Shown here one piece after another: positions 1-64,000 of a stretch of 64,000 nt of DNA. A program made the translations under genes and the position numbers. The stretch is from Alphaproteobacteria bacterium. Lineage in GTDB: Bacteria; Pseudomonadota; Alphaproteobacteria; TMED109. Below the pieces are notes generated by a model. That model saw only the letters and a list, made by a program, of their open reading frames with translations, searched no databases and was not told where the DNA came from. Location: NCBI GenBank assembly GCA_022825705.1, contig JAJDWH010000024.1, positions 1-64,000 of the forward strand, given 5' to 3'. Each line of letters opens with the position of its first letter. Within the stretch, counting starts at the first letter, position 1.

Positions 1-1094
1 TGCTGGCCGATCAGCAGGGTTTGTACCTGTCGGCGCGGGCGGCGGGCGCGGAGCCGCCGTCGGTGTCGTTCTTCACCCTCGGGCAGGCGTACACCCAGCT
101 CCGGAGGGTCACGCCTTGGCTGCAGGAGCTGCCGTTCGCGCCGATCCGCTACACGTTGAAGTACCAGGCCGACGCGTGGCAGCGGTTGTTCCGGGGACAG
201 GGCGGCCGCCCGCGCTTCAAGGCGCGCCGCGGGGACGACCGCGTGACCTTTCCCGGGGGCAGCTTCCGGATCGAGGGGGACGTGGTGCGCCTGGCGCGGA
301 TCGGGCCGATGCGGCTGCGTCGTCGGGGCGGCAATCCGTATCCGGACGGCGTGCCGAAACAGGTGGCCGTGAGGCGCGTGGGGAAGCGCTGGCACGCGGT
401 CGTCTGCTACGAAGTAGAGGCCGGAGAGCAGGCGGACGACGGCCGGGCGCTGGGCATCGACATGAACGTCGGGCAGGTGACGACCAGCGACGGCGCCATC
501 CTGCGGCAGCCGGTGTCCTCCATGCTGATGGCCCGCCACCGGCGGCAGCAGCGTGTCGCCGCCCGGCGGCGGAAGGGCTCGCGCCGGCGGCTGCGCATGG
601 TCCGGCGGGCGGCGCGGACCGCCCGGAAGCTCGCCATGCGGCGGCGGAACTGGCAGCACCAGATGAGCCGGCGGCTGGCGGACCGGGCCGCGACACTGGT
701 CGTGGAGGACCTCCGGGTCCGAGGCATGACGGCCTCCGCGAGGGGCACGGTTGAGCAGCCCGGGACGAACGTGCGGCAGAAGGCCGGGCTGAACCGGTCC
801 ATCCTGCACACCGGGTGGGGCGATCTCAGGCGGATGCTCGAATACAAGGCGGCGACTGTCGTAGCCGTCAACCCGGCCTACAGCAGCCAGACCTGCCATG
901 CGTGCGGGCACGTGAGCGCGGCGTCGCGTCCGTGCCAGGCGCAGTTCAAGTGTGTGTCCTGCGGACACACGGCACATGCGGACGTGAATGCGGCCCGCAA
1001 CATCCTGGCCCTGGGGACGGGGGCGACTGGACGGCGAGGAGCGTTGGCGCTGGCCACTCCGCAGACCCGTCAACCGGTATCGGAAGCGGCCTGA
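1..1094 (+). CDS. tnpB: TnpB-family RNA-guided endonuclease (IS200/IS605 OrfB), 5'-truncated by the window edge
   Basis: The reading frame is open from the first bases, so the true start lies upstream of the window. Counting from the in-frame TTG at position 21, the RuvC-like triad is visible as Asp147 (GIDMNVG), Glu229 (LVVEDL) and Asp321 (HADVNAARN). A four-cysteine zinc ribbon (C292, C295, C311, C314) sits between the last two. The C-terminal tail after the ribbon is the usual low-complexity TnpB end. TnpB proteins are guided by an RNA made from the transposon right end and cut DNA at the donor site. No TnpA (Y1 transposase) is visible, although it could lie off-window. The stop is only 30 bp from the end of the next gene, so the element's right end must be very close to the stop. 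All catalytic residues are intact, so the protein may be active. Confidence 0.93.
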   Translation, partial: LADQQGLYLSARAAGAEPPSVSFFTLGQAYTQLRRVTPWLQELPFAPIRYTLKYQADAWQRLFRGQGGRPRFKARRGDDRVTFPGGSFRIEGDVVRLARIGPMRLRRRGGNPYPDGVPKQVAVRRVGKRWHAVVCYEVEAGEQADDGRALGIDMNVGQVTTSDGAILRQPVSSMLMARHRRQQRVAARRRKGSRRRLRMVRRAARTARKLAMRRRNWQHQMSRRLADRAATLVVEDLRVRGMTASARGTVEQPGTNVRQKAGLNRSILHTGWGDLRRMLEYKAATVVAVNPAYSSQTCHACGHVSAASRPCQAQFKCVSCGHTAHADVNAARNILALGTGATGRRGALALATPQTRQPVSEAA

Positions 1095-1124
1095 CTTGAC
1101 GGCACTTTCGTATATAAGTCCCAA

Positions 1125-1661
1125 TCAGAGCATCCGCTTGAGGGTGCCGTGCCCGTCGACGAATTGGTGCTTGAGGGCGGCGCTGGCGTGGACGACCACG
1201 ACCGGGAGGAGTCCGTAGGCGACGGCAGCGTGCAAGCCGATGGCCAGGTCACGCAGGGTTTCCGACTGCGGGAAGACGGCCGGGATCACGAACAGATCGA
1301 GAAACGGGAAGCCGGCGCCGGCCGAGGTCGAGATCACGTAGCCGGAGGCCGGTAGGGCAAAGATGGCGCACAGCAGCAGGGCGTGGGTGAGGCGCGCCCC
1401 GTGCCGTTCCCAGTCGCGGAGTTCGGCCTGGAGCGGCGGGGACGGCGATACGAACTTCCAGACGGCGAACAGGACGGCTAATCCCAGCACGGCCATTCCC
1501 AGCGAGCGATGCAGCGACAACGCCAAGTTGTACCGGCTGTCGAGGTAGCTCAGGTCCACCATCCACGCACCCAGCGCTGTCAGTCCGATGATCCCCGCCG
1601 CTAGGAGCCAGTGAAGAAGTTTGCTCGCCAGGCCGTAGCTGCTTTCGGTGTTGTACAGCAC
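1125..1661 (-). CDS. Cytochrome b561 family protein
   Basis: A 178-residue integral membrane protein with four hydrophobic segments and the typical N-terminal pattern YGLASKLLHWLLA, which carries a haem-ligating histidine. Further histidines lie in LSLHRSLGM, ARLTHALLL and AIGLHAAVAYG. Bacterial b561-type di-haem proteins pass electrons between the quinone pool and periplasmic acceptors. The start codon is GTG. It lies 21 bp downstream of the YceI stop on the same strand, and this pairing with a YceI lipocalin-like protein is common in proteobacteria, suggesting a two-gene operon. The electron partner is not known. Confidence 0.9.
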   Translation of the reverse strand: MLYNTESSYGLASKLLHWLLAAGIIGLTALGAWMVDLSYLDSRYNLALSLHRSLGMAVLGLAVLFAVWKFVSPSPPLQAELRDWERHGARLTHALLLCAIFALPASGYVISTSAGAGFPFLDLFVIPAVFPQSETLRDLAIGLHAAVAYGLLPVVVVHASAALKHQFVDGHGTLKRML

Positions 1662-1682
1662 GACGCGGCGGCGGGCGTCGCG

Positions 1683-2273
1683 CTACTGCCGGATCGCCTC
1701 GAGCATCAGGTGGATTTCGACTTCCTCCGCCGCCGGACCCAGGTTGTAGTCCATGCCGAAGTCCCGGCGTTTGAGGACATAGGTGCCTTCGAAGCCTGCG
1801 CGGTAGCCTCCCCAGGGATCACTCCCTTCGCCGATCAGGCGGACGGGGAACGAGATGGATTTCGTTACACCGAGCAACGTCAGGTCTCCGGTCAAGGTGC
1901 CTCCGTCCGCGTTCCCCTGGAAGCCGGTGCTGACGAAGGTCACCTCGGGGAACTCATCCACGTTGAAGAAATCCTGGTTGCGCAGGTGTTTGTCCCGTTC
2001 CGCATGATTGGTGTCGAGACTGGTCGCGTCGATCGTGACCCGGATGCTCTGCGCGTCCGGCCCGGATTGCGGATCGTAGGTCATGCTTCCCTCGAAGCGA
2101 TTGAAGCGACCAACCAGCCAGCTGAAGCCCAGGTGCTGGGTCCGAAATTGAATGAACGAGTGGCTTGGATCGACCGTGTATTCCGCCGCGCTCGCTGGAA
2201 CGCCCGGACGCATGGAGAGGATGGCTGCTAGCACGGCGGCCAGGAAGAGGGGCGTGGTGGTTCGATACGTCAT
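1683..2273 (-). CDS. YceI family periplasmic lipocalin-like protein
   Basis: A 196-residue protein. The open frame extends further upstream, but the ATG at 2273 is preferred because it begins a clean signal peptide (hydrophobic TPLFLAAVLAAIL, then an Ala-Ser-Ala-Ala cleavage region). The mature protein starts with the family hallmark YTVDPSHSFIQFRTQHLG and keeps the LLGVTKSISFPVRL strand and the C-terminal RRDFGMDYNLG motif. YceI proteins form a beta-barrel that binds a polyisoprenoid such as ubiquinone-8, and are often linked to stress or acid response. It is the first gene of a pair with cytochrome b561; a quinone-related role for both is plausible inference. Confidence 0.92.
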   Translation of the reverse strand: MTYRTTTPLFLAAVLAAILSMRPGVPASAAEYTVDPSHSFIQFRTQHLGFSWLVGRFNRFEGSMTYDPQSGPDAQSIRVTIDATSLDTNHAERDKHLRNQDFFNVDEFPEVTFVSTGFQGNADGGTLTGDLTLLGVTKSISFPVRLIGEGSDPWGGYRAGFEGTYVLKRRDFGMDYNLGPAAEEVEIHLMLEAIRQ

Positions 2274-2407
2274 GGGAGGCACGGTCGTTCCGGGGCAAGA
2301 TGGCGAGAGACTAGCAAGCAGGCGGGCGGCGGGCATGGTGTCCCGGCACCGCCCCGCCAACCCGCGCAGGTCGGTTTGGCGGGTAGGCAATGGTATGCTA
2401 AGCGTCT

Positions 2408-2614
2408 ATGTCATTTGTTGGGCCAGTTGTGCGTCTACTGCTTCGCCGGGCGGCGGCGGATCCGCGTGTTCGGAAGGCAGCCGCCGAGACTGCTGCCTCG
2501 GCAGTTCGCGAGGCGCGCGACATCGTCAACGACCCGTCGCCGGCCCGAAAACTCGGACGCCTTGCTGGCCGCGCGAAGCGGCGGCTTTCGGAGGCCGTGC
2601 GGAGCGACGACTAG
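2408..2614 (+). CDS. Small basic helical protein, unknown function, coupled to the RND operon
   Basis: A 68-residue open frame rich in Ala and Arg with predicted helical character and no signal peptide or membrane segment. Its TAG stop is followed after two bases by the GTG of the outer-membrane lipoprotein gene, an arrangement typical of translational coupling, which supports its reality. No family was recognised. It would be the first gene of the four-gene efflux operon. The alternative is that it is a chance frame in the operon leader. Confidence 0.5.
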   Translation: MSFVGPVVRLLLRRAAADPRVRKAAAETAASAVREARDIVNDPSPARKLGRLAGRAKRRLSEAVRSDD

Positions 2615-2616
2615 CT

Positions 2617-3987
2617 GTGCCGGGTCAGGTTCGAGTGTACTGGAGGCTCGGGCTGGCGGTCGCTTGCGCGCTGGCCCTCGCGGCATGCAATAGCCCGGAA
2701 GTACCGCCCAAGCCCCTAAACCCCGAGGTCGCCGCATTTGATCGTCTCCAGATGGCGTTGCCTGGCGGAGATGGGCCGATCGACGCGGAAGCCCTAGTGC
2801 TGGCCGCTATCGAGTACGCGCCGTCCCGCCGCCGGGCGGAGGCCCGTTTGGCCCACATGGCTGCCTCCGTGCAGTTGACGCAGGTTAATCAGCCGTTTCT
2901 GTACGCACCGGAGGTCGAGTACCACACGGAAGGGGCGCCCTGGACCTTGGGATTGTCTGTCGAACGACCCTTTACCCGCGAAACCCTGCGGACAGCTCGA
3001 ACTGACGCGGCGGTCGCCGAACGCGTAGCGGCGCAATGGGCTCTCGAGCGCGTGGGTTGGGAGGTACGCGACCATATTCTGAAGGCACTTGTGCGCATCG
3101 AGCACACGCGCGTTGAAATCGCCTTTGCCGAGGAAGATGTGGAACTGCGGACGCAGGTGGAGGCGATGCTGCAGCAGGGGCTGCAGGCCGGCGTGTCGCG
3201 CTTGGCAGATGCCCAGCGAGCAGCCGCCCTTGCGCAGCAGGCCAGGCTGGCGCTCGATGCGGCGCGTTCGCGGGCAGCGGAGGCAGAGACGGCACTCGCC
3301 GCGGGCCTCGGCGTATCGCGGCTGGCGGTTCAGGGACGTGAAATCCGGCCGCCGGTCGGTGAGTTGCTGCCGTCGCGAATCGACCCCGCCCAGTTCGACG
3401 CGATGCTTCGCCGGGCCCTGGTGCGCCGCTCCGATGTGCTGGTGAAGATTGCCGCCTATGGAGCGGCCGAGGCGAGGCTCCGCGTGACGCTGGCCGAGCT
3501 GACGCCCGATATCACCCTGGGGCCAGGCATCCTTTGGGACCAGAAGGACCTGGTGCTGCGTCTCGCCGGCGCCATCGTGCCGGTGCCCGAGATTACGGAT
3601 GCGCGGGTTGCGATCGCGCTGGCACACCGGGACGAGGCGCGCCTGGCCTTCGAAGAGATGCAGGCACAGGTCCTTGCCGAGGCCGAATCTGCATGGTCCC
3701 AGTTGGTCACGGCGGGCCGAGAATCGGCATCGGCGGAAGCCGAAATCACCGCTGCCAGCGAGTACGCCGCGCAAACCGCGACGGCGATCCGTCAGCGCAC
3801 GTTGCCGGCTGCGGCCAAACCTGACGCGGATCTTCGATTGCTCGCGGCCCGCAGGGCGGCGGCAGCGGCGGAGTTGCGCAGGCAAATGGCCTTGATCAAT
3901 CTGGAATTTGCGATGGAGCGGATCTTCAGCGACGATTCGGCTCCACGCGGCGCCCCCTGGCACCGCCCATCGCCGGAAGACCAATGA
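2617..3987 (+). CDS. TolC-family outer membrane efflux lipoprotein
   Basis: A 456-residue protein. A longer frame begins at 2152, but the GTG at 2617 is chosen because it gives a lipoprotein signal ending in the lipobox LAAC at Cys24 and because it directly follows the upstream stop. The body is two long alpha-helical, Ala/Arg/Glu-rich repeats, as in TolC/CusC outer-membrane factors. It forms the exit duct of the RND pump encoded by the next two genes, from which it is separated by only 19 bp. The sequence is divergent and has an extended C-terminal tail rich in Pro and Arg. Substrate is inferred only from the neighbouring metal-type pump. Confidence 0.85.
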   Translation: MPGQVRVYWRLGLAVACALALAACNSPEVPPKPLNPEVAAFDRLQMALPGGDGPIDAEALVLAAIEYAPSRRRAEARLAHMAASVQLTQVNQPFLYAPEVEYHTEGAPWTLGLSVERPFTRETLRTARTDAAVAERVAAQWALERVGWEVRDHILKALVRIEHTRVEIAFAEEDVELRTQVEAMLQQGLQAGVSRLADAQRAAALAQQARLALDAARSRAAEAETALAAGLGVSRLAVQGREIRPPVGELLPSRIDPAQFDAMLRRALVRRSDVLVKIAAYGAAEARLRVTLAELTPDITLGPGILWDQKDLVLRLAGAIVPVPEITDARVAIALAHRDEARLAFEEMQAQVLAEAESAWSQLVTAGRESASAEAEITAASEYAAQTATAIRQRTLPAAAKPDADLRLLAARRAAAAAELRRQMALINLEFAMERIFSDDSAPRGAPWHRPSPEDQ

Positions 3988-4006
3988 ACCCCGCCGCACT
4001 GGACCG

Positions 4007-5134
4007 ATGCGCGTAGTTCTCGCCCTGATTGCCGCGTTTGCAGGGGGCTATGCAGCCGTGTACGGGCTGCAGCGCTTCGCCCCGGACGAGGTTCTGGCTG
4101 CGGTGAGCTTCGGACTGCTGCCGACCGCGTTGGTCGAAGATCGCGCCGATTCCGATGTCGACGGCCTGGATTTGGCACGCGACGATGACGATGACGACGA
4201 TGATGATGACGATGATGCACCGGTCGCGCTGCTGGAGATCCGTGACGACGAACGCGTCCTGATTTTTCCGCCTGGTGTGGCTGAAGCGAACGGGGTCGTG
4301 ACGGCGCCCGTGCGGGCTGCGAACTGGGTCGAGCGCTACACGAAACTTGGGACCGTCCTCGATGTTGCGTCCCTTCTCCAAGATGTTGCCGCCTTGCGCG
4401 GCACGGAACTGGTGCTCGGCCAGTCTGAGGCCCGGCTCGAGCCGTTGCGGAATCGACTCGAGCGCCTTCAGCAGGCCTACGACACCGGATTGGTCCTGCT
4501 GGCCGACGTTGATCTGGCTGAACGCACCTTGCGTGACGAGCAAATGATCCTGGCGGAACACACGGCCGCACGCGCGCACACCCTGCGGGAGATTCGGCAC
4601 GGCTGGGGCGCGTATTTCGCGGAGGCGGCGGCCGCACGCTCGACCCTCCTCGAAGCGTTGGCGGACCGAACCCGGGCGCTGGTACAGGTGTCGCTGCCCG
4701 AGCCGCTCAGCGGGCGCGGCTTCCACGCCGAAATTCAAGCCGGCGATGCCGTCCGTCCGGCGGAACCGGTCGGGCCCGGTTACGCCGAGATCGCCGGTAT
4801 GGGTCCGGATGCGGTGGTGCTGTTGGCCGAAGGTGCCGGCCTGCGTCCAGGCCTCCGGGTCGAGGTCACATTCCATGCGACGGAAGGCTTCGAAGCGGGA
4901 TTCGTGCTGCCGACTGGAGCCGTCTTGTTCCATGGCGACGGCATCTGGGCTTATCGCGACCTGGGCGATGGACGCTTCCACCGCCTGCCTCTGAGCGGGC
5001 TCCGGCGCCTTGACCGCAGCTGGTTTGTCCCGACGTCAGTCCTGACCGCCGACGCCCGCGTCGTCATTCGGGGCGGACAGATGCTCTTGGCCGAGGAGTT
5101 CCGGGCGGAGATCATGCGCGAGGACGACGACTGA
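4007..5134 (+). CDS. RND efflux periplasmic adaptor with poly-aspartate tract
   Basis: A 375-residue protein starting at the ATG at 4007, which begins an N-terminal membrane anchor or signal (VVLALIAAFAGGYAAVYG). Residues 59-70 are twelve consecutive aspartates encoded by GAC/GAT codons (4181-4216). After this come the elements of a membrane fusion protein: a helical hairpin around residues 125-215 and beta-barrel/membrane-proximal domains with the GAVLFHGDGIWAYRDLGDG signature. Adaptors bridge the inner-membrane pump and the outer-membrane duct, and in metal pumps they can also bind the cation. The lipoyl domain looks reduced. The acidic tract is unusual and could bind hard cations; that is inference. 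It lies 4 bp upstream of the pump gene. Confidence 0.85.
   Translation: MRVVLALIAAFAGGYAAVYGLQRFAPDEVLAAVSFGLLPTALVEDRADSDVDGLDLARDDDDDDDDDDDDAPVALLEIRDDERVLIFPPGVAEANGVVTAPVRAANWVERYTKLGTVLDVASLLQDVAALRGTELVLGQSEARLEPLRNRLERLQQAYDTGLVLLADVDLAERTLRDEQMILAEHTAARAHTLREIRHGWGAYFAEAAAARSTLLEALADRTRALVQVSLPEPLSGRGFHAEIQAGDAVRPAEPVGPGYAEIAGMGPDAVVLLAEGAGLRPGLRVEVTFHATEGFEAGFVLPTGAVLFHGDGIWAYRDLGDGRFHRLPLSGLRRLDRSWFVPTSVLTADARVVIRGGQMLLAEEFRAEIMREDDD
4181..4216 (+). repeat. GAY trinucleotide repeat encoding twelve Asp
   Basis: Twelve uninterrupted GAC or GAT codons within the adaptor gene. The mix of GAC and GAT shows the tract is not a pure microsatellite but is preserved at the protein level. Confidence 0.95.
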
Positions 5135-5138
5135 ATTC

Positions 5139-8100
5139 GTGCTCGCTCTGATCGTCAAGTTCTCGATCCGGCATCCAGGCGTGGTGGTGACGCTTGCCGC
5201 CGCGTTGGTTACGGCGGGGTTGTGGCGCCTGTCCGAGGGCGCCTTCGACATATTTCCGGAGTTTGCGCCTCGGCAAGTCATCGTTCAAACCGAAGCACCC
5301 GGCTTGACAGCCGAACAGGTGGAAACCGGCGTCACTCGCCCGCTTGAGGAGGTCCTCAGGGGGTTGCCGCGCCTGATCGGAACCTTCTCCGAATCGATCA
5401 GCGGCTTGTCGATCGTGAACCTGACGTTCGAGGACGGTACCCGGGACGAGATCAACCGGGCAGCCGTCGCCGCCCGGCTCGCGGTCGCGTCCGGGCAGCT
5501 TCACCGCTCGGCCGCTACGCCAACGATCGTCCCACTTTCCTCCAGCGCGGCCACCGTCATGACCGTCGGATTTACGGCTGAACGGGCGCCCGAACGCCTT
5601 CGCTCCACGATCGAGCGGGTCGTGCTGCCGCACCTGTTGGAGATTCCCGGCGTGGCCGACGTCAACGTCTTCGGCGGCCAGGTCGAAGCCCTCCAAATTC
5701 GGCCTGACCCGGAGCGCCTGCGACGTGCAGGCGTGACGATTGGCGAACTGACGGAAGCAGTACGGGCCGCCGGCTATCGGGGCAGCGGGCGGGTCGACAC
5801 GCCCAACCAGACCCTTGCCGTCGTGGTAGGCGAGGGCGCGCTGTCGGTGGCGGCCCTCCGGTCTCTCAACATCGCGCGTGCTGACGGGACGCGCATTCCT
5901 CTGGCCGACATCGCCGATATCGGGTTTGGCGCCTCTCACCCCATCAGCATGGCGACCGTCGGCGGCGAGCCCGCCGTGCTGCTCATGATTATCGGTCAGT
6001 TCCAGTCAAGCACCGTGGCCGTGACCCGCGGGCTGGATCAGGCGCTCGACGACCTGACGCCGGCCCTGGCCTCGATCGGGGTTTTCATCCATCGCGACCT
6101 CTTTCGCCCCGCCCGTTACGTTGAACGCTCAGTTACCAACATTTCCGCCCACCTCGCGATCGGTGCCGGGCTGGTCGTGCTGGTGTTGCTGGTGTTCCTC
6201 TTCGACGTACGGGCCGCAATCATTACTGCCAGCGCGATCCCGGTGTCCCTGATCGCCGCCGGGCTAGGCATGCTGGAGACCGGCACGACCTTCAACATCA
6301 TGGTCATCGGCGGGCTGGCCATCGCGTTGGGCGAAGTGGTCGACGATGCCATCATTGATACCGAGAACATCATGCGGCGCCTTCGCCAGGCGCTGACGCG
6401 TCCAGCGCCGGCCCGTGCCGACGACGTGGTGTTCGACGCATCGATGGAGGTGCGGAGTTCGATGGTGCATGCGAGCGCCATCGTCATGCTCGTGTTTGTG
6501 CCGCTGTTTGCGGTCTCCGGCGTGGCGGGCCGCATGTTCGCCCCGCTGGGCCTGGCCTACATCCTCGCGATCTTTGCTTCCCTGGTGGTCGCGCTCACGC
6601 TGACCCCGGCGCTTTGCCGGGTACTGCTGGCCTCGCGCGGCGCATACCGGGTGCCCCCGCTCATTCGGTGGATCACGCCGGTCTACGCGTGGATCCTGCG
6701 GCTGCTGGGCAGGGTTCCGGGCCTGACAGTTGTGCTAGCCCTTGGCGGCTCGCTCTTCGGCGTGGCGCTTCTGCCCGGGCTCGGCAGCGCGTTCCTGCCC
6801 GAGCTGCGCGAGGGTCACTACATGATTCACACGTCCGGGCTGCCTGGGACCTCGCTGGAGGAAACCATCCGCACCGGCACCCGACTCACGCGGCAGGTGC
6901 TGCAGGTCGAGGGTGTACGGTCCATGTCGCAGTGGGCAGGGCGCGCGGAGCGAGGGGCCGATACGTACGGGAGTCACTACGCGGAATACGAAGTCGAGCT
7001 CGATCCGCTGTCCGGCGCCGAACAGCAAGCCGTGTTCGACCAGATTCGGGAGATCCTGGACGGTACGCCCGGCATCGCTGCGGAGCTCAACACGTTCCTG
7101 ATCGAACGCGTGGATGAAACGGTCTCCGGTTACGCGGCGCCCCTGGTCGTCCGCATCTTCGGCCCGGATCTGGATGTGCTTGACGCCGCTGCCGCCCGGG
7201 TGGCCGACCTGCTGGACGACATCGCCGGTCTCACGCAGGTACGCGTGCGCGCAGCGCTCGGACGCCCGCAAGCCGAGGTGCACCTTGACTGGCAACGCCT
7301 CGGGCAGGCGGGAATCACGCCGGTAGAAGTGGTGGAGGCCGTCGAAGCGGCCTACGGCGGCCTGCAGGTCGGCACGGTGTTCCGCGACGGTTTCCCGGTT
7401 CCCGTGACGCTCGTGTTCGAAGCGAGCGACCGTGCCAATCCGTTCGCATTGGGTGACCTCACGGTGCGTCGCTCCGACGGGATCCTGGAGCCGCTGAGCG
7501 CATTCTCCGACGTCCGCATGGGACGGGGCCGTTACACCATTCTCCGCGACGGTGGCCGCCGGTTGCAGGTGGTTACCGCGCACATGGCGGACGCGGACGT
7601 GGAAACGGTAGTCCGGCGCGTCGAGGCGGCGCTCGTCGAGGCGGACGTTCTTCCCAGGGGCGTGTACTTCGATTTGGCGGGAACGGCACTGGAGCAGCGC
7701 CGCTCCCGGTCTGAGCTGGTGTTTGCCGCGCTGCTAGCTGGAATCGGCATCATGGTGCTGGCCAGAATCGCGCTGGGACGAGGGCGGGCGCTCCTGTTGG
7801 TCCTCGCCAACCTGCCGTTCGCGCTGGTGGGTGGTGTGGTCGCGGCCTATCTCACGGGCGGCGTGGTGTCGCTGGGCTCCCTGGTGGGTTTCGTCACGCT
7901 GTTCGGGATCACGTTGCGCAATTCGATCATGCTGGTTTCGCACTATCGGCATCTCGTGGTGGTCGAGGGCGCCCCCTGGACGATCGATACCGTGGTTCGC
8001 GGCGCGTCGGAACGTCTCCCGTCAATCCTCATGACGGCGCTCGTGACGGCGCTGGCGATGCTGCCAATCGCCTTCGACGCGGACAATCCTGGTCACGAGA

Positions 8101-8261
8101 TCATGGGGCCAATGGCGGCAATCATCATCGGCGGCTTGGCGTCGTCCACGCTGCTGAACCTGCTGGTCCTGCCACTGATCATGCAGCTGTTCGGGAGCTT
8201 TGAAGCCGAGCGCCGGGAAGCAGAGGCGCTCTCGGCAAGCCGGACCGCTTACGAGGGCTGA
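5139..8261 (+). CDS. RND efflux pump, heavy-metal (CzcA/CusA-like) family
   Basis: A 1040-residue inner-membrane transporter, the normal length for the family. It opens with the typical FSIRHPGVVV segment and the FPEFAPRQVIVQTEAPG porter motif. Transmembrane helix 4 carries the proton-relay signature of metal RND pumps, ALGEVVDDAIIDTEN (Asp402, Asp403, Glu409), rather than the drug-pump version. Two large periplasmic loops and twelve predicted membrane spans are present. The start is GTG. It forms a tripartite efflux system with the two preceding genes. The metal cannot be named from sequence, and no cluster of periplasmic Met pairs as in CusA was seen. The gene ends the operon and is followed by a palindrome at 8281. 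Confidence 0.93.
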   Translation: MLALIVKFSIRHPGVVVTLAAALVTAGLWRLSEGAFDIFPEFAPRQVIVQTEAPGLTAEQVETGVTRPLEEVLRGLPRLIGTFSESISGLSIVNLTFEDGTRDEINRAAVAARLAVASGQLHRSAATPTIVPLSSSAATVMTVGFTAERAPERLRSTIERVVLPHLLEIPGVADVNVFGGQVEALQIRPDPERLRRAGVTIGELTEAVRAAGYRGSGRVDTPNQTLAVVVGEGALSVAALRSLNIARADGTRIPLADIADIGFGASHPISMATVGGEPAVLLMIIGQFQSSTVAVTRGLDQALDDLTPALASIGVFIHRDLFRPARYVERSVTNISAHLAIGAGLVVLVLLVFLFDVRAAIITASAIPVSLIAAGLGMLETGTTFNIMVIGGLAIALGEVVDDAIIDTENIMRRLRQALTRPAPARADDVVFDASMEVRSSMVHASAIVMLVFVPLFAVSGVAGRMFAPLGLAYILAIFASLVVALTLTPALCRVLLASRGAYRVPPLIRWITPVYAWILRLLGRVPGLTVVLALGGSLFGVALLPGLGSAFLPELREGHYMIHTSGLPGTSLEETIRTGTRLTRQVLQVEGVRSMSQWAGRAERGADTYGSHYAEYEVELDPLSGAEQQAVFDQIREILDGTPGIAAELNTFLIERVDETVSGYAAPLVVRIFGPDLDVLDAAAARVADLLDDIAGLTQVRVRAALGRPQAEVHLDWQRLGQAGITPVEVVEAVEAAYGGLQVGTVFRDGFPVPVTLVFEASDRANPFALGDLTVRRSDGILEPLSAFSDVRMGRGRYTILRDGGRRLQVVTAHMADADVETVVRRVEAALVEADVLPRGVYFDLAGTALEQRRSRSELVFAALLAGIGIMVLARIALGRGRALLLVLANLPFALVGGVVAAYLTGGVVSLGSLVGFVTLFGITLRNSIMLVSHYRHLVVVEGAPWTIDTVVRGASERLPSILMTALVTALAMLPIAFDADNPGHEIMGPMAAIIIGGLASSTLLNLLVLPLIMQLFGSFEAERREAEALSASRTAYEG

Positions 8262-8280
8262 GGCCAGCGTGGAGGGACCC

Positions 8281-8302
8281 GGCCGGAGCCCGGGCTCCGG
8301 CC
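8281..8302. terminator. Perfect GC palindrome between convergent genes
   Basis: A 22-base perfect inverted repeat (11 + 11) lies 20 bp after the RND pump stop and before the end of the convergent dusA gene. It can form a very stable hairpin on either strand, but it lacks a T-run, so factor-independent termination is uncertain. The remaining bases to 8438 hold nothing recognisable. Confidence 0.5.
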
Positions 8303-8438
8303 GCGCCTCAGCCGCGGTGGTCACGGCGCCAGAGACAGCGTCTCACCGTCATCCCCTGGTTGCCGATGGGCGGGGGCGTGCCTGCCGGCACGACGGCCTC
8401 CCGCCACATCACGGAGTTTCTTCCGCCGGGTCGTGTCG

Positions 8439-9428
8439 TCACGCGGCAGCCATGTAGCCCAGAGCGTCGCCGAGCGTCCTGGTTTCCGCCAGCGCCCGGC
8501 GCCACCGCCGCGCCTTGGGTTGGTCTCGGTATAGCCCCACCAGCGGCCGGGCAACCCGGTGAAAGGGCTCACCATCGGCCAGAACGCGGTCGACATACGG
8601 GGCGTGGGCACGGAGGGCTCCCTCCCTTGTAGGGGGCAACGAGGAATCAACCCCGAATACGCGCTGGTCGGCTTCGGTGAATTGCCAAGGATGCTCCCAG
8701 GCTGCCCGCCCGATCATGGCGCCGCCCAATCCGTCGGCGAGGAACTGATTGGCTTCGGCGAGCGACCGGATTCCACCGTTGATCACGATGTCCAGGTCTG
8801 GCCGCTTTCGGGCGAGGCGATGGACCCGGGCGTAGTCGAGCGGCGGGACCGAACGGTTCTGCTTCGGGCTCAGTCCCTTTAGCCAGGCTGAGCGAGCGTG
8901 AATGATGAAGCTCTTGCATCCGGCTTCGGCAACCGCGCCGACGAAATCGTCGAGAAATGCGTCGCTGCGCTGGGCATCGAGACCGATTCGAGCCTTAACC
9001 GTGACCGGAAGACTCGTGTGTTCCACCATCGCCCGAACGCATTCGGCCGTGTGGGTTGGGGTCCGCATCAGGACGATGCCAAAGCCGCCGTGCTGGACGG
9101 AATGGCTCGGGCAGCCGCAATTCAGGTTGATCTCGCGGTAACCGTAGGCTTCGCCGTAACCCGCCGCGGCCGCCAGGCCGGCGGGGTCGGCGCCTCCCAC
9201 CTGCAGCGCGACCGGCTGTTCGAGCGGATCGAACCGAAGGCTCCGCTCCCGCGGACCTTCAAGGATGGCACCGAGCGGAATCATTTCGGTGTAGAGCAGG
9301 GTGTGCCGGGTCAAGAGACGCATGAAACGCCGGAAGTGAGAGTCGGTGCGCTGCATCATGGGCGCGACCGACAGCCGCCGATCCAATGCCACGTGCGCCG
9401 GCGATCTTGCAGTTGATTCAGCCATCAT
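8439..9428 (-). CDS. dusA: tRNA-dihydrouridine(20/20a) synthase DusA
   Basis: A 329-residue flavoenzyme that reduces U20/U20a in the tRNA D-loop. It has the N-terminal FMN motif VAPMMQRTD, the catalytic-cysteine motif NLNCGCPS (Cys106), the VTVKARIGLD strand and the HARSAWLKGLSPKQNR segment characteristic of the DusA branch rather than DusB or DusC. The C-terminal helical domain is complete. Two adjacent ATG codons are available at 9428 and 9425; an AGGAAG sequence directly upstream fits the second better. It is divergent from livH, with only about 80 bp between. Confidence 0.95.
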   Translation of the reverse strand: MMAESTARSPAHVALDRRLSVAPMMQRTDSHFRRFMRLLTRHTLLYTEMIPLGAILEGPRERSLRFDPLEQPVALQVGGADPAGLAAAAGYGEAYGYREINLNCGCPSHSVQHGGFGIVLMRTPTHTAECVRAMVEHTSLPVTVKARIGLDAQRSDAFLDDFVGAVAEAGCKSFIIHARSAWLKGLSPKQNRSVPPLDYARVHRLARKRPDLDIVINGGIRSLAEANQFLADGLGGAMIGRAAWEHPWQFTEADQRVFGVDSSLPPTREGALRAHAPYVDRVLADGEPFHRVARPLVGLYRDQPKARRWRRALAETRTLGDALGYMAAA

Positions 9429-9507
9429 CTTCCTGCAATGTGCGGCGATTGCACGGATCGGGACCTGCGCGGCTCGTGCTGTGTGCGCAACGCCGCGGAG
9501 ACGCGTA

Positions 9508-10407
9508 ATGATGGCGCTGGCCGCGATCGTCGTCGACAGTCTTGTTTACGCGTCCTGGCTGTTCATCGTCTCGATCGGTCTCACCCTGATTTTCGGGGTG
9601 ATGAACGTCCTGAACGTTGCCCACGGAAGCCTGTACGCGCTTGGAGCGTACACGGCCGCCTGGGGCGTGGGCATGTACGTTGGCGGGGCGCCGGACGCCG
9701 GGTTCGTGCTGCTTGCCATCATGCTGGTTGCCGCCATCGTCGTCGGGGTCCTCGTCGGCATCCTGATCGAGCGTGGCGTGCTGCGTTGGGTTTACGGACG
9801 AGACGAAATTGTAATCGTTCTGGCAACTTACGCGGTCTTCCTGGTCCTCGAAGACGTCATGAAGCTGATCTTCGGGCCGGAATCCTACATCGCATTTCAA
9901 CCCCGATTCCTGTTCGGGACGGTATCGGTCGCGGGAATACCGTACGTGGGGTACGACCTGCTCCTCGTGCCATTGGTGGCGCTGATCGGAGTCGGGATCT
10001 GGGCAGCGATCCATCGTACGCGACCCGGAAAACTCTTGATCGCGGTGATTCATGATCGAGAGATCGCCTCCGCTCTCGGGATCAACGTGGCCCGGTTCTT
10101 CACGGTGACCTTCCTCTGCGGAGCCATCCTGGGCGCGTTGGGCGGTGCCCTCAGTGCGCCGCTGATTTCGGTCGTCCCGGGGATCGGCGTCGAGCTGATT
10201 GTACTGGCGTTTGCCGTGGTGGTGATCGGCGGGCTGGGGTCCGTGGAAGGCGCGGCGATCGGCGCCCTTCTGGTGGGATTGGGCCGGACAGCCGCGGTGT
10301 TTTTCCGTCCTGAGCTGGAATTGTTCGTGGTGTTTGTGGTCATGACGGTGGTTCTGGCCGTGCGACCTGAAGGCCTGTTCGGCAAGCCGCAAACCCGTCG
10401 CATATGA
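9508..10407 (+). CDS. livH: Branched-chain amino acid-type ABC permease LivH
   Basis: A 299-residue, eight-helix permease. The frame is open much further upstream but overlaps dusA; the tandem ATGs at 9508/9511 with a GGAG eight bases upstream begin the family-typical sequence with SIGLTLIFGVMNVLNVAHGSLY. The C-terminal GLGSVEGAAIGALLVG loop contacts the ATPase. It is the first gene of a tightly overlapping livHMGF set (ATGA overlap with livM). LivH-type permeases import branched-chain amino acids, urea, short amides or aromatic acids; the substrate here is unknown and no binding protein gene accompanies it. Confidence 0.93.
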   Translation: MMALAAIVVDSLVYASWLFIVSIGLTLIFGVMNVLNVAHGSLYALGAYTAAWGVGMYVGGAPDAGFVLLAIMLVAAIVVGVLVGILIERGVLRWVYGRDEIVIVLATYAVFLVLEDVMKLIFGPESYIAFQPRFLFGTVSVAGIPYVGYDLLLVPLVALIGVGIWAAIHRTRPGKLLIAVIHDREIASALGINVARFFTVTFLCGAILGALGGALSAPLISVVPGIGVELIVLAFAVVVIGGLGSVEGAAIGALLVGLGRTAAVFFRPELELFVVFVVMTVVLAVRPEGLFGKPQTRRI

Positions 10408-11366
10408 CGGCACTCCGGAACATCCGCCCGACGACGGCGGGCATCGTGCTGGCGGCAGCGGCGCTGCTCGGCCTCTGGCCGCTGCTGCCCGCGTGGGCGG
10501 CCCACACCGCGGCCGTATCGCTTGGCGGGGGTCTGGTCGCGCTCGGACTGATGATCCTGATCCGATTCGGGCTCGTGTCCTTCGGACAGGGTCTGTTCTT
10601 CGCCATTGGCGGATACGCTGCTGCGCTGGCCAATCAGTTTCTCGGCATCACCGACATGCTGGTCCTGAGTGTGGCCGGGATCGCGGCGGCCGGCATGATT
10701 GCATGGGCTCTCGGATATATCGTCCGGGGGCACCGGGGCATCTTTTTCGCGATGCTGAATCTGGCGTTTTCGATGATCCTGTTCGGGATACTGGCCAAGA
10801 CCGTGGCGCTGGGAAGCACCGACGGATTCAGCGTGGGCGTGCCGACATTGCTCGGGGTCGCACCGGGCCCGGAGGCTGGACGGCTCACCTTCGTGCTGTT
10901 CGGCTTCATCGTGATTTCCAGCGCTCTCGTCGCATGGATGGTGGATCGGATTCTTGCCAGTCCGGTCGGCTATGCCGGCCAGGGCGTGCGGGAGAACGAG
11001 CTGCGGCTCCGCTACCTCGGGGTCTCCGCCCGTGGCGCCGTCCACCTGGCCTACATCATGGCGGCGAAACTCGCAGCGCTCGGCGGCGTGTTCACGGTAT
11101 TGCTCATCGGTCATGTGACCCCCGAGGACACCGCCTACTGGACGAAGTCAGGCGAGTTCGTGTTCGTGGCGATCCTGGGTGGCGCCGGCAACGTCGCGGC
11201 ACCGTTCATCGCGCAGACGGTGTTCGAACTGGTCCGCACGTTTGCCCTGCAATACGTCCCTGAAGCGTGGCAGATGTTGCTCGGTATCACCCTCCTCCTG
11301 GTCATTCTCTTCCTGCCGGGCGGCCTGTGGTCGCTGGTCGACCGACTGCGGGGACGCGATGCCTGA
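10404..11366 (+). CDS. livM: Branched-chain amino acid-type ABC permease LivM
   Basis: A 320-residue membrane protein with about nine hydrophobic helices and the LivM motifs ISFGQG-like LVSFGQGLFFAIGGYAAAL and VRENELRLRYLGVSARG. It starts by ATGA overlap with livH and overlaps livG by 8 bp. It is the second half of the membrane channel of the importer. Confidence 0.93.
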   Translation: MTALRNIRPTTAGIVLAAAALLGLWPLLPAWAAHTAAVSLGGGLVALGLMILIRFGLVSFGQGLFFAIGGYAAALANQFLGITDMLVLSVAGIAAAGMIAWALGYIVRGHRGIFFAMLNLAFSMILFGILAKTVALGSTDGFSVGVPTLLGVAPGPEAGRLTFVLFGFIVISSALVAWMVDRILASPVGYAGQGVRENELRLRYLGVSARGAVHLAYIMAAKLAALGGVFTVLLIGHVTPEDTAYWTKSGEFVFVAILGGAGNVAAPFIAQTVFELVRTFALQYVPEAWQMLLGITLLLVILFLPGGLWSLVDRLRGRDA

Positions 11367-12129
11367 GGCGCTGCTCGAGACCCGCGGCCTGGGGAAGACC
11401 TTTGGTGCGGTGGTCGCCGCTGAAGACGTCAGCGTATCGGTTGCGGCCGGCGAGATCGTCGGCGTGATTGGCGCCAATGGCGCCGGGAAAACGACGTTCT
11501 GCAACATGGTGACCGGTTACCTGACGCCGGACCAAGGCCGGATCCTTTTCCGCGGCGCGGACATCACCGGTTGCACCGTCGGAGAGGCCACGGCGGCCGG
11601 GATCCACCGCTCGTTCCAGATCCCGCAACTGTTTCCGGGTCTCACGGTGTACGAAAACCTGCTGTTGTCGGTGGGGGTGTTCGGCCACCGCCGGCCACCC
11701 TGGTGGAGGCCGCTCGTCCGGCCAGAGACCCAACAGGAGGCGCGCCGGGTGATGGAGCAGTATCGCATTGCGGATTCGGCCGAGACGCGGGTGGACCGGC
11801 TGCCGCAGGGCGTGCGGAAGTTGCTCGACATCGCCATGGCGATGGTGGGCGGACCTGCCATGATCCTGCTGGACGAACCGACCAGCGGGATCAGCACCGA
11901 GGAGAAGTTCGACGTGATGGGCAATGTGATCGACGCGCTTCGCTCGTCAGGGGCGACGGTCCTGTTCGTCGAGCACGACATGGACGTGGTGGGACGTTAC
12001 GCCGATCGTGTCATCGCGTTCCGCGAGGGGCGGGTGTTGGCGGATGGAGCGCCGCGGGAGGTGCTCGAGAATCCGGCCGTTATCGAGCACGTGGTCGGCC
12101 GCCGCCCGCCACGACCTACCGATGCTTGA
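11359..12129 (+). CDS. livG: Branched-chain amino acid-type ABC ATPase LivG
   Basis: A 256-residue ATPase; the ATG at 11359, inside the end of livM, is the start that gives the standard N-terminus. Walker A is GANGAGKTTF, Walker B is MILLDEPTSGIS, and the H-loop His is in VEHDMD. The ABC signature, normally close to LSGGQ or LAYGQ, is replaced by LPQGVRK, so the helical domain contact is atypical. It pairs with LivF as the nucleotide-binding heterodimer. Confidence 0.92.
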   Translation: MPEALLETRGLGKTFGAVVAAEDVSVSVAAGEIVGVIGANGAGKTTFCNMVTGYLTPDQGRILFRGADITGCTVGEATAAGIHRSFQIPQLFPGLTVYENLLLSVGVFGHRRPPWWRPLVRPETQQEARRVMEQYRIADSAETRVDRLPQGVRKLLDIAMAMVGGPAMILLDEPTSGISTEEKFDVMGNVIDALRSSGATVLFVEHDMDVVGRYADRVIAFREGRVLADGAPREVLENPAVIEHVVGRRPPRPTDA

Positions 12130-12769
12130 AACCCGGAAACTGACCGTCAGGTTCGGCGGCAGCACGATCCTGCATGACGTCGACCTGCGGGTCGAAGGGT
12201 TCACCGGACTGGTCGGGCGAAACGGTGCCGGCAAGACCACGTTGATGCGGGCGGTGATGGGATTGATTCGCACCCACTCCGGACACGTGCTCCTGAACGG
12301 CCAGGACATCACCGCGGTCCCTGCCCATCGGCGCACGCGTGCGGGTGTCGGGTACATGCCGGAGGATCGGCGCCTGATCCCGGGTTTGACGGTGGAGGAA
12401 AACCTGCTGCTGCCTGCATGGGGAACGCGGCGTCCCGATGGCCGGGACCGCTGCGAACGCGCGCTCGCCTATGTCTCGGAAGTTGCCGACATGCGCTCGC
12501 GCCGTGTCGAGCAGCTGTCAGGGGGGCAGCAGAAGCTGGTGGCGCTGGCGCGTGCATTGGTGTCCGGCGAGCAGGTATTGCTGCTCGACGAACCCTTTGA
12601 GGGGGTGGCGCCGGCCCTTGCGCTGAGGCTGTCGGAGGTCCTGGCAAACCTCCAGGAAGAAGGCACGACCGTGCTGATCTCTGAATCGGACATGGACCGG
12701 GCCGGCAGTCTGTTTGAGCGCACCTACCTGATCGAGCGGGGCGCGGTGGAACCGTGGGGTTCCGCCTGA
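12122..12769 (+). CDS. livF: Branched-chain amino acid-type ABC ATPase LivF
   Basis: A 215-residue ATPase starting at the ATG at 12122, overlapping the livG stop by 8 bp. Walker A is GRNGAGKTTL, the signature is LSGGQQK and Walker B is VLLLDEPFEGVAP. At 215 residues it is shorter than the usual 230-240; the reduction appears near the N-terminus, between the first strand and Walker A. It is the last gene of the operon; the 200 bp to 12971 separates it from a convergent gene and holds nothing recognised. Confidence 0.92.
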   Translation: MLETRKLTVRFGGSTILHDVDLRVEGFTGLVGRNGAGKTTLMRAVMGLIRTHSGHVLLNGQDITAVPAHRRTRAGVGYMPEDRRLIPGLTVEENLLLPAWGTRRPDGRDRCERALAYVSEVADMRSRRVEQLSGGQQKLVALARALVSGEQVLLLDEPFEGVAPALALRLSEVLANLQEEGTTVLISESDMDRAGSLFERTYLIERGAVEPWGSA

Positions 12770-12971
12770 ACCAGCTCGAAGCCGGGGTGCCAAGGATCTC
12801 GGGACAACGGTCGGCGAATTGCGGGCGAATTCCGGTGACGACCCGTCAACCCGTCCTGTCCGCATTTCGGTTCGCGGTGGTCGCCGACCGGCAGGGGCTG
12901 CAGACCCGTTGGATGGACCCGAAACCTTCTGCCGCCCTCACCATGCCCTGACCGGGCAAGGCCGCTGCCAG

Positions 12972-14318
12972 TTACCCGCGCAGAAATCCTTCGAGTTCGT
13001 TTTCGGCCCAGGCGATCGCGTCGTCGAGCGCCTCGTTGTGAGCGGTCACGCGCGCGACCAGATTCCCGAACACGCCCTGGGTGAAGATCTGGGCGGCCAC
13101 GTCATTGGGAGCGGGCGTGCCGCACAGGATGAGTTGTTCATCGCCGCGCGGCGCGTAGTTGTACAGGGTGCCCGCCGGCGGGCCGGCCTCCTCGACCACG
13201 CCGAAGTCGCGGAAGGAATCGAAGATGATCGCTTCGTAGCCCTTGCTCGCGTTTACCAGCTGCTCCGCCACTTCGCGGGTGGCCATGTGCCGTAGCAAGT
13301 CCTTGGCGGCTTCCTTGTTCGATGAAAAATGCCAGATGCCCCAGCCGTTCGGGATCAGGTGCCGAAAGCGTCCGCGCGGGCCGACGGGCAGATCATGGTG
13401 CCAAATCAGCGGCGCGAGTTCGGGGGCGTCGCGTTTCGCCACGGCCCACGGGCTCGGCGGGTTGATCACCGCGGAGCCGCGCCCGGACAGCATCCAGCGA
13501 TTGTTGCTCGCGTCATCCCATGCGTAAACCGAGTCGGACATGAACTGACTGAGTTCCTTCATGTACTCGAGCACAGCGCGGGTTTCGTCACTGTTGACCG
13601 TAATTTGACGGTCGGCGTCGACCAGAACCGCACCGAAGGCCGCGAACAACGGTGCGAGCCAGAACGTCCCGTCCGGCGTCGGCGACAACGGGGCACCGAA
13701 CCCGAAGCCCGCGGCATGCAGTTTCTGCGCGGCGCTCAGCAGGGTGTCATAGGTCCAGGTAGCGACCTTCGCGGGATCACGCGGGCCAGCCGGAAAGATG
13801 TCGGGCAGATCTATCCCGGCGACATCGCGAAAATGGTCGATCCGACTGTTGAATGCGTGGGTCTGGCCCATGACGGCCACCGGTGACGACCGCCAGGCCC
13901 CGTCAATGAAGAAGCAGTACTTGGCGGCCGGGTCCATCGGGCCGACGTTGGCCTCGACGTCGGCGATGACGTCATCAAGCGGTTCGAGCTTCGTTCGCTG
14001 GATGCTCGGGCCCCACAACCCCATCTGGAAGATGTCATGGCCGGTACCGGCGCGGGCTTCTGCTTGCGCCGTCAGCGCGAGCTTGTTGCCGACGCTCGTG
14101 ATGAAGTCGACCTTGACGTCGACACTGTTCTGCAGCCCCCATTCGGTGCAGATTCGTTCCACCACGGGGTTGACGCCAGGCACCCAGTGGTCCTGGACGC
14201 CAAGCTCAAGTCGTCCGGCCGAATGGGCGGTCTTGACGTAGGGGGCAGCCATCGCGACTGCGGCAGCTGAGCCCGTTCCGAGAAAACGACGCCTGCTGAG
14301 AGCTGGAAGTCCTGCCAT
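12972..14318 (-). CDS. Tat-exported extracellular solute-binding protein (family 1)
   Basis: A 448-residue protein with a twin-arginine signal (SRRRFLGTGSAAAVAMAAP, residues 8-26) and the periplasmic binding-protein fold of the sugar/polyamine family, recognised by EARAGTGHDIFQM near the N-terminus and the SNKEAAKDLLRHMATRE hinge region. Such proteins deliver a ligand to a carbohydrate-type importer, but no matching permease or ATPase is present; the adjacent livHMGF permeases belong to another class that uses family-4 binding proteins. It is the last gene of the cluster starting at 19137, 70 bp after the ThDP enzyme. Its ligand may be the precursor of that pathway. Confidence 0.85.
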   Translation of the reverse strand: MAGLPALSRRRFLGTGSAAAVAMAAPYVKTAHSAGRLELGVQDHWVPGVNPVVERICTEWGLQNSVDVKVDFITSVGNKLALTAQAEARAGTGHDIFQMGLWGPSIQRTKLEPLDDVIADVEANVGPMDPAAKYCFFIDGAWRSSPVAVMGQTHAFNSRIDHFRDVAGIDLPDIFPAGPRDPAKVATWTYDTLLSAAQKLHAAGFGFGAPLSPTPDGTFWLAPLFAAFGAVLVDADRQITVNSDETRAVLEYMKELSQFMSDSVYAWDDASNNRWMLSGRGSAVINPPSPWAVAKRDAPELAPLIWHHDLPVGPRGRFRHLIPNGWGIWHFSSNKEAAKDLLRHMATREVAEQLVNASKGYEAIIFDSFRDFGVVEEAGPPAGTLYNYAPRGDEQLILCGTPAPNDVAAQIFTQGVFGNLVARVTAHNEALDDAIAWAENELEGFLRG

Positions 14319-14388
14319 GGTGGCGCACTCCTTTCAGAAGATGTGCCTGTCGCCGATCGACGAACTACGACGGTAGCAGTAACGCCTC

Positions 14389-16065
14389 CTAGGCCGGCGG
14401 AACCCAGGCCCGCGGTGCGATTCCGTCGATGTCGGTCTTCACGTCCACCAACGCCGGTTTCCCGGCCTCGAACGCCTGCTCGAGCGCGCCCTGCAGTTCC
14501 CCTGGCTTGTGGACCGTGATGCCGAAGCAACCCATCGATTCGGCAATCCCCGCGAAATCCGTCTCGGGGAACAGCCAGAGTTCGTCGGAACCCTCGGTTC
14601 GCCCGCCGTAAACCCCCTCGACGCCATTCTTTTCCTGATTGAGCGAATGGTTGTTGTTGACCACGGTCACCGTGTGGATCCCGCACCTGCGCGCCGTATC
14701 CAGTTCTCCGATGTGGTACCAGATACCGCCGTCACCGGTGAAGCACACCACCGGGCGATCCGGTTGCGCGCATTTGGCACCCACGGCTGCCGGGAGACCC
14801 CAACCCAGGGATCCGGCGCAGCGCAGGTAGCGCTGATTGGGATGCTTCAGGTCGAGCATCGTGCCGGTCCAGACGCCGGAATGCCCGGTGTCCGACACCA
14901 GAATCGCGTCGGTGGGAAGCTGCTTGGAGAGTTCCGCGCACAGGCGCTCGGGACGCATGGGCACATTGTCGGAGGCCACCAGCGCGCTGACACCCTGCTT
15001 CCAGGTGTCGACCAGTTCCTGTACGCGGTCGATCCAGGCCCGGCGCGGGGAAACCGGCTCGGCATGGGCAAGCATGCGACGGATCGTGTCGCGCACATCC
15101 CCCTGCAGCCCGACCTTGACCGGATAGTTGCGGCCGATCTCGGCGGGGTTGATGTCCAGTTGAATGGCCGGTGTGCCTCGGGGCGGAATGGTGTAGCCGT
15201 TGGTGACCTGGCCGCCGGCGTGGCTGCCGATGAAAAACACCAGGTCTGCCTCGCACAGGGCCTGGTTGGCACAGGCACGGGAATAGGATCCAGGCACGCC
15301 CAGCGCGAGCGGGTGGTCGCTCGGGAACATGACCTTGGCATTGAGCGAGGTTGCCACTGGGATCGACAGCTTCTCGGCCAGCGCGCGCAGTTCCGCGCCC
15401 GCATCAGACGCAGTCACGCCGCCGCCCGCTACGATTACTGGCCGTTCCGCCTGCATCAGCAGTTCGAGCGCCGCGGTTACCGCGTCGACGTCCGCCTCCG
15501 GCCGGAACGGCGGCACCTGCGCGAAGTTCTCGTCGATCACGACGTCAAGTTCGGCTTCGGCGTCGATCACGAACTGGCCGGCCAGACCTTCCAGGTCCAG
15601 GTGCGCCGGCCCGGGCGTGCCCGAAGTGGCGGCGCGAAACGCCTGCGGCAGGTAGACCGGCAATTGGTCGGGCGTTGACAACGCGACGCTGTACTTTGTG
15701 ACCGCCGAGAACGGACCCTTGTGATCCACCTCCTGATAGGCGTGGCGCTGCTGGCTCACCTGGCGCTCCCGGCCGGTGATCGCAATGACCGGCGAACAGG
15801 CCAGGTAGGGATCCTGCAGCCCGGCCGCGAGATTCATCGCGCCCACGGACTGCGCCATGCAGAGGCCGGGGCCGCGCCGCGCCCGTGCGTAGGCGTCAGC
15901 CATGTAGGCGGCCGCCTTCTCGCCATGGGTCTGGACGCGTTTGATGCCGAGTTTTTCCATTTCCATCAACGCCCGGGGCGCGATGTACGGGACGAAAAAG
16001 GCGTGGGTAATGCCGTAGCCGTGAACGGTTTCTGCGACAAACCGGCCGCCGGTCATTCTTGTCAT
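14389..16065 (-). CDS. Thiamine diphosphate-dependent enzyme, acetolactate synthase-like
   Basis: A 558-residue protein with the three-domain layout of the ALS/benzoylformate decarboxylase superfamily. The catalytic Glu49 lies in THGEKAAAYMADAYAR; a central NAD/FAD-like domain contains ERPVIVAGGGV; the C-terminal ThDP-binding motif begins GDGGIWYHIGELDTA and ends VVNNN. It will cleave or ligate a 2-keto acid or 2-hydroxyacyl substrate. It does not look like the biosynthetic acetolactate synthase, as no small subunit follows. It sits with an NAD-dependent hydroxyacyl dehydrogenase and two SDRs, implying catabolism of a hydroxy or keto acid. Confidence 0.88.
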   Translation of the reverse strand: MTRMTGGRFVAETVHGYGITHAFFVPYIAPRALMEMEKLGIKRVQTHGEKAAAYMADAYARARRGPGLCMAQSVGAMNLAAGLQDPYLACSPVIAITGRERQVSQQRHAYQEVDHKGPFSAVTKYSVALSTPDQLPVYLPQAFRAATSGTPGPAHLDLEGLAGQFVIDAEAELDVVIDENFAQVPPFRPEADVDAVTAALELLMQAERPVIVAGGGVTASDAGAELRALAEKLSIPVATSLNAKVMFPSDHPLALGVPGSYSRACANQALCEADLVFFIGSHAGGQVTNGYTIPPRGTPAIQLDINPAEIGRNYPVKVGLQGDVRDTIRRMLAHAEPVSPRRAWIDRVQELVDTWKQGVSALVASDNVPMRPERLCAELSKQLPTDAILVSDTGHSGVWTGTMLDLKHPNQRYLRCAGSLGWGLPAAVGAKCAQPDRPVVCFTGDGGIWYHIGELDTARRCGIHTVTVVNNNHSLNQEKNGVEGVYGGRTEGSDELWLFPETDFAGIAESMGCFGITVHKPGELQGALEQAFEAGKPALVDVKTDIDGIAPRAWVPPA

Positions 16066-16423
16066 GGTGCGCCCCCCGGCGTGTGCGGATCGGTATCAGA
16101 CCGAATGCCTCTGACGATTGCAAACGGCCTCCAGCCGCCGGCTGGTTGGCGGCGTCGCGTAACGAGACCGGCCCGCGTCCTGTTGTCGCTGCCGCATGGT
16201 CCGACGGCTTGTGCACGGTGTGCTGCGAACATTGTCGAGTGACGGACTCGGCACTGACGGGGCCGCGACGTCGCGGGGACGCCCACCCGACCGACGCCGA
16301 CGAGTCGGCACGTCGTCGCGATCGACGCCAACGCACCCGGTCTGGGCTCCTGTATCGAACAGACCGCAGCGCCAACAGGAGCCGGCCGAGCTCAATGATG
16401 TCCCGGGATCTGCCGGCCCCGAC
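16066..16423. other. Intergenic region, no gene supported
   Basis: A 358-bp GC-rich gap between two minus-strand genes. Overlapping frames exist on both strands but none has a convincing start, composition or similarity. It may hold the promoter for the ThDP enzyme. Confidence 0.5.
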
Positions 16424-17341
16424 CTACGTGCCGGTGTCGAGGGGTTTCAGTGCTTTCAGCAACGCGACCAGATTCTCGTCGCGCCATCGTTCGAGGGTGT
16501 CGGCGTCACGCTCGCCCGTCATCTCGTCGACCGCTGCAACTGCCACCTCCTTCAGCGCGGCTGGCCCCGACCAACCGAAGTGGGCGATGTTGCCCCTGAT
16601 GCCGCCTTCGCCGCCGGTGAAGTGCATGCCGAGCATTGGCCCCATGAACGCCCAGCGCATCCCCGGGCCGTAGACCAGCGCCTCGTCAGCTTGGTGATAG
16701 TCGCAGATGCCGGCCTCAACCAGCGAATCGATCTCCCGCCGCACGACGGATTGCAACCGGTTGGAGACGTAGCGCTCGATTTCCCGCCGCAGCCGGAGCG
16801 GACGTTTCCCGATGCGGCGATAGAAGGCCATGGCCCAATCCAGTACGGCCCCCGGGGTGGCATCTCCGCCGACGACCTCGACCAGCGGCATCAAGTAGGA
16901 CGGTGTGAACGGATGCCCCACGATGACGCGCGCCGGCACCCGGCTTTGCCTGGCCAGGACACTCGGCAGGAACGTCGATGACGAACTTGCAATGACCACA
17001 TCGTCGGGCAGATTCCGGTCGATCTGTTCGATCAGCGCGACCTTTAGATCTTGGTGATCAGGCGCCGATTCCTGGACGAACTGGGCGCCGTCGAGCGCGG
17101 TTCCGAGGTCAGCATCAAACATCAGGCGGGACGGGTCCGCGCCGGCGGCCAGCCCCAAACTTTCCAAACTTGGCCAGGCCCGTGCCACCAGCGCCCGCAG
17201 GCGGTCTTCCGCGCCCTCTGCCGGGTCGCTTGCGGTAACAGCCAGCCCCTGGCTCAGAAACAGGGCCGCCCAGCCGGCGCCGATGGTCCCGGCGCCAACG
17301 CATGCCACGCGGTTGACGCTTGCTGGATCAGACAGGTTCAT
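16424..17341 (-). CDS. 3-hydroxyacyl-CoA / L-carnitine dehydrogenase-like protein
   Basis: A 305-residue NAD-dependent dehydrogenase. The ATG at 17341 is preferred over an upstream in-frame ATG because the Rossmann fold begins shortly after it (VACVGAGTIGAGWAALFLSQG). QESAPDHQDLK, ASSSSTFLPS and GHPFTPSYLMPLVEVVGG are the substrate and catalytic-His segments of the carnitine 3-dehydrogenase / 3-hydroxyacyl-CoA dehydrogenase family, and the C-terminal LVYGPGMRWAFMGPMLG is close to carnitine dehydrogenases. There is no fused thioesterase domain. The exact 3-hydroxy acid substrate is unknown. Confidence 0.85.
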   Translation of the reverse strand: MNLSDPASVNRVACVGAGTIGAGWAALFLSQGLAVTASDPAEGAEDRLRALVARAWPSLESLGLAAGADPSRLMFDADLGTALDGAQFVQESAPDHQDLKVALIEQIDRNLPDDVVIASSSSTFLPSVLARQSRVPARVIVGHPFTPSYLMPLVEVVGGDATPGAVLDWAMAFYRRIGKRPLRLRREIERYVSNRLQSVVRREIDSLVEAGICDYHQADEALVYGPGMRWAFMGPMLGMHFTGGEGGIRGNIAHFGWSGPAALKEVAVAAVDEMTGERDADTLERWRDENLVALLKALKPLDTGT

Positions 17342-17497
17342 GACGGCATTCTCCGGTTCAACGCAGCTGGATGGCTTGGTGGTCGAGACGGGTTCTAGCG
17401 TGGAGAACGCGTGCACCCGGGCACGAGGACGGATGAGGGCGATCGATCCGGCGGCACAGTGACGTCACCCAGGCATTATTGGACTGGTCGCCCGGTG

Positions 17498-18310
17498 TCA
17501 GATCAGGTTGTCGACGACCGCCAGCGGCGTGGCTGCCAACAGCCCGGCATCAACGGGCAGGATGACACCTGAAATCCAGCGCGACTCGTCGCTAGCCAGA
17601 AACACTGCCGCCCACGCGACGTCCCAGGCGTCGCCCGTAGTCCCCAGCGGAGCAGCCTTCCGCCGCAACTCCAGCTGCTCCTCTGTCATGGAGGCCACGA
17701 ACGGCGCGTGGAGGTGCCCGGGTGCGATGCAGTTGACACGGATGTTGTCGCGGCCGTGATGGACCGCCATGGCCTTGGTCAGCGTGATCAAACCGCCTTT
17801 TGCAACCGAGTAGGGGACATTGAGCGACGCGCCGGCGCGCAAACCGTCGATCGAGGAAACGTGGATGATGGAACCGCTGCCGCCGGCTGCCATCTGCGGG
17901 ACCGTAAACTTCGACACCAAGGCGGCAGACTTGAGATTGCCGTCGAGGGCGCGGGACCATACCTCGTCCTCGATATCCGTGACCTTGCCCGGCCCCAGCG
18001 CACCCACGTTGTTGACCAGAATGTCGATACGGCCGTAGCGGTCGGTGCAGGCGTCGATCAAGGCCCTGCAGGCCGGCTCGTCAGTAACGTCCGCTTCGAA
18101 TACCGAAGCTGTGCCGCCGTCGTCAGCGATCTGACGTTCGGTCGCGCGAGCACGACCCTCGTCCAGGTCGGCGAGCAGGACCTTGGCGCCGTGACGGGCA
18201 AAGAGAATCGCGGTCGCCTCCCCGGTGCCGGTAAGCGAACCGCGTGATCCGGCACCGGTAACCAATGCCACCTTGTCGTTGAGGCGTTTCTCGGCCATGT
18301 CCGCCATCAT
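17498..18310 (-). CDS. SDR family oxidoreductase
   Basis: A 270-residue classical short-chain dehydrogenase with an expanded glycine-rich loop (TGAGSRGSLTGTGEA), the NNVG strand, a catalytic Ser in HVSSIDG and the YSVAK catalytic pair. It overlaps the upstream SDR by an ATGA and so is co-translated with it. The start could be any of the ATGs at 18310, 18307 or 18298. An NAD(P)-dependent alcohol/ketone oxidoreduction is expected; the substrate is unknown. Confidence 0.88.
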   Translation of the reverse strand: MMADMAEKRLNDKVALVTGAGSRGSLTGTGEATAILFARHGAKVLLADLDEGRARATERQIADDGGTASVFEADVTDEPACRALIDACTDRYGRIDILVNNVGALGPGKVTDIEDEVWSRALDGNLKSAALVSKFTVPQMAAGGSGSIIHVSSIDGLRAGASLNVPYSVAKGGLITLTKAMAVHHGRDNIRVNCIAPGHLHAPFVASMTEEQLELRRKAAPLGTTGDAWDVAWAAVFLASDESRWISGVILPVDAGLLAATPLAVVDNLI

Positions 18311-19137
18311 TCCATCACCGCGCCGCCGGCGACCGTGACCGACAGGCCGGTCAGGAACTCCGCGTCGGCTGACGCCAGAAACGTGGCGACCCGGGCCACG
18401 TCCTCGGCATTGCCAACGCGCCCGAGCGGGGTGTTTGCTTCGGTTCGGGTCTTCATGGCCAGGTGATGCGCCTCGGCCGTGACTCCTTCGGGGGCCAACG
18501 CCGCCGCGATCTCCGCGACTCGTTCAGTTTCGACGTAGCCCGGGCAAATGGCATTCACCGTGATGTTGTGAGGCCCGAGTTCCTGTGCAAGCGCCTGGGT
18601 GAACCCGCGAACTGCGAACTTGGATGCGCAATAGGCGGCGAACCGGGCCACGCCGCGCTTGCCCGAAACCGAAGACAGATTGATGATTCGTCCGCCGGTC
18701 CCCTGGGCGATGAGAGCCCGCGCCACGGCGCGAGAGCAAAGGAACGTCCCCTTTGCGTTGACGTTCTGCACCCGGTCCCATTCGGCTTCATCGAGGTTGA
18801 CCACGGGCACGCGATCGCGACCGGCGATCGCTCCAGCATTGTTGACGAGAATGTCGATCCGGCCGAAATGGTCGAGTACCCGGCTCACCATGGTCTCGAC
18901 ATCATTTGCACTTGATACATCGCCGACGACACTTAGCACTCGCCGGCCGATGGCTTCGATCTCCCGCTCAACATCCGGCAGGCCCGCCCAGTCCGCTGAA
19001 CCTTCGCGTCGCGGGACGATGTCGTTAATGCCGACATCTGCGCCGGCCTGCGCCATGCGCCGGGCAATGGCACGTCCCATCCCCTGCTCGCCGCCCGCCC
19101 CAGTTACCAGCGCGACCTTGCCCGTCAAGTCGTACAT
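18307..19137 (-). CDS. SDR family oxidoreductase (FabG-like)
   Basis: A 276-residue short-chain dehydrogenase with the VALVTGAGGEQGMGRAIA cofactor motif, NNAGAIAG, a catalytic Ser in NLSSVSGKRG and the YCASK catalytic pair. It is the first gene of the minus-strand cluster that runs down to 12972. It resembles FabG-like oxidoreductases but carries a longer loop after the first helix. A catabolic role with the ThDP enzyme and the carnitine-dehydrogenase-like protein is likely. Confidence 0.88.
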   Translation of the reverse strand: MYDLTGKVALVTGAGGEQGMGRAIARRMAQAGADVGINDIVPRREGSADWAGLPDVEREIEAIGRRVLSVVGDVSSANDVETMVSRVLDHFGRIDILVNNAGAIAGRDRVPVVNLDEAEWDRVQNVNAKGTFLCSRAVARALIAQGTGGRIINLSSVSGKRGVARFAAYCASKFAVRGFTQALAQELGPHNITVNAICPGYVETERVAEIAAALAPEGVTAEAHHLAMKTRTEANTPLGRVGNAEDVARVATFLASADAEFLTGLSVTVAGGAVME

Positions 19138-19653
19138 CGTCTCATTCCTCGTCTCGCCGGCGTGCCGGCCGTGAACGCTGCCTGGTTGTCTCGAAGCCTT
19201 GCCGACAAATCAACCGTGTCCGCTGCATTCGATTGCCAAACCGGCGGAGCAATAACGCCCAAAGCTGCATGCCAATTCGCCGGGAGGGCACTATAGGGAT
19301 GTTCCGCAGCGACCTGGCGGCACCGGGGCTCGCCGGTTCAGCAACATCGGAAAAAAGTCCCTTGCATCGATGAGAGGCAGTTGCCTGTCACCCGTCGCAA
19401 TCGGCATGGCGGGGTGGCCGACCTGCGCAGCGCATCGGGCGGGGCGCCTTCTAGACGCTTTAGGTCTTCCGTAGGGCCGCCGGCCACGATTCCGGTTTGG
19501 GCGCGATCTCCGGTACGTCATAAGCACGCTGTCCCACGCCGGCAATGTTTCCACTTCGATGATGACCAACAGTCGATCGCGTCTGAACTGAAGAGAGAAA
19601 GTGCAAATTGGAAGTCGACCGGCACTTCCGTGCCTGAGTTGGCGCAGGGAGCA
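19138..19653. other. Intergenic region, no gene supported
   Basis: Some 516 bp between the SDR pair and cysNC. It should contain the promoter of the SDR cluster and the 3' end of the cys operon. A 92-codon frame on the minus strand (19291-19569, TTG start) was considered but shows no recognisable family. Confidence 0.5.
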
Positions 19654-21552
19654 CTATTCCAGGGAAAGCAGCAATCGCACCACCGCAACTGCCGCCTCGT
19701 CGGCGGAGAGCTCGGTCGTGTCGATTCTCAGTTCGGGGCTTTGTGGCGGCTCGTACGGCGAATCGATACCGGTGAAATTCGCCAGTTCGCCGCTGCGGGC
19801 TTTCGCATAGAGCCCCTTGGGATCGCGCGCCTCGCAGATCTCCAGCGGGGTATCGACAAAGATCTCGACAAATTCTCCTTCCTGAAGCAACGCTCGGGCC
19901 ATGGACCGTTCGGATCGAAACGGTGAGATGAAGGAAACGACGACGATGAGCCCGGCGTCCACCATCAGCTTCGCAACTTCGGCGACCCGGCGAATGTTCT
20001 CCACGCGGTCCCGGTCGGTGAAGCCGAGATCCCTGTTCAGGCCATGTCGGACATTGTCTCCGTCGAGCAGGTAAGTGCGTTTTCCCATCGCCTGGAGCTT
20101 CTGCTCCAGCCGATCGGCGATCGTGGATTTGCCGGCTCCGGAGAGGCCAGTCATCCATAGGACACAGGGTTTTTGTTGGTTGACCCGCGCCCGCTCCGCC
20201 TTGTCCACCTTCATCTTCTGCCAAACGATGTTGGTTGCGCGGCGAAGCGCGAAGCTGATCACGCCGGCGCCGACCGTGGCGTTGGTGAACCTGTCGATAA
20301 GTACGAATGCGCCCGTTCTGCGATTCATTGCGTAAGCATCAAACGGGACTGGGCGATCGAGCGAAATCTTGCAGTACCCAACTTCGTTCAGTTGGAGTGT
20401 CTTGGCAGCCAATCGGCCCAGGGTATCCATGTCGATACGATGGGTAAGGTCCGTGATCTGGGCGACAGCAGATGCGCTGGCAAAACGAGCCAGATAGGGC
20501 CGTTCCGGCAGCATGGCATCCGTATCCAGCCAGATGAGATGAGCAGCGAACTGGTCGGCCAGCGCTGGAGGCTGTCCGTTGTCGGAGATCATGTCGCCGC
20601 GACTGATGTCGATTTCGTCGGCGAGCACGAGCGTGATCGCCTGGCCCTCGACCGCCTGGTCGAGATCGCCGGACGGCCCGAGGATGCGGTCGACGGTCGA
20701 TCGCGAGCCGGACGGGCTGACGGCAACTGTCATCCCGCGCTCGACAGAGCCGGAAACCACGGTGCCGCTGAGGCCTCGGAACTCCGAATTGGGACGATTG
20801 ACCCACTGCACTGGTAAACGGAATCCCCCCGCCACCTCGTTCCCGGGGAGTTTGCAGGTGTCCAGTACTTCCATGAGCGTCGGCCCGAGGTACCAGGGCG
20901 TATCTTCGCCAGACTCGAAGACGTTCACGCCGGTCAGCGCGGACAGCGGGATCGCTGTCACGGATTCGATTCCCAGTTCATTCGCGAACGCTTTGTATGC
21001 CGCGACGATGGACCGGAATACGGAGCGGTCGTATCCGACCAGATCCATCTTGTTGACAGCGAGGACCACTTGGCGAATGCCCATTAGCGACACGATGTAA
21101 CTGTGTCGGCGGGTCTGGGTCAGAAGCCCCTTGCGGGCATCGATCAGAACTATCGCGAGTTCGGCCGTGGAGGCACCGGTGACCATGTTTCGCGTGTACT
21201 GCTCGTGGCCGGGCGCATCGATCGCGATGAATCTTCTGCTGTCCGTCTCGAAATAGCGGTGCGCGACGTCGATGGTGATGCCCTGCTCGCGCTCCGCCTG
21301 CAGGCCGTCGACCAGTAAGGCGAGATCAACTGCATCACCTCGGGTACCGTAGGTTGGACTCTCCGCCTGCGCCGCCGAAAGCTGGTCTTCGAAGACCGTC
21401 CTGGAATCGTGCAGCAGCCGCCCTAGAAGCGTTGATTTGCCGTCATCGACGGAGCCGCAGATGATGAAGCGGACATGCCCTTTTTCATTCTCTGTTGAAA
21501 GGACAGCATCGATCTCTTTCGACGCGGTCGGTGCACTCCCGCCAGCCGGCAT
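19654..21552 (-). CDS. cysNC: Bifunctional sulfate adenylyltransferase subunit 1 / adenylylsulfate kinase
   Basis: A 632-residue fusion. Residues 1-430 are a CysN-type elongation-factor-like GTPase ([37 protein letters not shown]), which drives APS formation with CysD. From about residue 450 follows an APS kinase domain (P-loop GLSGAGKST, then [10 protein letters not shown] and the [18 protein letters not shown] segment) that makes PAPS. The fusion is frequent in alphaproteobacteria. It overlaps cysD by one base, so the two are translationally coupled. It supplies activated sulfate for cysteine synthesis or sulfation; no reductase genes are in the window. Confidence 0.96.
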
Positions 21553-22448
21553 CAGAAATACCCTTCCTGCTTCTTTTTCTCCATCGAGCCGAGCTGGTCG
21601 TGGTCAATGACCCTGCCCTCCCTTTCGGAGGCGCGGCTCTGCCGTAGTTCGGCCATGACTTCCGGGATCGTGGCAGCACTGGACGGGACCGCGCCCGTCA
21701 GCGGGTAGCACCCCAAGGTACGGAACCGGACCAGCATCTCTCTCGGCGTCTCTCCGGGCTCGAGCGGCAACCGTTCGTCGTCAACCATGACGAGAAGGCC
21801 CCCACGCTCCACGGTGGGACGAACGGCGGCGAAATACAGTGGCACCACGGGAATATCCTCCCGCTCGATGTATTGCCAGACGTCGAGTTCGGTCCAGTTG
21901 GACAGCGGGAACACCCTAACGCTTTCCCCGGGCGAGACGCGCGTGTTGTAGAGGTTCCAGAGTTCGGGCCGCTGGCTCTTCGGGTCCCAGCGATGCGTGC
22001 TGCTGCGAAAGGAGAATACCCGTTCCTTGGCGCGCGATTTCTCCTCGTCGCGTCTCGCACCACCGAGCACGGCGTCAAAACCATGCATGTCGAGGGCCTG
22101 CTTGAGTGCCTCGGTTTTCATGACCTCAGTGTGGACCCTGGACCCGTGGGTGACGGGGCCGACCCCCCGCTCCAAGCCGTCCCGGTTGACGTGGACAATC
22201 AGATTGATCCCGTGACGGGCGGCCGTCTCGTCACGAAACCGGATCATGTCGCGGAACTTCCACGTCGTGTCGACGTGCAGCAACGGCAAGGGGAGGCTTC
22301 CGGGCGCGAAGGCCTTGAACGCCAAGTGAAGCATGACGCTCGAGTCCTTGCCGATCGAATACAGCATCACCGGGTTGCGGAATTCGGCCGCCACCTCCCG
22401 CATGATGTGAATGCTTTCCGATTCCAGGCGGTCCAGATGGTTCAGCAT
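21552..22448 (-). CDS. cysD: Sulfate adenylyltransferase subunit 2
   Basis: A 298-residue member of the PAPS-reductase-like PP-loop family. The ATP-pyrophosphate loop is [15 protein letters not shown], followed by [32 protein letters not shown] and the [22 protein letters not shown] motif, all standard for CysD. It forms a heterodimer with the CysN half of the next gene to make APS from sulfate and ATP. The family length is about 300, so the gene is complete. Confidence 0.96.
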
Positions 22449-23247
22449 CGGTCAAGAATGCGGGGTTTCCATTGTCGTTTCCATCGGACTTCGACCCTCG
22501 GCGCCAACTCTTGGCTTCGTGGACACTCGGATCCTGTTTGGCGGAAGTAGCGAGTAACCGAGATGGCCCGGCGATGCGGCGGCGGTCCAAGCGTGCTCTG
22601 CACAATGGCGTGACGTCATGGCGCCGACGAAATTCCGTTGCAAGTGCGGGATCGCCGCGGCTTTATCCACCATCGCCGCTAGCTGGCACCCGTAGTCAGG
22701 CAACACATGGCATCGGCGGAAGCCAACCGAGCCATGCGGAAGACGCGGTGTACGAACGGGGTGTATGGGAACCTGCATTCGAATTCTCAAGGCCCCCGCT
22801 TTTCGAGCGACTCTTTTGCAAGCGGCACGGGAATACGATCTATCATGAGATTGACGTCGCTCGTCTGCCTGTCGACCGGCGCAAGAACGTATCCACACGC
22901 GAAGTTTTCGGTTCGCTGACCTGGCGAAGAACCTTTGAATTCCGCACACATGTCGCGCTTGGTGCGGTTCCTATCCGTTCAACTGAAGGCGGCGAACATG
23001 ATTGGCAGATTCGACCACGATCAGCTTGCCCGGTTCGAGCCGACTGGATCGCGGTCGATTCCGCCTGCGGGCTTGCCGGCAGTTCAGGGAGCCAGGAGCA
23101 AATGCTCGTTGGGTCTCCCGTCCGGCCGGCGCGCCGGCTCAAGGGTCGCAAGCCATTCCAACGAGGCTGATCAACGACTCCACCGGACTAAGTCCGAACA
23201 ACTGCCTCGCAAGTGGGATTGAAGGCTTGCCGCCGTTCCCGGCGACG
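22449..23247. other. Long gene-poor region upstream of cysD
   Basis: About 800 bp. Open frames occur on both strands (for example 22472-23170 plus, 22452-22949 minus), but none resembles a known protein or has a good ribosome site. A 14-bp GC palindrome lies at 23125-23138. It should contain the cysD promoter; otherwise nothing is recognised. It may be decayed coding sequence. Confidence 0.45.
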
Positions 23248-23526
23248 CTAGTTGGCGTCTCCCACCACTTCCTCAAGACCTTTCTTGTCAGGAGAAGCCG
23301 TTTTCAGTTGTCGGGCAACTCCCTCCAACACACTGGCTAGTTGTCGCTGGACCTGTTCTTCCTCGGATCCGGTCGGGAGATAGACGGTAGCTGCCAGGAT
23401 GCCCGGGGATTTCCTTCCGTCGCCTGAGTTTGTGGACCCGGAAACCAAGACATCAAACCTTGCCGTCGGGCTTCGGTCATCGGGAAAAGCGTGAACGTCG
23501 ACATACTTGATTTCAAATTCCTGCAT
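23248..23526 (-). CDS. Small protein of unknown function
   Basis: A 92-residue frame with balanced amino-acid composition (an N-terminal beta-like stretch MQEFEIKYVDVHAFPDD, a central Ser/Gly segment, then a charged C-terminal helix). A GGAG sits eight bases before the ATG, which supports translation. No signal peptide, membrane segment or recognised family. It is isolated between two gene-poor stretches, so there is no functional context. Confidence 0.55.
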   Translation of the reverse strand: MQEFEIKYVDVHAFPDDRSPTARFDVLVSGSTNSGDGRKSPGILAATVYLPTGSEEEQVQRQLASVLEGVARQLKTASPDKKGLEEVVGDAN

Positions 23527-24224
23527 ATCGAAGCTCCATTGGTTCCATTTGGCATCCTAGCATGAAGCCAGAAGGAATCATGTATCGAACGTAGTATCGA
23601 GGCCCGAGAACTCAGGGCTAGCAACAGTCTCGTGAAATCTCTTGGAATCCGGCAAATTATCCGGGCAAGTGTTGACGCGATACCGAAAATGAAAGAGTTC
23701 CGTTCGAAGCTCTGATCAGCGACAGCAAGGCGACCAACTCTATATCGCGACGAATTATGGAAGTTCCCGAGATATGGAAATCATTTGTCGGGTTGGTGGT
23801 GCTTCGCGCAAGTACCGTTCCCCGCCCAATGACGCAGAGATGCGCGTGGCCGGCGAACCAGTCCACAATTCCGCGATAACTGGGAGCCTCGCGCCACATG
23901 CGCTGGACTGCAGGATGCTCTCCCCGGCACCGCCTGATCCCCGAAGCTCCAGATGTGTCAGTTGCCAAGTGGCCGGGGTTCGCCCTCAACCAGAGCTCAA
24001 ACGGCTTTTCTTGTCTGCTTATCCTCCGCTCGCGCAGCACTTCGCGGGCGTGATTTATGGGAGCGACTTGACTGTCCCAGTGGATCGGCCGATTCCCGGA
24101 ATCGGGGGTGCTTCGGGTCACGTTGGACACCCGCCAAACTGGCGGTCCGCGAAGACCTCGTCCGCCGCCGGCGCTGCGGCCCAATCCCGACGCCTGATTG
24201 GGTGGGGGCCCAGGTCCGAGCCGG
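23527..24224. other. Gene-poor region next to tRNA-Thr
   Basis: About 700 bp on the 3' side of the minus-strand tRNA-Thr. A 199-codon frame (23657-24256) exists but begins inside the tRNA and has no recognised similarity. A tRNA 3' flank is a usual integration site, but no integrase and no repeat of the tRNA end was found here. Confidence 0.4.
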
Positions 24225-24297
24225 TGCCGACGGAGGGACTTGAACCCCCGACCCACGCATTACGAATGCGTTGCTCTACCGTCTGAGCTACGTCGGC
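24225..24297 (-). tRNA. tRNA-Thr (anticodon CGT)
   Basis: On the minus strand a full cloverleaf can be folded: a 7-bp acceptor stem (GCCGACG/CGTCGGC), D-arm GCTC...GAGC, anticodon stem ACGCA/TGCGT with loop TTCGTAA (anticodon CGT, decoding ACG), and T-arm GGGGG/CCCTC. The discriminator base is A. The CCA end is not encoded. Confidence 0.95.
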
Positions 24298-24356
24298 GAT
24301 GATCGGTGCAGAAATCTAGCCTAGCACGTCTGGGCCTGCAGCCGAGCGGCACTTAG

Positions 24357-25793
24357 TCATTCGGATTGCAGGCGTTTCGGCTGGCGCTGAGATCGGGTGC
24401 CCGACAACCGAATCCGGATTCGCAAGCCCGGGATGTTGTCCTCCAGGCTCAGCGTTCCATCGTGGAGGCGGACCACCGCGGCCACGAGCGAAAGCCCCAA
24501 TCCACTACCAGGAAGATCTCGGCTGGAACTCAGCCTGACAAACCGATCGAGAACCCGCTGACGCTCCGTCTCGGGAATGCCGGCCCCGTCGTCGGCAACG
24601 ATAAGTTCGCTATCGCCGGACGGGGCGCTGCGGACGGCAATGCGGATGCTGCCGCCGGGTGAGCTGTACTTGATGGCGTTGTCCAGAAGATTGGACAGGC
24701 TTTGCGCAAGCAACGTGCGGTGACCGAAGCACACGCACGGGGTTTCCTCCACGTGGACGAAGAGCGCGAGGCCCGAATCGTCAGCTACGGGCTCATAGAT
24801 TTCGGCCAACTCGCGCACCAATAGCGCGACGTCCACGGGTTCGAACTCGGGCTTGACCCCGCTTTCCAGCTGCGCGATCTCCAGCAATCCGTTGAAGGTC
24901 TCGATCAGTTGGTCCGCCTCGGCGATGGCCCGGTCCAAGGCGTGCTGCCGCTTCGTGGCGTCGTTCGCATCAAGCAGGGCGGCTTCGAGCCCGCTGCGCA
25001 GCCGATGCAGGGGAGTACGGAGATCGTGCGCAATGTTGTCGGTGACTTCGCGCAGATTCTTCACGAGCCCCTCGATACGCTCCATCATGACGTTGAACGT
25101 GCCGGCCAATCGGTCGAGTTCGTCACCGGAGCCTCGCTCTGGAAGGCGCTGGGTCAGGTCGCCTTCCAGCACGTTGCGAGCAGCCGAATTGATTCGGTTC
25201 ACCCGCACCAGGCTATGGCGGGCGACAAGTGCGCCGCCTGCAAAGCCAAGGACGAGAACGATGCCGCCGGCCCACAGGAAGGATTCCGTGTAGCGACTTT
25301 CGATCATTTGGAGCCCCTGCACGTCCCGCCCCACCAGGACCCGAAGGTCAGGTCGAAGGAGCACCACCTGCGCCCGCGCGGCTCGGGTTTCGAGCAGCCC
25401 GCCCCGCTCGGGAAGCGAGTAGCTGAAGTTGACCCATCCGTTCGGGTCAGCGTCGACCGTTGGCCACGAATCCAGGTTGCCGGTTGTCATGGCGGGCTGA
25501 CCCGCAAACGAGAGCAGGTAGAGACTGCTCGTTTGACCGTAACTTCGATCCTCCACGATATGACGAAGTGTCCGTGGCCCACCGCGCCGAAGCTGGGCGG
25601 AAAGGAATTGCAGTTCGCGCTGAATGCTTTCGTCGGTTTCACGATTCAGCAAGCCGACCGACATGGTGTGCACCAGGGTCAGCAGGGCTGAGCCCGTGAT
25701 GGCCACAAGCACCAAGTAGAGAAGCGTAAGCTGTACCGCAGCCGTCCGCAGCAGCGAAAAACGCGGGACCGGTGGCGTGGTTCCCGCCATCAC
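24357..25793 (-). CDS. Sensor histidine kinase
   Basis: A 478-residue membrane kinase. The first transmembrane helix is at about residues 18-42, a periplasmic sensor of about 125 residues follows, and the second helix is at 173-192, then a HAMP linker. The phosphoacceptor is His256 (NIAHDLRTPLHRLR). The ATP-binding domain has the N-box LLDNAIKYSS, DDGAGIP and GSGLGLSLV. It resembles OmpR-group, CusS/CopS-like kinases. Its start overlaps the stop of the response regulator gene, which is upstream in the same operon. The signal is unknown. Start is GTG at 25793 or ATG at 25790. Confidence 0.92.
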   Translation of the reverse strand: MMAGTTPPVPRFSLLRTAAVQLTLLYLVLVAITGSALLTLVHTMSVGLLNRETDESIQRELQFLSAQLRRGGPRTLRHIVEDRSYGQTSSLYLLSFAGQPAMTTGNLDSWPTVDADPNGWVNFSYSLPERGGLLETRAARAQVVLLRPDLRVLVGRDVQGLQMIESRYTESFLWAGGIVLVLGFAGGALVARHSLVRVNRINSAARNVLEGDLTQRLPERGSGDELDRLAGTFNVMMERIEGLVKNLREVTDNIAHDLRTPLHRLRSGLEAALLDANDATKRQHALDRAIAEADQLIETFNGLLEIAQLESGVKPEFEPVDVALLVRELAEIYEPVADDSGLALFVHVEETPCVCFGHRTLLAQSLSNLLDNAIKYSSPGGSIRIAVRSAPSGDSELIVADDGAGIPETERQRVLDRFVRLSSSRDLPGSGLGLSLVAAVVRLHDGTLSLEDNIPGLRIRIRLSGTRSQRQPKRLQSE

Positions 25794-26476
25794 AGGGACG
25801 TACCGGAACTACGCAGTGAGTAGCCGGCTCCCCGGATGGTCTGCAGGAGCGGCTCGGAGAAGCCGCGGTCGATCTTCGCGCGCAGACGACTGATGTGGAC
25901 ATCGATGACGCGCGTCTTGGGTTCGAAATGGTAGCCCCACACCTTTTCGAGGAGCATGGTGCGCGTGACGACTTGGCCGGCGTTTTCGAGCAGGAATTCC
26001 AGCATCCGGAACTCTCTCGGTTGCAAGTCGATGGGCTTGCCGGCGCGCATGACGGTTCGTTTCAGGCGATCAAGTTCAAGATCCGATAGCCGCAGCGTTG
26101 AAGCAGTAACTTCTGAAGAGTGACGTCGTACCAGAGCATCCAGTCGAGCCCGTACTTCTGCGAACGCGTATGGCTTGACGACGTAGTCGTCTCCCCCTGC
26201 CTCAAGGCCCCGTACCCGGTGATCAACCTCCCGCAACGCAGATAGGAAAAGGACTGGAGTATCGATCTTCTTGGCCCGCAGTTGTCGGACCATCGCGATA
26301 CCGTCAAGTTCGGGCAACATGCAGTCGACGATCAGCGCGTCAGGCCGCGTGTCGAGTGCCCGGTCCAGGCCGGTCAGCCCGTCTGCAGCGTGATCAACGA
26401 CGTGACCGAGTTCCGAAAGACCTTTGACCAGGAATTCCGCGGCCACCGTGTCGTCTTCCACAATGAGAATGTGCAT
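25790..26476 (-). CDS. OmpR-family response regulator
   Basis: A 228-residue regulator. The ATG at 26476, with a strong GGAGG eight bases upstream, is preferred over longer in-frame starts because the receiver domain begins there (MHILIVEDD). The phosphorylation site is Asp51 (ALIVDCMLPELDG), with the conserved Lys in YVVKPY. A winged-helix DNA-binding domain follows (LQPREFRMLEFLLENAG, RVIDVHISRLRAKI). It pairs with the downstream kinase. Direct repeats upstream may be its own binding site. Confidence 0.95.
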   Translation of the reverse strand: MHILIVEDDTVAAEFLVKGLSELGHVVDHAADGLTGLDRALDTRPDALIVDCMLPELDGIAMVRQLRAKKIDTPVLFLSALREVDHRVRGLEAGGDDYVVKPYAFAEVRARLDALVRRHSSEVTASTLRLSDLELDRLKRTVMRAGKPIDLQPREFRMLEFLLENAGQVVTRTMLLEKVWGYHFEPKTRVIDVHISRLRAKIDRGFSEPLLQTIRGAGYSLRSSGTSL

Positions 26477-26539
26477 TGAAGACGCCTCCTGTCTTTGCAC
26501 TCGATAAACATTCCTCGGAATAGTCGGCGCAAATGCAGT

Positions 26540-26567
26540 GGGAGCCACCTCCTATGGCGGGAGCCAC
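26540..26567 (-). promoter_or_regulatory. Direct repeat upstream of the response regulator
   Basis: Two copies of the 9-mer GTGGCTCCC (minus-strand reading) start 19 bp apart, about 65-90 bp upstream of the regulator ATG. OmpR-type regulators bind tandem direct repeats and often control their own operon, so this is a candidate autoregulatory operator. The rest of the gap up to 26981 shows no supported gene. Confidence 0.35.
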
Positions 26568-26981
26568 ACCCCTCGGGAGGGTTCTTCTGTCTTGGCCGCA
26601 ATCCTAGCCCGTCGGACTCGACTTAGCGATTTCGCCAGACGAAGTCCACGCCTCCGGCCTCCCGGTCATCTGGGCGCCTCGCGGAAGGACTGGTTGCCAA
26701 AGCGGTGCTTCGACTTCCTCCGCAGGAGCCGGGACGGCTCCAACGGGTCAATGAGGACATCGGTGGTCGTGGGTGCGGCGAACCGCGCTGTCCGTAGGTG
26801 GCGCCGATCAATCGGCTGTTAAGCCACGTGCGGTTGCGTGTCCGTCGACACGTATCGCGGCCAGCGGCCACCAATCCCGAGGCGGGCTCTCCGTGGCCGC
26901 GATCAGCAGCGGACGGGGCAGGTGGTGGGATTGAGGTCGGAGTCCTGAGCCGTTCGAGCTGCCTAGCTCAAGATCGCCCGT

Positions 26982-27320
26982 TCAATTGACGTTTTCCGGC
27001 TTGAGCGTGTAGCGGCCTTTCTCAGGGCCATCAAAGAGTCTGGGAATCTGCGGATGCAGGCACGGTTGGCTGCTTGTGTCCGGAAGCAAGTTCTGCTGGC
27101 TTACATAGGCGATGTAAGGACCTTCCTCGCTCTCCGCGAACAGGTGGTAGAAGGGCTGATCCTTGCGGGGACGGAGATCCTCTGGAATCTGCTGATACCA
27201 CTCTTCGGTGTTGTTGAATTCCGGATCCACGTCAAAGACTACGCCGCGAAAGGGGTAGATTCGGTGCCGGACCACTTGGCCAAGCCCGAATTCCGCCCGA
27301 GCTTGCAGCAGCTTCTGCAT
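26982..27320 (-). CDS. hspQ: Heat shock protein HspQ (YccV-like, hemimethylated-DNA-binding fold)
   Basis: A 112-residue protein with the HspQ/YccV signature: AEFGLGQVVRHRIYPFRGVVFDVDPEFNNTEEWY-type N-terminus and PFYHLFAESEEGPYIAYVSQQNL. HspQ is a small heat-inducible protein that stimulates the Lon protease and destabilises mutant DnaA. Length matches the family. A sequence matching the sigma-32 consensus lies about 55-80 bp upstream of the ATG, in agreement with heat control. Confidence 0.93.
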   Translation of the reverse strand: MQKLLQARAEFGLGQVVRHRIYPFRGVVFDVDPEFNNTEEWYQQIPEDLRPRKDQPFYHLFAESEEGPYIAYVSQQNLLPDTSSQPCLHPQIPRLFDGPEKGRYTLKPENVN

Positions 27321-27354
27321 GATCGTGTCCCTTCGCCTGTACCGACAGGTACCG

Positions 27355-27368
27355 AACTACCGGTAGTT
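27355..27368. promoter_or_regulatory. 14-bp palindrome in the hspQ leader
   Basis: A perfect palindrome (AACTACCGGTAGTT) sits just downstream of the predicted heat-shock promoter, near the expected transcription start. A second short inverted repeat (GTACC, four-base loop, GGTAC) follows at 27339-27352. Either an operator or a leader hairpin is possible. Confidence 0.35.
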
Positions 27369-27372
27369 TACC

Positions 27373-27401
27373 AGATGGGGTCCGGCCCATACATGTTCAA
27401 G
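27373..27401 (-). promoter_or_regulatory. Predicted sigma-32 (RpoH) promoter of hspQ
   Basis: On the minus strand CTTGAA (27401-27396) is followed after 15 bases by CCCCATCT (27380-27373). Both boxes match the enterobacterial heat-shock promoter consensus in sequence and spacing, and the gene they face is a heat-shock gene. Confidence 0.75.
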
Positions 27402-27407
27402 CAGGAC

Positions 27408-27995
27408 CTAATTGGTCAGTGCTTCGCGGACGAACTCGAGACGGTCCTGACCAAAAAACATCTCGTCATCGACGAACATCGTGGGGATTCCGAATAGACC
27501 GCGCGCCACAGCGGCGTCCGACTGGTGCCGCAACTCCAACTTCACGTCGTCTTCCTGAGTGCGGCGCATCAGGAACTCGGCATCGAGATCGCCCTCTCGA
27601 AGGCAACGCACGACTTCTTCCGGTTTGCCGAGATCGACGTCCTGCGCCCAGAACGCGGGATAGATGACGTCGAGGTAGGCCTCCAGCTGGCCGGCCTGCT
27701 GCGCGGCCACCGCGCCACGCATCAGACCAATGGTGTTGATCGGGAAAGCGCTGTTGTAGACGAGCGGGACGTCGTAGCGGCGGGCAAACCGGGCAAGATC
27801 CATGGACAGGTACCGACCCTTGGCCGGGACCTCGGCAGGGGAAGTGTTTCCCGTTGCCTTGAAGATTCCGCCGAGGAGGATCGGTCGGTAGTCGATCTCT
27901 GCTCCAGCTTCGCGGGCAATCGCCGGCAGCTGAGTCCATGCAAGGTAGCCGCTTGGACTCCCGACGTCGAAATAGAACTCCACCCGTTTGGCCAT
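27408..27995 (-). CDS. 2-hydroxychromene-2-carboxylate isomerase family (DsbA-like fold)
   Basis: A 195-residue protein. The ATG at 27995 with GGAGG upstream begins the family sequence VEFYFDVGSPSGYLAW, where Ser is the catalytic residue in place of a CxxC pair. RPILLGGIFKATGN, FPINTIGLMRGAVAAQ and GIFGIPTMFVDDEMFFGQDRLEF-type segments complete the KGPDC/HCCA isomerase signature. In aromatic degraders this enzyme isomerises hydroxychromene carboxylates with glutathione; family members outside that pathway act as glutathione transferase-like proteins. No aromatic pathway is nearby, so the role is uncertain. Confidence 0.9.
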   Translation of the reverse strand: MAKRVEFYFDVGSPSGYLAWTQLPAIAREAGAEIDYRPILLGGIFKATGNTSPAEVPAKGRYLSMDLARFARRYDVPLVYNSAFPINTIGLMRGAVAAQQAGQLEAYLDVIYPAFWAQDVDLGKPEEVVRCLREGDLDAEFLMRRTQEDDVKLELRHQSDAAVARGLFGIPTMFVDDEMFFGQDRLEFVREALTN

Positions 27996-28086
27996 GAATG
28001 CATCCTCCGTTGTCGATGGGCCGGTCGGCGAACATATACTTACTTTTCGCCTCAGGCGATCAGACCCACTTCGAGGACCGGCACCG

Positions 28087-29367
28087 ATGTCCAGCCTCAC
28101 CGAGCAGCTCGTTCAATTCATCGAGGCCAAGCCGGTTACCGACGCTGACCTTGCGAAGGTCTCCGACTACGTTCTCGATGCCCTGGCGAACACCCGGGCC
28201 GGCCAGTCGACCGAACCGGGGCGGATCATCAAGGCCTGGGGCGAAGCGGCCGGTCGCGATCCCGGCCGCGAAGCGTTTCAGCTTGGCGCGCTGACGCACA
28301 TCCTCGAAGCCGACGACCTGCACCGCGAATCGGTCACACATCCGGGGTGTGTGGTCGTACCGGCGGTGTGTGCGCTTGCCCGCTCCACCGGTACCGATGG
28401 GCGGACATTCCTGACGGCTGTCCTCAAGGGGTTTGAGGCCATGTGCCGGATCGGTGCCGCAGTCGGACCGACGCACTACCGTACCTGGCACAACACCGCG
28501 ACCTGTGGGCCGTTTGGTTCCGCCTACGCGGCCGGTACCCTCTTGGGGCTCGATCCGCAGGCGATGGTTCACGCACTGGGGAACGCAGGCACGCAGTCAG
28601 CCGGCCTGTGGGAGTTCATTGCGTCTGGTGCGATGAGCAAGCACCTCCATGCCGGCCGCGCCGCGGAAGCAGGGGTCGTGGCAGCCGAACTCGCGGCGCA
28701 TGGCTTCACAGGCGCGCCGTCGATCCTGGAAGGGCCCCGTGGATTCTTTGCTGCCGCCTGCCCGGACGCTGACCCCGAGGCAGTGCTTCGTGCCCCGGAT
28801 CAACCGTGGCAACTGCACCTGACGTCGATCAAGCCGTGGCCGTCCTGCCGACACACACATCCGGCCATTGATGCAGCCTTGGAACTGGCGCCGCACGTGG
28901 ACCGGTTCCGGAAAGTCGAGGCGTGGACCTACCGGGCCGCCATCGATGTTTGCGACAATGTTCAGCCGAAGACCGAATACGAAGCAAAGTTCTCCCTGCA
29001 GCATTGCATTGCCGCGGCGTTGATGGACAAGGAGGTCGTGTTTGCCAGCTTCGAGGCAGCCGCCCGCAAGCGACACGCCGATCTCGCAAACCGTGTCGTG
29101 CTGGCGTCCGGTCCTCCGTACGACGGGGCCTACCCTCGCGCGTGGGGCGCGTCGGTCCGCGTCGAGTTGGCCGACGGGCGCGTGCTGGCGGCGGACCGGG
29201 AGCATGCGCTCGGCGACCCCGACGCCCCGCTCTCGTCACATCGCCTGGAGGCCAAGGCGCGCGACCTCCTGGCCCTCGGCGGAATGGACCCGGAGCCGGT
29301 GGTCAGTCAGGTGAATGCGCTTCAGGCTGGCGGATCTCCAGCCGGCCTTGCTGACCTCGTAGCCTAG
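28087..29367 (+). CDS. MmgE/PrpD family protein
   Basis: A 426-residue protein related to 2-methylcitrate dehydratase and immune-responsive decarboxylases. The ATG at 28087 is the family-like start; the longer frame overlaps the divergent isomerase gene. Recognisable segments are RAAEAGVVAAELAAHGFTGAP, SIKPWPSCRHTHPAIDAALEL and KFSLQHCIAAALMD. The function within the family is not determined by sequence: PrpD, aconitate decarboxylase and ADP-ribose-like dehydratases share this fold. It converges with and overlaps the next minus-strand gene by 4 bp. Confidence 0.88.
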   Translation: MSSLTEQLVQFIEAKPVTDADLAKVSDYVLDALANTRAGQSTEPGRIIKAWGEAAGRDPGREAFQLGALTHILEADDLHRESVTHPGCVVVPAVCALARSTGTDGRTFLTAVLKGFEAMCRIGAAVGPTHYRTWHNTATCGPFGSAYAAGTLLGLDPQAMVHALGNAGTQSAGLWEFIASGAMSKHLHAGRAAEAGVVAAELAAHGFTGAPSILEGPRGFFAAACPDADPEAVLRAPDQPWQLHLTSIKPWPSCRHTHPAIDAALELAPHVDRFRKVEAWTYRAAIDVCDNVQPKTEYEAKFSLQHCIAAALMDKEVVFASFEAAARKRHADLANRVVLASGPPYDGAYPRAWGASVRVELADGRVLAADREHALGDPDAPLSSHRLEAKARDLLALGGMDPEPVVSQVNALQAGGSPAGLADLVA

Positions 29368-29747
29368 TCTGCGTCGTGCGCTAGACCGATCCAGACGGGA
29401 TCTCCGTCGCGTACCCCCCGCAGAACTGTTGGGTCGCCGTGAGCGTCCGCCCAGACGTTCACGGCGGTCACCAGACGGATCTCATCTCCGCGCGACGCCG
29501 GTGTCCGACCGTACCCGATGGCGATCGCCGAGCCGTCGGTCCAGAACGCGATCTCGCCCTTCTCAACGATGTCGCGGGCATCGTCCTCCAGTGCTGCTGA
29601 CACCGGGACGCGGAAATAGACTTCTTCGCCCCAGGTTTGCGCGACTGCCTGCAACGGAAGTTCCTTCAGAATCGCTTTGGCGGTGGGCGTGTCCCGAGCA
29701 GTCATCCCGAGTTCGGTGGTGTTGATCCGGACCACGATCCGTTCCAT
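29364..29747 (-). CDS. Cyclophilin-like fold protein (TM1367/DUF369 type)
   Basis: A 127-residue protein. The ATG at 29747, preceded by GGGAG, is chosen because it starts at the family N-terminus (RIVVRINTTELGMTARDTPTAKAI is typical). WGEEVYFRVPV and GEIAFWTDGSAIAIGYGRTP are the core of this cyclophilin-like barrel. Members lack clear isomerase residues and their role is unknown. The gene faces MmgE/PrpD and is divergent from the molybdoenzyme gene. Confidence 0.8.
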   Translation of the reverse strand: MERIVVRINTTELGMTARDTPTAKAILKELPLQAVAQTWGEEVYFRVPVSAALEDDARDIVEKGEIAFWTDGSAIAIGYGRTPASRGDEIRLVTAVNVWADAHGDPTVLRGVRDGDPVWIGLAHDAD

Positions 29748-29874
29748 CAGTCGTTCTCCCGAAGCGGTGCGCAACCTCACGACGTACGGCTCCGTACACC
29801 TTGTCCAAAGCCTGCCGCCCCTTATCATGCAGCATTGAACGGGCGCGAATGGACGCCCCTTGAAAGGAGCTTCC

Positions 29875-32184
29875 ATGGCGCAGTTCGGTATCGGTCAGCC
29901 CGTAGAACGGGCGGAGGATCCCCGTCTCCTGACCGGCAAGGGGCGTTACACCGCCGACCTTTCGCTTCCCGAGCAAGCCTGGCTGCACGTGGTCCGTTCG
30001 CCGATGGCCTGTGCCGACATTCGCTCCATCAGCACTGAGGTTGCGTCGCAAGCCGAGGGCGTGCTTGGCGTCTTTACTGCCGAGGACTTCGCGGAGGCAG
30101 GCGTGGGGAACCTGGCCTGTCTGTACGTCGGCAAGAACCGCGACGGATCGGACAATCTGGTCCCGCCGCGACCGGCGTTGGCCGGTGAGCGGGTTTACTA
30201 CGTGGGTGAGCCCGTTGCCATCGTGGTGGCAGAAACGGCGAACCTTGCGCGCGACGCGGCGGAACTGGTCGAGGTCGACTACGAGGAGCGCCCGGCGGTC
30301 ACGGACACGGCTGGTGCCACGGCTGATGACGCTCCCCAGATCCACGAGGGCATCCCCGGCAATCTCTGTTTCGACTGGGCTCTCGGCGACGAAGCGAAGA
30401 CGGACGCCGCGTTCGAGAAGGCCGTGCATGTCGTTTCCCTCGACCTGGTGAACAACCGGCTGGTTCCGAACCCGATGGAGTGCCGTGCGGCGGTCGCGAG
30501 CTACGAGGAAGGCAGCGGTTTCTCGATCACCTGCGGTTCACAGGGGGTCCATCTGCTCCAGGGGCAGTTCGCGTCCATCCTCGGAGTCGAGGCGGACGCA
30601 GTCCAGGTGCGAACCGGCGATGTCGGCGGCGGCTTCGGGATGAAGATCTTTCTGTATCCCGAGTACATCCACGTGCTGTTTGCCGCGAGGGCGCTGGGTC
30701 GTCCCGTCCGCTGGATTTCCGAGCGTACCGAAGCATTTCTCTCCGACACCCACGGGCGTGACCATGTCACCCGCGCTGAGCTGGCGCTGGATGCGGACGC
30801 CCGTTTCCTGGGGCTGCGGGTGCACACGATCGCGAACCTGGGTGCGCAGTGCTCCAACTTCGGGATTTTCGTGCCGACACTCGCCGGTACCATGATGCTT
30901 ACAGGCTGTTACCAGACGCCCGCCGTGTACGCGAATGTGCTGGGCGTGTATACGAACACGCCGCCGGTGGATGCCTACCGGGGAGCAGGGCGCCCTGAGG
31001 CGGCGTTCGTGGTGGAGCGGATCGTGGACAAAGCCGCGCGCCAGCTAGGACTGGCACCCGACGAGATTCGCCGCCGCAATTTCATTCGGTCCGACCAGAT
31101 GCCGTACACCACGCCGATGGGCGAGATCTACGACACTGGGAACTTCGTCAAGAACATGGATGACGCCATCGCGCGCTCGGACTGGGCCGGCTTCGAACAG
31201 CGCCGTGCCGAGTCGGAACGGAGCGGGCGACTTCGTGGGATCGGGATGGCCAGCTACATCGAAGCATGCTCGAGCGGCGCGCCCGAGGAGGCGACCATCG
31301 AGATTGGCACCGACGGCCGCGCGCGCGTGCTGATCGGCACCCAGTCCAACGGGCAAGGCCATGAAACAGCCTATCGGCAGATCGTGTCGGAACGTCTGGG
31401 GCTCTCATTCGACCAGATCGATATCGTCCAGGGCGACACAGCAACGATTGGCTACGGCGGAGGGACCGGTGGGTCGCGCTCGGTGCCGGTCGGCGGTGCC
31501 GCCCTTTCCGATGCAGCGATGCAGGTGATCGAGCGTGGCCGGAGTCTTGCTGCCGACCAACTGGAAGCTTCGATGGAGGACATCGAGTTCCAGGATGGCC
31601 GGTTCAGGGTACCCGGCACGGATCTCGAGGTGTCCCTCGGCGAGGCCTCCCGGCGCGCCGCCGATGCCGGCGATCCGTTGGCGGAGGCTGCCCGATGGAC
31701 CCCGCCGGCCGCGACGTTCCCGAACGGCACCCACGTCTGCGAGGTGGAAGTGGCCTCTGAAACCGGGGCGTTGCAGATCATGCGCTACACGGTCGTGGAT
31801 GACTTCGGCACGGTCATCAACCCGCTACTCCTGGAAGGTCAGGTTCACGGCGGGATCGTGCAGGGCCTGGGCCAGGCACTGCTTGAGCAGACACAGTACG
31901 ATTCCGAATCCGGTCAGTTGCTGAGCGCGTCCTTCATGGATTACGCGATGCCGCGCGCGGACGACGCGCCTCACATCGATTTCACCTACAATGTGGTTCC
32001 GTCGACCACCAACGCGTTGGGCATGAAAGGGGCTGGGGAAGCGGGTGCCATCGGCGCTCCGCCGGCCATCATCAACGCACTGGTCAATGCGCTTCAAGGT
32101 TACGGCGTCGAGCATGTCGACATGCCCGCGACACCGGAGCGCGTCTGGTCGCTCATCGATACTGGCTCGCGTCGAGCCGCCTGA
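29875..32184 (+). CDS. Xanthine dehydrogenase-family molybdopterin-binding subunit (CoxL-like, form II)
   Basis: A 769-residue protein, the usual length of a Mo-pterin large subunit; AAGGAG lies just before the ATG at 29875. It opens IGQPVERAEDPRLLTGKGRYTADL and contains GDVGGGFGMKIFLYPEY, the active-site loop AYRGAGRPEAAF at about residue 365, and ETAYRQIVSERLG plus GAGEAGAIGAPPAIINAL near the C-terminus. The AYRGAGR loop is that of form II Cox-like enzymes, not the AYxCSFR loop of true CO dehydrogenases. No FAD (CoxM) or 2Fe-2S (CoxS) subunit genes are adjacent, so partners must be elsewhere. Substrate unknown; an aldehyde or N-heterocycle is typical. Confidence 0.92.
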   Translation: MAQFGIGQPVERAEDPRLLTGKGRYTADLSLPEQAWLHVVRSPMACADIRSISTEVASQAEGVLGVFTAEDFAEAGVGNLACLYVGKNRDGSDNLVPPRPALAGERVYYVGEPVAIVVAETANLARDAAELVEVDYEERPAVTDTAGATADDAPQIHEGIPGNLCFDWALGDEAKTDAAFEKAVHVVSLDLVNNRLVPNPMECRAAVASYEEGSGFSITCGSQGVHLLQGQFASILGVEADAVQVRTGDVGGGFGMKIFLYPEYIHVLFAARALGRPVRWISERTEAFLSDTHGRDHVTRAELALDADARFLGLRVHTIANLGAQCSNFGIFVPTLAGTMMLTGCYQTPAVYANVLGVYTNTPPVDAYRGAGRPEAAFVVERIVDKAARQLGLAPDEIRRRNFIRSDQMPYTTPMGEIYDTGNFVKNMDDAIARSDWAGFEQRRAESERSGRLRGIGMASYIEACSSGAPEEATIEIGTDGRARVLIGTQSNGQGHETAYRQIVSERLGLSFDQIDIVQGDTATIGYGGGTGGSRSVPVGGAALSDAAMQVIERGRSLAADQLEASMEDIEFQDGRFRVPGTDLEVSLGEASRRAADAGDPLAEAARWTPPAATFPNGTHVCEVEVASETGALQIMRYTVVDDFGTVINPLLLEGQVHGGIVQGLGQALLEQTQYDSESGQLLSASFMDYAMPRADDAPHIDFTYNVVPSTTNALGMKGAGEAGAIGAPPAIINALVNALQGYGVEHVDMPATPERVWSLIDTGSRRAA

Positions 32185-32193
32185 GATACATCC

Positions 32194-33414
32194 TTGTTTG
32201 ATCCTACTGAGCGGCCGGGGCGCCCCGGCTGGCAATTCCTGCACACGCCGGGGCCGACGAACATCCCCCGACGGATTGTGTCCGCAATGGCGGCACCCCA
32301 GTCAGATCATCGGAGTCCCGAGTTTCTGGCAATTGCCGAGCGCGCCTACGCTCGGCTCAAGGAGTTGCTAGGTACGAAGTCGCCGGTAGTGCTGATGAGC
32401 GCTCCGGGCCACGGAGCCTGGGAGGCGGCCTTGGTTAATCCGCTGGCTCCGGGCGACCGCATCATCATGGCGGAAACCGGTTTCTTCTCTCAACGATGGA
32501 AGGAGATGGCGGAACGGCTGGGTCTTCAGGTCGACTATCTACCAGGTGACTGGCGTACCGGGGTCGACGCAAATCGGGTCGAGGAGTGCCTGCGGGCCGA
32601 TGCCTCCGCCAGCATCAAGGCCGTCTGCGTCGTCCACAACGAGACGTCGACGGGGGTACGGAGTGACCTTCCGGCAGTTCGGGCGGCGATGGATGCAGTG
32701 GGGCACCCGGCGCTTCTGATCGCGGACGTGATCTCGTCCTTTGCTTCAAGTCCCTACCACCATGATGCCTGGCGCGTGGATGTCTGTGTCGGTGGGAGCC
32801 AGAAGGGCCTTATGTTGCCGCCGGGCCTGGCATTCAATGCGCTGTCGGACCGGGCACTGGAAGCCGCCCGGACATCAGGGGGCTGCCCGCGCTATTTCTG
32901 GGACTGGAATGAGCACCTCGGACCAGAGGGCTCCCTGGGCTTTATCTCAACCCCGGCGATCCCTCTCTGGTACGGGCTTGCGACCGCCTTGGAGATGCTG
33001 TTTGAAGAGGGGCCTGAACAGGTGTTCGCCCGCCACCGGCGCCTCGCTCAAGGCGTACGGGCGGCAGTGGCCGCATGGAATCTCGAGCTCGTCAGCACCA
33101 TTCCGGATGAACACAGCGACACGGTAACGGCGATCCTGCTTCCGGATGGCAACGACCCGGATGCGTTCCGGGCCCTGTGCCGAGAGCAGTACGGGGTTGC
33201 ACTGGCTGCGGCCATCGGGCGCTGGGCCACGAACGGATTTCGAATCGGCCACCTGGGCGCCCTGAGCGAGGCGATGATTCTCGGTTCGTTGGGGGCTACC
33301 GAACTTGCTCTGGGGGACGCCGGAGTTCCGCATAAGGCGGGTGGTGTCGGAGCGGCCCTGGCAAGCCTCCGGGCGAATCATGCCCGGGAAGCACCGCTGC
33401 GCGCCGTCGGCTGA
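32194..33414 (+). CDS. Class V aminotransferase (alanine-glyoxylate / serine-glyoxylate type)
   Basis: A 406-residue PLP enzyme starting with TTG at 32194, nine bases after the molybdoenzyme stop, so likely in the same operon. HTPGPTNIP near the N-terminus, Asp178 (LLIADVISS) and the PLP Lys204 in GGSQKGLMLPPGLA identify the alanine-glyoxylate aminotransferase branch. FRIGHLG near the C-terminus binds the substrate carboxylate. It interconverts glyoxylate or a related oxo acid with an amino acid. Confidence 0.92.
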   Translation: MFDPTERPGRPGWQFLHTPGPTNIPRRIVSAMAAPQSDHRSPEFLAIAERAYARLKELLGTKSPVVLMSAPGHGAWEAALVNPLAPGDRIIMAETGFFSQRWKEMAERLGLQVDYLPGDWRTGVDANRVEECLRADASASIKAVCVVHNETSTGVRSDLPAVRAAMDAVGHPALLIADVISSFASSPYHHDAWRVDVCVGGSQKGLMLPPGLAFNALSDRALEAARTSGGCPRYFWDWNEHLGPEGSLGFISTPAIPLWYGLATALEMLFEEGPEQVFARHRRLAQGVRAAVAAWNLELVSTIPDEHSDTVTAILLPDGNDPDAFRALCREQYGVALAAAIGRWATNGFRIGHLGALSEAMILGSLGATELALGDAGVPHKAGGVGAALASLRANHAREAPLRAVG

Positions 33415-33428
33415 ACGACGCGTTCGCG

Positions 33429-34388
33429 TCAGGCGAAAGCCTCGTCCCACGTTCCCCGCGTGGCAGCTCGCGAATATTCCGTGGACCGGTTTTCAAAAAA
33501 GTTGGTGTGCTCAAGCGCATTGAGCATCTCGTCCATCCAGGGAAGCGGATTCGTGTCGGCGGCGAAGAGAGGCGGCTGCCCGAGACGGTTGAGTCGACGG
33601 TTGGCGATGTACCGGATGTAGGCTTTCACCTCTGCCCCCGTCAGACCCTCCACACCGCCCAATTCGAAGGCTCTGTCGATAAACGCGTCCTCGTGGCAGA
33701 CCACCGTCTGACAGGCCTCGCGCAGGTCAGTGGCGAGCTCATCGGTGTCGATGTCGGGGTTTTCCTGCAGAAAGGTTCGGTAGAGACGGACAATCGAGTT
33801 CGTGTGCAGGGTTTCATCGCGGGCCGACCACGTGACGATCTGGCCCATCCCTTTCATCTTGTTGAACCTCGGGAAGTTCAGCAACACGGCGAAGCTTGCA
33901 AAGAGCTGGATGCCCTCGGTGAAGGCCCCGAACATGGCAAGAGTCCGGGCGATGTCCTCGCGGGTATCGGTGCTGTAGCTCTGCATGTAATCGTACTTGT
34001 CGCGCATCTCCTTGATGTTGAGAAAGGCCTCGTACTCGACTTCCGGCATGCCGATCGTGTCGAGGAGATGTGAATACGCGGCGATATGCACGGTCTCCAT
34101 GTTGGAGAATGCGGCCAACATCATTTGCACTTCGGTCGGCTCGAATACGCGCGCGTAGTGCCGCATGTAGCAGTTGTTGACCTCGACATCCGACTGCACG
34201 AAGAAACGGAAAATCTGAGTCAGCAGATTCCGCTCTTCGTCGGTGAGTTTTTCGCTCCAGTCCTTGACGTCTTCAGCTAGGGGCACCTCTTCCGGCAACC
34301 AGTGAATCCGCTGTTGCTGCAGCCAAGCCTCATAAGCCCACGGGTAGTGGAACGGCTTGTAGACCGGGTTAGCCTTGAGCAGGGACAC
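33429..34388 (-). CDS. nrdB: Class Ia ribonucleotide reductase beta subunit
   Basis: A 319-residue R2 protein starting with GTG; the N-terminus (NPVYKPFHYPWAYEAW) matches alphaproteobacterial NrdB. The di-iron/tyrosyl site is intact: Glu in QSDVEVNN, the ExxHxxxY motif ETVHIAAYS with the radical Tyr, and the second-half ligands in FGAFTEGIQLF and WSARDETLH. The C-terminal tail NFFENRSTEYSR docks into NrdA. No nrdA gene is in the window, which is unusual for this pair. NrdR-type boxes precede it. Confidence 0.96.
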   Translation of the reverse strand: MSLLKANPVYKPFHYPWAYEAWLQQQRIHWLPEEVPLAEDVKDWSEKLTDEERNLLTQIFRFFVQSDVEVNNCYMRHYARVFEPTEVQMMLAAFSNMETVHIAAYSHLLDTIGMPEVEYEAFLNIKEMRDKYDYMQSYSTDTREDIARTLAMFGAFTEGIQLFASFAVLLNFPRFNKMKGMGQIVTWSARDETLHTNSIVRLYRTFLQENPDIDTDELATDLREACQTVVCHEDAFIDRAFELGGVEGLTGAEVKAYIRYIANRRLNRLGQPPLFAADTNPLPWMDEMLNALEHTNFFENRSTEYSRAATRGTWDEAFA

Positions 34389-34442
34389 TGCAGCTACCCA
34401 GCCTTGCCGACAGCCCGAGCAGCGAGCAGGAGAGATCGCCCG

Positions 34443-34489
34443 CTACCAGATGATGTTTCCCAGGGCCCATACAGCACAAGATACAGTGT
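34443..34489 (-). promoter_or_regulatory. Predicted NrdR operator (two boxes) upstream of nrdB
   Basis: On the minus strand, ACACTGTATCTTGTGC (34489-34474) closely matches the palindromic NrdR box. A weaker copy, AAACATCATCTGGTAG (34458-34443), starts exactly 31 bp downstream, the spacing of three helical turns seen for paired NrdR boxes. They lie 55-100 bp upstream of the nrdB start. The second box matches only about nine of sixteen positions. Confidence 0.6.
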
Positions 34490-34543
34490 CTCATGGGAAT
34501 TGTGAAACTGCCTCATCCTGTTCGCTCCGGGGGCAGCATCGCC

Positions 34544-35323
34544 CTAGCGGAACGTGGCTTCGACCCGCCCAAGCGGGCCGAAATCGCAGACCGCATGGTC
34601 ACCCGGCTTCGCGTGGACGGCGGCGCTTGCGATGTTTCCGGTCGTCACGATGTCTCCGGCATGAAGCGTTTCACCCCTGCCGGTAACGCGGTTGGCCAGC
34701 CAAAGCAGTGCGTTCGCGGGATCGTCGAGGGCGTTGGCTCCGACTCCGTCGGTGACGGGCTCCCCGTTCACTGTGACTGCCACCGTGAGCCCCAGCCGAT
34801 CGATGTTTGCCCAGTCCGTACGCCAGGATCCCGCGATGAAGCACGCGTGCACTCCGTTGTCGACGATCGTCTCCGCAAGTGTGGGCGACCAGCCGCCTTC
34901 GAACCGGCAGTCCACCACCTCGATGGCAGGGGCCAGCGCGGCGGTTGCATCCAGCACCTGGCGAAGCGTGAACGGCGCCTCGGCAGGCGTGAGGTCTCGA
35001 TGAAACCGGAAGGCAATCTCTGGCTCGACAATCGGCGACGCGAATGCGAGGCCGGTGAGGTCCGCAGGACTGTCGAACGTCGTCTCTTCATGCATCCGGC
35101 CATAGAACGGCTCGTCGGTACCCGTCAATTGCTGGGCCCACGCGTTCGTGCATCCGATCTTCCAGCCGGTCACGGTGCCGCCGACGGCGGCGTTCAGTTG
35201 GATCTGCAAGTCGTAAGCAGAGTCGGGCTCAAGCGGGACGGTCGACGGGAACTTCGCCATCAAACGACCGGCCCGCCGAGACGCGGCGAGCGCCGAAACA
35301 AGGGACTCCGGCGAGGCGCTCAC
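34544..35323 (-). CDS. 2-keto-4-pentenoate hydratase / fumarylacetoacetate hydrolase family protein
   Basis: A 259-residue MhpD-like protein: an N-terminal helix with AASRRAGRLMAKFP, the GWKIGCTN and YGRMHE segments, metal-binding EPEIAFRF (Glu pair) and APAIEVVDCRF. These enzymes hydrate 2-keto-4-pentenoates in meta-cleavage pathways or decarboxylate oxalocrotonate. The ATGA overlap with the PhyH gene upstream indicates co-translation, but no other meta-cleavage gene is present. Confidence 0.9.
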   Translation of the reverse strand: MSASPESLVSALAASRRAGRLMAKFPSTVPLEPDSAYDLQIQLNAAVGGTVTGWKIGCTNAWAQQLTGTDEPFYGRMHEETTFDSPADLTGLAFASPIVEPEIAFRFHRDLTPAEAPFTLRQVLDATAALAPAIEVVDCRFEGGWSPTLAETIVDNGVHACFIAGSWRTDWANIDRLGLTVAVTVNGEPVTDGVGANALDDPANALLWLANRVTGRGETLHAGDIVTTGNIASAAVHAKPGDHAVCDFGPLGRVEATFR

Positions 35324-36348
35324 CGGGCCGCTACCTGCTTCAACTGCAACCTCTTCGGGGCGAGTTCACCGACAAGCTGGGCTTCCGGATCCGCATTCTC
35401 CACGTATGGGTGTCCGACCCGTCCGTACGCGTTCCAGATCCGAAAACCAAGCCGGTCCAAGAGCTCTCTGGGTGCGTCTTCAAGAAGAGCTGGGTCCGCC
35501 CCAAGCGTGTAGTTCTCCTGCGGACGGAACTGCGGTCCGCAGAACGTGGCCAGCACTGCAAGGCGGTGCTCACCCGACTGGTTCGCACCGGTTCCGTGCC
35601 AGATTCTTCCATCCCACACGATGGCTGAACCGGCGCCCGCTTCAGCGGACAGCGTGGGCACCGGGCAGGGGATGCCAGGCGGTGGCTGGAGGCCAGTCAG
35701 GTGGCTGGTCGGAACGAGCCGCGTGGCACCGTTCGTTTCCGTAAAGTCATTCAGGCAGTACACCACGTTGCCGGCGCAGGGGGGGTTGATTGGGCGCGTC
35801 ATGTCCCCGTCATCGGCGCCGTGGAACTCGCCCCGCTGCATGGCGCCGGGCACGTGCGGTTCGTCATGCCGGGGCAGGGGACGTGGCAACCACCATTGGT
35901 CCGTATGCAATCCCATGGGACGACCGCCGGGTTTGGCGATGTTGGCGGTAAGGCTGGACAGGACAAATTCAGGTCCGAGCAGGGATTCCACCAGAGGGGA
36001 GAGCCGATGGTCGGTCACCAGGTTGCGGAACACGGCGCCCTTGTTGACCAGCATCCAGAGGCGCTGATTGACGCCGCCATTGGCCGCCGTGAACACATTC
36101 TCGCGGGAGTGTCGGTGGCGATTGGACCAATCCTGTCCGGGCCCCTGATCCTCGAACGCGACCCCTATCTCGATTTCCGCCTCTGCCTGCTCAACCAGGC
36201 GTGTTTGAAGGGCGGCCAGTTCGCTGCCGCCGAGGACGTCCTCCACGATGCAGTAGCCGAATTCCCGAAGGTCGCTTCGGGCTTGATCAATGTCCTTTGT
36301 AGGAGATGCGGAGGGATCGCCGGGCTGCCACGGTGCAGAAGTTTCCAT
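35320..36348 (-). CDS. Phytanoyl-CoA dioxygenase (PhyH) family protein
   Basis: A 342-residue Fe(II)/2-oxoglutarate oxygenase. The first two iron ligands are the His and Asp of MGLHTDQWW; the distal His is in WDGRIWHGTGANQSGEHRLAVL, with Arg for 2-oxoglutarate. CLNDFTETNGATRLVPTSH is the family core. The start ATG at 36348 is preceded by AAAGG. PhyH-family enzymes hydroxylate many small molecules; the substrate here is unknown, but the hydratase in the same operon suggests a degradative route. Confidence 0.9.
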   Translation of the reverse strand: METSAPWQPGDPSASPTKDIDQARSDLREFGYCIVEDVLGGSELAALQTRLVEQAEAEIEIGVAFEDQGPGQDWSNRHRHSRENVFTAANGGVNQRLWMLVNKGAVFRNLVTDHRLSPLVESLLGPEFVLSSLTANIAKPGGRPMGLHTDQWWLPRPLPRHDEPHVPGAMQRGEFHGADDGDMTRPINPPCAGNVVYCLNDFTETNGATRLVPTSHLTGLQPPPGIPCPVPTLSAEAGAGSAIVWDGRIWHGTGANQSGEHRLAVLATFCGPQFRPQENYTLGADPALLEDAPRELLDRLGFRIWNAYGRVGHPYVENADPEAQLVGELAPKRLQLKQVAAR

Positions 36349-36693
36349 GCCGAACCTTTACCGGTTGCAGATCGTGAAAAAGGTCATCGTAGCGCTTTGC
36401 ACCCCTGCCACAAGATCGGGTCAAGTCGCTGGAACGGCCCCTTCGGACCATCGATCGCCGGGATGAAAGGGTTCCGGCTGCACCCAGCATTCGCCGTGTC
36501 CCGGTCCCGGCGATGCGGTGGGCGAGGGACGGTGTCACACTTGCCTCTTTACCGATCACAATCGCGACTGAAGGCCGCACTTCGAGGGATTGACGGGACT
36601 GGCCATGAACGCAGCCAGAGTGCCGCGGCAAGTTGACGCGGGATGCACCAGGGCAGGCCTGAAGAAGCGCGGGCAGCCCTGCACGGTGGCCGG
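36349..36693. other. Intergenic region, no gene supported
   Basis: 345 bp between two minus-strand operons. It should hold the promoter of the PhyH/hydratase pair. A minus-strand frame overlapping it (36287-36811) looks like a chance frame. Confidence 0.5.
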
Positions 36694-37809
36694 TCAGTTT
36701 GCGGGTGCTGGCGGTTCTTCCGCTGCTTCCTCTACAACCTGCTCTTTTATCAGGTCCGCCATGCGTCGCGAAAACTGCTTGCGCTTGGAAGGCGGCACGG
36801 CGAATGCCCACTTCGACAATTGGGCATTGAGTTCGTCGACTTCCAGCTCAACGTCTTCCAACGACGGCATCTCCGGAAGCCCGACAACGTTGGGTCCATC
36901 TTCCGGCAACTCCTTGCGAACCGACGGTGCGTACTCGGCGTCGACCCAGAGCCAGTCGATTTCGTCCAGTTCTGCTGTTCTGACAACCAGTCGAAGCCCG
37001 TCAAACGTCTCTACCGTCGTGGCCGGGCCTTCCTCGGGGAGCGCGAGGTCCGATCGTTTTTCAATCGCCACCGCCTTGACCCGCTCGAGCGCCGTTCCGT
37101 GCTGGTTGCCGACGTACGGATTCTCCGGCTCGTAACCCTCAGGGATATTCTGGAGGCCGAAGTACTGATCCGAAAACAGCGCCCGTTCGATCAGGACCTG
37201 TTCGCCGTCGGCATGTTCCGTGATGAAGCGCTGTACGCGCCAGCGGGGCAGGTCAAGAATTGACGAGTCCAGCCAACCCATGGGCTGGCCGGGGAGATCG
37301 AAATTTCGCCACACCAGCCACGCCTGATCCTCGCCGGCACGGCGCACGTAGCGAGCCCTCTGGTTGCCGCTTGCGTCGCGACCGACGAGCAGCGACGCAA
37401 GTGAGGTTTCCGCCTCGTCGACGAGCGATATCGATACCGCACCGCCCTCGGATGCTGTGGGATCGTTGAGGCCAAGCGCACCGTGCCGCGCCGGGTCCGA
37501 CGTCCGGGGCTCGAGCGTTTCCAGCACCGACATGGAGACAAGGACCTGCTTGACCTTGTCGGGTTCCACCGGGTAGTCGGCAAGCTCCGGCATGATCCAT
37601 TCGCCCGCCTCTCCGCGGATAATTCGGAAGGTCCCGTGTTCGCTTTCGACGCGCACCTCCTGAACCGCGTTGATCTCGTCCATCAGAGCCGGAAACACCC
37701 GCTGTGGTTCGTTAGTGCTCTGCAGACTTGTGTCGCGCCAGATCGTGGCGGCGACAGCAACAGCCACCACGACCACCGTGCCGACAGCAAAGACGACGAG
37801 GCGCCTCAC
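36694..37809 (-). CDS. DUF4340 domain-containing protein
   Basis: A 371-residue protein with one N-terminal membrane helix (VVFAVGTVVVVAVAVAATIW) and a long extracytoplasmic part containing repeated beta-rich DUF4340 units (VRVESEHGTFRIIRGEAGEW, WVDAEYAPSVRKELP). It starts with GTG overlapping the stop of the GldG-like gene, and is the last gene of a four-gene operon (ATPase, permease, GldG-like, DUF4340). Such quartets are widespread but their cargo is unknown. Confidence 0.85.
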   Translation of the reverse strand: MRRLVVFAVGTVVVVAVAVAATIWRDTSLQSTNEPQRVFPALMDEINAVQEVRVESEHGTFRIIRGEAGEWIMPELADYPVEPDKVKQVLVSMSVLETLEPRTSDPARHGALGLNDPTASEGGAVSISLVDEAETSLASLLVGRDASGNQRARYVRRAGEDQAWLVWRNFDLPGQPMGWLDSSILDLPRWRVQRFITEHADGEQVLIERALFSDQYFGLQNIPEGYEPENPYVGNQHGTALERVKAVAIEKRSDLALPEEGPATTVETFDGLRLVVRTAELDEIDWLWVDAEYAPSVRKELPEDGPNVVGLPEMPSLEDVELEVDELNAQLSKWAFAVPPSKRKQFSRRMADLIKEQVVEEAAEEPPAPAN

Positions 37810-39710
37810 TGGGACTGCCTCCGGCGGCGTCGGACCAGGGGAACGATCAGGGCTGCAATCACGACTAGCACCGGCATCACGTAGCTGTTCAGCGCCTCCA
37901 GGCGTGCGGACAGCGCGTCGATGTCACTCCTGAGGTCATACTGCACGTCCCGCAGGCGTTTGCGGATCGTGACGATCTGCTCGCGGAACTCGGCGATTGT
38001 CTCGCGCTGTTCGGCGGTCAGGATCGGTGCGCCCTCTTCCGCCTCCTGGGCGACGGTGCCCTGCAGCTCACGAAGCTTGTTCTCGGTCTCCTGCAACTGG
38101 CCCTGCAGCGCGCGCTCGGTTTCGCGATAGCGGGTCTCCGCCTCGCGCTCGAGGTCTTGGACCACCGTGAACGGCCGCACGGACGAGCCACGGCTTCGGA
38201 GCCCAATGAGTTCGCCGCCGCCGGCGAGCGACTCCAGCGCATTGATTACGAAAGAGCCGTTGTCGGCGGTCGGCACAGCACTCGTCCGGCCGAAGAACTC
38301 TCGCGTTGCTACCCACACGTTGTCGGCGAGGACATCGCTGTCCGCCACGACGATCAGGTGGCCCGCCTCGGTCGATGCCCGGTGATCCGCAGGTACGGAC
38401 TCCGTGTCCTCTCCGGCGTCGTCGGTGCCCGGCGGGCCGTCTGGAAATGCCGACGGGAGCGTCCCGGTGACCCTGGCCGCCAGCACCCGTGTCTCCGTGT
38501 CTGCCACGAAATCCGCCAGCAACTGGGTGGGGTCGGGCCGGACTTGGATTCGAAAACGCTCAACCGACATCGACTGGGGCGTAGCCCGGACAAGGGATGC
38601 GAAGCCGGGTGCCGGATTTTCTTCGGTCGGTCGCAGCCATCCGGACGAATGCATGAACAGCCGCTCCAGATTGGCGGTGATCACGTCGTCGTTACTGAAC
38701 GATGGATTCAAGAGCGCGAGCCAGAGAATGTAATCCACGACCTGTCCGCCACCGATGCTCACCTTCCGGGCTGCCAAACGGTCGCCCACTACTTCGCCGG
38801 GTGCCAGTTCGAAACCCCAGGGCTGGAAAAGTTCCGACAAATTGGAGTAGGGGATGTAAATCCGGCGCTGCTGCGGGTCGATGTATGAGAATTCGATCTC
38901 GGAAAAAGGATCGACGAAGAAGATCGCCCCGCGCCCACTCATGACGAATTGGTCGATCAGATAGAGCACGTCCGGTTTCGGAGTTTTCGGGTGCACCACC
39001 ATCAGGATGTCGATGTCGTCGCTGATCTCGACTGGCTCGGGTCCGAGGTTTTCGACTTCGAACAACTGCAGCAACTGTCCGTGGATGGCCCACGGGGGTA
39101 CATAGTCGGTCGGGGCGCTTTCTTCCGTCGGAAGCCCACCGGCGACCGGAAGCGAGGTCACCAGGCCTACCTTCACGCGGCGCGGGTTCGCCAGGTCGTA
39201 AACGATTCGCGTCAGGTCGTATTCGAGAAACGCTTCCCGTTCACGCTCGAAAAACGGAATCCGTTCCGTGTCGTCGGTGCTGTTGGTGGCCACCAGTCCG
39301 AAGTACAGGCGTTCGCCGGCCGAACTGACGGGGACTCCCTGCAAGTCGTAGACCACCGCCAGGTCTTCCTGGTCGGAGAAGGGAACTGGGTCGATCCGCT
39401 CAAGCTCGATCAGACCGTCGGAGGACGCGACGTATTGTTCGAGCAGTTCCCGTACGCGCCGCTCGTAATCCCGGACCTGTGGGATATCCCGGCTCAGCTG
39501 TTCGGAAAAGAACAAGCGAAGGGAAATCGGCTCGGCAAGATTGTCCAGCACATGCTGGGTGCTGTCGGAGAGGGTGTAGAGCCCTTCAGCCGTGAGGTCG
39601 ACGCGGGCATTCCGGAAGAGCGCCCCGGACAGGACATTCACCGCAACGAATGCTGCAATCGTCAGGGCCAGCCAGACGCCGGTGGCAAGGGTGCGTTGTT
39701 TCTGGAGCAT
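37806..39710 (-). CDS. GldG-family ABC transporter auxiliary protein
   Basis: A 634-residue protein with an N-terminal transmembrane helix, then RVDLTAEGLYTLSDSTQHVL and the GldG/IFT52-like periplasmic domain (SLRLFFSEQL, VKVGLVTSLPVAGG, DIDILMVVHPKTP). A coiled-coil of about 70 residues precedes a C-terminal membrane helix ending in a Arg-rich tail. In Bacteroidetes GldG works with GldA and GldF in gliding, but in proteobacteria this set has no gliding role and may export an envelope component. It begins 3 bp after the permease stop. Confidence 0.88.
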   Translation of the reverse strand: MLQKQRTLATGVWLALTIAAFVAVNVLSGALFRNARVDLTAEGLYTLSDSTQHVLDNLAEPISLRLFFSEQLSRDIPQVRDYERRVRELLEQYVASSDGLIELERIDPVPFSDQEDLAVVYDLQGVPVSSAGERLYFGLVATNSTDDTERIPFFEREREAFLEYDLTRIVYDLANPRRVKVGLVTSLPVAGGLPTEESAPTDYVPPWAIHGQLLQLFEVENLGPEPVEISDDIDILMVVHPKTPKPDVLYLIDQFVMSGRGAIFFVDPFSEIEFSYIDPQQRRIYIPYSNLSELFQPWGFELAPGEVVGDRLAARKVSIGGGQVVDYILWLALLNPSFSNDDVITANLERLFMHSSGWLRPTEENPAPGFASLVRATPQSMSVERFRIQVRPDPTQLLADFVADTETRVLAARVTGTLPSAFPDGPPGTDDAGEDTESVPADHRASTEAGHLIVVADSDVLADNVWVATREFFGRTSAVPTADNGSFVINALESLAGGGELIGLRSRGSSVRPFTVVQDLEREAETRYRETERALQGQLQETENKLRELQGTVAQEAEEGAPILTAEQRETIAEFREQIVTIRKRLRDVQYDLRSDIDALSARLEALNSYVMPVLVVIAALIVPLVRRRRRQSQ

Positions 39711-39713
39711 CGG

Positions 39714-40451
39714 TCAGCTACCGCGCTTCGCGTCAACAATGACGGTGTTCAGCAAGAGCGCACCGATGATCAGGGATCCGAAGAACACCAGATCCCGAAG
39801 ATCAATGACCCCCCGGCTCAAATCATTGAAGTGCGTGAGGAAACTGAACGAGGCAATGGTGTCGAGCAGTGCCTGCGGCGTCCAGGCCGAGAAGAAGTTC
39901 AGGACGATCGGAAGGCCGCTGACGGTGAACAGGAAGCACACGCTTACCGAGACCACGAACGCGATGACCTGATTCCGGGTGAGCGCGGATACACAGGAAC
40001 CGATAGCGAGGTATCCACCCGCCATCAGGAAGCTGCCGACGTAACTGCCAATGATGACCCCGTGGTCCGGGTCACCGAGGTAGCTCACGGTGATCCACAG
40101 GGGAAACGTGAGGCTCAGCGCAATGCCGGTAAAGATCCACGCGGCAAGGAATTTCCCGACGACGGCCTGTGCCGCCGATATCGGCAGGGTCATCAGGATT
40201 TCCAGTGTCCCGGTCTTGCGTTCTTCGGACCAGAGGCGCATGGCGATGGCGGAGACTAGAAACAGGTACAGCCACGGGTGCCACTGAAAGAATGCGTACA
40301 AGTCGGCCTGACCTCGATCGAAGAAGTTTCCCATGTGAAACGTCAACAGTGAGGCCAGCAACAGAAAGATGGCAATGAATACGTAGGCGACCGGCGTGAC
40401 GAAGTAGCTCACGAGTTCGCGTCGCAGAACCGCCAGGACCGGAGTTGTCAT
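39714..40451 (-). CDS. ABC-2 type permease (GldF-like)
   Basis: A 245-residue membrane protein with six hydrophobic helices, starting VLAVLRRELVSYFVTPVAYVFIAIFLLL, with the SEERKTGTLEILMTLPIS motif typical of ABC-2 permeases. It starts by ATGA overlap with the ATPase gene and is followed directly by the GldG-like gene. Confidence 0.92.
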   Translation of the reverse strand: MTTPVLAVLRRELVSYFVTPVAYVFIAIFLLLASLLTFHMGNFFDRGQADLYAFFQWHPWLYLFLVSAIAMRLWSEERKTGTLEILMTLPISAAQAVVGKFLAAWIFTGIALSLTFPLWITVSYLGDPDHGVIIGSYVGSFLMAGGYLAIGSCVSALTRNQVIAFVVSVSVCFLFTVSGLPIVLNFFSAWTPQALLDTIASFSFLTHFNDLSRGVIDLRDLVFFGSLIIGALLLNTVIVDAKRGS

Positions 40452-41179
40452 TCCGTCCTCCCGGTCAGCTTCCGGAACACGTCGTCGAGCGTTCCTGCGC
40501 CGCCGGCATCGGCCAGCAGGTTGGACGGCGTGCCATCCACCAGCTTGCGTCCTCTAGCGATGATCATTGCACGAGTACATACGGCGTCGACCTCTTCGAG
40601 AATGTGGGTTGAAATCACGATCGCCTTGGTATCCGCCATCGTCTTGATGAGTTCTCGGACTTCGTGTTTCTGGTTGGGGTCCAGGCCATCGGTGGGTTCA
40701 TCCAGGACCAGCACACCGGGGTCGTGCAGAATGGCAAGTGCCAGGCCTACTCGGCGCTTGAATCCCTTCGACAGCGTCTCGACCTGCTGATAGAGAACCG
40801 TTTCAAGACGCAGCCGCTCGATGACGTATTCCGTGCGCTGCTGACGGGTGGCAGTGTCCATCCCGCGCGCCAACGCGACGAAGTGGAGGATGGCGTCCAC
40901 CGTCATCTCGCCGTACAGCGGGGCACCTTCCGGAAGGTAGCCGAGCTGGCGTTTGATTTCGCGTGGATGGTCCTGCACATCGAACCCCGCGATGCGTGCG
41001 GTGCCGCCGCTCGGCGGTAGATAACCCGCCACCATCCGCATGGTGGTGGTCTTCCCAGCCCCATTTGGGCCTAGGAAGCCCAGGACTTCGCCTTGTTCAA
41101 CCGAAAATGAAATGTCGTCGACGGCAGTGAACGGGCCGAAGCGTCGGGTCAGCCGGTCGATTTCGAGCAATGCAGGCAT
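40448..41179 (-). CDS. ABC transporter ATP-binding protein (GldA-like)
   Basis: A 243-residue ATPase; the ATG at 41179 is chosen because the preceding in-frame codons do not fit the family. Walker A is GPNGAGKTTT, the signature is LSKGFKRRVGLA, Walker B is VLVLDEPTDGLDP, and the switch His is in ISTHILEEV. It drives the permease and GldG-like proteins of the same operon, of which it is the first gene. Confidence 0.94.
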   Translation of the reverse strand: MPALLEIDRLTRRFGPFTAVDDISFSVEQGEVLGFLGPNGAGKTTTMRMVAGYLPPSGGTARIAGFDVQDHPREIKRQLGYLPEGAPLYGEMTVDAILHFVALARGMDTATRQQRTEYVIERLRLETVLYQQVETLSKGFKRRVGLALAILHDPGVLVLDEPTDGLDPNQKHEVRELIKTMADTKAIVISTHILEEVDAVCTRAMIIARGRKLVDGTPSNLLADAGGAGTLDDVFRKLTGRTE

Positions 41180-41314
41180 GGTTTTGGGAGAGGTCCGAGG
41201 AAGGTGCGGGTTCGCGGACTGCCGGATGGAACATAGTGCGGAAGGACGCATGCGCAAGCCGTTGGCCAGGTCGCACGGGCAACGCCCTGCCGCGCATTGG
41301 CCTAACGGAGCCGA

Positions 41315-41980
41315 TCAGCCCGTCGCATATAGCGGAATATTCGCGCTGCGGATAGCTTGATTCTGTGGGGATGCCAAGAAGGTGATGGCCTGTGCAGCGG
41401 CTTCGAGGGTAACCCAGCTCGAGTAGTCGGCATCAGGTTGGGCACGCCGGTTCTCATCGGTGTCAAGAATCGAGGGGGCAATCGCATTGACGAAGATGTT
41501 TTCCCCGGCCACTTCCTCCCCAATCGCTTCAGTCATCGTGGCGACAGCGCTCTTGCTGAGGGCATAGGCAACCATACCGCCCGCATTCCTGGGCTCGAGG
41601 GCAGCGCGCGCGGACACGTTCACTATTCTCCCTCCACCCCCGTGGACGCGGAAGATGCGAATGGCTTCCCGGCAACAGAGGAAGCAGGAGCGAGCGTTCA
41701 TCCGCCACATATGCTGGAGCATGTCCTCGTTGGTGTCGCCGATGTCGGCCATCGCGAATCCGCCGGCAAGATTGACGGATGCCCACATCGTCGGATGCCG
41801 CCGGTACCAGAGGTGCACAGCCGACTCCCGGGCCAGGTCGGGGCCGCCGTCAGCCGGGTCCTTTGGTGCCTGAACGTCCGCGTTGAGCGTCTTGAGCATC
41901 GCCACGACTGCTCGGCCGAGGTTTCCTGCCGCACCCGTGACCACGACTAGGCGACCCTCGAAATCGACACCGATCGGCAT
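41315..41980 (-). CDS. SDR family oxidoreductase
   Basis: A 221-residue short-chain dehydrogenase starting at the ATG at 41980. The cofactor motif is VVVTGAAGNLGRAVV, with NLAGGF in place of NNAG, Ser in NVSARAALEPR and the YALSK catalytic pair. It is short for the family, mainly through a reduced segment after the first strand. It is divergent from the thioredoxin-like gene. Substrate unknown. Confidence 0.88.
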   Translation of the reverse strand: MPIGVDFEGRLVVVTGAAGNLGRAVVAMLKTLNADVQAPKDPADGGPDLARESAVHLWYRRHPTMWASVNLAGGFAMADIGDTNEDMLQHMWRMNARSCFLCCREAIRIFRVHGGGGRIVNVSARAALEPRNAGGMVAYALSKSAVATMTEAIGEEVAGENIFVNAIAPSILDTDENRRAQPDADYSSWVTLEAAAQAITFLASPQNQAIRSANIPLYATG

Positions 41981-42089
41981 TGGCTGGCTCCGGAACCGGG
42001 GTATTCTGGTGAGGCGGGCCTGGTGCCGCGACCCGCCCAATGTCTACCGTCTTGCCCGAAATGCAAGCAACCGCCAGCAGGAGAAGCTC

Positions 42090-42641
42090 ATGGCCGCCCA
42101 AACCCCCATCTGCGACTTCGGCTGGAACGCTCCCGATTTCGACCTGCCGGGCATCGATGGCCGAAATTGGACGCTTGCCGACGTGACCGGGCCCCGGGCG
42201 ACGTTGGTGATGTTCATTTGCAACCATTGTCCGTACGTCGTTGCGGCGGCGCGGAAGATCGTCCGGGATGCGGTCGAACTCAAGGATCACGGCGTTGGCA
42301 TGGTCGCCATCATGCCCAACGATACCGAGGCGTATCCGGCTGACGACTTTCCCCGCATGAAGACGTTCGCGGCGGATCATCAATTTCCGTTTCCCTATCT
42401 GATCGACCGCACGCAAGAGGTTGCGCACGCGTACGGTGCCGTCTGCACTCCGGATTTCTTCGGTTTTGATGGCACTGGGGGGTTGCAGTATCGCGGTCGG
42501 TTGGACGATGCCCGCGCGGAAAAGCGTGACGGGAGCAGGCGAGACCTCTTCGAAGCCATGAAAGCCATCGCCGCGGGACTGGGGGGACCGCAGGAGCAGC
42601 ACGCGAGCATGGGATGCTCGATCAAGTGGAAAACCTCCTGA
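42090..42641 (+). CDS. Thioredoxin-like / AhpC-type redoxin
   Basis: A 183-residue protein starting at the ATG at 42090 with AGGAG six bases upstream; the longer frame overlaps the divergent SDR. It has the PDFDLPGIDGRNWTLADVTG opening of redoxins and the active-site stretch FICNHCPYV, a CNHC pair in a thioredoxin-fold position. It contains no signal peptide, so it is cytoplasmic. It belongs to the thioredoxin-family proteins that act as thiol reductants or peroxidases. A 2Fe-2S reductase gene follows 3 bp downstream. Confidence 0.9.
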   Translation: MAAQTPICDFGWNAPDFDLPGIDGRNWTLADVTGPRATLVMFICNHCPYVVAAARKIVRDAVELKDHGVGMVAIMPNDTEAYPADDFPRMKTFAADHQFPFPYLIDRTQEVAHAYGAVCTPDFFGFDGTGGLQYRGRLDDARAEKRDGSRRDLFEAMKAIAAGLGGPQEQHASMGCSIKWKTS

Positions 42642-42644
42642 CGA

Positions 42645-43709
42645 ATGCGAACGGATGCGCGGATTCGGGTCGAGGGAACAGATCTGGCCTTCGACGCGGC
42701 TTCGGACCAGCCGGTTCTCGATTCCGCGCTGGACGCGGGAATTCGTTTGCCGCACAACTGCAGAGGGGGGATCTGCGGGACCTGCCGGGCAACGGTGGTG
42801 TCCGGCACGCTCGAGGCGGATAGTTCGGTTCAATACGCCCTAACCCAACGGGAGCGCGAGAACGGTGTCTGGTTGCTTTGCCAGGCCCGCCCGACGGCAT
42901 CCGACGTCGTCGTCCGGGTGCACGCTCCCTTGCCTCCACAGCCCAAGGCAGCAGACGCACGACCTCAGACGTTTCTTTGTGAAACGGTTGCGGTCCGCCC
43001 CATCACACCACGGGTCCGTGAGCTGGTCTTTGCCCTGCCGAAGACTGCCGGTTTCAGTTTCAAGGCGGGCATGCACGTGGAAATCGCCGTGCCCGGCATT
43101 GAGCCGCCACGCACGTATTCCATGCTTGATGCGCCGGGTCCGGACGGAAAGCCCGTGGATGGGCTGCTTCGGTTCCTGGTAGCCCGCCAGGCCCCGGGGG
43201 CGGCGAGCGCCTGGCTGCACGAGACCTTGCGTCCGGGCATGGTGAGCTCCCTGACGGGCCCGTTCGGTACGTTCGGGCTGCCCGAGCGCGTGCCCGGACC
43301 CATCCTGGGCCTTGCCGGCGGAACAGGAATTGCACCGGTGCTGGCGGTCGTTGAGGAAGCCCTCTCCGCCGGTTTCAGCGCCCCGGTCACACTAGTGCTG
43401 TCCGTGCGCGACCGGGACGAGATCTTGGCCATGGACGCGTTCAGCCGAATCGCGAGACGGCACGAGAACTTCGCGTGGAAAGTCACGCTGACCCGCGAAC
43501 AACCGCCGCCCGGTACGCGGTTTGGCACTGGCCGCATCCCGGACATGCTCCATCGAGTGCACGGTCAGCTCGCGCACCATACCGTCCTGATCGCTGGAAC
43601 CCCGGGGTTTGTCGATGCCTGCGAAGCCTGCGTCCAAGCACTCGGGGCTGTGCCGGATCGAATCGCCGTCGACTCGTTCCTTCCGGCCGATCCCGCCACA
43701 CCGCAGTAA
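42645..43709 (+). CDS. 2Fe-2S/FAD/NAD(P)H oxidoreductase
   Basis: A 354-residue three-domain reductase. Residues 1-95 are a plant-type ferredoxin domain with ligands Cys39, Cys44, Cys47 and Cys79 (CRGGICGTC...C). A FAD domain follows with RTYSM (156-160), then an NAD(P)H domain with GLAGGTGIAPVLAV. The order matches reductases of aromatic-ring or alkane oxygenases (BenC/phenol hydroxylase P5 type). No oxygenase component is adjacent. It is probably translationally coupled to the redoxin gene. Confidence 0.92.
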   Translation: MRTDARIRVEGTDLAFDAASDQPVLDSALDAGIRLPHNCRGGICGTCRATVVSGTLEADSSVQYALTQRERENGVWLLCQARPTASDVVVRVHAPLPPQPKAADARPQTFLCETVAVRPITPRVRELVFALPKTAGFSFKAGMHVEIAVPGIEPPRTYSMLDAPGPDGKPVDGLLRFLVARQAPGAASAWLHETLRPGMVSSLTGPFGTFGLPERVPGPILGLAGGTGIAPVLAVVEEALSAGFSAPVTLVLSVRDRDEILAMDAFSRIARRHENFAWKVTLTREQPPPGTRFGTGRIPDMLHRVHGQLAHHTVLIAGTPGFVDACEACVQALGAVPDRIAVDSFLPADPATPQ

Positions 43710-43848
43710 GTTGAGTCAATAGCTTGAATTAGACGATACCGGGCCGACTTCCTGCCCGGCCAACGTTAACTGAAATTTACGTTCCGGAAACGTCGCGACA
43801 ACCTTCGGGAAATATTCCCTAAATGCAGGGTCCTTAAGTTGGAATCCC

Positions 43849-43875
43849 GAGGCTCCCGGGTTCGATCGGAGCCTC
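43849..43875 (+). other. Leader hairpin upstream of the HtrA gene
   Basis: An 8-bp perfect stem (GAGGCTCC/GGAGCCTC) with an 11-base loop lies 24 bp before the start codon. It would fold in the 5' leader of the protease mRNA. A role in translation control is possible but unproven. Confidence 0.35.
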
Positions 43876-43898
43876 CGTTTCTCCGATAGGGAACCTGC

Positions 43899-45296
43899 AT
43901 GTCAAGAAACGTTCTTCTGTCAGTAGCCGCACCGGTGGTGGCGTTTGCGGTTGCGTTGCCAGCCATGGCTGCCGTTCCGAGCCTGGCGCCGGTGGTTGAG
44001 GTCGTTCAGCCGGCCGTCGTGGCCATCGAGGTGGAACCGGCCGCACTGCCGGTGGCCCGAGATGAGTCCAGGACCCTGCCACGACAAGGCCCGTTCGATT
44101 CCGATTCGTTCTTCAAGCGAGAGTTCGGCCAGCATCTCCCTTGGCCCCCCGGGGTTCCCACGATCCCTGACGACCAGGTTCGAAAGCACGGCGGATCGGG
44201 ATTCTTCATTGATGCAGAGGGCCACCTCGTCACCAACGCGCACCTGATCGGCCAAGGCCGCGACATTTGGATTCACACCACTGACGGGGATGTTCTGGAA
44301 GCGACGGTCATCGGACAGGATCGACAGAGCGACATTGCCCTCCTGAAGGTGGAGGTTGAGCAGGCGGTTCCATACGTCACGTTCGCAGACTCTGACGCCG
44401 TGCGCGTCGGCGACTGGGTGTTCGCAATCGGCAGTCCCTACGGTTTTCAGGGCACGGTGACAACCGGCATCGTCTCGGCGCGCAGCCGGGATATCGGCGC
44501 CGGGCAGTACGACGACTTCCTGCAGATCGATGCACCCATTAACCGGGGGAATTCCGGAGGTCCGACGTTCGACCTGACCGGACAAGTGGTCGGGGTCAAC
44601 ACCGCGATCTACTCACCCAGCGGCGGCAGCGTCGGCATCGGATTTGCGGTGCCCTCCAATACCGTTCGCCTGATCGTCGCTGACCTCATGGACGACGGGA
44701 AGGTGGACAGGGGCTGGCTGGGCGTTCAGATCCAGCCGGTCGACAAGGATCTCGCTGAAGCCCTCGGGCTCGACGCGGCGCGCGGTGCGATGGTTACCGA
44801 CGTGTCAGAAGGAAGCCCTGCGGCAGCGGCAGGACTGCGGCCCGGTGGCGTCGTGATCGCGGTCGACGACACACCGGTTCGAGGGGCCAGAGACTTGGCT
44901 CGGCAGATCGCTCGCACGGCACCTGGCGAAGAGGTCGCCCTCACGGTCTGGCGGGATGGGAGCGAAGACACCGTTTCGGTTCGCCTGGGCCGCCGGCCTG
45001 GAGCCGGGGTCGCGATGGTCCCCGCGAAAGCGGGCCCGGACCTGGGTCTGCAGCTTGGGCAGGACGATGGCGACGGCGCCCTCATTGAACAGGTCCAGCC
45101 AAGCAGTCCTGCAGCTGGCAAGAGCCTGCTCCCCGGCGACCGAATCCTGAAAGTGGACGGCATCCCAGTGACGGACGCACACGACGCGACCAGCCGGTTG
45201 GCGGAGGCTTGGAAGGCTAAGCAGCGGTTCGTTGTGCTCGAGGTGGCACGCGGATTCGAGGTCCGGTTCGTGGCACTGCGTTTGCAGCACGCCTAA
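43899..45296 (+). CDS. HtrA/DegP-family periplasmic serine protease with two PDZ domains
   Basis: A 465-residue protein with a Sec signal peptide (residues 1-24). The catalytic triad is His115 (TNAHLIG), Asp145 (QSDIALLK) and Ser219 (NRGNSGGP). Two PDZ domains follow (about 275-355 and 375-460). It degrades or refolds damaged envelope proteins. A Do-like architecture is present with a linker rich in acidic residues after the signal. The start ATG is preceded by a weak GGGA; a leader hairpin lies just upstream, and tandem hairpins follow the stop. Confidence 0.95.
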   Translation: MSRNVLLSVAAPVVAFAVALPAMAAVPSLAPVVEVVQPAVVAIEVEPAALPVARDESRTLPRQGPFDSDSFFKREFGQHLPWPPGVPTIPDDQVRKHGGSGFFIDAEGHLVTNAHLIGQGRDIWIHTTDGDVLEATVIGQDRQSDIALLKVEVEQAVPYVTFADSDAVRVGDWVFAIGSPYGFQGTVTTGIVSARSRDIGAGQYDDFLQIDAPINRGNSGGPTFDLTGQVVGVNTAIYSPSGGSVGIGFAVPSNTVRLIVADLMDDGKVDRGWLGVQIQPVDKDLAEALGLDAARGAMVTDVSEGSPAAAAGLRPGGVVIAVDDTPVRGARDLARQIARTAPGEEVALTVWRDGSEDTVSVRLGRRPGAGVAMVPAKAGPDLGLQLGQDDGDGALIEQVQPSSPAAGKSLLPGDRILKVDGIPVTDAHDATSRLAEAWKAKQRFVVLEVARGFEVRFVALRLQHA

Positions 45297-45312
45297 CTAC
45301 GCGTGCCGCATG

Positions 45313-45353
45313 CGGGCGGTGATCGGCTTCTAGCCCGTCGCGATCACCGCCCG
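45313..45353 (+). terminator. First of two tandem hairpins after htrA
   Basis: A 13-bp perfect stem (CGGGCGGTGATCG and its complement) with a 15-base loop, 16 bp after the protease stop. It is followed by CCCCTC rather than a T-run, so it may act as an mRNA-stabilising or attenuating structure rather than a simple terminator. Confidence 0.6.
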
Positions 45354-45402
45354 CCCCTCAATTGCACGCGGGCAGTTCCTCCCGTCGCCCGCCTGCCTGT
45401 TG

Positions 45403-45431
45403 CGGCCCCGGTCATCAGGTGACCGGGGCCG
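45403..45431 (+). terminator. Second tandem hairpin after htrA, likely terminator
   Basis: A 12-bp perfect stem (CGGCCCCGGTCA and its complement) with a 5-base loop, followed by TATTTCT. It is the more terminator-like of the pair. The rest of the gap to 45641 holds nothing recognised. Confidence 0.65.
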
Positions 45432-45641
45432 TATTTCTCTGCGTGCAGATCCGACGTGGTCTCGCTTGGTCCTTCTGCATCGCCGGGTCACGTCCACCGG
45501 GAAGACCATGATTTTGGCACGGGGAGAAACGATGGCTTGCCGTGATTAGGCGCTGAACACCAATCCGGATTCCAACTCAAGGAAGGGAGGACACGCGCCC
45601 GACTCCGGCGCTCAGCAATAGCGCCAGGGACACTCGTGCGG

Positions 45642-46433
45642 TTAGAGGGTCGGACGGTCCAAGCCTGCCGGCGACAGGGTAAATACCTCGAATCCTTCGC
45701 TGGTCACGCCAAGCGTGTGCTCGAACTGTGCCGACAGGGATCGATCTCGCGTCACCGCCGTCCACTGATCATCGAGAATCCGTACGTCCGGTCTCCCTGC
45801 GTTGATCATGGGTTCGATGGTGAAGAACATGCCCTCCCGCAACGTCAGGCCGGTATTCGGCGTGCCGTAATGGAGGACGGACGGAGCATCGTGAAACACC
45901 CTGCCAATTCCGTGGCCGCAGAACATCCGGACCACGGAGTACCGTTTGACTTCTGCACAGTTCTGAATCGCGTGCCCGATGTCGCCGAGTGTGGCTCCTG
46001 GACGAACCGCCCGAATCCCTGCCCACATGGCATCAAACGTCGTGTCAGTCAGGATGCGTCCCTGCAGCGACGGCTTTCCGACCCAGAACATCCGGCTGGT
46101 GTCTCCATGCCAACCGTCGAGAATCACGGTGACATCGAGATTCAGGATATCGCCGCCCTTGAGACGGGTGCCGTCCGGAATGCCGTGGCAGACGACATGA
46201 TTGATGGACGTGCACACGGACTTGGGAAAGCCCTTGTAGTTCAGCGGCGCCGGGACCGCCCCGTGGTCCACGATGAAGTCGTGGCACAACTGGTCCAGCT
46301 CTTCGGTGGTCACCCCCGCCCTGACCTTCGGCGTGATGAAGTCAAGCACCTCTGCAGCGAGCCTGCCGGCCCGTCGCATTGCGGCAAACGCCTCGGCATC
46401 GTGAATGCGGACGTGTCGATGCAAATCGTTCAT
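45642..46433 (-). CDS. map: Type I methionine aminopeptidase
   Basis: A 263-residue enzyme starting at the ATG at 46433, which overlaps the sfsA stop. Metal ligands align with the E. coli enzyme at an offset of three: Asp100, Asp111, His174, Glu207 and Glu238; His83 (VCHGIPDG) is the catalytic His. It removes the initiator Met from nascent proteins. There is no N-terminal zinc-finger extension. The gene follows sfsA in one operon. Confidence 0.96.
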   Translation of the reverse strand: MNDLHRHVRIHDAEAFAAMRRAGRLAAEVLDFITPKVRAGVTTEELDQLCHDFIVDHGAVPAPLNYKGFPKSVCTSINHVVCHGIPDGTRLKGGDILNLDVTVILDGWHGDTSRMFWVGKPSLQGRILTDTTFDAMWAGIRAVRPGATLGDIGHAIQNCAEVKRYSVVRMFCGHGIGRVFHDAPSVLHYGTPNTGLTLREGMFFTIEPMINAGRPDVRILDDQWTAVTRDRSLSAQFEHTLGVTSEGFEVFTLSPAGLDRPTL

Positions 46434-47149
46434 GGGGCGTTTCCCACGGGGTCCGTCATGGCCAGAGAACCTGCGACCGTAATTTCTTCCACCGTCAGTC
46501 GACACCCATACGCTAGCACCTCGATTCCGGCAGCGCGTGCTGCGTGGAACGCCTCCACGTAAGCCGGGTCAATGTCGCCGGCGAGACGGAAGGCCGCGCA
46601 GTCTTCACGTTGTACCAAATAGAGCATGACAGCACGGTCGCCGCGCTCGACCCGCCGGGCGAGCTCGACGAGATGCTTGCGGCCGCGGTCCGTCACCGAA
46701 TCGGGAAACTCGGCGACGCCTGGTTCCCGAGACATGTGTACGTTCTTGACTTCCACGTAGCATGCCCGGCGGCGCGGACCCTCCAGCAGCAGATCGATCC
46801 TGGAACGGGTTCCGTAACGCACTTCCCGTCGAACCGACGCGTAACCTGCCAGCGGCGCCAATCGGTTGGCGCGGATGGCTTCCTCGGCCAGGGCATTCGG
46901 GCGGCTCGTGTTGACACCGATCAAGGTCGATCCGAGTCGAAGCATTTCCCAGCTGTAGCGCAATTTCCGTTTGGGGTCGTCGTTCGGCGCGAGCCAGGTC
47001 TCGACGCCGGCATGGGTCAGTCCCAGCATCGAGCCGGGATTCGCGCAATGCGCCGTGACAAGCCTGCCGTCGTCTAGCTCGTGGTCACTGAGGAATCGCT
47101 TGTAGCGATGCCGGAGACAGGCTCGGACGAGCGTGACGGGAAACTGCAC
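46430..47149 (-). CDS. sfsA: Sugar fermentation stimulation protein homolog
   Basis: A 239-residue SfsA-family protein, starting with GTG at 47149. Conserved segments include RFLSDHELDDGRLVTAHCANPGSMLGL, SWEMLRLGSTLIGVNTSRPN and the nuclease-like core YVEVKNVHM with RGRKHLVEL. SfsA proteins are predicted nucleases or DNA-binding proteins with an uncertain role; the name reflects an early maltose-utilisation observation. It is co-translated with map and is divergent from the cinA-like gene. Confidence 0.95.
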   Translation of the reverse strand: MQFPVTLVRACLRHRYKRFLSDHELDDGRLVTAHCANPGSMLGLTHAGVETWLAPNDDPKRKLRYSWEMLRLGSTLIGVNTSRPNALAEEAIRANRLAPLAGYASVRREVRYGTRSRIDLLLEGPRRRACYVEVKNVHMSREPGVAEFPDSVTDRGRKHLVELARRVERGDRAVMLYLVQREDCAAFRLAGDIDPAYVEAFHAARAAGIEVLAYGCRLTVEEITVAGSLAMTDPVGNAP

Positions 47150-47256
47150 GGGAAGGGTTCCGTCCGGTACCGGGTGGCGGCGTCAGCGGAGACTAGACGA
47201 ACGGCGCACGCCCGATGGCAAACGGCTAGCATGCCGGCGACCGTCCGGAGCCAGCC

Positions 47257-48015
47257 ATGCCGTCCCAGCAAGCCCCCACTGCCGCAATGCTCGTGATCGG
47301 CAACGAGATTCTCTCCGGCCGCACCCAGGACAAGAATGTCGCGCACGTGGCAAAACGGATGTCTGATCTGGGAGTGCGGCTGTCGGAAGTGCGGGTGGTT
47401 CCGGATGTCCGCGATCGGATTGTCACCGCTGTCCAGGAACTGTCATCGGCTTGGGACTACCTGATCACGACCGGCGGCATCGGACCCACGCACGATGACA
47501 TTACGACCGAATGCGTGGCCGCAGCGATGGGGGTCGAGGTGAAGCGGAACGCCGAGGCCCACCGACGTCTCCGGGCGCACTACGAGGGTACCGAGATCGA
47601 ACTGAACGAAGCCAGGCTCCGGATGGCGAACATCCCAGTGGGGGCAACACTGATCGACAATCCGGTTTCCGCGGCACCCGGATTCCGGCTGGCGAACGTG
47701 TTCGTGTTGGCCGGGGTGCCGGCCATCATGAAGGCCATGCTCGCGGTCCTGGAGCCGCAATTGGTGCGCGGTCCGCCGCTTCGCTCGCGTACGCTCGTGG
47801 TGAACCGGCCAGAAGGGTTGATCGCAGACGACCTGGCAGCCGTCGCCGCGGATTATCCCGACGTCGATATCGGCTCATATCCCTTTTATCGCCCACCTGA
47901 TATCGGGACCAGCCTCGTGTTGCGCGCCACGGATTCTGAACGGCTCGGCCAGTGCGCTGATGCGGTGCGTCGGTTTCTGACCCGACTGGAAGCACCCTTC
48001 CGGGAGGAACCGTGA
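47257..48015 (+). CDS. Competence/damage-inducible protein A-like molybdopterin-binding protein
   Basis: A 252-residue protein of the MoaB/Mog-fold family: MLVIGNEILSGRTQDKN near the N-terminus and TTGGIGPTHDDITTE, the CinA N-domain signature. The C-terminal nicotinamide-deamidase domain of full CinA is absent, as usual for this short form. Members may hydrolyse ADP-ribose or related nucleotides. It is separated from tRNA-Leu by 28 bp. Confidence 0.9.
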   Translation: MPSQQAPTAAMLVIGNEILSGRTQDKNVAHVAKRMSDLGVRLSEVRVVPDVRDRIVTAVQELSSAWDYLITTGGIGPTHDDITTECVAAAMGVEVKRNAEAHRRLRAHYEGTEIELNEARLRMANIPVGATLIDNPVSAAPGFRLANVFVLAGVPAIMKAMLAVLEPQLVRGPPLRSRTLVVNRPEGLIADDLAAVAADYPDVDIGSYPFYRPPDIGTSLVLRATDSERLGQCADAVRRFLTRLEAPFREEP

Positions 48016-48043
48016 GCGATCGTTATGATGTCGCCTGGGGCCT

Positions 48044-48353
48044 GCGGGCGTGGCGGAATTGGCAGACGCGACGGACTTGCAGGAAGTTGAGTGCCTGCCG
48101 GGAAACCGGCAGTGTAGAACCGCTCAAATTCGGGGAAAGCTTACCGGCATGGCCGCTGCTGATCCCGAGCCAAGCCTGCTTTCGGGCAGGAAGGTGTAGA
48201 GACTAGACGGGCGGCGCCTGGGGCCGACACACCGGCGACGGCGAAGGGATAGTCCAGACCACGAACGCGCCTGCAGCGCGGCGGCGAAAGCCGAAGTGGT
48301 ACGAAAATCCGTTTCTCCGGAGGAGAGTGAGGGTTCGAGTCCCTCCGTCCGCA
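48044..48353 (+). tRNA. tRNA-Leu (anticodon TAA), interrupted by a group I intron
   Basis: Exons at 48044-48078 and 48304-48353 join to an 85-nt class II tRNA. The acceptor stem is GCGGGCG/CGTCCGC, the anticodon stem ACGGA/TCCGT with loop CTTAAAA (anticodon TAA), the long variable arm TCTCC/GGAGA, and the T-arm GAGGG/CCCTC. The discriminator base is A. CCA is not encoded. The intron lies between the first and second anticodon bases (after U34), the position used in cyanobacterial and plastid tRNA-Leu(UAA) genes. Confidence 0.95.
48079..48303 (+). ncRNA. Group I intron (IC3-like) in tRNA-Leu(UAA)
   Basis: 225 nt, ending in the required terminal G at 48303 and following a U at the 5' splice site. 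The core elements can be read: P1 pairs exon ACUU with intron GAGU (48089-48092, G-U at the splice site); P2 is CTGCCGG-GAAA-CCGGCAG (48095-48112); P3 pairs CCGC (48120-48123) with GCGG (48211-48214); P4 pairs TCGGG with CCCGA; the P6-adjacent GAGCCAAGC is at 48168-48176; P7 pairs GACTA (48201-48205) with TAGTC (48250-48254). The stretch AAGGTGTAGAGACTAGACGG is characteristic of the Azoarcus/cyanobacterial tRNA introns. No ORF is encoded inside, as in other tRNA introns of this class. Confidence 0.93.
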
Positions 48354-48549
48354 CCCCGCCCCGCTCCGGCGACGGATGTCCCCGGACGCTGGAACAGGGT
48401 GGATCCGATTCGGCCCCCTAGTCCGTGTTCATGCGCCGGCAGGGCACGCGATCATCGGTCCTGCGAAGACAGCCCAATGCCCCGGCGCGGCCGCCCCGCG
48501 AACGATGGCCAATTGCGGGGCGGGCTGCGGGAACCGAACGAAAGCGTGC

Positions 48550-48780
48550 CTACCCGAGCTTCTTGCCGTGCGCTTCCAGAACCCCCTTGTAACCGGCGAT
48601 CCGCTGGCGGCCGAGCTCTGCCAGCGCGGCCTCCACTTCCTTGGGATCAAAACCGTGATCGCGATGAAAGGCGTCCTGGTCCTTGAGGTAGGCTTCCTCC
48701 AATTCCGCGTCGTGTTCCAGGCGTTCATGGAGGTCGCGCAGCCGATCCAGCAAGGGGCGGTCGTCGGAGGTTTGGGACAT
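48550..48780 (-). CDS. Small helical protein of unknown function
   Basis: A 76-residue highly charged protein (MSQTSDDRPLLDRLRDLHER..., rich in Asp, Glu, Leu and Arg), predicted almost wholly helical, likely coiled-coil. The ATG at 48780 is preceded by GGGAG. It is the third gene of a minus-strand group after a Sel1 protein and an exported protein. No family recognised; cytoplasmic. Confidence 0.65.
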   Translation of the reverse strand: MSQTSDDRPLLDRLRDLHERLEHDAELEEAYLKDQDAFHRDHGFDPKEVEAALAELGRQRIAGYKGVLEAHGKKLG

Positions 48781-48805
48781 TTGTTGTACTCCCTGAGGAA
48801 TGTCG

Positions 48806-49162
48806 TCAGTCAGGTGGCAGTCGTTCGCCGTTGCGGTAGCGTGCCAACTCACGGTTCGAGTACGCGGACCGCACGGACAGTGCGTACGGGATGGGTTCTC
48901 CACCGGCGCTGATCGAACACGACAGCAGGGCCTCAAGTCCATCCTGACCTTCGGTGCCCATGTCGTCCCAGCGCTCGGCATCAATGCGCATGACGTACTG
49001 AAGCACGCCATCCTTCTCGGAAGCCCAAAACGCCAGCGTGTTCGTCGCCAGAAGCTCTTGGATCCCGGTCCGGCAGTCAGGCCACGCGTCAGGCGAGGCG
49101 ACTTCGACCACAGCCGGTAGGAGTACGAGCTGAACAGCCGCGATCCAACCCGCCAGCATCAT
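48806..49162 (-). CDS. Exported protein of unknown function
   Basis: A 118-residue protein with an N-terminal hydrophobic segment (LAGWIAAVQLVLLPAVV) that looks like a signal peptide, then a small mixed domain with one Cys pair (DC...SC). It overlaps the Sel1 gene by an ATGA, so it is co-translated. Function unknown. Confidence 0.65.
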   Translation of the reverse strand: MMLAGWIAAVQLVLLPAVVEVASPDAWPDCRTGIQELLATNTLAFWASEKDGVLQYVMRIDAERWDDMGTEGQDGLEALLSCSISAGGEPIPYALSVRSAYSNRELARYRNGERLPPD

Positions 49163-49752
49163 GGTTGCGGGAACTCTACCGCCAGATCGCGGCTGCGACT
49201 ACGGGCAAAGGCAAAGTCATTGGTGTCGAAACTGCCCAGCACGAGATCTCGATTCCGCGCGCCGTCGCTGCTTCCCCGCTCGGCGGCAAGCAAGAAGTAC
49301 GCTAAGCCTTCGAGGCGGTCCTCCTCGACGCTGATGCCATAGAGGAACATGTAGCCGATGCTGCTGAATGCGTCCGCATCGCCGTTGCGGGCCGCACGGC
49401 GGTACAGGTCAAGGGCCTTGGTCTGATCGCGTTCAACCCCTTTCCCCTCGAAATACAGCAGACCGAGGTTGTACTGAGCCGTGGGATGGCTCTGGTCGCT
49501 GGCCGCGGCGTACCAACGGGCCGCTTCCCGATAGTCCTGCGGAACGCCCTGGCCGGTGTCGTGCAGGATGCCCAGGTTGAATTGCGCGTCGGCGTCGCCA
49601 CTTTCGGCAAGCGGCCGCAAGGCCGCCAGCAGCGCTACAGCGTCCCCGGCGTCCAATGCGCGCCGCACCTCTGCCCAATCCGCGGCTGCGGGCGCACCGA
49701 TCACCGCGACGAGCACGATGCACAAAACTCGGGCGATCTTCCGATCGATCAT
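49159..49752 (-). CDS. Sel1-repeat protein, periplasmic
   Basis: A 197-residue protein starting at the ATG at 49752 (a longer frame would run into the tRNA). It has a signal peptide (VLCIVLVAVIGAPAAA) and three to four Sel1-like TPR repeats (GDADAQFNLGILHDTGQGVPQDYREAARWY, then two further copies). Sel1 repeats mediate protein-protein contact in the envelope. It is the first of three co-transcribed small genes, 43 bp after tRNA-Thr. Confidence 0.88.
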   Translation of the reverse strand: MIDRKIARVLCIVLVAVIGAPAAADWAEVRRALDAGDAVALLAALRPLAESGDADAQFNLGILHDTGQGVPQDYREAARWYAAASDQSHPTAQYNLGLLYFEGKGVERDQTKALDLYRRAARNGDADAFSSIGYMFLYGISVEEDRLEGLAYFLLAAERGSSDGARNRDLVLGSFDTNDFAFARSRSRDLAVEFPQP

Positions 49753-49791
49753 GCGTCTTGCTCCATATCGGGACCGGCCGAAGCGTCGCAC

Positions 49792-49866
49792 TGGTGCCGG
49801 CGGCAGGACTTGAACCCGCAACCTTCCGCTTACAAGGCGGGTGCTCTACCGTTGAGCTACGCCGGC
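49792..49866 (-). tRNA. tRNA-Thr (anticodon TGT)
   Basis: The minus strand folds to a cloverleaf: acceptor GCCGGCG/CGCCGGC, D-arm GCTC...GAGC, anticodon loop CTTGTAA (TGT, decoding ACA) on stem CCCGC/GCGGA with one C-A mismatch, T-arm GCGGG/CCTGC. The body is 49795-49866 and CCA is encoded at 49792-49794. Confidence 0.93.
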
Positions 49867-49988
49867 TCAGGTACCCATCTAAGGCCCAAGTATAGGATCC
49901 GAATTGCGGGAATCTGGCCCGCGTCGGTCGGCCCTATGGTGTGCTAGTCTACGGGCTTGTCTCCGATTTCCGCAAAGGCTCTCTCTTG

Positions 49989-50972
49989 ATGCAGCAGAAT
50001 ATTGCCGCGGTATCTCCGCCGGCTGAGGACGGGTTTGCATCTCGTCTGATGACCACGATGGCGACCACCATCGTTGGTCAGAAAGAGATGCTGGAACGGA
50101 TTGTGATAGCGCTGCTGTCCAACGGTCACGTCCTCATCGAAGGTGCGCCGGGACTGGCCAAGACGCGGGCCGTGACCACGCTTGCCGCTGCCATCTCGGC
50201 GAGCTTTCGCCGGATTCAGTTCACACCCGACCTGCTTCCCGCCGATCTCGTGGGCACCATGATCTACGAGCCGAAACAGGGCGAGTTCCGTATCCGGCGG
50301 GGGCCCATATTCGCCAATATCGTGCTTGCGGATGAAATCAATCGGGCGCCCGCCAAGGTTCAGAGCGCGCTCCTGGAGGCGATGCAGGAACGGCAGGTCA
50401 CCATCGGTGACCAGAGCGAGCCGCTGCCGGCGCCGTTCATGGTGTTGGCGACGCAGAACCCGATCGAGCAGGACGGCACCTATCCGTTGCCCGAGGCGCA
50501 GATGGACCGGTTTATCTTCATGCTCCGGACCGAGTACCCGGATCGGGAGCAGGAGATCGCCATCATGGACATGGTGGCGTTCACTGCCGAAGGATCGATG
50601 CCGGATCCCGTGGTGTCCATCGAAGAGATCGTGCAGGCGCGTCAGGCGGTCGATCGGGTGCGAATCGAGGAATCCGTGAAGGAATACATGGTTGATCTGG
50701 TGCGCGCGACCCGTCACATCGAGCAGGTGGATGCCGACCTCACCCCGTACGTCACGTTGGGCGCGAGCCCGCGCGCCACGATCTACCTCGCGATTGCATC
50801 GCGAGCCCGGGCCTATCTGCAAGGGCGCACCTACGTTACTCCACACGATGTCAAGGCGATCGCGCCCGACGTACTGCGGCATCGGATTCTCACGTCATAC
50901 GAAGCCGAGGCTGACAGCGTCACTACTGACGACCTGATCAAGAGGATCCTCGAACACCAGCCTGTTCCCTGA
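49989..50972 (+). CDS. MoxR-family AAA+ ATPase (MxaR-like)
   Basis: A 327-residue ATPase. The ATG at 49989 is chosen; a longer frame starts within the tRNA-Thr flank. Walker A is GAPGLAKT (52-59), Walker B is IVLADEINRAP, and the sensor and lid segments LATQNPIEQDGTYPLPEAQMDRF are typical of MoxR proteins. MoxR ATPases act as chaperone-like factors with VWA proteins and are needed for metal or cofactor insertion into enzymes, such as methanol dehydrogenase (MxaR). It heads a six-gene operon with DUF58, VWA and TPR proteins. Confidence 0.95.
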   Translation: MQQNIAAVSPPAEDGFASRLMTTMATTIVGQKEMLERIVIALLSNGHVLIEGAPGLAKTRAVTTLAAAISASFRRIQFTPDLLPADLVGTMIYEPKQGEFRIRRGPIFANIVLADEINRAPAKVQSALLEAMQERQVTIGDQSEPLPAPFMVLATQNPIEQDGTYPLPEAQMDRFIFMLRTEYPDREQEIAIMDMVAFTAEGSMPDPVVSIEEIVQARQAVDRVRIEESVKEYMVDLVRATRHIEQVDADLTPYVTLGASPRATIYLAIASRARAYLQGRTYVTPHDVKAIAPDVLRHRILTSYEAEADSVTTDDLIKRILEHQPVP

Positions 50973-50976
50973 CCCA

Positions 50977-51888
50977 ATGGATACGGACAGCCGGCCCGCT
51001 GCCTCGCGGCGTGGGGCGTTACGCCTCCGGATTCGCCCGAAGCGTCCCATCGACGGAGCGGTTACAGGCGAATTCCTGAGTGTTTTCAAGGGCCGCGGTT
51101 CCGAATTCGAGGAACTGCGCGAATACGCCCCTGGCGACGACGTTCGGACGATTGACTGGAAGGTCACGGCTCGCGCCGGCAGGCCGTTCGTGCGCCAGTA
51201 CATCGAGGAGCGAGAACTTACCGTCATCGTGGCGGTCGACCTCAGTGCATCGCTCCGAACCGGCAGCGGGGCGCTGAACAAGGATGCGATGGCCCGAATG
51301 GCCGCCGCGTCGATCATGTACGCGACGATCGGGAACAACGACCGTTCGGGTTTGCTCCTCTTCAGCGACCGGGTGGATTCGTGGACCCGTCCGAAGAAGG
51401 GAAAGGGGCATGCGGTCTTTCTCGAGGAGCGGCTGCGGCGCGCCCGTCCGGACGGCCGAGGCACCGACCTTCGGGGAGCACTCATTCGGTTGGGGATTGT
51501 CGCCAAGCGGCGCTCGCTTCTCTTCATTTTGTCGGACTTTCTGGCTCCGGACTTTGAACGCCCGCTGCGCGCGCTCACGTTGCGGCACGATGTCATTCCC
51601 ATCGTCTTCAGGGACCCGCTCGATGACACGCTGCCCGCGGCGGGCTTAGTGGCCATCCGCGATCTCGAATCGGGGAAAGAACGCCTTGTCGATTTCAGTG
51701 ATCCCCGGGTCCGGAGTCAGTACGAAGCAGCCGGGCTTCGCCGACTTGAGGAACGCTGGCGCGTCTTCACGACCCTCGGGCTCAAACCGCTCGAGATCGT
51801 GGGCGGCGCAGACCCTGTCCAAGCACTGATTCAGTACTTCATGCGGCGCGCCGGGGTGGATGCCGGACGCGCGGCAGCATCGGCATGA
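50977..51888 (+). CDS. DUF58 domain-containing protein (MxaS-like)
   Basis: A 303-residue protein with the DUF58 core: FLSVFKGRGSEFEELREYAPGDDVRTIDWKVTAR and, downstream, a degenerate VWA-like fold (VAVDLSASLRTGSG). In the mxa system MxaS is the partner of MxaR. It starts 4 bp after the MoxR stop and overlaps the next gene by ATGA, so the operon is continuous. Confidence 0.93.
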   Translation: MDTDSRPAASRRGALRLRIRPKRPIDGAVTGEFLSVFKGRGSEFEELREYAPGDDVRTIDWKVTARAGRPFVRQYIEERELTVIVAVDLSASLRTGSGALNKDAMARMAAASIMYATIGNNDRSGLLLFSDRVDSWTRPKKGKGHAVFLEERLRRARPDGRGTDLRGALIRLGIVAKRRSLLFILSDFLAPDFERPLRALTLRHDVIPIVFRDPLDDTLPAAGLVAIRDLESGKERLVDFSDPRVRSQYEAAGLRRLEERWRVFTTLGLKPLEIVGGADPVQALIQYFMRRAGVDAGRAAASA

Positions 51889-52973
51889 AGCGTTTCTCGG
51901 CTCTGGCCTTTGCCTTGCTGGGGATGGCCGCGCAGGCCGCGTCCGCCGATGGCGTGCTTGACGACATCCGGATCTCGGTGGCCGCCGAGCCCGAGGCGGT
52001 GCGTCCCGGACAGGAGTTCACGCTGTCCATCTTCATGGACATGCCGTGGGAGATCGGCGTGCACGTCCCCCGCTATTTCCATTCGATCGGACCGTTCCGG
52101 ATCATCGAGGGGTATCAGGCCAAGGCGGTCCCCGTGGCCGAACGCCGGCGCTCGCACGCTACCTATCGCCTGCAGGCGCCCAACAGGCCGGGCAGCTACG
52201 AAATCGAAGGGATGACGGCGTACGTGCAGCTGGTCCGCTTGCAGCGTCCCGGCGACTGTGAACGCGGTCCGGACGGTGAAGTCGTGACGATTCCAGGGGC
52301 TGGAAGCCCGTTCGAAGAATGCAAGGAAGATCTCAGCGCGCGTTTCAACCGCATGATGCAGGGTGACCGCTTCGAGATGACGTCGCCGCCGCTGGTCGTG
52401 GTGGTATATGAACACGTCCCGCCCGACGCCAATACGATGGCCCCCCGAGCCCTTGCACCGCCCGTGCCGCTGCCCCCGCAGGCGGAGGCGCACCTGTGGC
52501 AATGGGCCGGAGCAGCCGCCGGACTTGTCGCGGTGATTGGGATTACGGGCCTCTGGCTGCGCCGCCGCCGACCCGACGCCCCCGCGCCGGAACCGGTGCC
52601 CGAGACCCTGCCGGTCCCGGCCGGCGACGTGGCTCGCGCAGCCTTGGCCCGCCTGCGCGAAGCCTTGACGGGCGAAGGGCGTCCTGCCACGACGGCCCCG
52701 TTTGAATTGGCGGCCGTTCTGCGCAGCTACATCGAGCAGCGCCTTGGCCTGCCGGCACCGCGTCGCACCACGGAAGAGACGGTTTCGCAGCTACCGGAGA
52801 CGGCGCAGAAGGCCGGGGTGCCGACGAGTGTCCTGGTGCGCCGTGCGGAAGAAACGCTGGCCATTTGCGATATCGCGAAGTTCGCCGGCCGGGCGGCGAC
52901 TAGAGAGGACATGGAGACGGCCTTGGGCGCTGCCGAGGCGTTCGTGAGCGCAAGTTCGGAGAAACTGGCGTGA
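51885..52973 (+). CDS. BatD/MxaA-like membrane protein
   Basis: A 362-residue protein with a signal peptide (residues 1-20), a periplasmic part with a beta-rich fold (VRPGQEFTLSIFMDMPWEIGVH), one transmembrane helix (WAGAAAGLVAVIGITGLW at about 207-224) and a cytoplasmic region of about 135 residues resembling the C-terminal part of DUF4381. Position after DUF58 and before the VWA genes fits MxaA or a BatD/DUF4381-type partner; sequence alone does not decide. Confidence 0.75.
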   Translation: MKRFSALAFALLGMAAQAASADGVLDDIRISVAAEPEAVRPGQEFTLSIFMDMPWEIGVHVPRYFHSIGPFRIIEGYQAKAVPVAERRRSHATYRLQAPNRPGSYEIEGMTAYVQLVRLQRPGDCERGPDGEVVTIPGAGSPFEECKEDLSARFNRMMQGDRFEMTSPPLVVVVYEHVPPDANTMAPRALAPPVPLPPQAEAHLWQWAGAAAGLVAVIGITGLWLRRRRPDAPAPEPVPETLPVPAGDVARAALARLREALTGEGRPATTAPFELAAVLRSYIEQRLGLPAPRRTTEETVSQLPETAQKAGVPTSVLVRRAEETLAICDIAKFAGRAATREDMETALGAAEAFVSASSEKLA

Positions 52974-54001
52974 GCTTCGCCGAGCCCTGGTGGCTGGCGC
53001 TGCTGGTGTTGCTGGCGCTCGTGGGATTGCGCGCGCGGCAGCGACCGGTTCGGCGGCTGGCCGGAGGCAACGTGGGAGTGGCGTCCCTGGACGACTTCGA
53101 CGGCGTGGCTTCGGGGCTACGTGTTCAGGCCGCCCGGCTCCTGCCGGTAATCACTGCCCTCGCGTGTATCGCGCTGGTCGTGGCCTTGGCACGTCCACAG
53201 GCCGGCTTCGAGGTGACGGAGCGGGAAACCGAGGGCATCGCGATCGCGATGGTCGTCGACGTGTCCAGCAGCATGTCGGCGGTGGATCTTGGCGGCGAGA
53301 GCGAGGCGGATCGAAACCGCCTGGAGGTCGTCAAGGACACGTTTCGGGATTTCATTGCCGGCGTCGGAGACAACCTGCCGGGTCGGGGCTCCGATCTGGT
53401 TTCGCTGGTGACGTTCGGTCGTTACGCGGACACCCTGACACCGCTGACGCTTGACCATGAGGCACTGCTGCAGCTGAGCGCATCGCTCCGCCCGGTGGAG
53501 CTGCCTGAAGAGGACGGTACGGCGATTGGCGACGCGATCCTGGCTGGTCTCGATTCCCTGACCGGTGGAGAGCATGCAAGTCCCGTCCTGATCTTGTTGA
53601 CCGATGGCAGCCACAACGCCGGGACCGTGGAGCCGCTGGTCGCGGCTGAGGCGGCGCGAGCGCTGGGGGTCCGCATCTACGCGATCGGTGCGGGAAGTCG
53701 AGGGCGGGTCGCGATGCCCGTGCGTCCCGGGAGCTCCGACATTCGGATGGTGCAAGTGTTCATCGATGAGTTCACACTGACCAGGGTGGCCGAGGCGACA
53801 GGCGGCCGCTACTTCCGAGCGACCGATGCAGAGGGTCTCCTGGCGGTCTATGAAGAGATCGACCAGCTGGAAAAGGGTCGCAACGTTGCCCGTCACTACC
53901 AGCGGCGTGTCGACGTCTATCCGTTGTTTCTGGGCCTGGCCTTGATTCTGGTGCTGCTGCGGGCGGGCCTGGACGCAACCGTGCTGCGCATAGCGCCCTA
54001 G
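52970..54001 (+). CDS. VWA domain-containing membrane protein (BatA/MxaC-like)
   Basis: A 343-residue protein with N-terminal helices (residues 8-20 and 55-75), a von Willebrand factor A domain with an intact MIDAS (Asp97, Ser99, Ser101 in DVSSS; later SDTGSHNAG-type threonine motif TDGSHNAG), and a C-terminal membrane helix. The start is GTG, overlapping the previous stop. BatA and MxaC have the same layout. It probably binds metal through the MIDAS and clients on the periplasmic side. Confidence 0.92.
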   Translation: MSFAEPWWLALLVLLALVGLRARQRPVRRLAGGNVGVASLDDFDGVASGLRVQAARLLPVITALACIALVVALARPQAGFEVTERETEGIAIAMVVDVSSSMSAVDLGGESEADRNRLEVVKDTFRDFIAGVGDNLPGRGSDLVSLVTFGRYADTLTPLTLDHEALLQLSASLRPVELPEEDGTAIGDAILAGLDSLTGGEHASPVLILLTDGSHNAGTVEPLVAAEAARALGVRIYAIGAGSRGRVAMPVRPGSSDIRMVQVFIDEFTLTRVAEATGGRYFRATDAEGLLAVYEEIDQLEKGRNVARHYQRRVDVYPLFLGLALILVLLRAGLDATVLRIAP

Positions 54002-54011
54002 AGAGCGGGAC

Positions 54012-55007
54012 ATGGAGTTCGAGCACGTCTCCCTGCTGTGGATTGCCCCGCTCGCTGCGGCAGCGTTGCTGTTGCTGCATGGCCATGCCGCGCGTGCCCG
54101 CGCCCGTGCGGTCGCCATCTTCCATCCCGGTTCGGGCCAGTTGTCGGCCATGGCCGTGGCCCGGCGACGAGGGACATGGTTGGTGGCTATCGCCGTTGCC
54201 CTGATGGGGATCGCTCTCGCCAGGCCGCTAGGGGGATTCGAGGAAGGGGTCGCTTCGCGCGAGGGACGCGACGTCCTGGTGGTGCTGGATGTGTCGCTCA
54301 GCATGTATGCACGGGACCATGACGGGAGTTCCCGCGCGGAAGCTGCGCGTGACGCCGTCGATCGGCTGGTGGAATTGCTCGCCGGGGACGGAGGCCACCG
54401 GCTCTCGCTGCTCGCATTCGCCGGCCGTGCCACCCTCTTGCTGCCGCCGGCACTCGACTACGAGGCGTTCCGAACCCGCTTCGACGCCGTGGGCCCGCAT
54501 GACATCTCCCGTCGGGGTACTCGCGTGGATACCGGGCTGGCGGCCGCGTTGGGCAGCATCGAAACCGGCGACGAGGGATTTACCGACGTTGTGCTGGTCT
54601 CGGACGGCGAAGATCACGGCACTGCCCTGCGGGCGGCGGGTCGGAATCTTCGCGGGACGGGCGTGGCGGTACATGTGCTGGCGCTGGGTATCCCGCACCT
54701 GCCGACTCCGGTGCTCGTCCCGGGTGCGGACGGGATCGACGCTCCGCTGCTCTACCAGGATGAACCCGTCCGGAGCCGGGCGGACCATGCGAGCATGCGG
54801 GATCTCGCCGCATTCAGCGGCGGCTCGTTCTGCGCGCTCTCCCAGGCCGACTGCATTGGCGACGTGTTCACGGCGATCGATGGCGCTCCCAAACGCGCAT
54901 TCGCGGCCGAAGGTCGGGAGCAAAGGCGCCGGCCGCTGTATCACTGGTTGGCGGTGCCGGCGCTGGTCTTGCTCATGGGCAGTGCGTTGGGATGGCGGGC
55001 GCGATGA
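54012..55007 (+). CDS. VWA domain-containing membrane protein (BatB/MxaL-like)
   Basis: A 331-residue protein with two N-terminal helices, a VWA domain with MIDAS Asp93, Ser95 and Ser97 (DVSLS) and a C-terminal helix. It is the second VWA protein of the operon, matching MxaL or BatB. It overlaps the TPR lipoprotein gene by ATGA. Confidence 0.92.
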   Translation: MEFEHVSLLWIAPLAAAALLLLHGHAARARARAVAIFHPGSGQLSAMAVARRRGTWLVAIAVALMGIALARPLGGFEEGVASREGRDVLVVLDVSLSMYARDHDGSSRAEAARDAVDRLVELLAGDGGHRLSLLAFAGRATLLLPPALDYEAFRTRFDAVGPHDISRRGTRVDTGLAAALGSIETGDEGFTDVVLVSDGEDHGTALRAAGRNLRGTGVAVHVLALGIPHLPTPVLVPGADGIDAPLLYQDEPVRSRADHASMRDLAAFSGGSFCALSQADCIGDVFTAIDGAPKRAFAAEGREQRRRPLYHWLAVPALVLLMGSALGWRAR

Positions 55008-55849
55008 TCCGGGCCTGGTTCTGGTGCGGCGCGGCGGCGGGCTTGCTGGCGCTCGGAGGTTGCGTGGAGGAGGATCTGGCCCGCCAGGAAATGGACTTGG
55101 GTATCCAGGCCTACGCGGCTGGCGACTTTGCCGAGGCACTGGCTCGGTTTGAAGCCGCCGAGGCGGAGGCAGGGGAGACTCCTGAAACTCTGTTCGCTCG
55201 CGGGGTAGCAGCGTACGCGGCGCACGACAATGCCGCAGCCGATCGGTACTTCACCCTGGCCCTGGAGACCGCCCCATCGGAGTTGCGAGCCCTGGTGCAT
55301 TACAACCTCGGTTCCGTCCGCTACCGCCAGACGGTCAACGCGGTGATGAGTTTCCTGAACGCTGACGCCTACCTGCGGGAGGCCATCGAGCAGTACCGCG
55401 ATGCGCTTGCCATCGACCCGACGCTGGAGGACGCTGCGTACAACCTTGAGCTTGGGCTGCGCCTCCAGGATGAGCTGGGCCGGCGGCTGCTGGTGACCGC
55501 GGGCAGCGAGGGCATGGCGGAAGGCGAGGCCCGCACCGACGAGGGTGTCGAAACGCCGGAAGGATGGGATCCCGGCGACGTCAAGGCCGGACGGCCGCAA
55601 CCGAACGAAGGCCAGTCGCGGGCCCGGCAGGGAGGGGACCCGGGCGAAGGCGGGCGGGAAGCCGGTCAGGCGACCGGAGCCAACGAGGCGCAGAAAATCG
55701 ACCTCACGAGCGCGACTGCCCGCGAGATGACCGCTCAGGAAGCGGCGGAACTCATCGAGATGGTGCAGGGAGCGCCCGGGCAGCAGTCCGAGCGGGCCTC
55801 CGACCGGGAGGCCCGAATGCGAGCTGGCGGCGACGTGCCGACGTGGTGA
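55004..55849 (+). CDS. TPR lipoprotein (BatC/MxaK-like)
   Basis: A 281-residue protein. The ATG at 55004 overlaps the VWA stop (ATGA) and gives a lipoprotein signal with lipobox LGGC at Cys20. TPR repeats follow (GIQAYAAGDFAEALARFEAAEAE, FARGVAAYAAHDNAAADRYF and one with YNLELGLRL). The C-terminal 100 residues are Gly/Glu/Arg-rich and of low complexity, then a short helix. It completes the MoxR operon. It is convergent with the quinoprotein gene group. Confidence 0.85.
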   Translation: MIRAWFWCGAAAGLLALGGCVEEDLARQEMDLGIQAYAAGDFAEALARFEAAEAEAGETPETLFARGVAAYAAHDNAAADRYFTLALETAPSELRALVHYNLGSVRYRQTVNAVMSFLNADAYLREAIEQYRDALAIDPTLEDAAYNLELGLRLQDELGRRLLVTAGSEGMAEGEARTDEGVETPEGWDPGDVKAGRPQPNEGQSRARQGGDPGEGGREAGQATGANEAQKIDLTSATAREMTAQEAAELIEMVQGAPGQQSERASDREARMRAGGDVPTW

Positions 55850-55850
55850 C

Positions 55851-56249
55851 CTAGAAGGTGGTCACCGCCTCCAGCGACTCGCGCTTGGTCCAGCCCACGA
55901 ATTCCACTCGTGTCGCGCGGCCGCCGCGCCGTGGCACCTCCGGTGGCCGGAGCCGCTGGTAACGCTCGACCAGGAACTGAACCTCGACGAGGTCGTCCTC
56001 CTCGCCAACGATGCCGACCCAAGGGGCCATGATGTCCTCAACGTCGTCGAGGGTGATCAAGGCACAGGGGAGGTCACCTGGCGTGTCGGTCTCTGCCAGC
56101 CGGGTTTCAAGGCTCCGGAAAGCGTCGGCGGTCCGACAGATCCAGGTCGGTTTGCCGAACGTGAAGTAATCGGTGAACGTGTTCTGCGCGACAGCCGGGG
56201 ACGCTGCAACCAGCAGCACGAGGCATCCCAGCATCCGAAGTAGAGTCAT
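55851..56249 (-). CDS. Small exported protein of unknown function, co-transcribed with cytochrome c
   Basis: A 132-residue protein with a Sec signal peptide (MLGCLVLLVAASPAVA) and a mature part containing two cysteines (TWICRTADAF and LPCALITLDD), a DVEDIMAPWVGIVGEEDDLVE stretch and a basic C-terminus. It overlaps the cytochrome c gene by ATGA, and its stop is 1 bp from the end of the convergent TPR gene. Family unknown. It sits where xoxJ or an electron-transfer accessory would be, but is far shorter than XoxJ. Confidence 0.75.
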   Translation of the reverse strand: MTLLRMLGCLVLLVAASPAVAQNTFTDYFTFGKPTWICRTADAFRSLETRLAETDTPGDLPCALITLDDVEDIMAPWVGIVGEEDDLVEVQFLVERYQRLRPPEVPRRGGRATRVEFVGWTKRESLEAVTTF

Positions 56250-56650
56250 TGCCAGTTCGCTCCTTCGATCGAAACCGTTTCGAGAAACGCTCCGATCTGG
56301 CTGATCTGATCGAAATCCAGGTACTCTCCGAATGGCGGCATCTTCGGCAGTTTCCCCACAGCAACTACCTCAATGAACTTCTCGTAGCCCCTCCACCAGA
56401 GACGGAGGTCGAAGCCCCACTTTCCCCACCGGGGTGACACGCCGTCAGCCTTGACACCGTGGCACTGTACGCACCACCGACCGTAGAGGAACGCTCCAGC
56501 CTCGATGGCTTCAGGGTCTCCCGACATGGGGTTGGCGGATTCGATGTCGATGGGGTCGGGCACTTCGTCACTCTCGGCAACCGCGGGAGTAATTGAGCCG
56601 GCGATGAGCGCTGTTGCCAGCACGACGGAACGGAAGAGTAACGGTTTCAT
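56246..56650 (-). CDS. c-type cytochrome
   Basis: A 134-residue exported cytochrome: signal peptide of about 25 residues, single haem motif CVQCH (Cys60, Cys63, His64), and likely axial Met104 (KLPKMPPFG). It resembles small class I cytochromes that accept electrons from PQQ alcohol dehydrogenases (cytochrome cL/c550 role). It lies 103 bp downstream of the quinoprotein gene, on the same strand. Confidence 0.93.
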   Translation of the reverse strand: MKPLLFRSVVLATALIAGSITPAVAESDEVPDPIDIESANPMSGDPEAIEAGAFLYGRWCVQCHGVKADGVSPRWGKWGFDLRLWWRGYEKFIEVVAVGKLPKMPPFGEYLDFDQISQIGAFLETVSIEGANWQ

Positions 56651-56658
56651 ATAAGTTC

Positions 56659-56680
56659 AAGGCCGGGAATCCCCGGCCTT
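56659..56680 (-). terminator. Hairpin between quinoprotein and cytochrome c genes
   Basis: A 9-bp perfect stem (AAGGCCGGG/CCCGGCCTT) with a 4-base loop lies just upstream of the cytochrome c ATG. With no T-run it may reduce read-through from the dehydrogenase to the cytochrome rather than stop it, giving differential expression. Confidence 0.5.
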
Positions 56681-56753
56681 CCAACGGTGCAACATCAGAG
56701 AAAAAGGCGGGTGGCGGAACCGTATCCGCCACCCGCCAAATATGGGCGAACCT

Positions 56754-58535
56754 TTACTTCAAGGTAAAGGTGGCTACGAGCGCGCTGCGCTGGTAGTCCA
56801 GGGTCTCCCCGGCGAAGGCGCCAGCGAGCATACCCATGCCGACGTACGTCCCGTGACCGGTGGCCACAGAAATGTACTGCTTGCCGTCGACGGCGTAGGA
56901 AATGATCCCGCCGTTCGTGCCCGAACCAAGGTTGAACGTCCAGAGGATGTCACCCGTGTCCCCGTCGATGGCTTCGAGGTTGCCGGTGTAGTCCGCGTTG
57001 AACAGCAGCCCGCTGCCCGTCGTCAAGAGGGCCGAGTGCGGGATGATGTCGTAGCGCTTCTCCCAAAGGATCTCACCGGAAACCGGCTCACGCGCGACCA
57101 GGCGGCCGTGGGCCTTGTCGGCCTCCGGGTCAGCCTGGATCCACTCCGCGGCCATGTACACCTGCGCGTACGGTTCGGTGATCCGCGTGGCTTCACCGAA
57201 GCTGATCGGGCCGGAGCCATCCTTGTGGGCGATGGTCAGCCACATGCACCATTCCTGGACCGTGCGGTAGGAGATGCCGTTGTTCGGGTTGTAGGAACCC
57301 GCGTTCCAGCTGTGGCCACCGTCGATGGCCGGGCAGACCAGGGTCTTCTCGCCGGCAACCGGCCAGAGCATGTTCTCGAACTCGCCGGTTTCCAGGTTGA
57401 ACCCGGACGTCCAGTTCTGGTGGTTCATCGCTGAGTAGACCGCCAGCGGCTGGCCGGTCGCAGCATCGTGAACGTGGTTGAACCCGCTCTTGCCCGGGTG
57501 GAGGACCATCCGGCGACCATCTTTCTCGAAGATCACGTACTCGCCGGGTGAGGCGTCGTAGTCGTACGGGTCGCTGGGCGCTTCCTGGAAGTACCAGTTG
57601 AGCGCGCCGGTGTCGAGGTCAAGCGCCACGGTGGACGACGTGTAGAGGTTGTCGCCAGGCCGGTGCGCGTCCACGTTGGGGTCGCGACAGTCGGCACCAC
57701 AGTAGTCGTAGTCCGGGTTCGGGTTACCCGTACCCATGATGATCTGGTTGTTGTCGAAGTCGACGGTGCCCGGCTGCCAGGAGCCGCCGCCGCCGTACAG
57801 CCACGAGTCACCACCCCAGGTTGCCAGCGCTGCGTCGTCGCCGCGGCCGGTCGTGTAGAAGGTCCAAACAACCGATCCGTCCTGCGGGTTGATGCCGAAG
57901 ATCCGGCCTTCGACCGGGTATTCACCACCGTTCTGCCCGATCACCATCATGTCTTCGCTGATGTAAGTGGCCGCGCCGCTGAAGCCCGCCGTAATCTTGG
58001 CGGAATCGACAATCGGCACGTCCCAAAGGACAGATCCGTCATCCTGGCTGAGCGCCACGATCCGGCCGTCTGCCAGACCCATGTAAACGCGTCCGCCGCC
58101 GACGGCCGTGCCGCGGGTGTGTGCGAATGCCGAGCGGGCAACCACCGCCTGGTTCATCTCAGGGACGTAGGCCCACTGACGCTGACCGGTAGCCGCGTCG
58201 AGCTTCATCACGGATGACGGGTTGTAGGCAACGTACATGGCGCCGTCGAGCACGAGCGGTGTACTGTGAAGTCCACCGGCCGACTGCTCCGCGCCACCAG
58301 GCTGGAACAGCCAAGCCACGTTGAGGTCGCCAAGGTTGTCTTTGTTGATCTCACTAAGTGGCGAGTGGCGATAGGCCTTGTCGATGGTGCGGTGATAGGC
58401 ACACCAGTTCTCATCAGCGCAACTGGCAATCTCGTTTCCGTGGTCCATCGCCGAAGCCGACGACGCAAACAACCCGGAGACCATTGCCACAGTGGCAGCA
58501 GCCCCGAGGGCCGAGCCGATGCGGAAAAGGGTCAT
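56754..58535 (-). CDS. PQQ-dependent alcohol dehydrogenase, lanthanide-type active site
   Basis: A 593-residue exported quinoprotein (signal peptide to about residue 29) with the eight-bladed propeller repeats of methanol/ethanol dehydrogenases. Metal and PQQ ligands are visible: Glu205 (NGGEYPVEG), Asn271 (GTGNPNP) and the catalytic Asp325 in SDPYDYDAS. Asp327, two residues after the catalytic Asp, is the mark of lanthanide-dependent XoxF/PedH-type enzymes (Ala in calcium MxaF). A 12-residue insertion with a CxxxC pair (Cys279, Cys283) lies before the RPGDN motif. The vicinal Cys-Cys of methanol dehydrogenases is missing (RSAFAHTRG at that place). It is followed by a cytochrome c and a small exported protein, and faces a MoxR/VWA maturation-type operon. 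Confidence 0.92.
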   Translation of the reverse strand: MTLFRIGSALGAAATVAMVSGLFASSASAMDHGNEIASCADENWCAYHRTIDKAYRHSPLSEINKDNLGDLNVAWLFQPGGAEQSAGGLHSTPLVLDGAMYVAYNPSSVMKLDAATGQRQWAYVPEMNQAVVARSAFAHTRGTAVGGGRVYMGLADGRIVALSQDDGSVLWDVPIVDSAKITAGFSGAATYISEDMMVIGQNGGEYPVEGRIFGINPQDGSVVWTFYTTGRGDDAALATWGGDSWLYGGGGSWQPGTVDFDNNQIIMGTGNPNPDYDYCGADCRDPNVDAHRPGDNLYTSSTVALDLDTGALNWYFQEAPSDPYDYDASPGEYVIFEKDGRRMVLHPGKSGFNHVHDAATGQPLAVYSAMNHQNWTSGFNLETGEFENMLWPVAGEKTLVCPAIDGGHSWNAGSYNPNNGISYRTVQEWCMWLTIAHKDGSGPISFGEATRITEPYAQVYMAAEWIQADPEADKAHGRLVAREPVSGEILWEKRYDIIPHSALLTTGSGLLFNADYTGNLEAIDGDTGDILWTFNLGSGTNGGIISYAVDGKQYISVATGHGTYVGMGMLAGAFAGETLDYQRSALVATFTLK

Positions 58536-58557
58536 CTATTTCCTCCCAAGGATGGCG

Positions 58558-58590
58558 GCTGGCCGGACGGAGGAAACCGTTCCGGCCAGC
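58558..58590 (-). promoter_or_regulatory. Stable hairpin in the quinoprotein gene leader
   Basis: A 9-bp stem (GCTGGCCGG/CCGGCCAGC) extended by a few pairs across a one-base bulge, with a 6-base loop, lies about 23 bp before the start codon. It may be a translation-control element or a weak terminator for the upstream gene. Confidence 0.4.
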
Positions 58591-58667
58591 AAACCCTTCC
58601 ATCGTAAGCAGATGTGCCGTTCTCCGCAACGCATCCGGTGCGCGCGCGGGCGCGGCGCCAGGTGGCT

Positions 58668-59354
58668 TTAGCTGGCGAAGGCGGCGAGGACCACGCGCAG
58701 CGGAATCAAGACAGCATGCCGGGGGTTGGCGTTCGCCTGAATTCGAATCCGACGGTTGACGGCACCGGGTGCGCCCTTCAGGGCAGACAGCCACGCACGG
58801 CCCTGCCAACGGGTGCCCACGAACAGCCCGTTCAATTCGGCGTGACGGGCAGCAAACGCGATATGTGCTTCGCCTTCCATCACCCAGGGGCGAATTCCGA
58901 TTGCAACCAACGCCTCCGTGTCATCCGCCCGGATGGCATCGGCGACGCGCAATTCGGGGCGTTCGCCGGCTCGACACCCGCCGAGGTGCCGAAGACACGC
59001 CTGCCAGGCGGACGGTACATCCGTGGCGGCGTCGGCTGCGCCGATATCCGGAGAGAACGCGAACCGCTCTCCGGGCACCGAGGATTCGGGGAAGGGACTG
59101 AACGGGAAGGGTAGGTGATCGCTCCGGTAGAGGAGGAAGTCGAGGATCGAGCCCAGCAGCGCCTTCATGGCATCCGCGAGCTGCGTGATGCGCTCATTGC
59201 TGCGGCCTGCCCACAGATGAAATCCGAATTGGACCACGGCGAGCAGCAGCAACAGAGGAAGCAGGACATAGCCGATTGCGCCGAACGCGATCATGGCAAG
59301 CAGCCGTTTCCACGGCTGCTCAGGTCCTAGCACTACGGGCGGGTCCGCAGGCAT
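58668..59354 (-). CDS. DUF4389-like membrane protein with a C-terminal extension
   Basis: A 228-residue protein starting at the ATG at 59354 with AGGAG six bases upstream. Residues 12-90 match the DUF4389 pattern: one or two membrane helices (LLAMIAFGAIGYVLLPLLLLLAVVQFGF), then FLLYRSDHLPFPFSPFPES. A further 125 residues of unrecognised sequence follow, ending in hydrophobic AVLIPLRVVLAAF. DUF4389 function is unknown. It is upstream of, and on the same strand as, the quinoprotein. Confidence 0.75.
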   Translation of the reverse strand: MPADPPVVLGPEQPWKRLLAMIAFGAIGYVLLPLLLLLAVVQFGFHLWAGRSNERITQLADAMKALLGSILDFLLYRSDHLPFPFSPFPESSVPGERFAFSPDIGAADAATDVPSAWQACLRHLGGCRAGERPELRVADAIRADDTEALVAIGIRPWVMEGEAHIAFAARHAELNGLFVGTRWQGRAWLSALKGAPGAVNRRIRIQANANPRHAVLIPLRVVLAAFAS

Positions 59355-59535
59355 GGCGATCTCCTGGCAGCTGCCGCGACACGCCCATTCTGCGCATTTG
59401 GTCCGGAAATTCCAAAGTCGCGACCGTTGGCCAGCAATTCTTCGCCCCGTTGGCCTATCCCATGCCTGCGCTCCACGGTCGGGCACGTTCATCTCCGCTA
59501 GGATTGGGTGCAGCAGCAATGTGAGGAAGTCATCG

Positions 59536-60978
59536 ATGCCCACCAGCGCAGTCGCCTCCCGGCGGCGGTTCCCCTCGAAGTCGCGCGTGGTCGGAGAACT
59601 CAAGGAGTTTCTTGGCGACCGTGTCTCGACGGCACCGGCGATTCTGGATCAGCACGGCCGGGACGAATCGTACCATGCGGGACATCGCCCGGACGTGGTC
59701 GTGTTTTGCGAAACCACCGAGGAAGTGTCACATACCGTGGCCCTCTGCGCGCGTGACAATATTCCCGTGATTCCGTTCGGGACCGGTACATCCCTCGAGG
59801 GACACGTTGCGGCGCTTGAGGGAGGGGTATGTATCGACCTGAGCAGGATGGATCGGGTCCTAGCTGTCAATTCGGAAGACCTCGACTGCACGGTGGAGGC
59901 CGGTGTAACGCGGCGCCGACTGAACGAGCACCTGCGTGACACGGGCCTGTTCTTCCCCGTCGATCCAGGAGCAGATGCCAGCCTGGGGGGAATGGCCGCT
60001 ACCCGCGCGTCCGGTACCAATGCGGTTCGCTACGGGACCATGCGCGAACTGGTACTCGACCTTAAGGTCGTCCTCGCAGACGGCCGCGTCATCCAGACGG
60101 GGACGCGGAGCCGCAAATCGTCGGCCGGCTACGACCTTACTCGTCTGTTCGTCGGATCCGAAGGAACGTTGGGCATCGCGACTGAGGTAACGCTCAGGCT
60201 GTTTGGGCATCCGGAATCCATCGTCTCCGCGGTTTGCTCCTTCCCAACGGTCGATGCGGCGGTTCGGACTGTGATCGCCACTACGCACGCGGGTGTGCCG
60301 GTGGCCCGCGTGGAACTGATGGACGCCCTGTCAATGGAATGCTTCAACAGCTGGGGCAAGACGAATTATGCCGAGACACCTGCGCTGTTTCTGGAGTTTC
60401 ACGGCACGCCGGCGTCCGCGGCGGAGCAGGCGGAAACCGTGTCACAACTGGCGCAGGAATTCGGCGGCCGTGACTTTGCCTGGAGCGCCAACCAGGAGGA
60501 GCGAAACCAGCTTTGGCGTGCGCGACATGATTTGCTGTATGCGCTGATGGCCCGATGGCCGGGCCGCAAGTCACTGACAACTGATGTGTGCGTCCCGATT
60601 TCGCGACTGGCGGAGTGCATTGGGGAGACGAATGCAGACATCGCGGCACATTCATCGATCCCGGCTCCGATCGCCGGACATGTAGGCGACGGCAACTTCC
60701 ATATCGCCTTCATGGTGGATCCTGACAACCCTGAGGAAATTCGGGAAGCCGCAGTGTTGCACGATCGCCTGGTCCGCCGGGCGCTGGACATGGGTGGAAC
60801 CTGCACAGGCGAACACGGGATCGGCTACGGCAAGATGGAGTACCTGGAGATCGAGCGCGGAGAGGGAGTTGGCGTCATGCAGGCGCTCAAGCAGGCCCTG
60901 GATCCCCACAACATCATGAATCCGGGGAAGATCGTGCCGTTCCCGAATCAACACTCGATCCTGCCTCAGGTTGCGTGA
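59536..60978 (+). CDS. FAD-binding oxidase, D-lactate/glycolate dehydrogenase type
   Basis: A 480-residue flavoprotein starting at the ATG at 59536 with GAGGAAG upstream. The FAD-binding PCMH domain has VIPFGTGTSLEGHV, FFPVDPGADASLGGMAATRASGTNAVRYG and the C-terminal HVGDGNFH and TGEHGIGYGK motifs typical of GlcD and cytochrome-linked D-lactate dehydrogenases. No signal peptide, so it likely acts on the cytoplasmic side of the membrane, feeding electrons to quinone. It is divergent from the DUF4389 gene. Confidence 0.92.
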   Translation: MPTSAVASRRRFPSKSRVVGELKEFLGDRVSTAPAILDQHGRDESYHAGHRPDVVVFCETTEEVSHTVALCARDNIPVIPFGTGTSLEGHVAALEGGVCIDLSRMDRVLAVNSEDLDCTVEAGVTRRRLNEHLRDTGLFFPVDPGADASLGGMAATRASGTNAVRYGTMRELVLDLKVVLADGRVIQTGTRSRKSSAGYDLTRLFVGSEGTLGIATEVTLRLFGHPESIVSAVCSFPTVDAAVRTVIATTHAGVPVARVELMDALSMECFNSWGKTNYAETPALFLEFHGTPASAAEQAETVSQLAQEFGGRDFAWSANQEERNQLWRARHDLLYALMARWPGRKSLTTDVCVPISRLAECIGETNADIAAHSSIPAPIAGHVGDGNFHIAFMVDPDNPEEIREAAVLHDRLVRRALDMGGTCTGEHGIGYGKMEYLEIERGEGVGVMQALKQALDPHNIMNPGKIVPFPNQHSILPQVA

Positions 60979-61074
60979 GGTAACGCTGGGTCCAAGCGGC
61001 GGCGCTGCGCGTGCGTTTTGTGCATGGCTGGTATGATGTTTCGGTCCGGCTCCTCCCGGCGCGGCAACTCAGCG

Positions 61075-61093
61075 GCTCCGGGGCTTCCGGAGC
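61075..61093 (+). other. Short hairpin before the GMC operon
   Basis: A 7-bp perfect stem (GCTCCGG/CCGGAGC) with a 5-base loop lies 18 bp before the start of the Tat-exported small subunit. It could mask or expose the ribosome site. Confidence 0.3.
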
Positions 61094-61111
61094 TGGCAAC
61101 GGAGGAGACAC

Positions 61112-61675
61112 ATGGACTTCAGTCACCTGAGCAGGCGTACGTTCCTGCAAGGTACGGGTACCACCGCGGCGGGGGTCGCGATTACGGGTACTCTCGGTGC
61201 TGGTGGCATCGCGGTCGCGGAGGACGCGTCCTGGGCCTTTGAACCGAAGGCGCTTGATGAGACCACAATCCGCGGTCTCATCGCGATGGCGCGACAGCTG
61301 TATCCGCACGACTTTCTGGATGACGGGCCGTACGTACAAGTAGTTGCCGGCCTCGACTCGAGCGCCGCCGACGATGCGGACCTCCAGCAGACGCTGACCG
61401 ACGGCGTAAGCGGATTGGGCGTCGTGGTGTCTGGCGATGCATCTCACGCCGTGCCCTTCCACGAACAGAGCCGAGGACTGCAACTGCGGGCGATGAAGCG
61501 TGCAGAGACCGAGAACAATGCGTTTTTCGAGGCAGTGCGCGGCGCGACGTTGGGTGGCCTGTACGGCAATCCTGAAGTCGCAGCGGCGTTGGGCTTCGAG
61601 GGATCTGCGGTTGAGCACGGTGGTTACCTGGACCGCGGCTTCGATGACATCGACTGGCTGCCGCAGTCTTCCTGA
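61112..61675 (+). CDS. Gluconate 2-dehydrogenase subunit 3-like protein
   Basis: A 187-residue protein with a Tat signal (SRRTFLQGTGTTAAGVAITG) and the subunit-3 fold (ALDETTIRGLIAMARQLYPHDFLDD). GGAGGAG lies upstream of the ATG. In gluconate/sorbitol/alcohol dehydrogenases this small subunit carries the folded GMC flavoprotein across the membrane by Tat. It is 20 bp upstream of the GMC gene. Confidence 0.88.
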   Translation: MDFSHLSRRTFLQGTGTTAAGVAITGTLGAGGIAVAEDASWAFEPKALDETTIRGLIAMARQLYPHDFLDDGPYVQVVAGLDSSAADDADLQQTLTDGVSGLGVVVSGDASHAVPFHEQSRGLQLRAMKRAETENNAFFEAVRGATLGGLYGNPEVAAALGFEGSAVEHGGYLDRGFDDIDWLPQSS

Positions 61676-61695
61676 CTGCAGAGGGAGGATAAACA

Positions 61696-63276
61696 ATGGC
61701 TCGTACATACGACCTGAGCGACGACAGCGTCGTCGTCATCATCGGTTCTGGAGCCGGCGGCGGCACGCTGGGACACGAACTATCCGAAAAGGGCATTGAT
61801 GTCGTCTGCCTGGAGGCTGGTCCTCGACTAGACCTCGGCGACATCGTGAACGACTGGGGCGAGATGGGCGCCAAGCTCAGTTGGAACGACAAGCGGATCG
61901 GTACAGGGGCGCTCAACCCAGGGTACCCGCTGTGGGTTTGCAAGACCGTCGGCGGCACCACGGTGCACTGGGCGGGCGCGAGCCTGCGCTTCCAGGAGCA
62001 TGAATGGAAGGCCCGCACGACCTACGGAGACATTGCGGGTGCCACCCTGCTGGACTGGCCGATCGATGCCGCGGAGATGGATCCGTACTATTCCCGCGCC
62101 GAGGACAAGATGGGCACCACGGGTACCCACGGAATTCCGCGGCTCCCGGGGAACAACAACTACAAGGTCATGGAGTACGGCGCGAAGAAGCTGGGCTACC
62201 AGACCGTGCACACCGGCAACATGTCGATCAACCCGGAGCCACGCGACGGGCGGCCAGGCTGCCTGCAGCTCGGCTTCTGCATGGCGGGATGTGCGATCGG
62301 GGCCAAGTGGTCGATTCTGTATTCGGAAGTACCGAAGGCGGAAGCCACCGGTCACTTCGAACTGCGTCCCGACTCGATGGTGGTGCGGATCGTGCACGAC
62401 GACTCCGGCAAGGCCACGGGCGTCGAGTACCTGGATGCGGACGGCAATTTGCAGATGCAAAAGGCGCGGATCGTGGCCGTAGCAGGAAACTCGGTCGAAA
62501 CACCACGCCTCCTGCTGAACTCTGCCAGCAGCATGTTCCCGGACGGCATGGCGAACTCTTCCGGACAGGTTGGGCGCAACTACATGCGGCACCTGACCGC
62601 CACCGTGTACGCCGTGATGCCCGGACCCGTCCACTTTGACCGCGGCACCCAGATGGCCGGCATCGTCATGGACGAAGTGCGGCATGACGACAGTCGCGGG
62701 TTTGCCGGCGGCTACCTGATGGAGACGCTGCCGGGCTTCGGTGTGGCCGCGATTGCCGGCAACGTCGGCGGAATGTCGATCGACACCCCAGGAACATGGG
62801 GACGGGACTACACCCGTGAGGTGATCGAGAACTACCGCAACATGGCAGGCATGTGGCTGGTCGGAGAAGACATGCCGCAAGCGGACAACCGGGTCACTCT
62901 CCACGACACGGAGAAGGACCAGTACGGGCTGCCGGTACCGGTGGTGCACTTCGACGAGCACCCGAATGACCTGGCCATGCGGAACCACGCCTACCGGATG
63001 GGAAGTGCGGTCTACGAGGCGGCCGGGGGGAGCAAGAGCTACGAGCTCCCGCCGTTCCCGGGCACGCACAATCTCGGTACGTGCCGGATGAGCGCGAATG
63101 CGGATGAGGGTGTGTGTGGCTCCTCTGGAGCGACGCACGACATCCCGAACCTGTTCATTTCCGACGGTAGCCAGTTCACGACGGGCGCGGCGGAAAACCC
63201 GACGCTGACGATTGTTGCGTTGGCGATCCGGCAAGCCGAGCTCATGGCAGAAGCCATGCGGACCAACTCGATCTAG
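61696..63276 (+). CDS. GMC family flavin oxidoreductase
   Basis: A 526-residue flavoprotein with the FAD motif VVIIGSGAGGGTLGHELSEKG (residues 13-33), HWAGASLRF, and the C-terminal SDGSQFTTGAAENPTLTIVALA. GTHNLGTCRM contains the catalytic His/Asn. It has no signal peptide itself and should be exported with the Tat subunit encoded just upstream. It oxidises an alcohol or sugar alcohol and passes electrons to a cytochrome; no cytochrome gene follows, but the cytochrome c at 56246 could serve. Confidence 0.93.
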   Translation: MARTYDLSDDSVVVIIGSGAGGGTLGHELSEKGIDVVCLEAGPRLDLGDIVNDWGEMGAKLSWNDKRIGTGALNPGYPLWVCKTVGGTTVHWAGASLRFQEHEWKARTTYGDIAGATLLDWPIDAAEMDPYYSRAEDKMGTTGTHGIPRLPGNNNYKVMEYGAKKLGYQTVHTGNMSINPEPRDGRPGCLQLGFCMAGCAIGAKWSILYSEVPKAEATGHFELRPDSMVVRIVHDDSGKATGVEYLDADGNLQMQKARIVAVAGNSVETPRLLLNSASSMFPDGMANSSGQVGRNYMRHLTATVYAVMPGPVHFDRGTQMAGIVMDEVRHDDSRGFAGGYLMETLPGFGVAAIAGNVGGMSIDTPGTWGRDYTREVIENYRNMAGMWLVGEDMPQADNRVTLHDTEKDQYGLPVPVVHFDEHPNDLAMRNHAYRMGSAVYEAAGGSKSYELPPFPGTHNLGTCRMSANADEGVCGSSGATHDIPNLFISDGSQFTTGAAENPTLTIVALAIRQAELMAEAMRTNSI

Positions 63277-63291
63277 CGGGTTCGTTTCGAG

Positions 63292-63323
63292 GACAGGGGG
63301 CGCGGGCTCACGCGCCCCCTGTC
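63292..63323 (+). terminator. Strong hairpin after the GMC operon
   Basis: A 13-bp perfect stem (GACAGGGGGCGCG and its complement) with a 6-base loop, 16 bp after the GMC stop. It is a likely operon end although the T-run is absent. The rest of the gap to 63642 contains a possible promoter and no gene. Confidence 0.65.
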
Positions 63324-63550
63324 AGTACAGGATTAGATGCGCTCTCCGCGCGGCAGTCGGTGTCTGTACGCGTTGACTCGGCCTCCGACCTGGGCTGTGG
63401 CGGCGATCGCTTGAGCCTTGCACTTCGGTCTCCCGGGTCCACCCTGAGTGAGCCAGGCCAGGCGGCATTGTGCCGCGCTTTCTACGTGAACGGGTAGGCG
63501 GCACGACAACCAGCTCGGACATGAAAAGAGCTTGATTGCGCTATCGATCG

Positions 63551-63579
63551 TTGACGCAATTTGCCTAGCATGGTACTCA
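63551..63579 (+). promoter_or_regulatory. Possible promoter for the STAS gene
   Basis: TTGACG at 63551-63556 is a good -35 box; a poor -10 (TACTCA) follows after 17 bases. Only the -35 half is convincing. Confidence 0.25.
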
Positions 63580-63642
63580 AGACAACGATGTGGCGTGGCC
63601 CGACACTGTCGGGCCGGAGCGCCTCCAGAAGGAGTAGTCACC

Positions 63643-63978
63643 GTGGAAATGAAGAGTACTAAAGAAGGAGACGTGCTCATCTTCGAGCCTGAAGGCCGCA
63701 TCGATGGAACCAATGCTCGGGACGTTGAGACCGCGTTTCTCGACAAGGTGAGAGGCGGTGAACTGGTCATCCTCGTCGACTTCTCCGAAGTCGACTTTAT
63801 TTCCAGCGCCGGTTTGCGTGTGTTGCTAATGGTTGCGAAGGAAGTAAAGGCCCGATCTGGACGGATCGAGCTGTGCTCAATGCGGGACTACTTGAAGGAA
63901 GTATTCGAGGTGAGTGGCTTTAACGCGATCTTTCAGATCCATGAAGCCCGGAGCGACGGATTGGCGTCGCTTTCGTAG
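63643..63978 (+). CDS. STAS domain protein (anti-sigma factor antagonist type)
   Basis: A 111-residue single STAS domain. The GTG at 63643 with AAGGAG eight bases upstream is preferred over the longer open frame. FEPEGRIDGTNARDVE and the phosphorylation loop VDFISSAGLRVL (Ser54/Ser55) are typical of SpoIIAA-like antagonists. In proteobacteria such proteins work with Rsb-type kinases in stress or motility control. The partner kinase, if any, would lie beyond the window. Confidence 0.9.
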   Translation: MEMKSTKEGDVLIFEPEGRIDGTNARDVETAFLDKVRGGELVILVDFSEVDFISSAGLRVLLMVAKEVKARSGRIELCSMRDYLKEVFEVSGFNAIFQIHEARSDGLASLS

Positions 63979-64000
63979 CAGGCGCTTGAGAAACTCCAGA

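What the first reader, a model, noticed from the sequence alone, without database searches (positions are those of the whole stretch)
48044..48353. Group I intron in tRNA-Leu(UAA) of a proteobacterial-looking genome
The tRNA folds correctly only if 225 nt are removed from the anticodon loop. That segment contains the P1, P2, P3, P4 and P7 pairings, the GAGCCAAGC and GACTAGACGG core elements and the terminal G of a group I intron. The insertion after U34 is the same site as in cyanobacterial and plastid tRNA-Leu(UAA). Proteobacterial tRNA introns are better known in tRNA-Arg and tRNA-Ile; the Leu location here suggests either shared descent or lateral transfer.
Basis: partly seen in the sequence, partly recalled or inferred. 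Interest (0 to 1): 0.85.

Follow-up and report, generated by a model that had tools for sequence, protein, structure and literature searches.

The report
Self-splicing intron in leucine tRNA
A leucine tRNA gene in this alphaproteobacterium-like genome is interrupted by a small RNA of a well-known self-splicing class that turns out to be common at this site in bacteria, so the find is real but largely ordinary.

Summary
The gene at 48044-48353 is tRNA-Leu(UAA), interrupted after U34 by a 225-nt group I intron (48079-48303) of IC3 type. ARAGORN with introns allowed finds these boundaries; Rfam Intron_gpI hits at E 5e-7, below its curated cut-off. A hand-drawn P1-P9b structure of 62 pairs keeps 95.2% of cells paired over 54 Leu(UAA) introns, with two-sided changes at 41 pairs. 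Six of seven genus members (the window's included) carry it after a cinA-like gene; the seventh assembly lacks the locus. Within the genus no pair is broken and the intron changes less than its flanks. It is the only tRNA-Leu(UAA) found in the assembly, so splicing is very probably needed.

The Leu site is not unusual: a capped pattern scan typed 57 Leu(UAA) introns, 37 in records titled as proteobacterial, and 20 of 387 sampled genomes of the window's class matched over most of the gene. Three other genera of the family have an empty site after cinA. Gain versus loss, and shared descent with cyanobacteria versus transfer, stay unresolved.

More interesting: the same genome has a second IC3 intron in its only detected tRNA-Thr(GGU), a host I did not find in the papers searched.

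The parts
48044..48078 (+). 5' exon of tRNA-Leu(UAA), ends at U34
   Evidence: ARAGORN -i; cloverleaf placement
48079..48303 (+). 225-nt group I (IC3-type) intron, ends in terminal G at 48303
   Evidence: all 62 pairs of the structure are standard pairs in the window sequence
48304..48353 (+). 3' exon of tRNA-Leu(UAA) with A35 A36, variable arm, T arm, 3' acceptor strand and discriminator; CCA end not encoded (ACCC)
48075..48092 (+). P1: exon ACUU (48075-48078) with guide GAGU (48089-48092); U.G pair at the 5' splice site
   Evidence: U.G pair in 54 of 54 aligned introns; the outer A-U pair is missing in 9 of 54
48095..48112 (+). P2 stem with GAAA loop
   Evidence: All 7 pairs show two-sided changes, 91.8% of cells paired
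48120..48125 (+). P3 5' strand (partner 48209-48214)
   Evidence: 100% of cells paired, 4 of 6 pairs with two-sided changes
48130..48168 (+). P4 (48130-48135 with 48163-48168) enclosing P5 and P5a
   Evidence: P4 and P5 100% of cells paired; P5a 71.5% and absent in many rows
48169..48195 (+). P6 and P6a
   Evidence: P6 invariant; P6a 95.0% of cells paired, all 5 pairs with two-sided changes
48201..48205 (+). P7 5' strand GACUA (partner UAGUC, 48250-48254); guanosine site by family knowledge
   Evidence: 100% of cells paired over 54 sequences; the Thr intron of the same genome has GACCA/UGGUC, a compensatory difference
48209..48243 (+). P3 3' strand followed by P8 (48215-48218 with 48240-48243)
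   Evidence: P8 100% of cells paired, 3 of 4 pairs with two-sided changes
48259..48299 (+). P9 with P9a and P9b; P9b capped by GAAA
   Evidence: 93.5, 88.9 and 100% of cells paired
47257..48015 (+). cinA-like gene (MoCF_biosynth) directly upstream, the synteny marker used for the empty-site comparison
   Evidence: Pfam PF00994 5.7e-31; adjacency in relatives; the name cinA is recalled

Best explanation
A group I intron of the IC3 tRNA type sits between U34 and A35 of the only tRNA-Leu(UAA) found in the genome. The precursor is transcribed, the intron folds into P1-P9b, exogenous guanosine bound at P7 attacks after U34 at the U.G pair of P1, the freed U34 attacks after the terminal G at 48303, and the exons join to give the UAA anticodon loop. 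It shows no sign of an endonuclease gene and is conserved at one locus through the genus, which points to vertical inheritance there. Shown: anatomy, covariation, conservation in the genus, no second copy in the assembly. Inferred: the chemistry, splicing in vivo, and vertical passage. Not decided: when and from where it entered the lineage.
For: Intron-aware tRNA call; Intron_gpI E 5e-7 (5); 62 pairs over 54 introns, 95.2% of cells paired, 41 pairs with two-sided changes against a shuffle mean of 28.9 and at most 25 in slid versions (71; 46-row subset 95.7%, 40 against 24.3); same locus in 6 of 7 genus members, 93-98% identical over 310 nt to the window; all 62 pairs kept in all six; 5 of 120 paired against 25 of 105 unpaired intron columns vary, Fisher p 1.8e-5; in the two farthest congeners the intron is 90.2 and 91.1% identical while the 400 bases upstream (mostly cinA) are 75.5-77.5% and the 400 downstream 61.6-65.4%; 40 intronless tRNAs in the genome, none Leu(UAA). 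[quoted passage not shown]
Against: No transcript or in vitro data for this intron. The Rfam score is below the curated cut-off. UUA is rare (3 of 3763 codons in 12 ORFs of the window, 58), so weak splicing might be tolerated. The assembly is 93.59% complete, so a second, intronless copy cannot be excluded outright. One of five ARAGORN settings reads a tRNA-Cys (6). For the three nearest congeners the intron (95.6-97.8%) is not clearly more conserved than the upstream 400 bases (91.0-98.2%).
Confidence: 0.95

Rival explanations
1. The intron was gained in the window's genus (or its stem) by lateral transfer or by retargeting from another bacterial IC3 intron, after it split from the reduced-genome genera of its family.
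For: Empty tRNA-Leu(UAA) sites next to the cinA homologue in five genomes of three other genera of the family, and an intronless tRNA-Leu(UAA) in a fourth genus (G020; cinA link not seen); patchy occurrence in the class, 20 of 387 genomes in 17 families; the own-genus introns form a tight clade (100/100).
Against: The empty-site genomes are small (1.2-1.7 Mb), so loss there is as easy; no donor is identified; the tree has little signal (45 of 100 inner branches open).
Confidence: 0.45
2. The intron is an old resident of the alphaproteobacterial cinA-tRNA-Leu(UAA) locus, inherited vertically and lost many times.
For: A cinA homologue lies in the fetched stretch (up to 8 kb) of 8 of 118 named loci, six of them typed as Leu(UAA) and two untyped, and 2.3 kb upstream of the intron-bearing tRNA-Leu(UAA) of G036 in another family; all non-cyanobacterial Leu introns as one clade is not rejected (p-AU 0.149).
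Against: The free tree mixes Leu with other hosts: 11 label changes for Leu, at least 3 forced by well-supported branches. It would need very many losses given 20 of 387.
Confidence: 0.4
3. Recent transfer from cyanobacteria.
For: Same insertion site after U34; forced grouping of own and cyanobacterial Leu introns not rejected (p-AU 0.246).
Against: Cyanobacterial Leu introns are a separate clade (100/100), and the window's genus lies in a starred set of 36 non-cyanobacterial rows (99/96); window G+C 64.1% and intron 64.9% agree.
Confidence: 0.05
4. A decayed, non-splicing intron in a dead tRNA copy.
For: Rfam score under the cut-off; CCA end not encoded.
Against: Conservation pattern, all pairs kept in six species, no other copy found; tRNA-Thr(CGT) at 24223 also lacks an encoded CCA.
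Confidence: 0.03

Closest known systems
Group I introns of cyanobacterial and plastid tRNA-Leu(UAA) (IC3)
   Same: Same gene and same site after U34 in the 11 cyanobacterial loci typed, same helix order where aligned; described in PMC4033280 and PMC2729099, passages only.
   Different: Separate clade in the intron tree; core words differ: GACTCGACGGG in the four cyanobacterial rows of A4, GACTAGACGGG here.
Proteobacterial IC3 introns in tRNA-Arg(CCU) (Agrobacterium, Bartonella) and tRNA-Ile(CAU) (Azoarcus)
   Same: Loci with Arg(CCU) and CAU hosts fetched here share the core motif, by selection, and many are of similar size; the Bartonella intron self-splices (PMC7717549 passages). The three named examples themselves were not compared here.
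   Different: Arg(CCU) introns insert after U36; CAU hosts after U36 in 8 and after U33 in 6 of 14 (Ile and Met not told apart). This one inserts after U34.
tRNA-Leu(UAA) intron of a gamma-proteobacterium from the deep subsurface (Vepritskiy and others 2002; recalled, paper not held, not shown by searches)
   Same: Same gene in a proteobacterium, as recalled.
   Different: Other class; sequence not compared here.

Membership tests
Group I introns | Conserved core P3, P4, P6, P7, P8 with P3/P7 pseudoknot | tested here: met
   100% of cells paired for P3, P4, P6, P7, P8 over 54 introns; RF00028 E 5e-7
Group I introns | U.G pair at the 5' splice site and terminal G | tested here: met
   U.G in 54 of 54; G at 48303. 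In the other loci the exon U and the terminal G were required by the placement, so their invariance is by construction; the guide G was not required there
Group I introns | Curated Rfam cut-off reached | tested here: not met
   34.2 against 50 bits. The authors of PMC6125680 judged a single alignment such as RF00028 unlikely to capture the subtypes well (passage), so I do not count this as a defining failure
Group I introns | Guanosine-initiated self-splicing | not testable with these tools
   Needs an in vitro splicing assay
IC3 subgroup of bacterial and plastid tRNA introns | Small size, no P5abc domain, P2 and P9b GAAA loops, location in an anticodon loop | tested here: met
   225 nt, only a short P5a, GAAA in both loops; the criteria are recalled except the absence of P5a-d in IC3, stated in PMC11835236 (passage). 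No IC3 covariance model was run
Mobile group I introns with homing endonuclease | Intron-encoded endonuclease ORF | tested here: not met
   Seven ORFs of 20 aa or more overlap the intron, longest 76 aa on the minus strand and running into an exon; 225 nt leaves no room for a known endonuclease. The short ORFs were not searched

The most novel reading that the evidence does not exclude
IC3 tRNA introns retarget between anticodon loops: one bacterial genus here depends on two of them at once, in its only detected tRNA-Leu(UAA) and tRNA-Thr(GGU), and related introns also sit in tRNA-Thr(UGU), tRNA-Lys(UUU), tRNA-Lys(CUU) and tRNA-Asn(GUU). Thr and Asn hosts were not named in the papers I saw; a Lys(CUU) host was named once, for a cyanobacterium with a far shorter insert (PMC5733544). 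tRNA-Thr(GGU) reads ACC, a common codon (77 of 195 Thr codons in 12 ORFs), so its splicing would have to be efficient.
Probability: 0.5. Interest if true: 0.45.

Novelty: new member of a known kind. Interest (0 to 1): 0.3.

Why it matters
Default ARAGORN and Rfam at its cut-off make an essential-looking tRNA vanish from a genome although it is there. tRNA-Leu(UAA) introns are widespread outside cyanobacteria, so the shared insertion site alone says little about descent. With empty and filled sites next to cinA in one family, and two introns in one genome, gain, loss and retargeting become testable by denser sampling.

Tried and rejected
Plain minimum-energy folding: uninformative. Within-genus covariation: no pair with a two-sided change, too similar; conservation by position was used instead. 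G003 as an intronless congener: rejected, because neither a tRNA-Leu(UAA) nor the cinA orthologue was found in its assembly, only a distant paralogue. Intron tree as proof of origin: rejected, none of four forced clades was excluded (p-AU 0.129 to 0.349). Origin of the Thr intron from the Leu intron of the same genome: neither supported nor rejected (p-AU 0.349). The Leu site as new in proteobacteria: rejected. Several ARAGORN host labels (Phe, Ser, Cys, His, Arg gcg) were replaced by my own placement where it succeeded. Three loci typed His(AUG) were relabelled Arg(CCU) by hand, and two Leu-like loci set aside as 'Lother'. L049 came out as Lys(UUU) with Asn(GUU) as a tie and as Asn; L083 keeps its host but its 5' boundary differs between the two runs (intron 217 or 373 nt).

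Full report
What is there. The stretch 48044-48353 reads as tRNA-Leu(UAA) only if 225 nt are removed after U34. Exons are 48044-48078 and 48304-48353; the joined loop is CUUAAAA, anticodon UAA. Default ARAGORN and Rfam at its cut-offs report only two tRNA-Thr genes in the window. At relaxed threshold RF00028 matches at 34.2 bits, E 5e-7, against a cut-off of 50. Four of five intron settings of ARAGORN agree; one reads tRNA-Cys.

Structure. I wrote a P1-P9b structure of 62 pairs by hand; every pair is standard in the window. On alignment A4 (all 54 Leu(UAA) introns of at most 250 nt) 95.2% of cells are paired, 41 pairs show two-sided changes (shuffle mean 28.9, none of 500 shuffles as high; slid versions 19 to 25), and the covariation score is 0.371 against a shuffle mean of 0.123. 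An earlier count on 46 of these rows gave 95.7% and 40 pairs. Weak parts on A4: P5a 71.5%, the P8 extension 85.9%, P9a 88.9%, one P1 pair missing in 9 of 54. The structure was drawn on the window sequence, which by itself favours it over slid versions, and related rows can beat shuffles without structure; the size of the excess is what persuades. P1 has the U.G splice-site pair in all 54.

Conservation in the genus. Six of seven genus members carry the intron. In them 5 of 120 paired and 25 of 105 unpaired intron columns vary (Fisher p 1.8e-5), and no pair is broken. Against the two farthest members, intron identity is 90.2 and 91.1%, exons 97.6 and 98.8%, the 400 bases upstream 75.5 and 77.5%, the 400 downstream 61.6 and 65.4%; against the three nearest the upstream DNA is about as similar as the intron. 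Rfam finds 40 intronless tRNAs in the genome; their anticodons (Leu: CAA, UAG, CAG, GAG; Thr: CGU, UGU) include neither Leu(UAA) nor Thr(GGU). The assembly is 93.59% complete, and other expected tRNAs are also missing from the list, for instance Ile(GAU) and Glu(UUC), so sole-copy status is likely, not proven.

Neighbourhood. A cinA-like gene (PF00994) ends 28 bases upstream. In five genomes of three other genera of the family (G008, G011, G013, G015, G018) an intronless tRNA-Leu(UAA) lies directly after the cinA homologue: orthologous empty sites. A fourth genus (G020) has an intronless tRNA-Leu(UAA) whose link to cinA I did not see. In G003 neither the tRNA nor the cinA orthologue was found.

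Distribution. Of 119 occurrences 95 could be typed; 57 are Leu(UAA) after U34: 37 in records titled as Proteobacteria or members of it, 11 cyanobacteria, 4 Bacteroidota, 2 Bacilli, 2 Acidobacteria, 1 Eremiobacterota (many are MAGs, so titles may err). In a sample of 387 genomes of the window's class, 36 matched at E at most 1e-9 and 20 matched over most of the gene including the 5' exon, in 17 families, the window and two congeners among them (my count from its table). Of these 20, 16 were typed Leu(UAA), three were not typed and one (G376) was set aside. That the class is Alphaproteobacteria is my inference from the names of the loci with the nearest cinA and intron.

Origin. In the intron tree the cyanobacterial Leu introns form one clade (100/100) and the own-genus Leu introns another (100/100), the latter inside a starred set of non-cyanobacterial rows (first tree). 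Forced clades were not rejected: own with cyanobacterial Leu p 0.246, all Leu 0.129, non-cyanobacterial Leu 0.149, own Leu with own Thr 0.349. So neither shared descent nor transfer is shown.

Second intron. The same genome has an IC3 intron after U36 of tRNA-Thr(GGU) (L150). A matching stretch is present in all seven genus members, five of which I read in full. RF00028 did not find it at E up to 1. Its P7 is GACCA/UGGUC where the Leu intron has GACUA/UAGUC, a compensatory difference. Further hosts typed: Thr(GGU) in three records titled alphaproteobacterial or Magnetovibrio, Thr(UGU) in two, Lys(UUU) in two class relatives, Lys(CUU) in one, Asn(GUU) in one with a tie in one run. No pair count was made for these. 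Papers seen in passages name Leu(UAA), fMet, Arg(CCU) and Ile(CAU) hosts; one also claims Arg, Gly and Lys introns of 22 to 49 nt in cyanobacteria. I found no report of Thr or Asn hosts in searches, which cover open-licence papers only.

Verdict. A real, very probably active IC3 group I intron in an indispensable-looking tRNA; a new member of a known kind at a common site. The second intron in tRNA-Thr(GGU) is the more interesting part.

Noticed in passing
L150:1420-1722 (minus strand; G000 contig C34 near 368348-368486): Second IC3 group I intron in the same genome, in the only tRNA-Thr(GGU) found, after U36; matching stretches in all seven genus members; missed by RF00028.
   Followed up: partly
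L156:862-1095 and L159:1109-1369 (minus): Related introns in tRNA-Lys(UUU) of two class relatives; they group with a tRNA-Lys(CUU) intron from an acidobacterial record, L092.
   Followed up: partly
L048 and L049: IC3-like introns in tRNA-Asn(GUU) of two actinobacterial records (ARAGORN labels; my routine typed only L049, as Asn and as a Lys/Asn tie).
   Followed up: no
window 48354-48356 and 24223-24297: The CCA end is not encoded for tRNA-Leu(UAA) (ACCC) or tRNA-Thr(CGT) (ACCG), but is for tRNA-Thr(TGT); the two farther congeners encode ACCA on the Leu tRNA.
   Followed up: partly
family f1, genomes G007-G027: The window's genus (2.5-3.8 Mb) sits in a family whose 21 other sampled members are 0.8-1.7 Mb, with A+T-rich flanks at the tRNA-Leu locus where read.
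   Followed up: no
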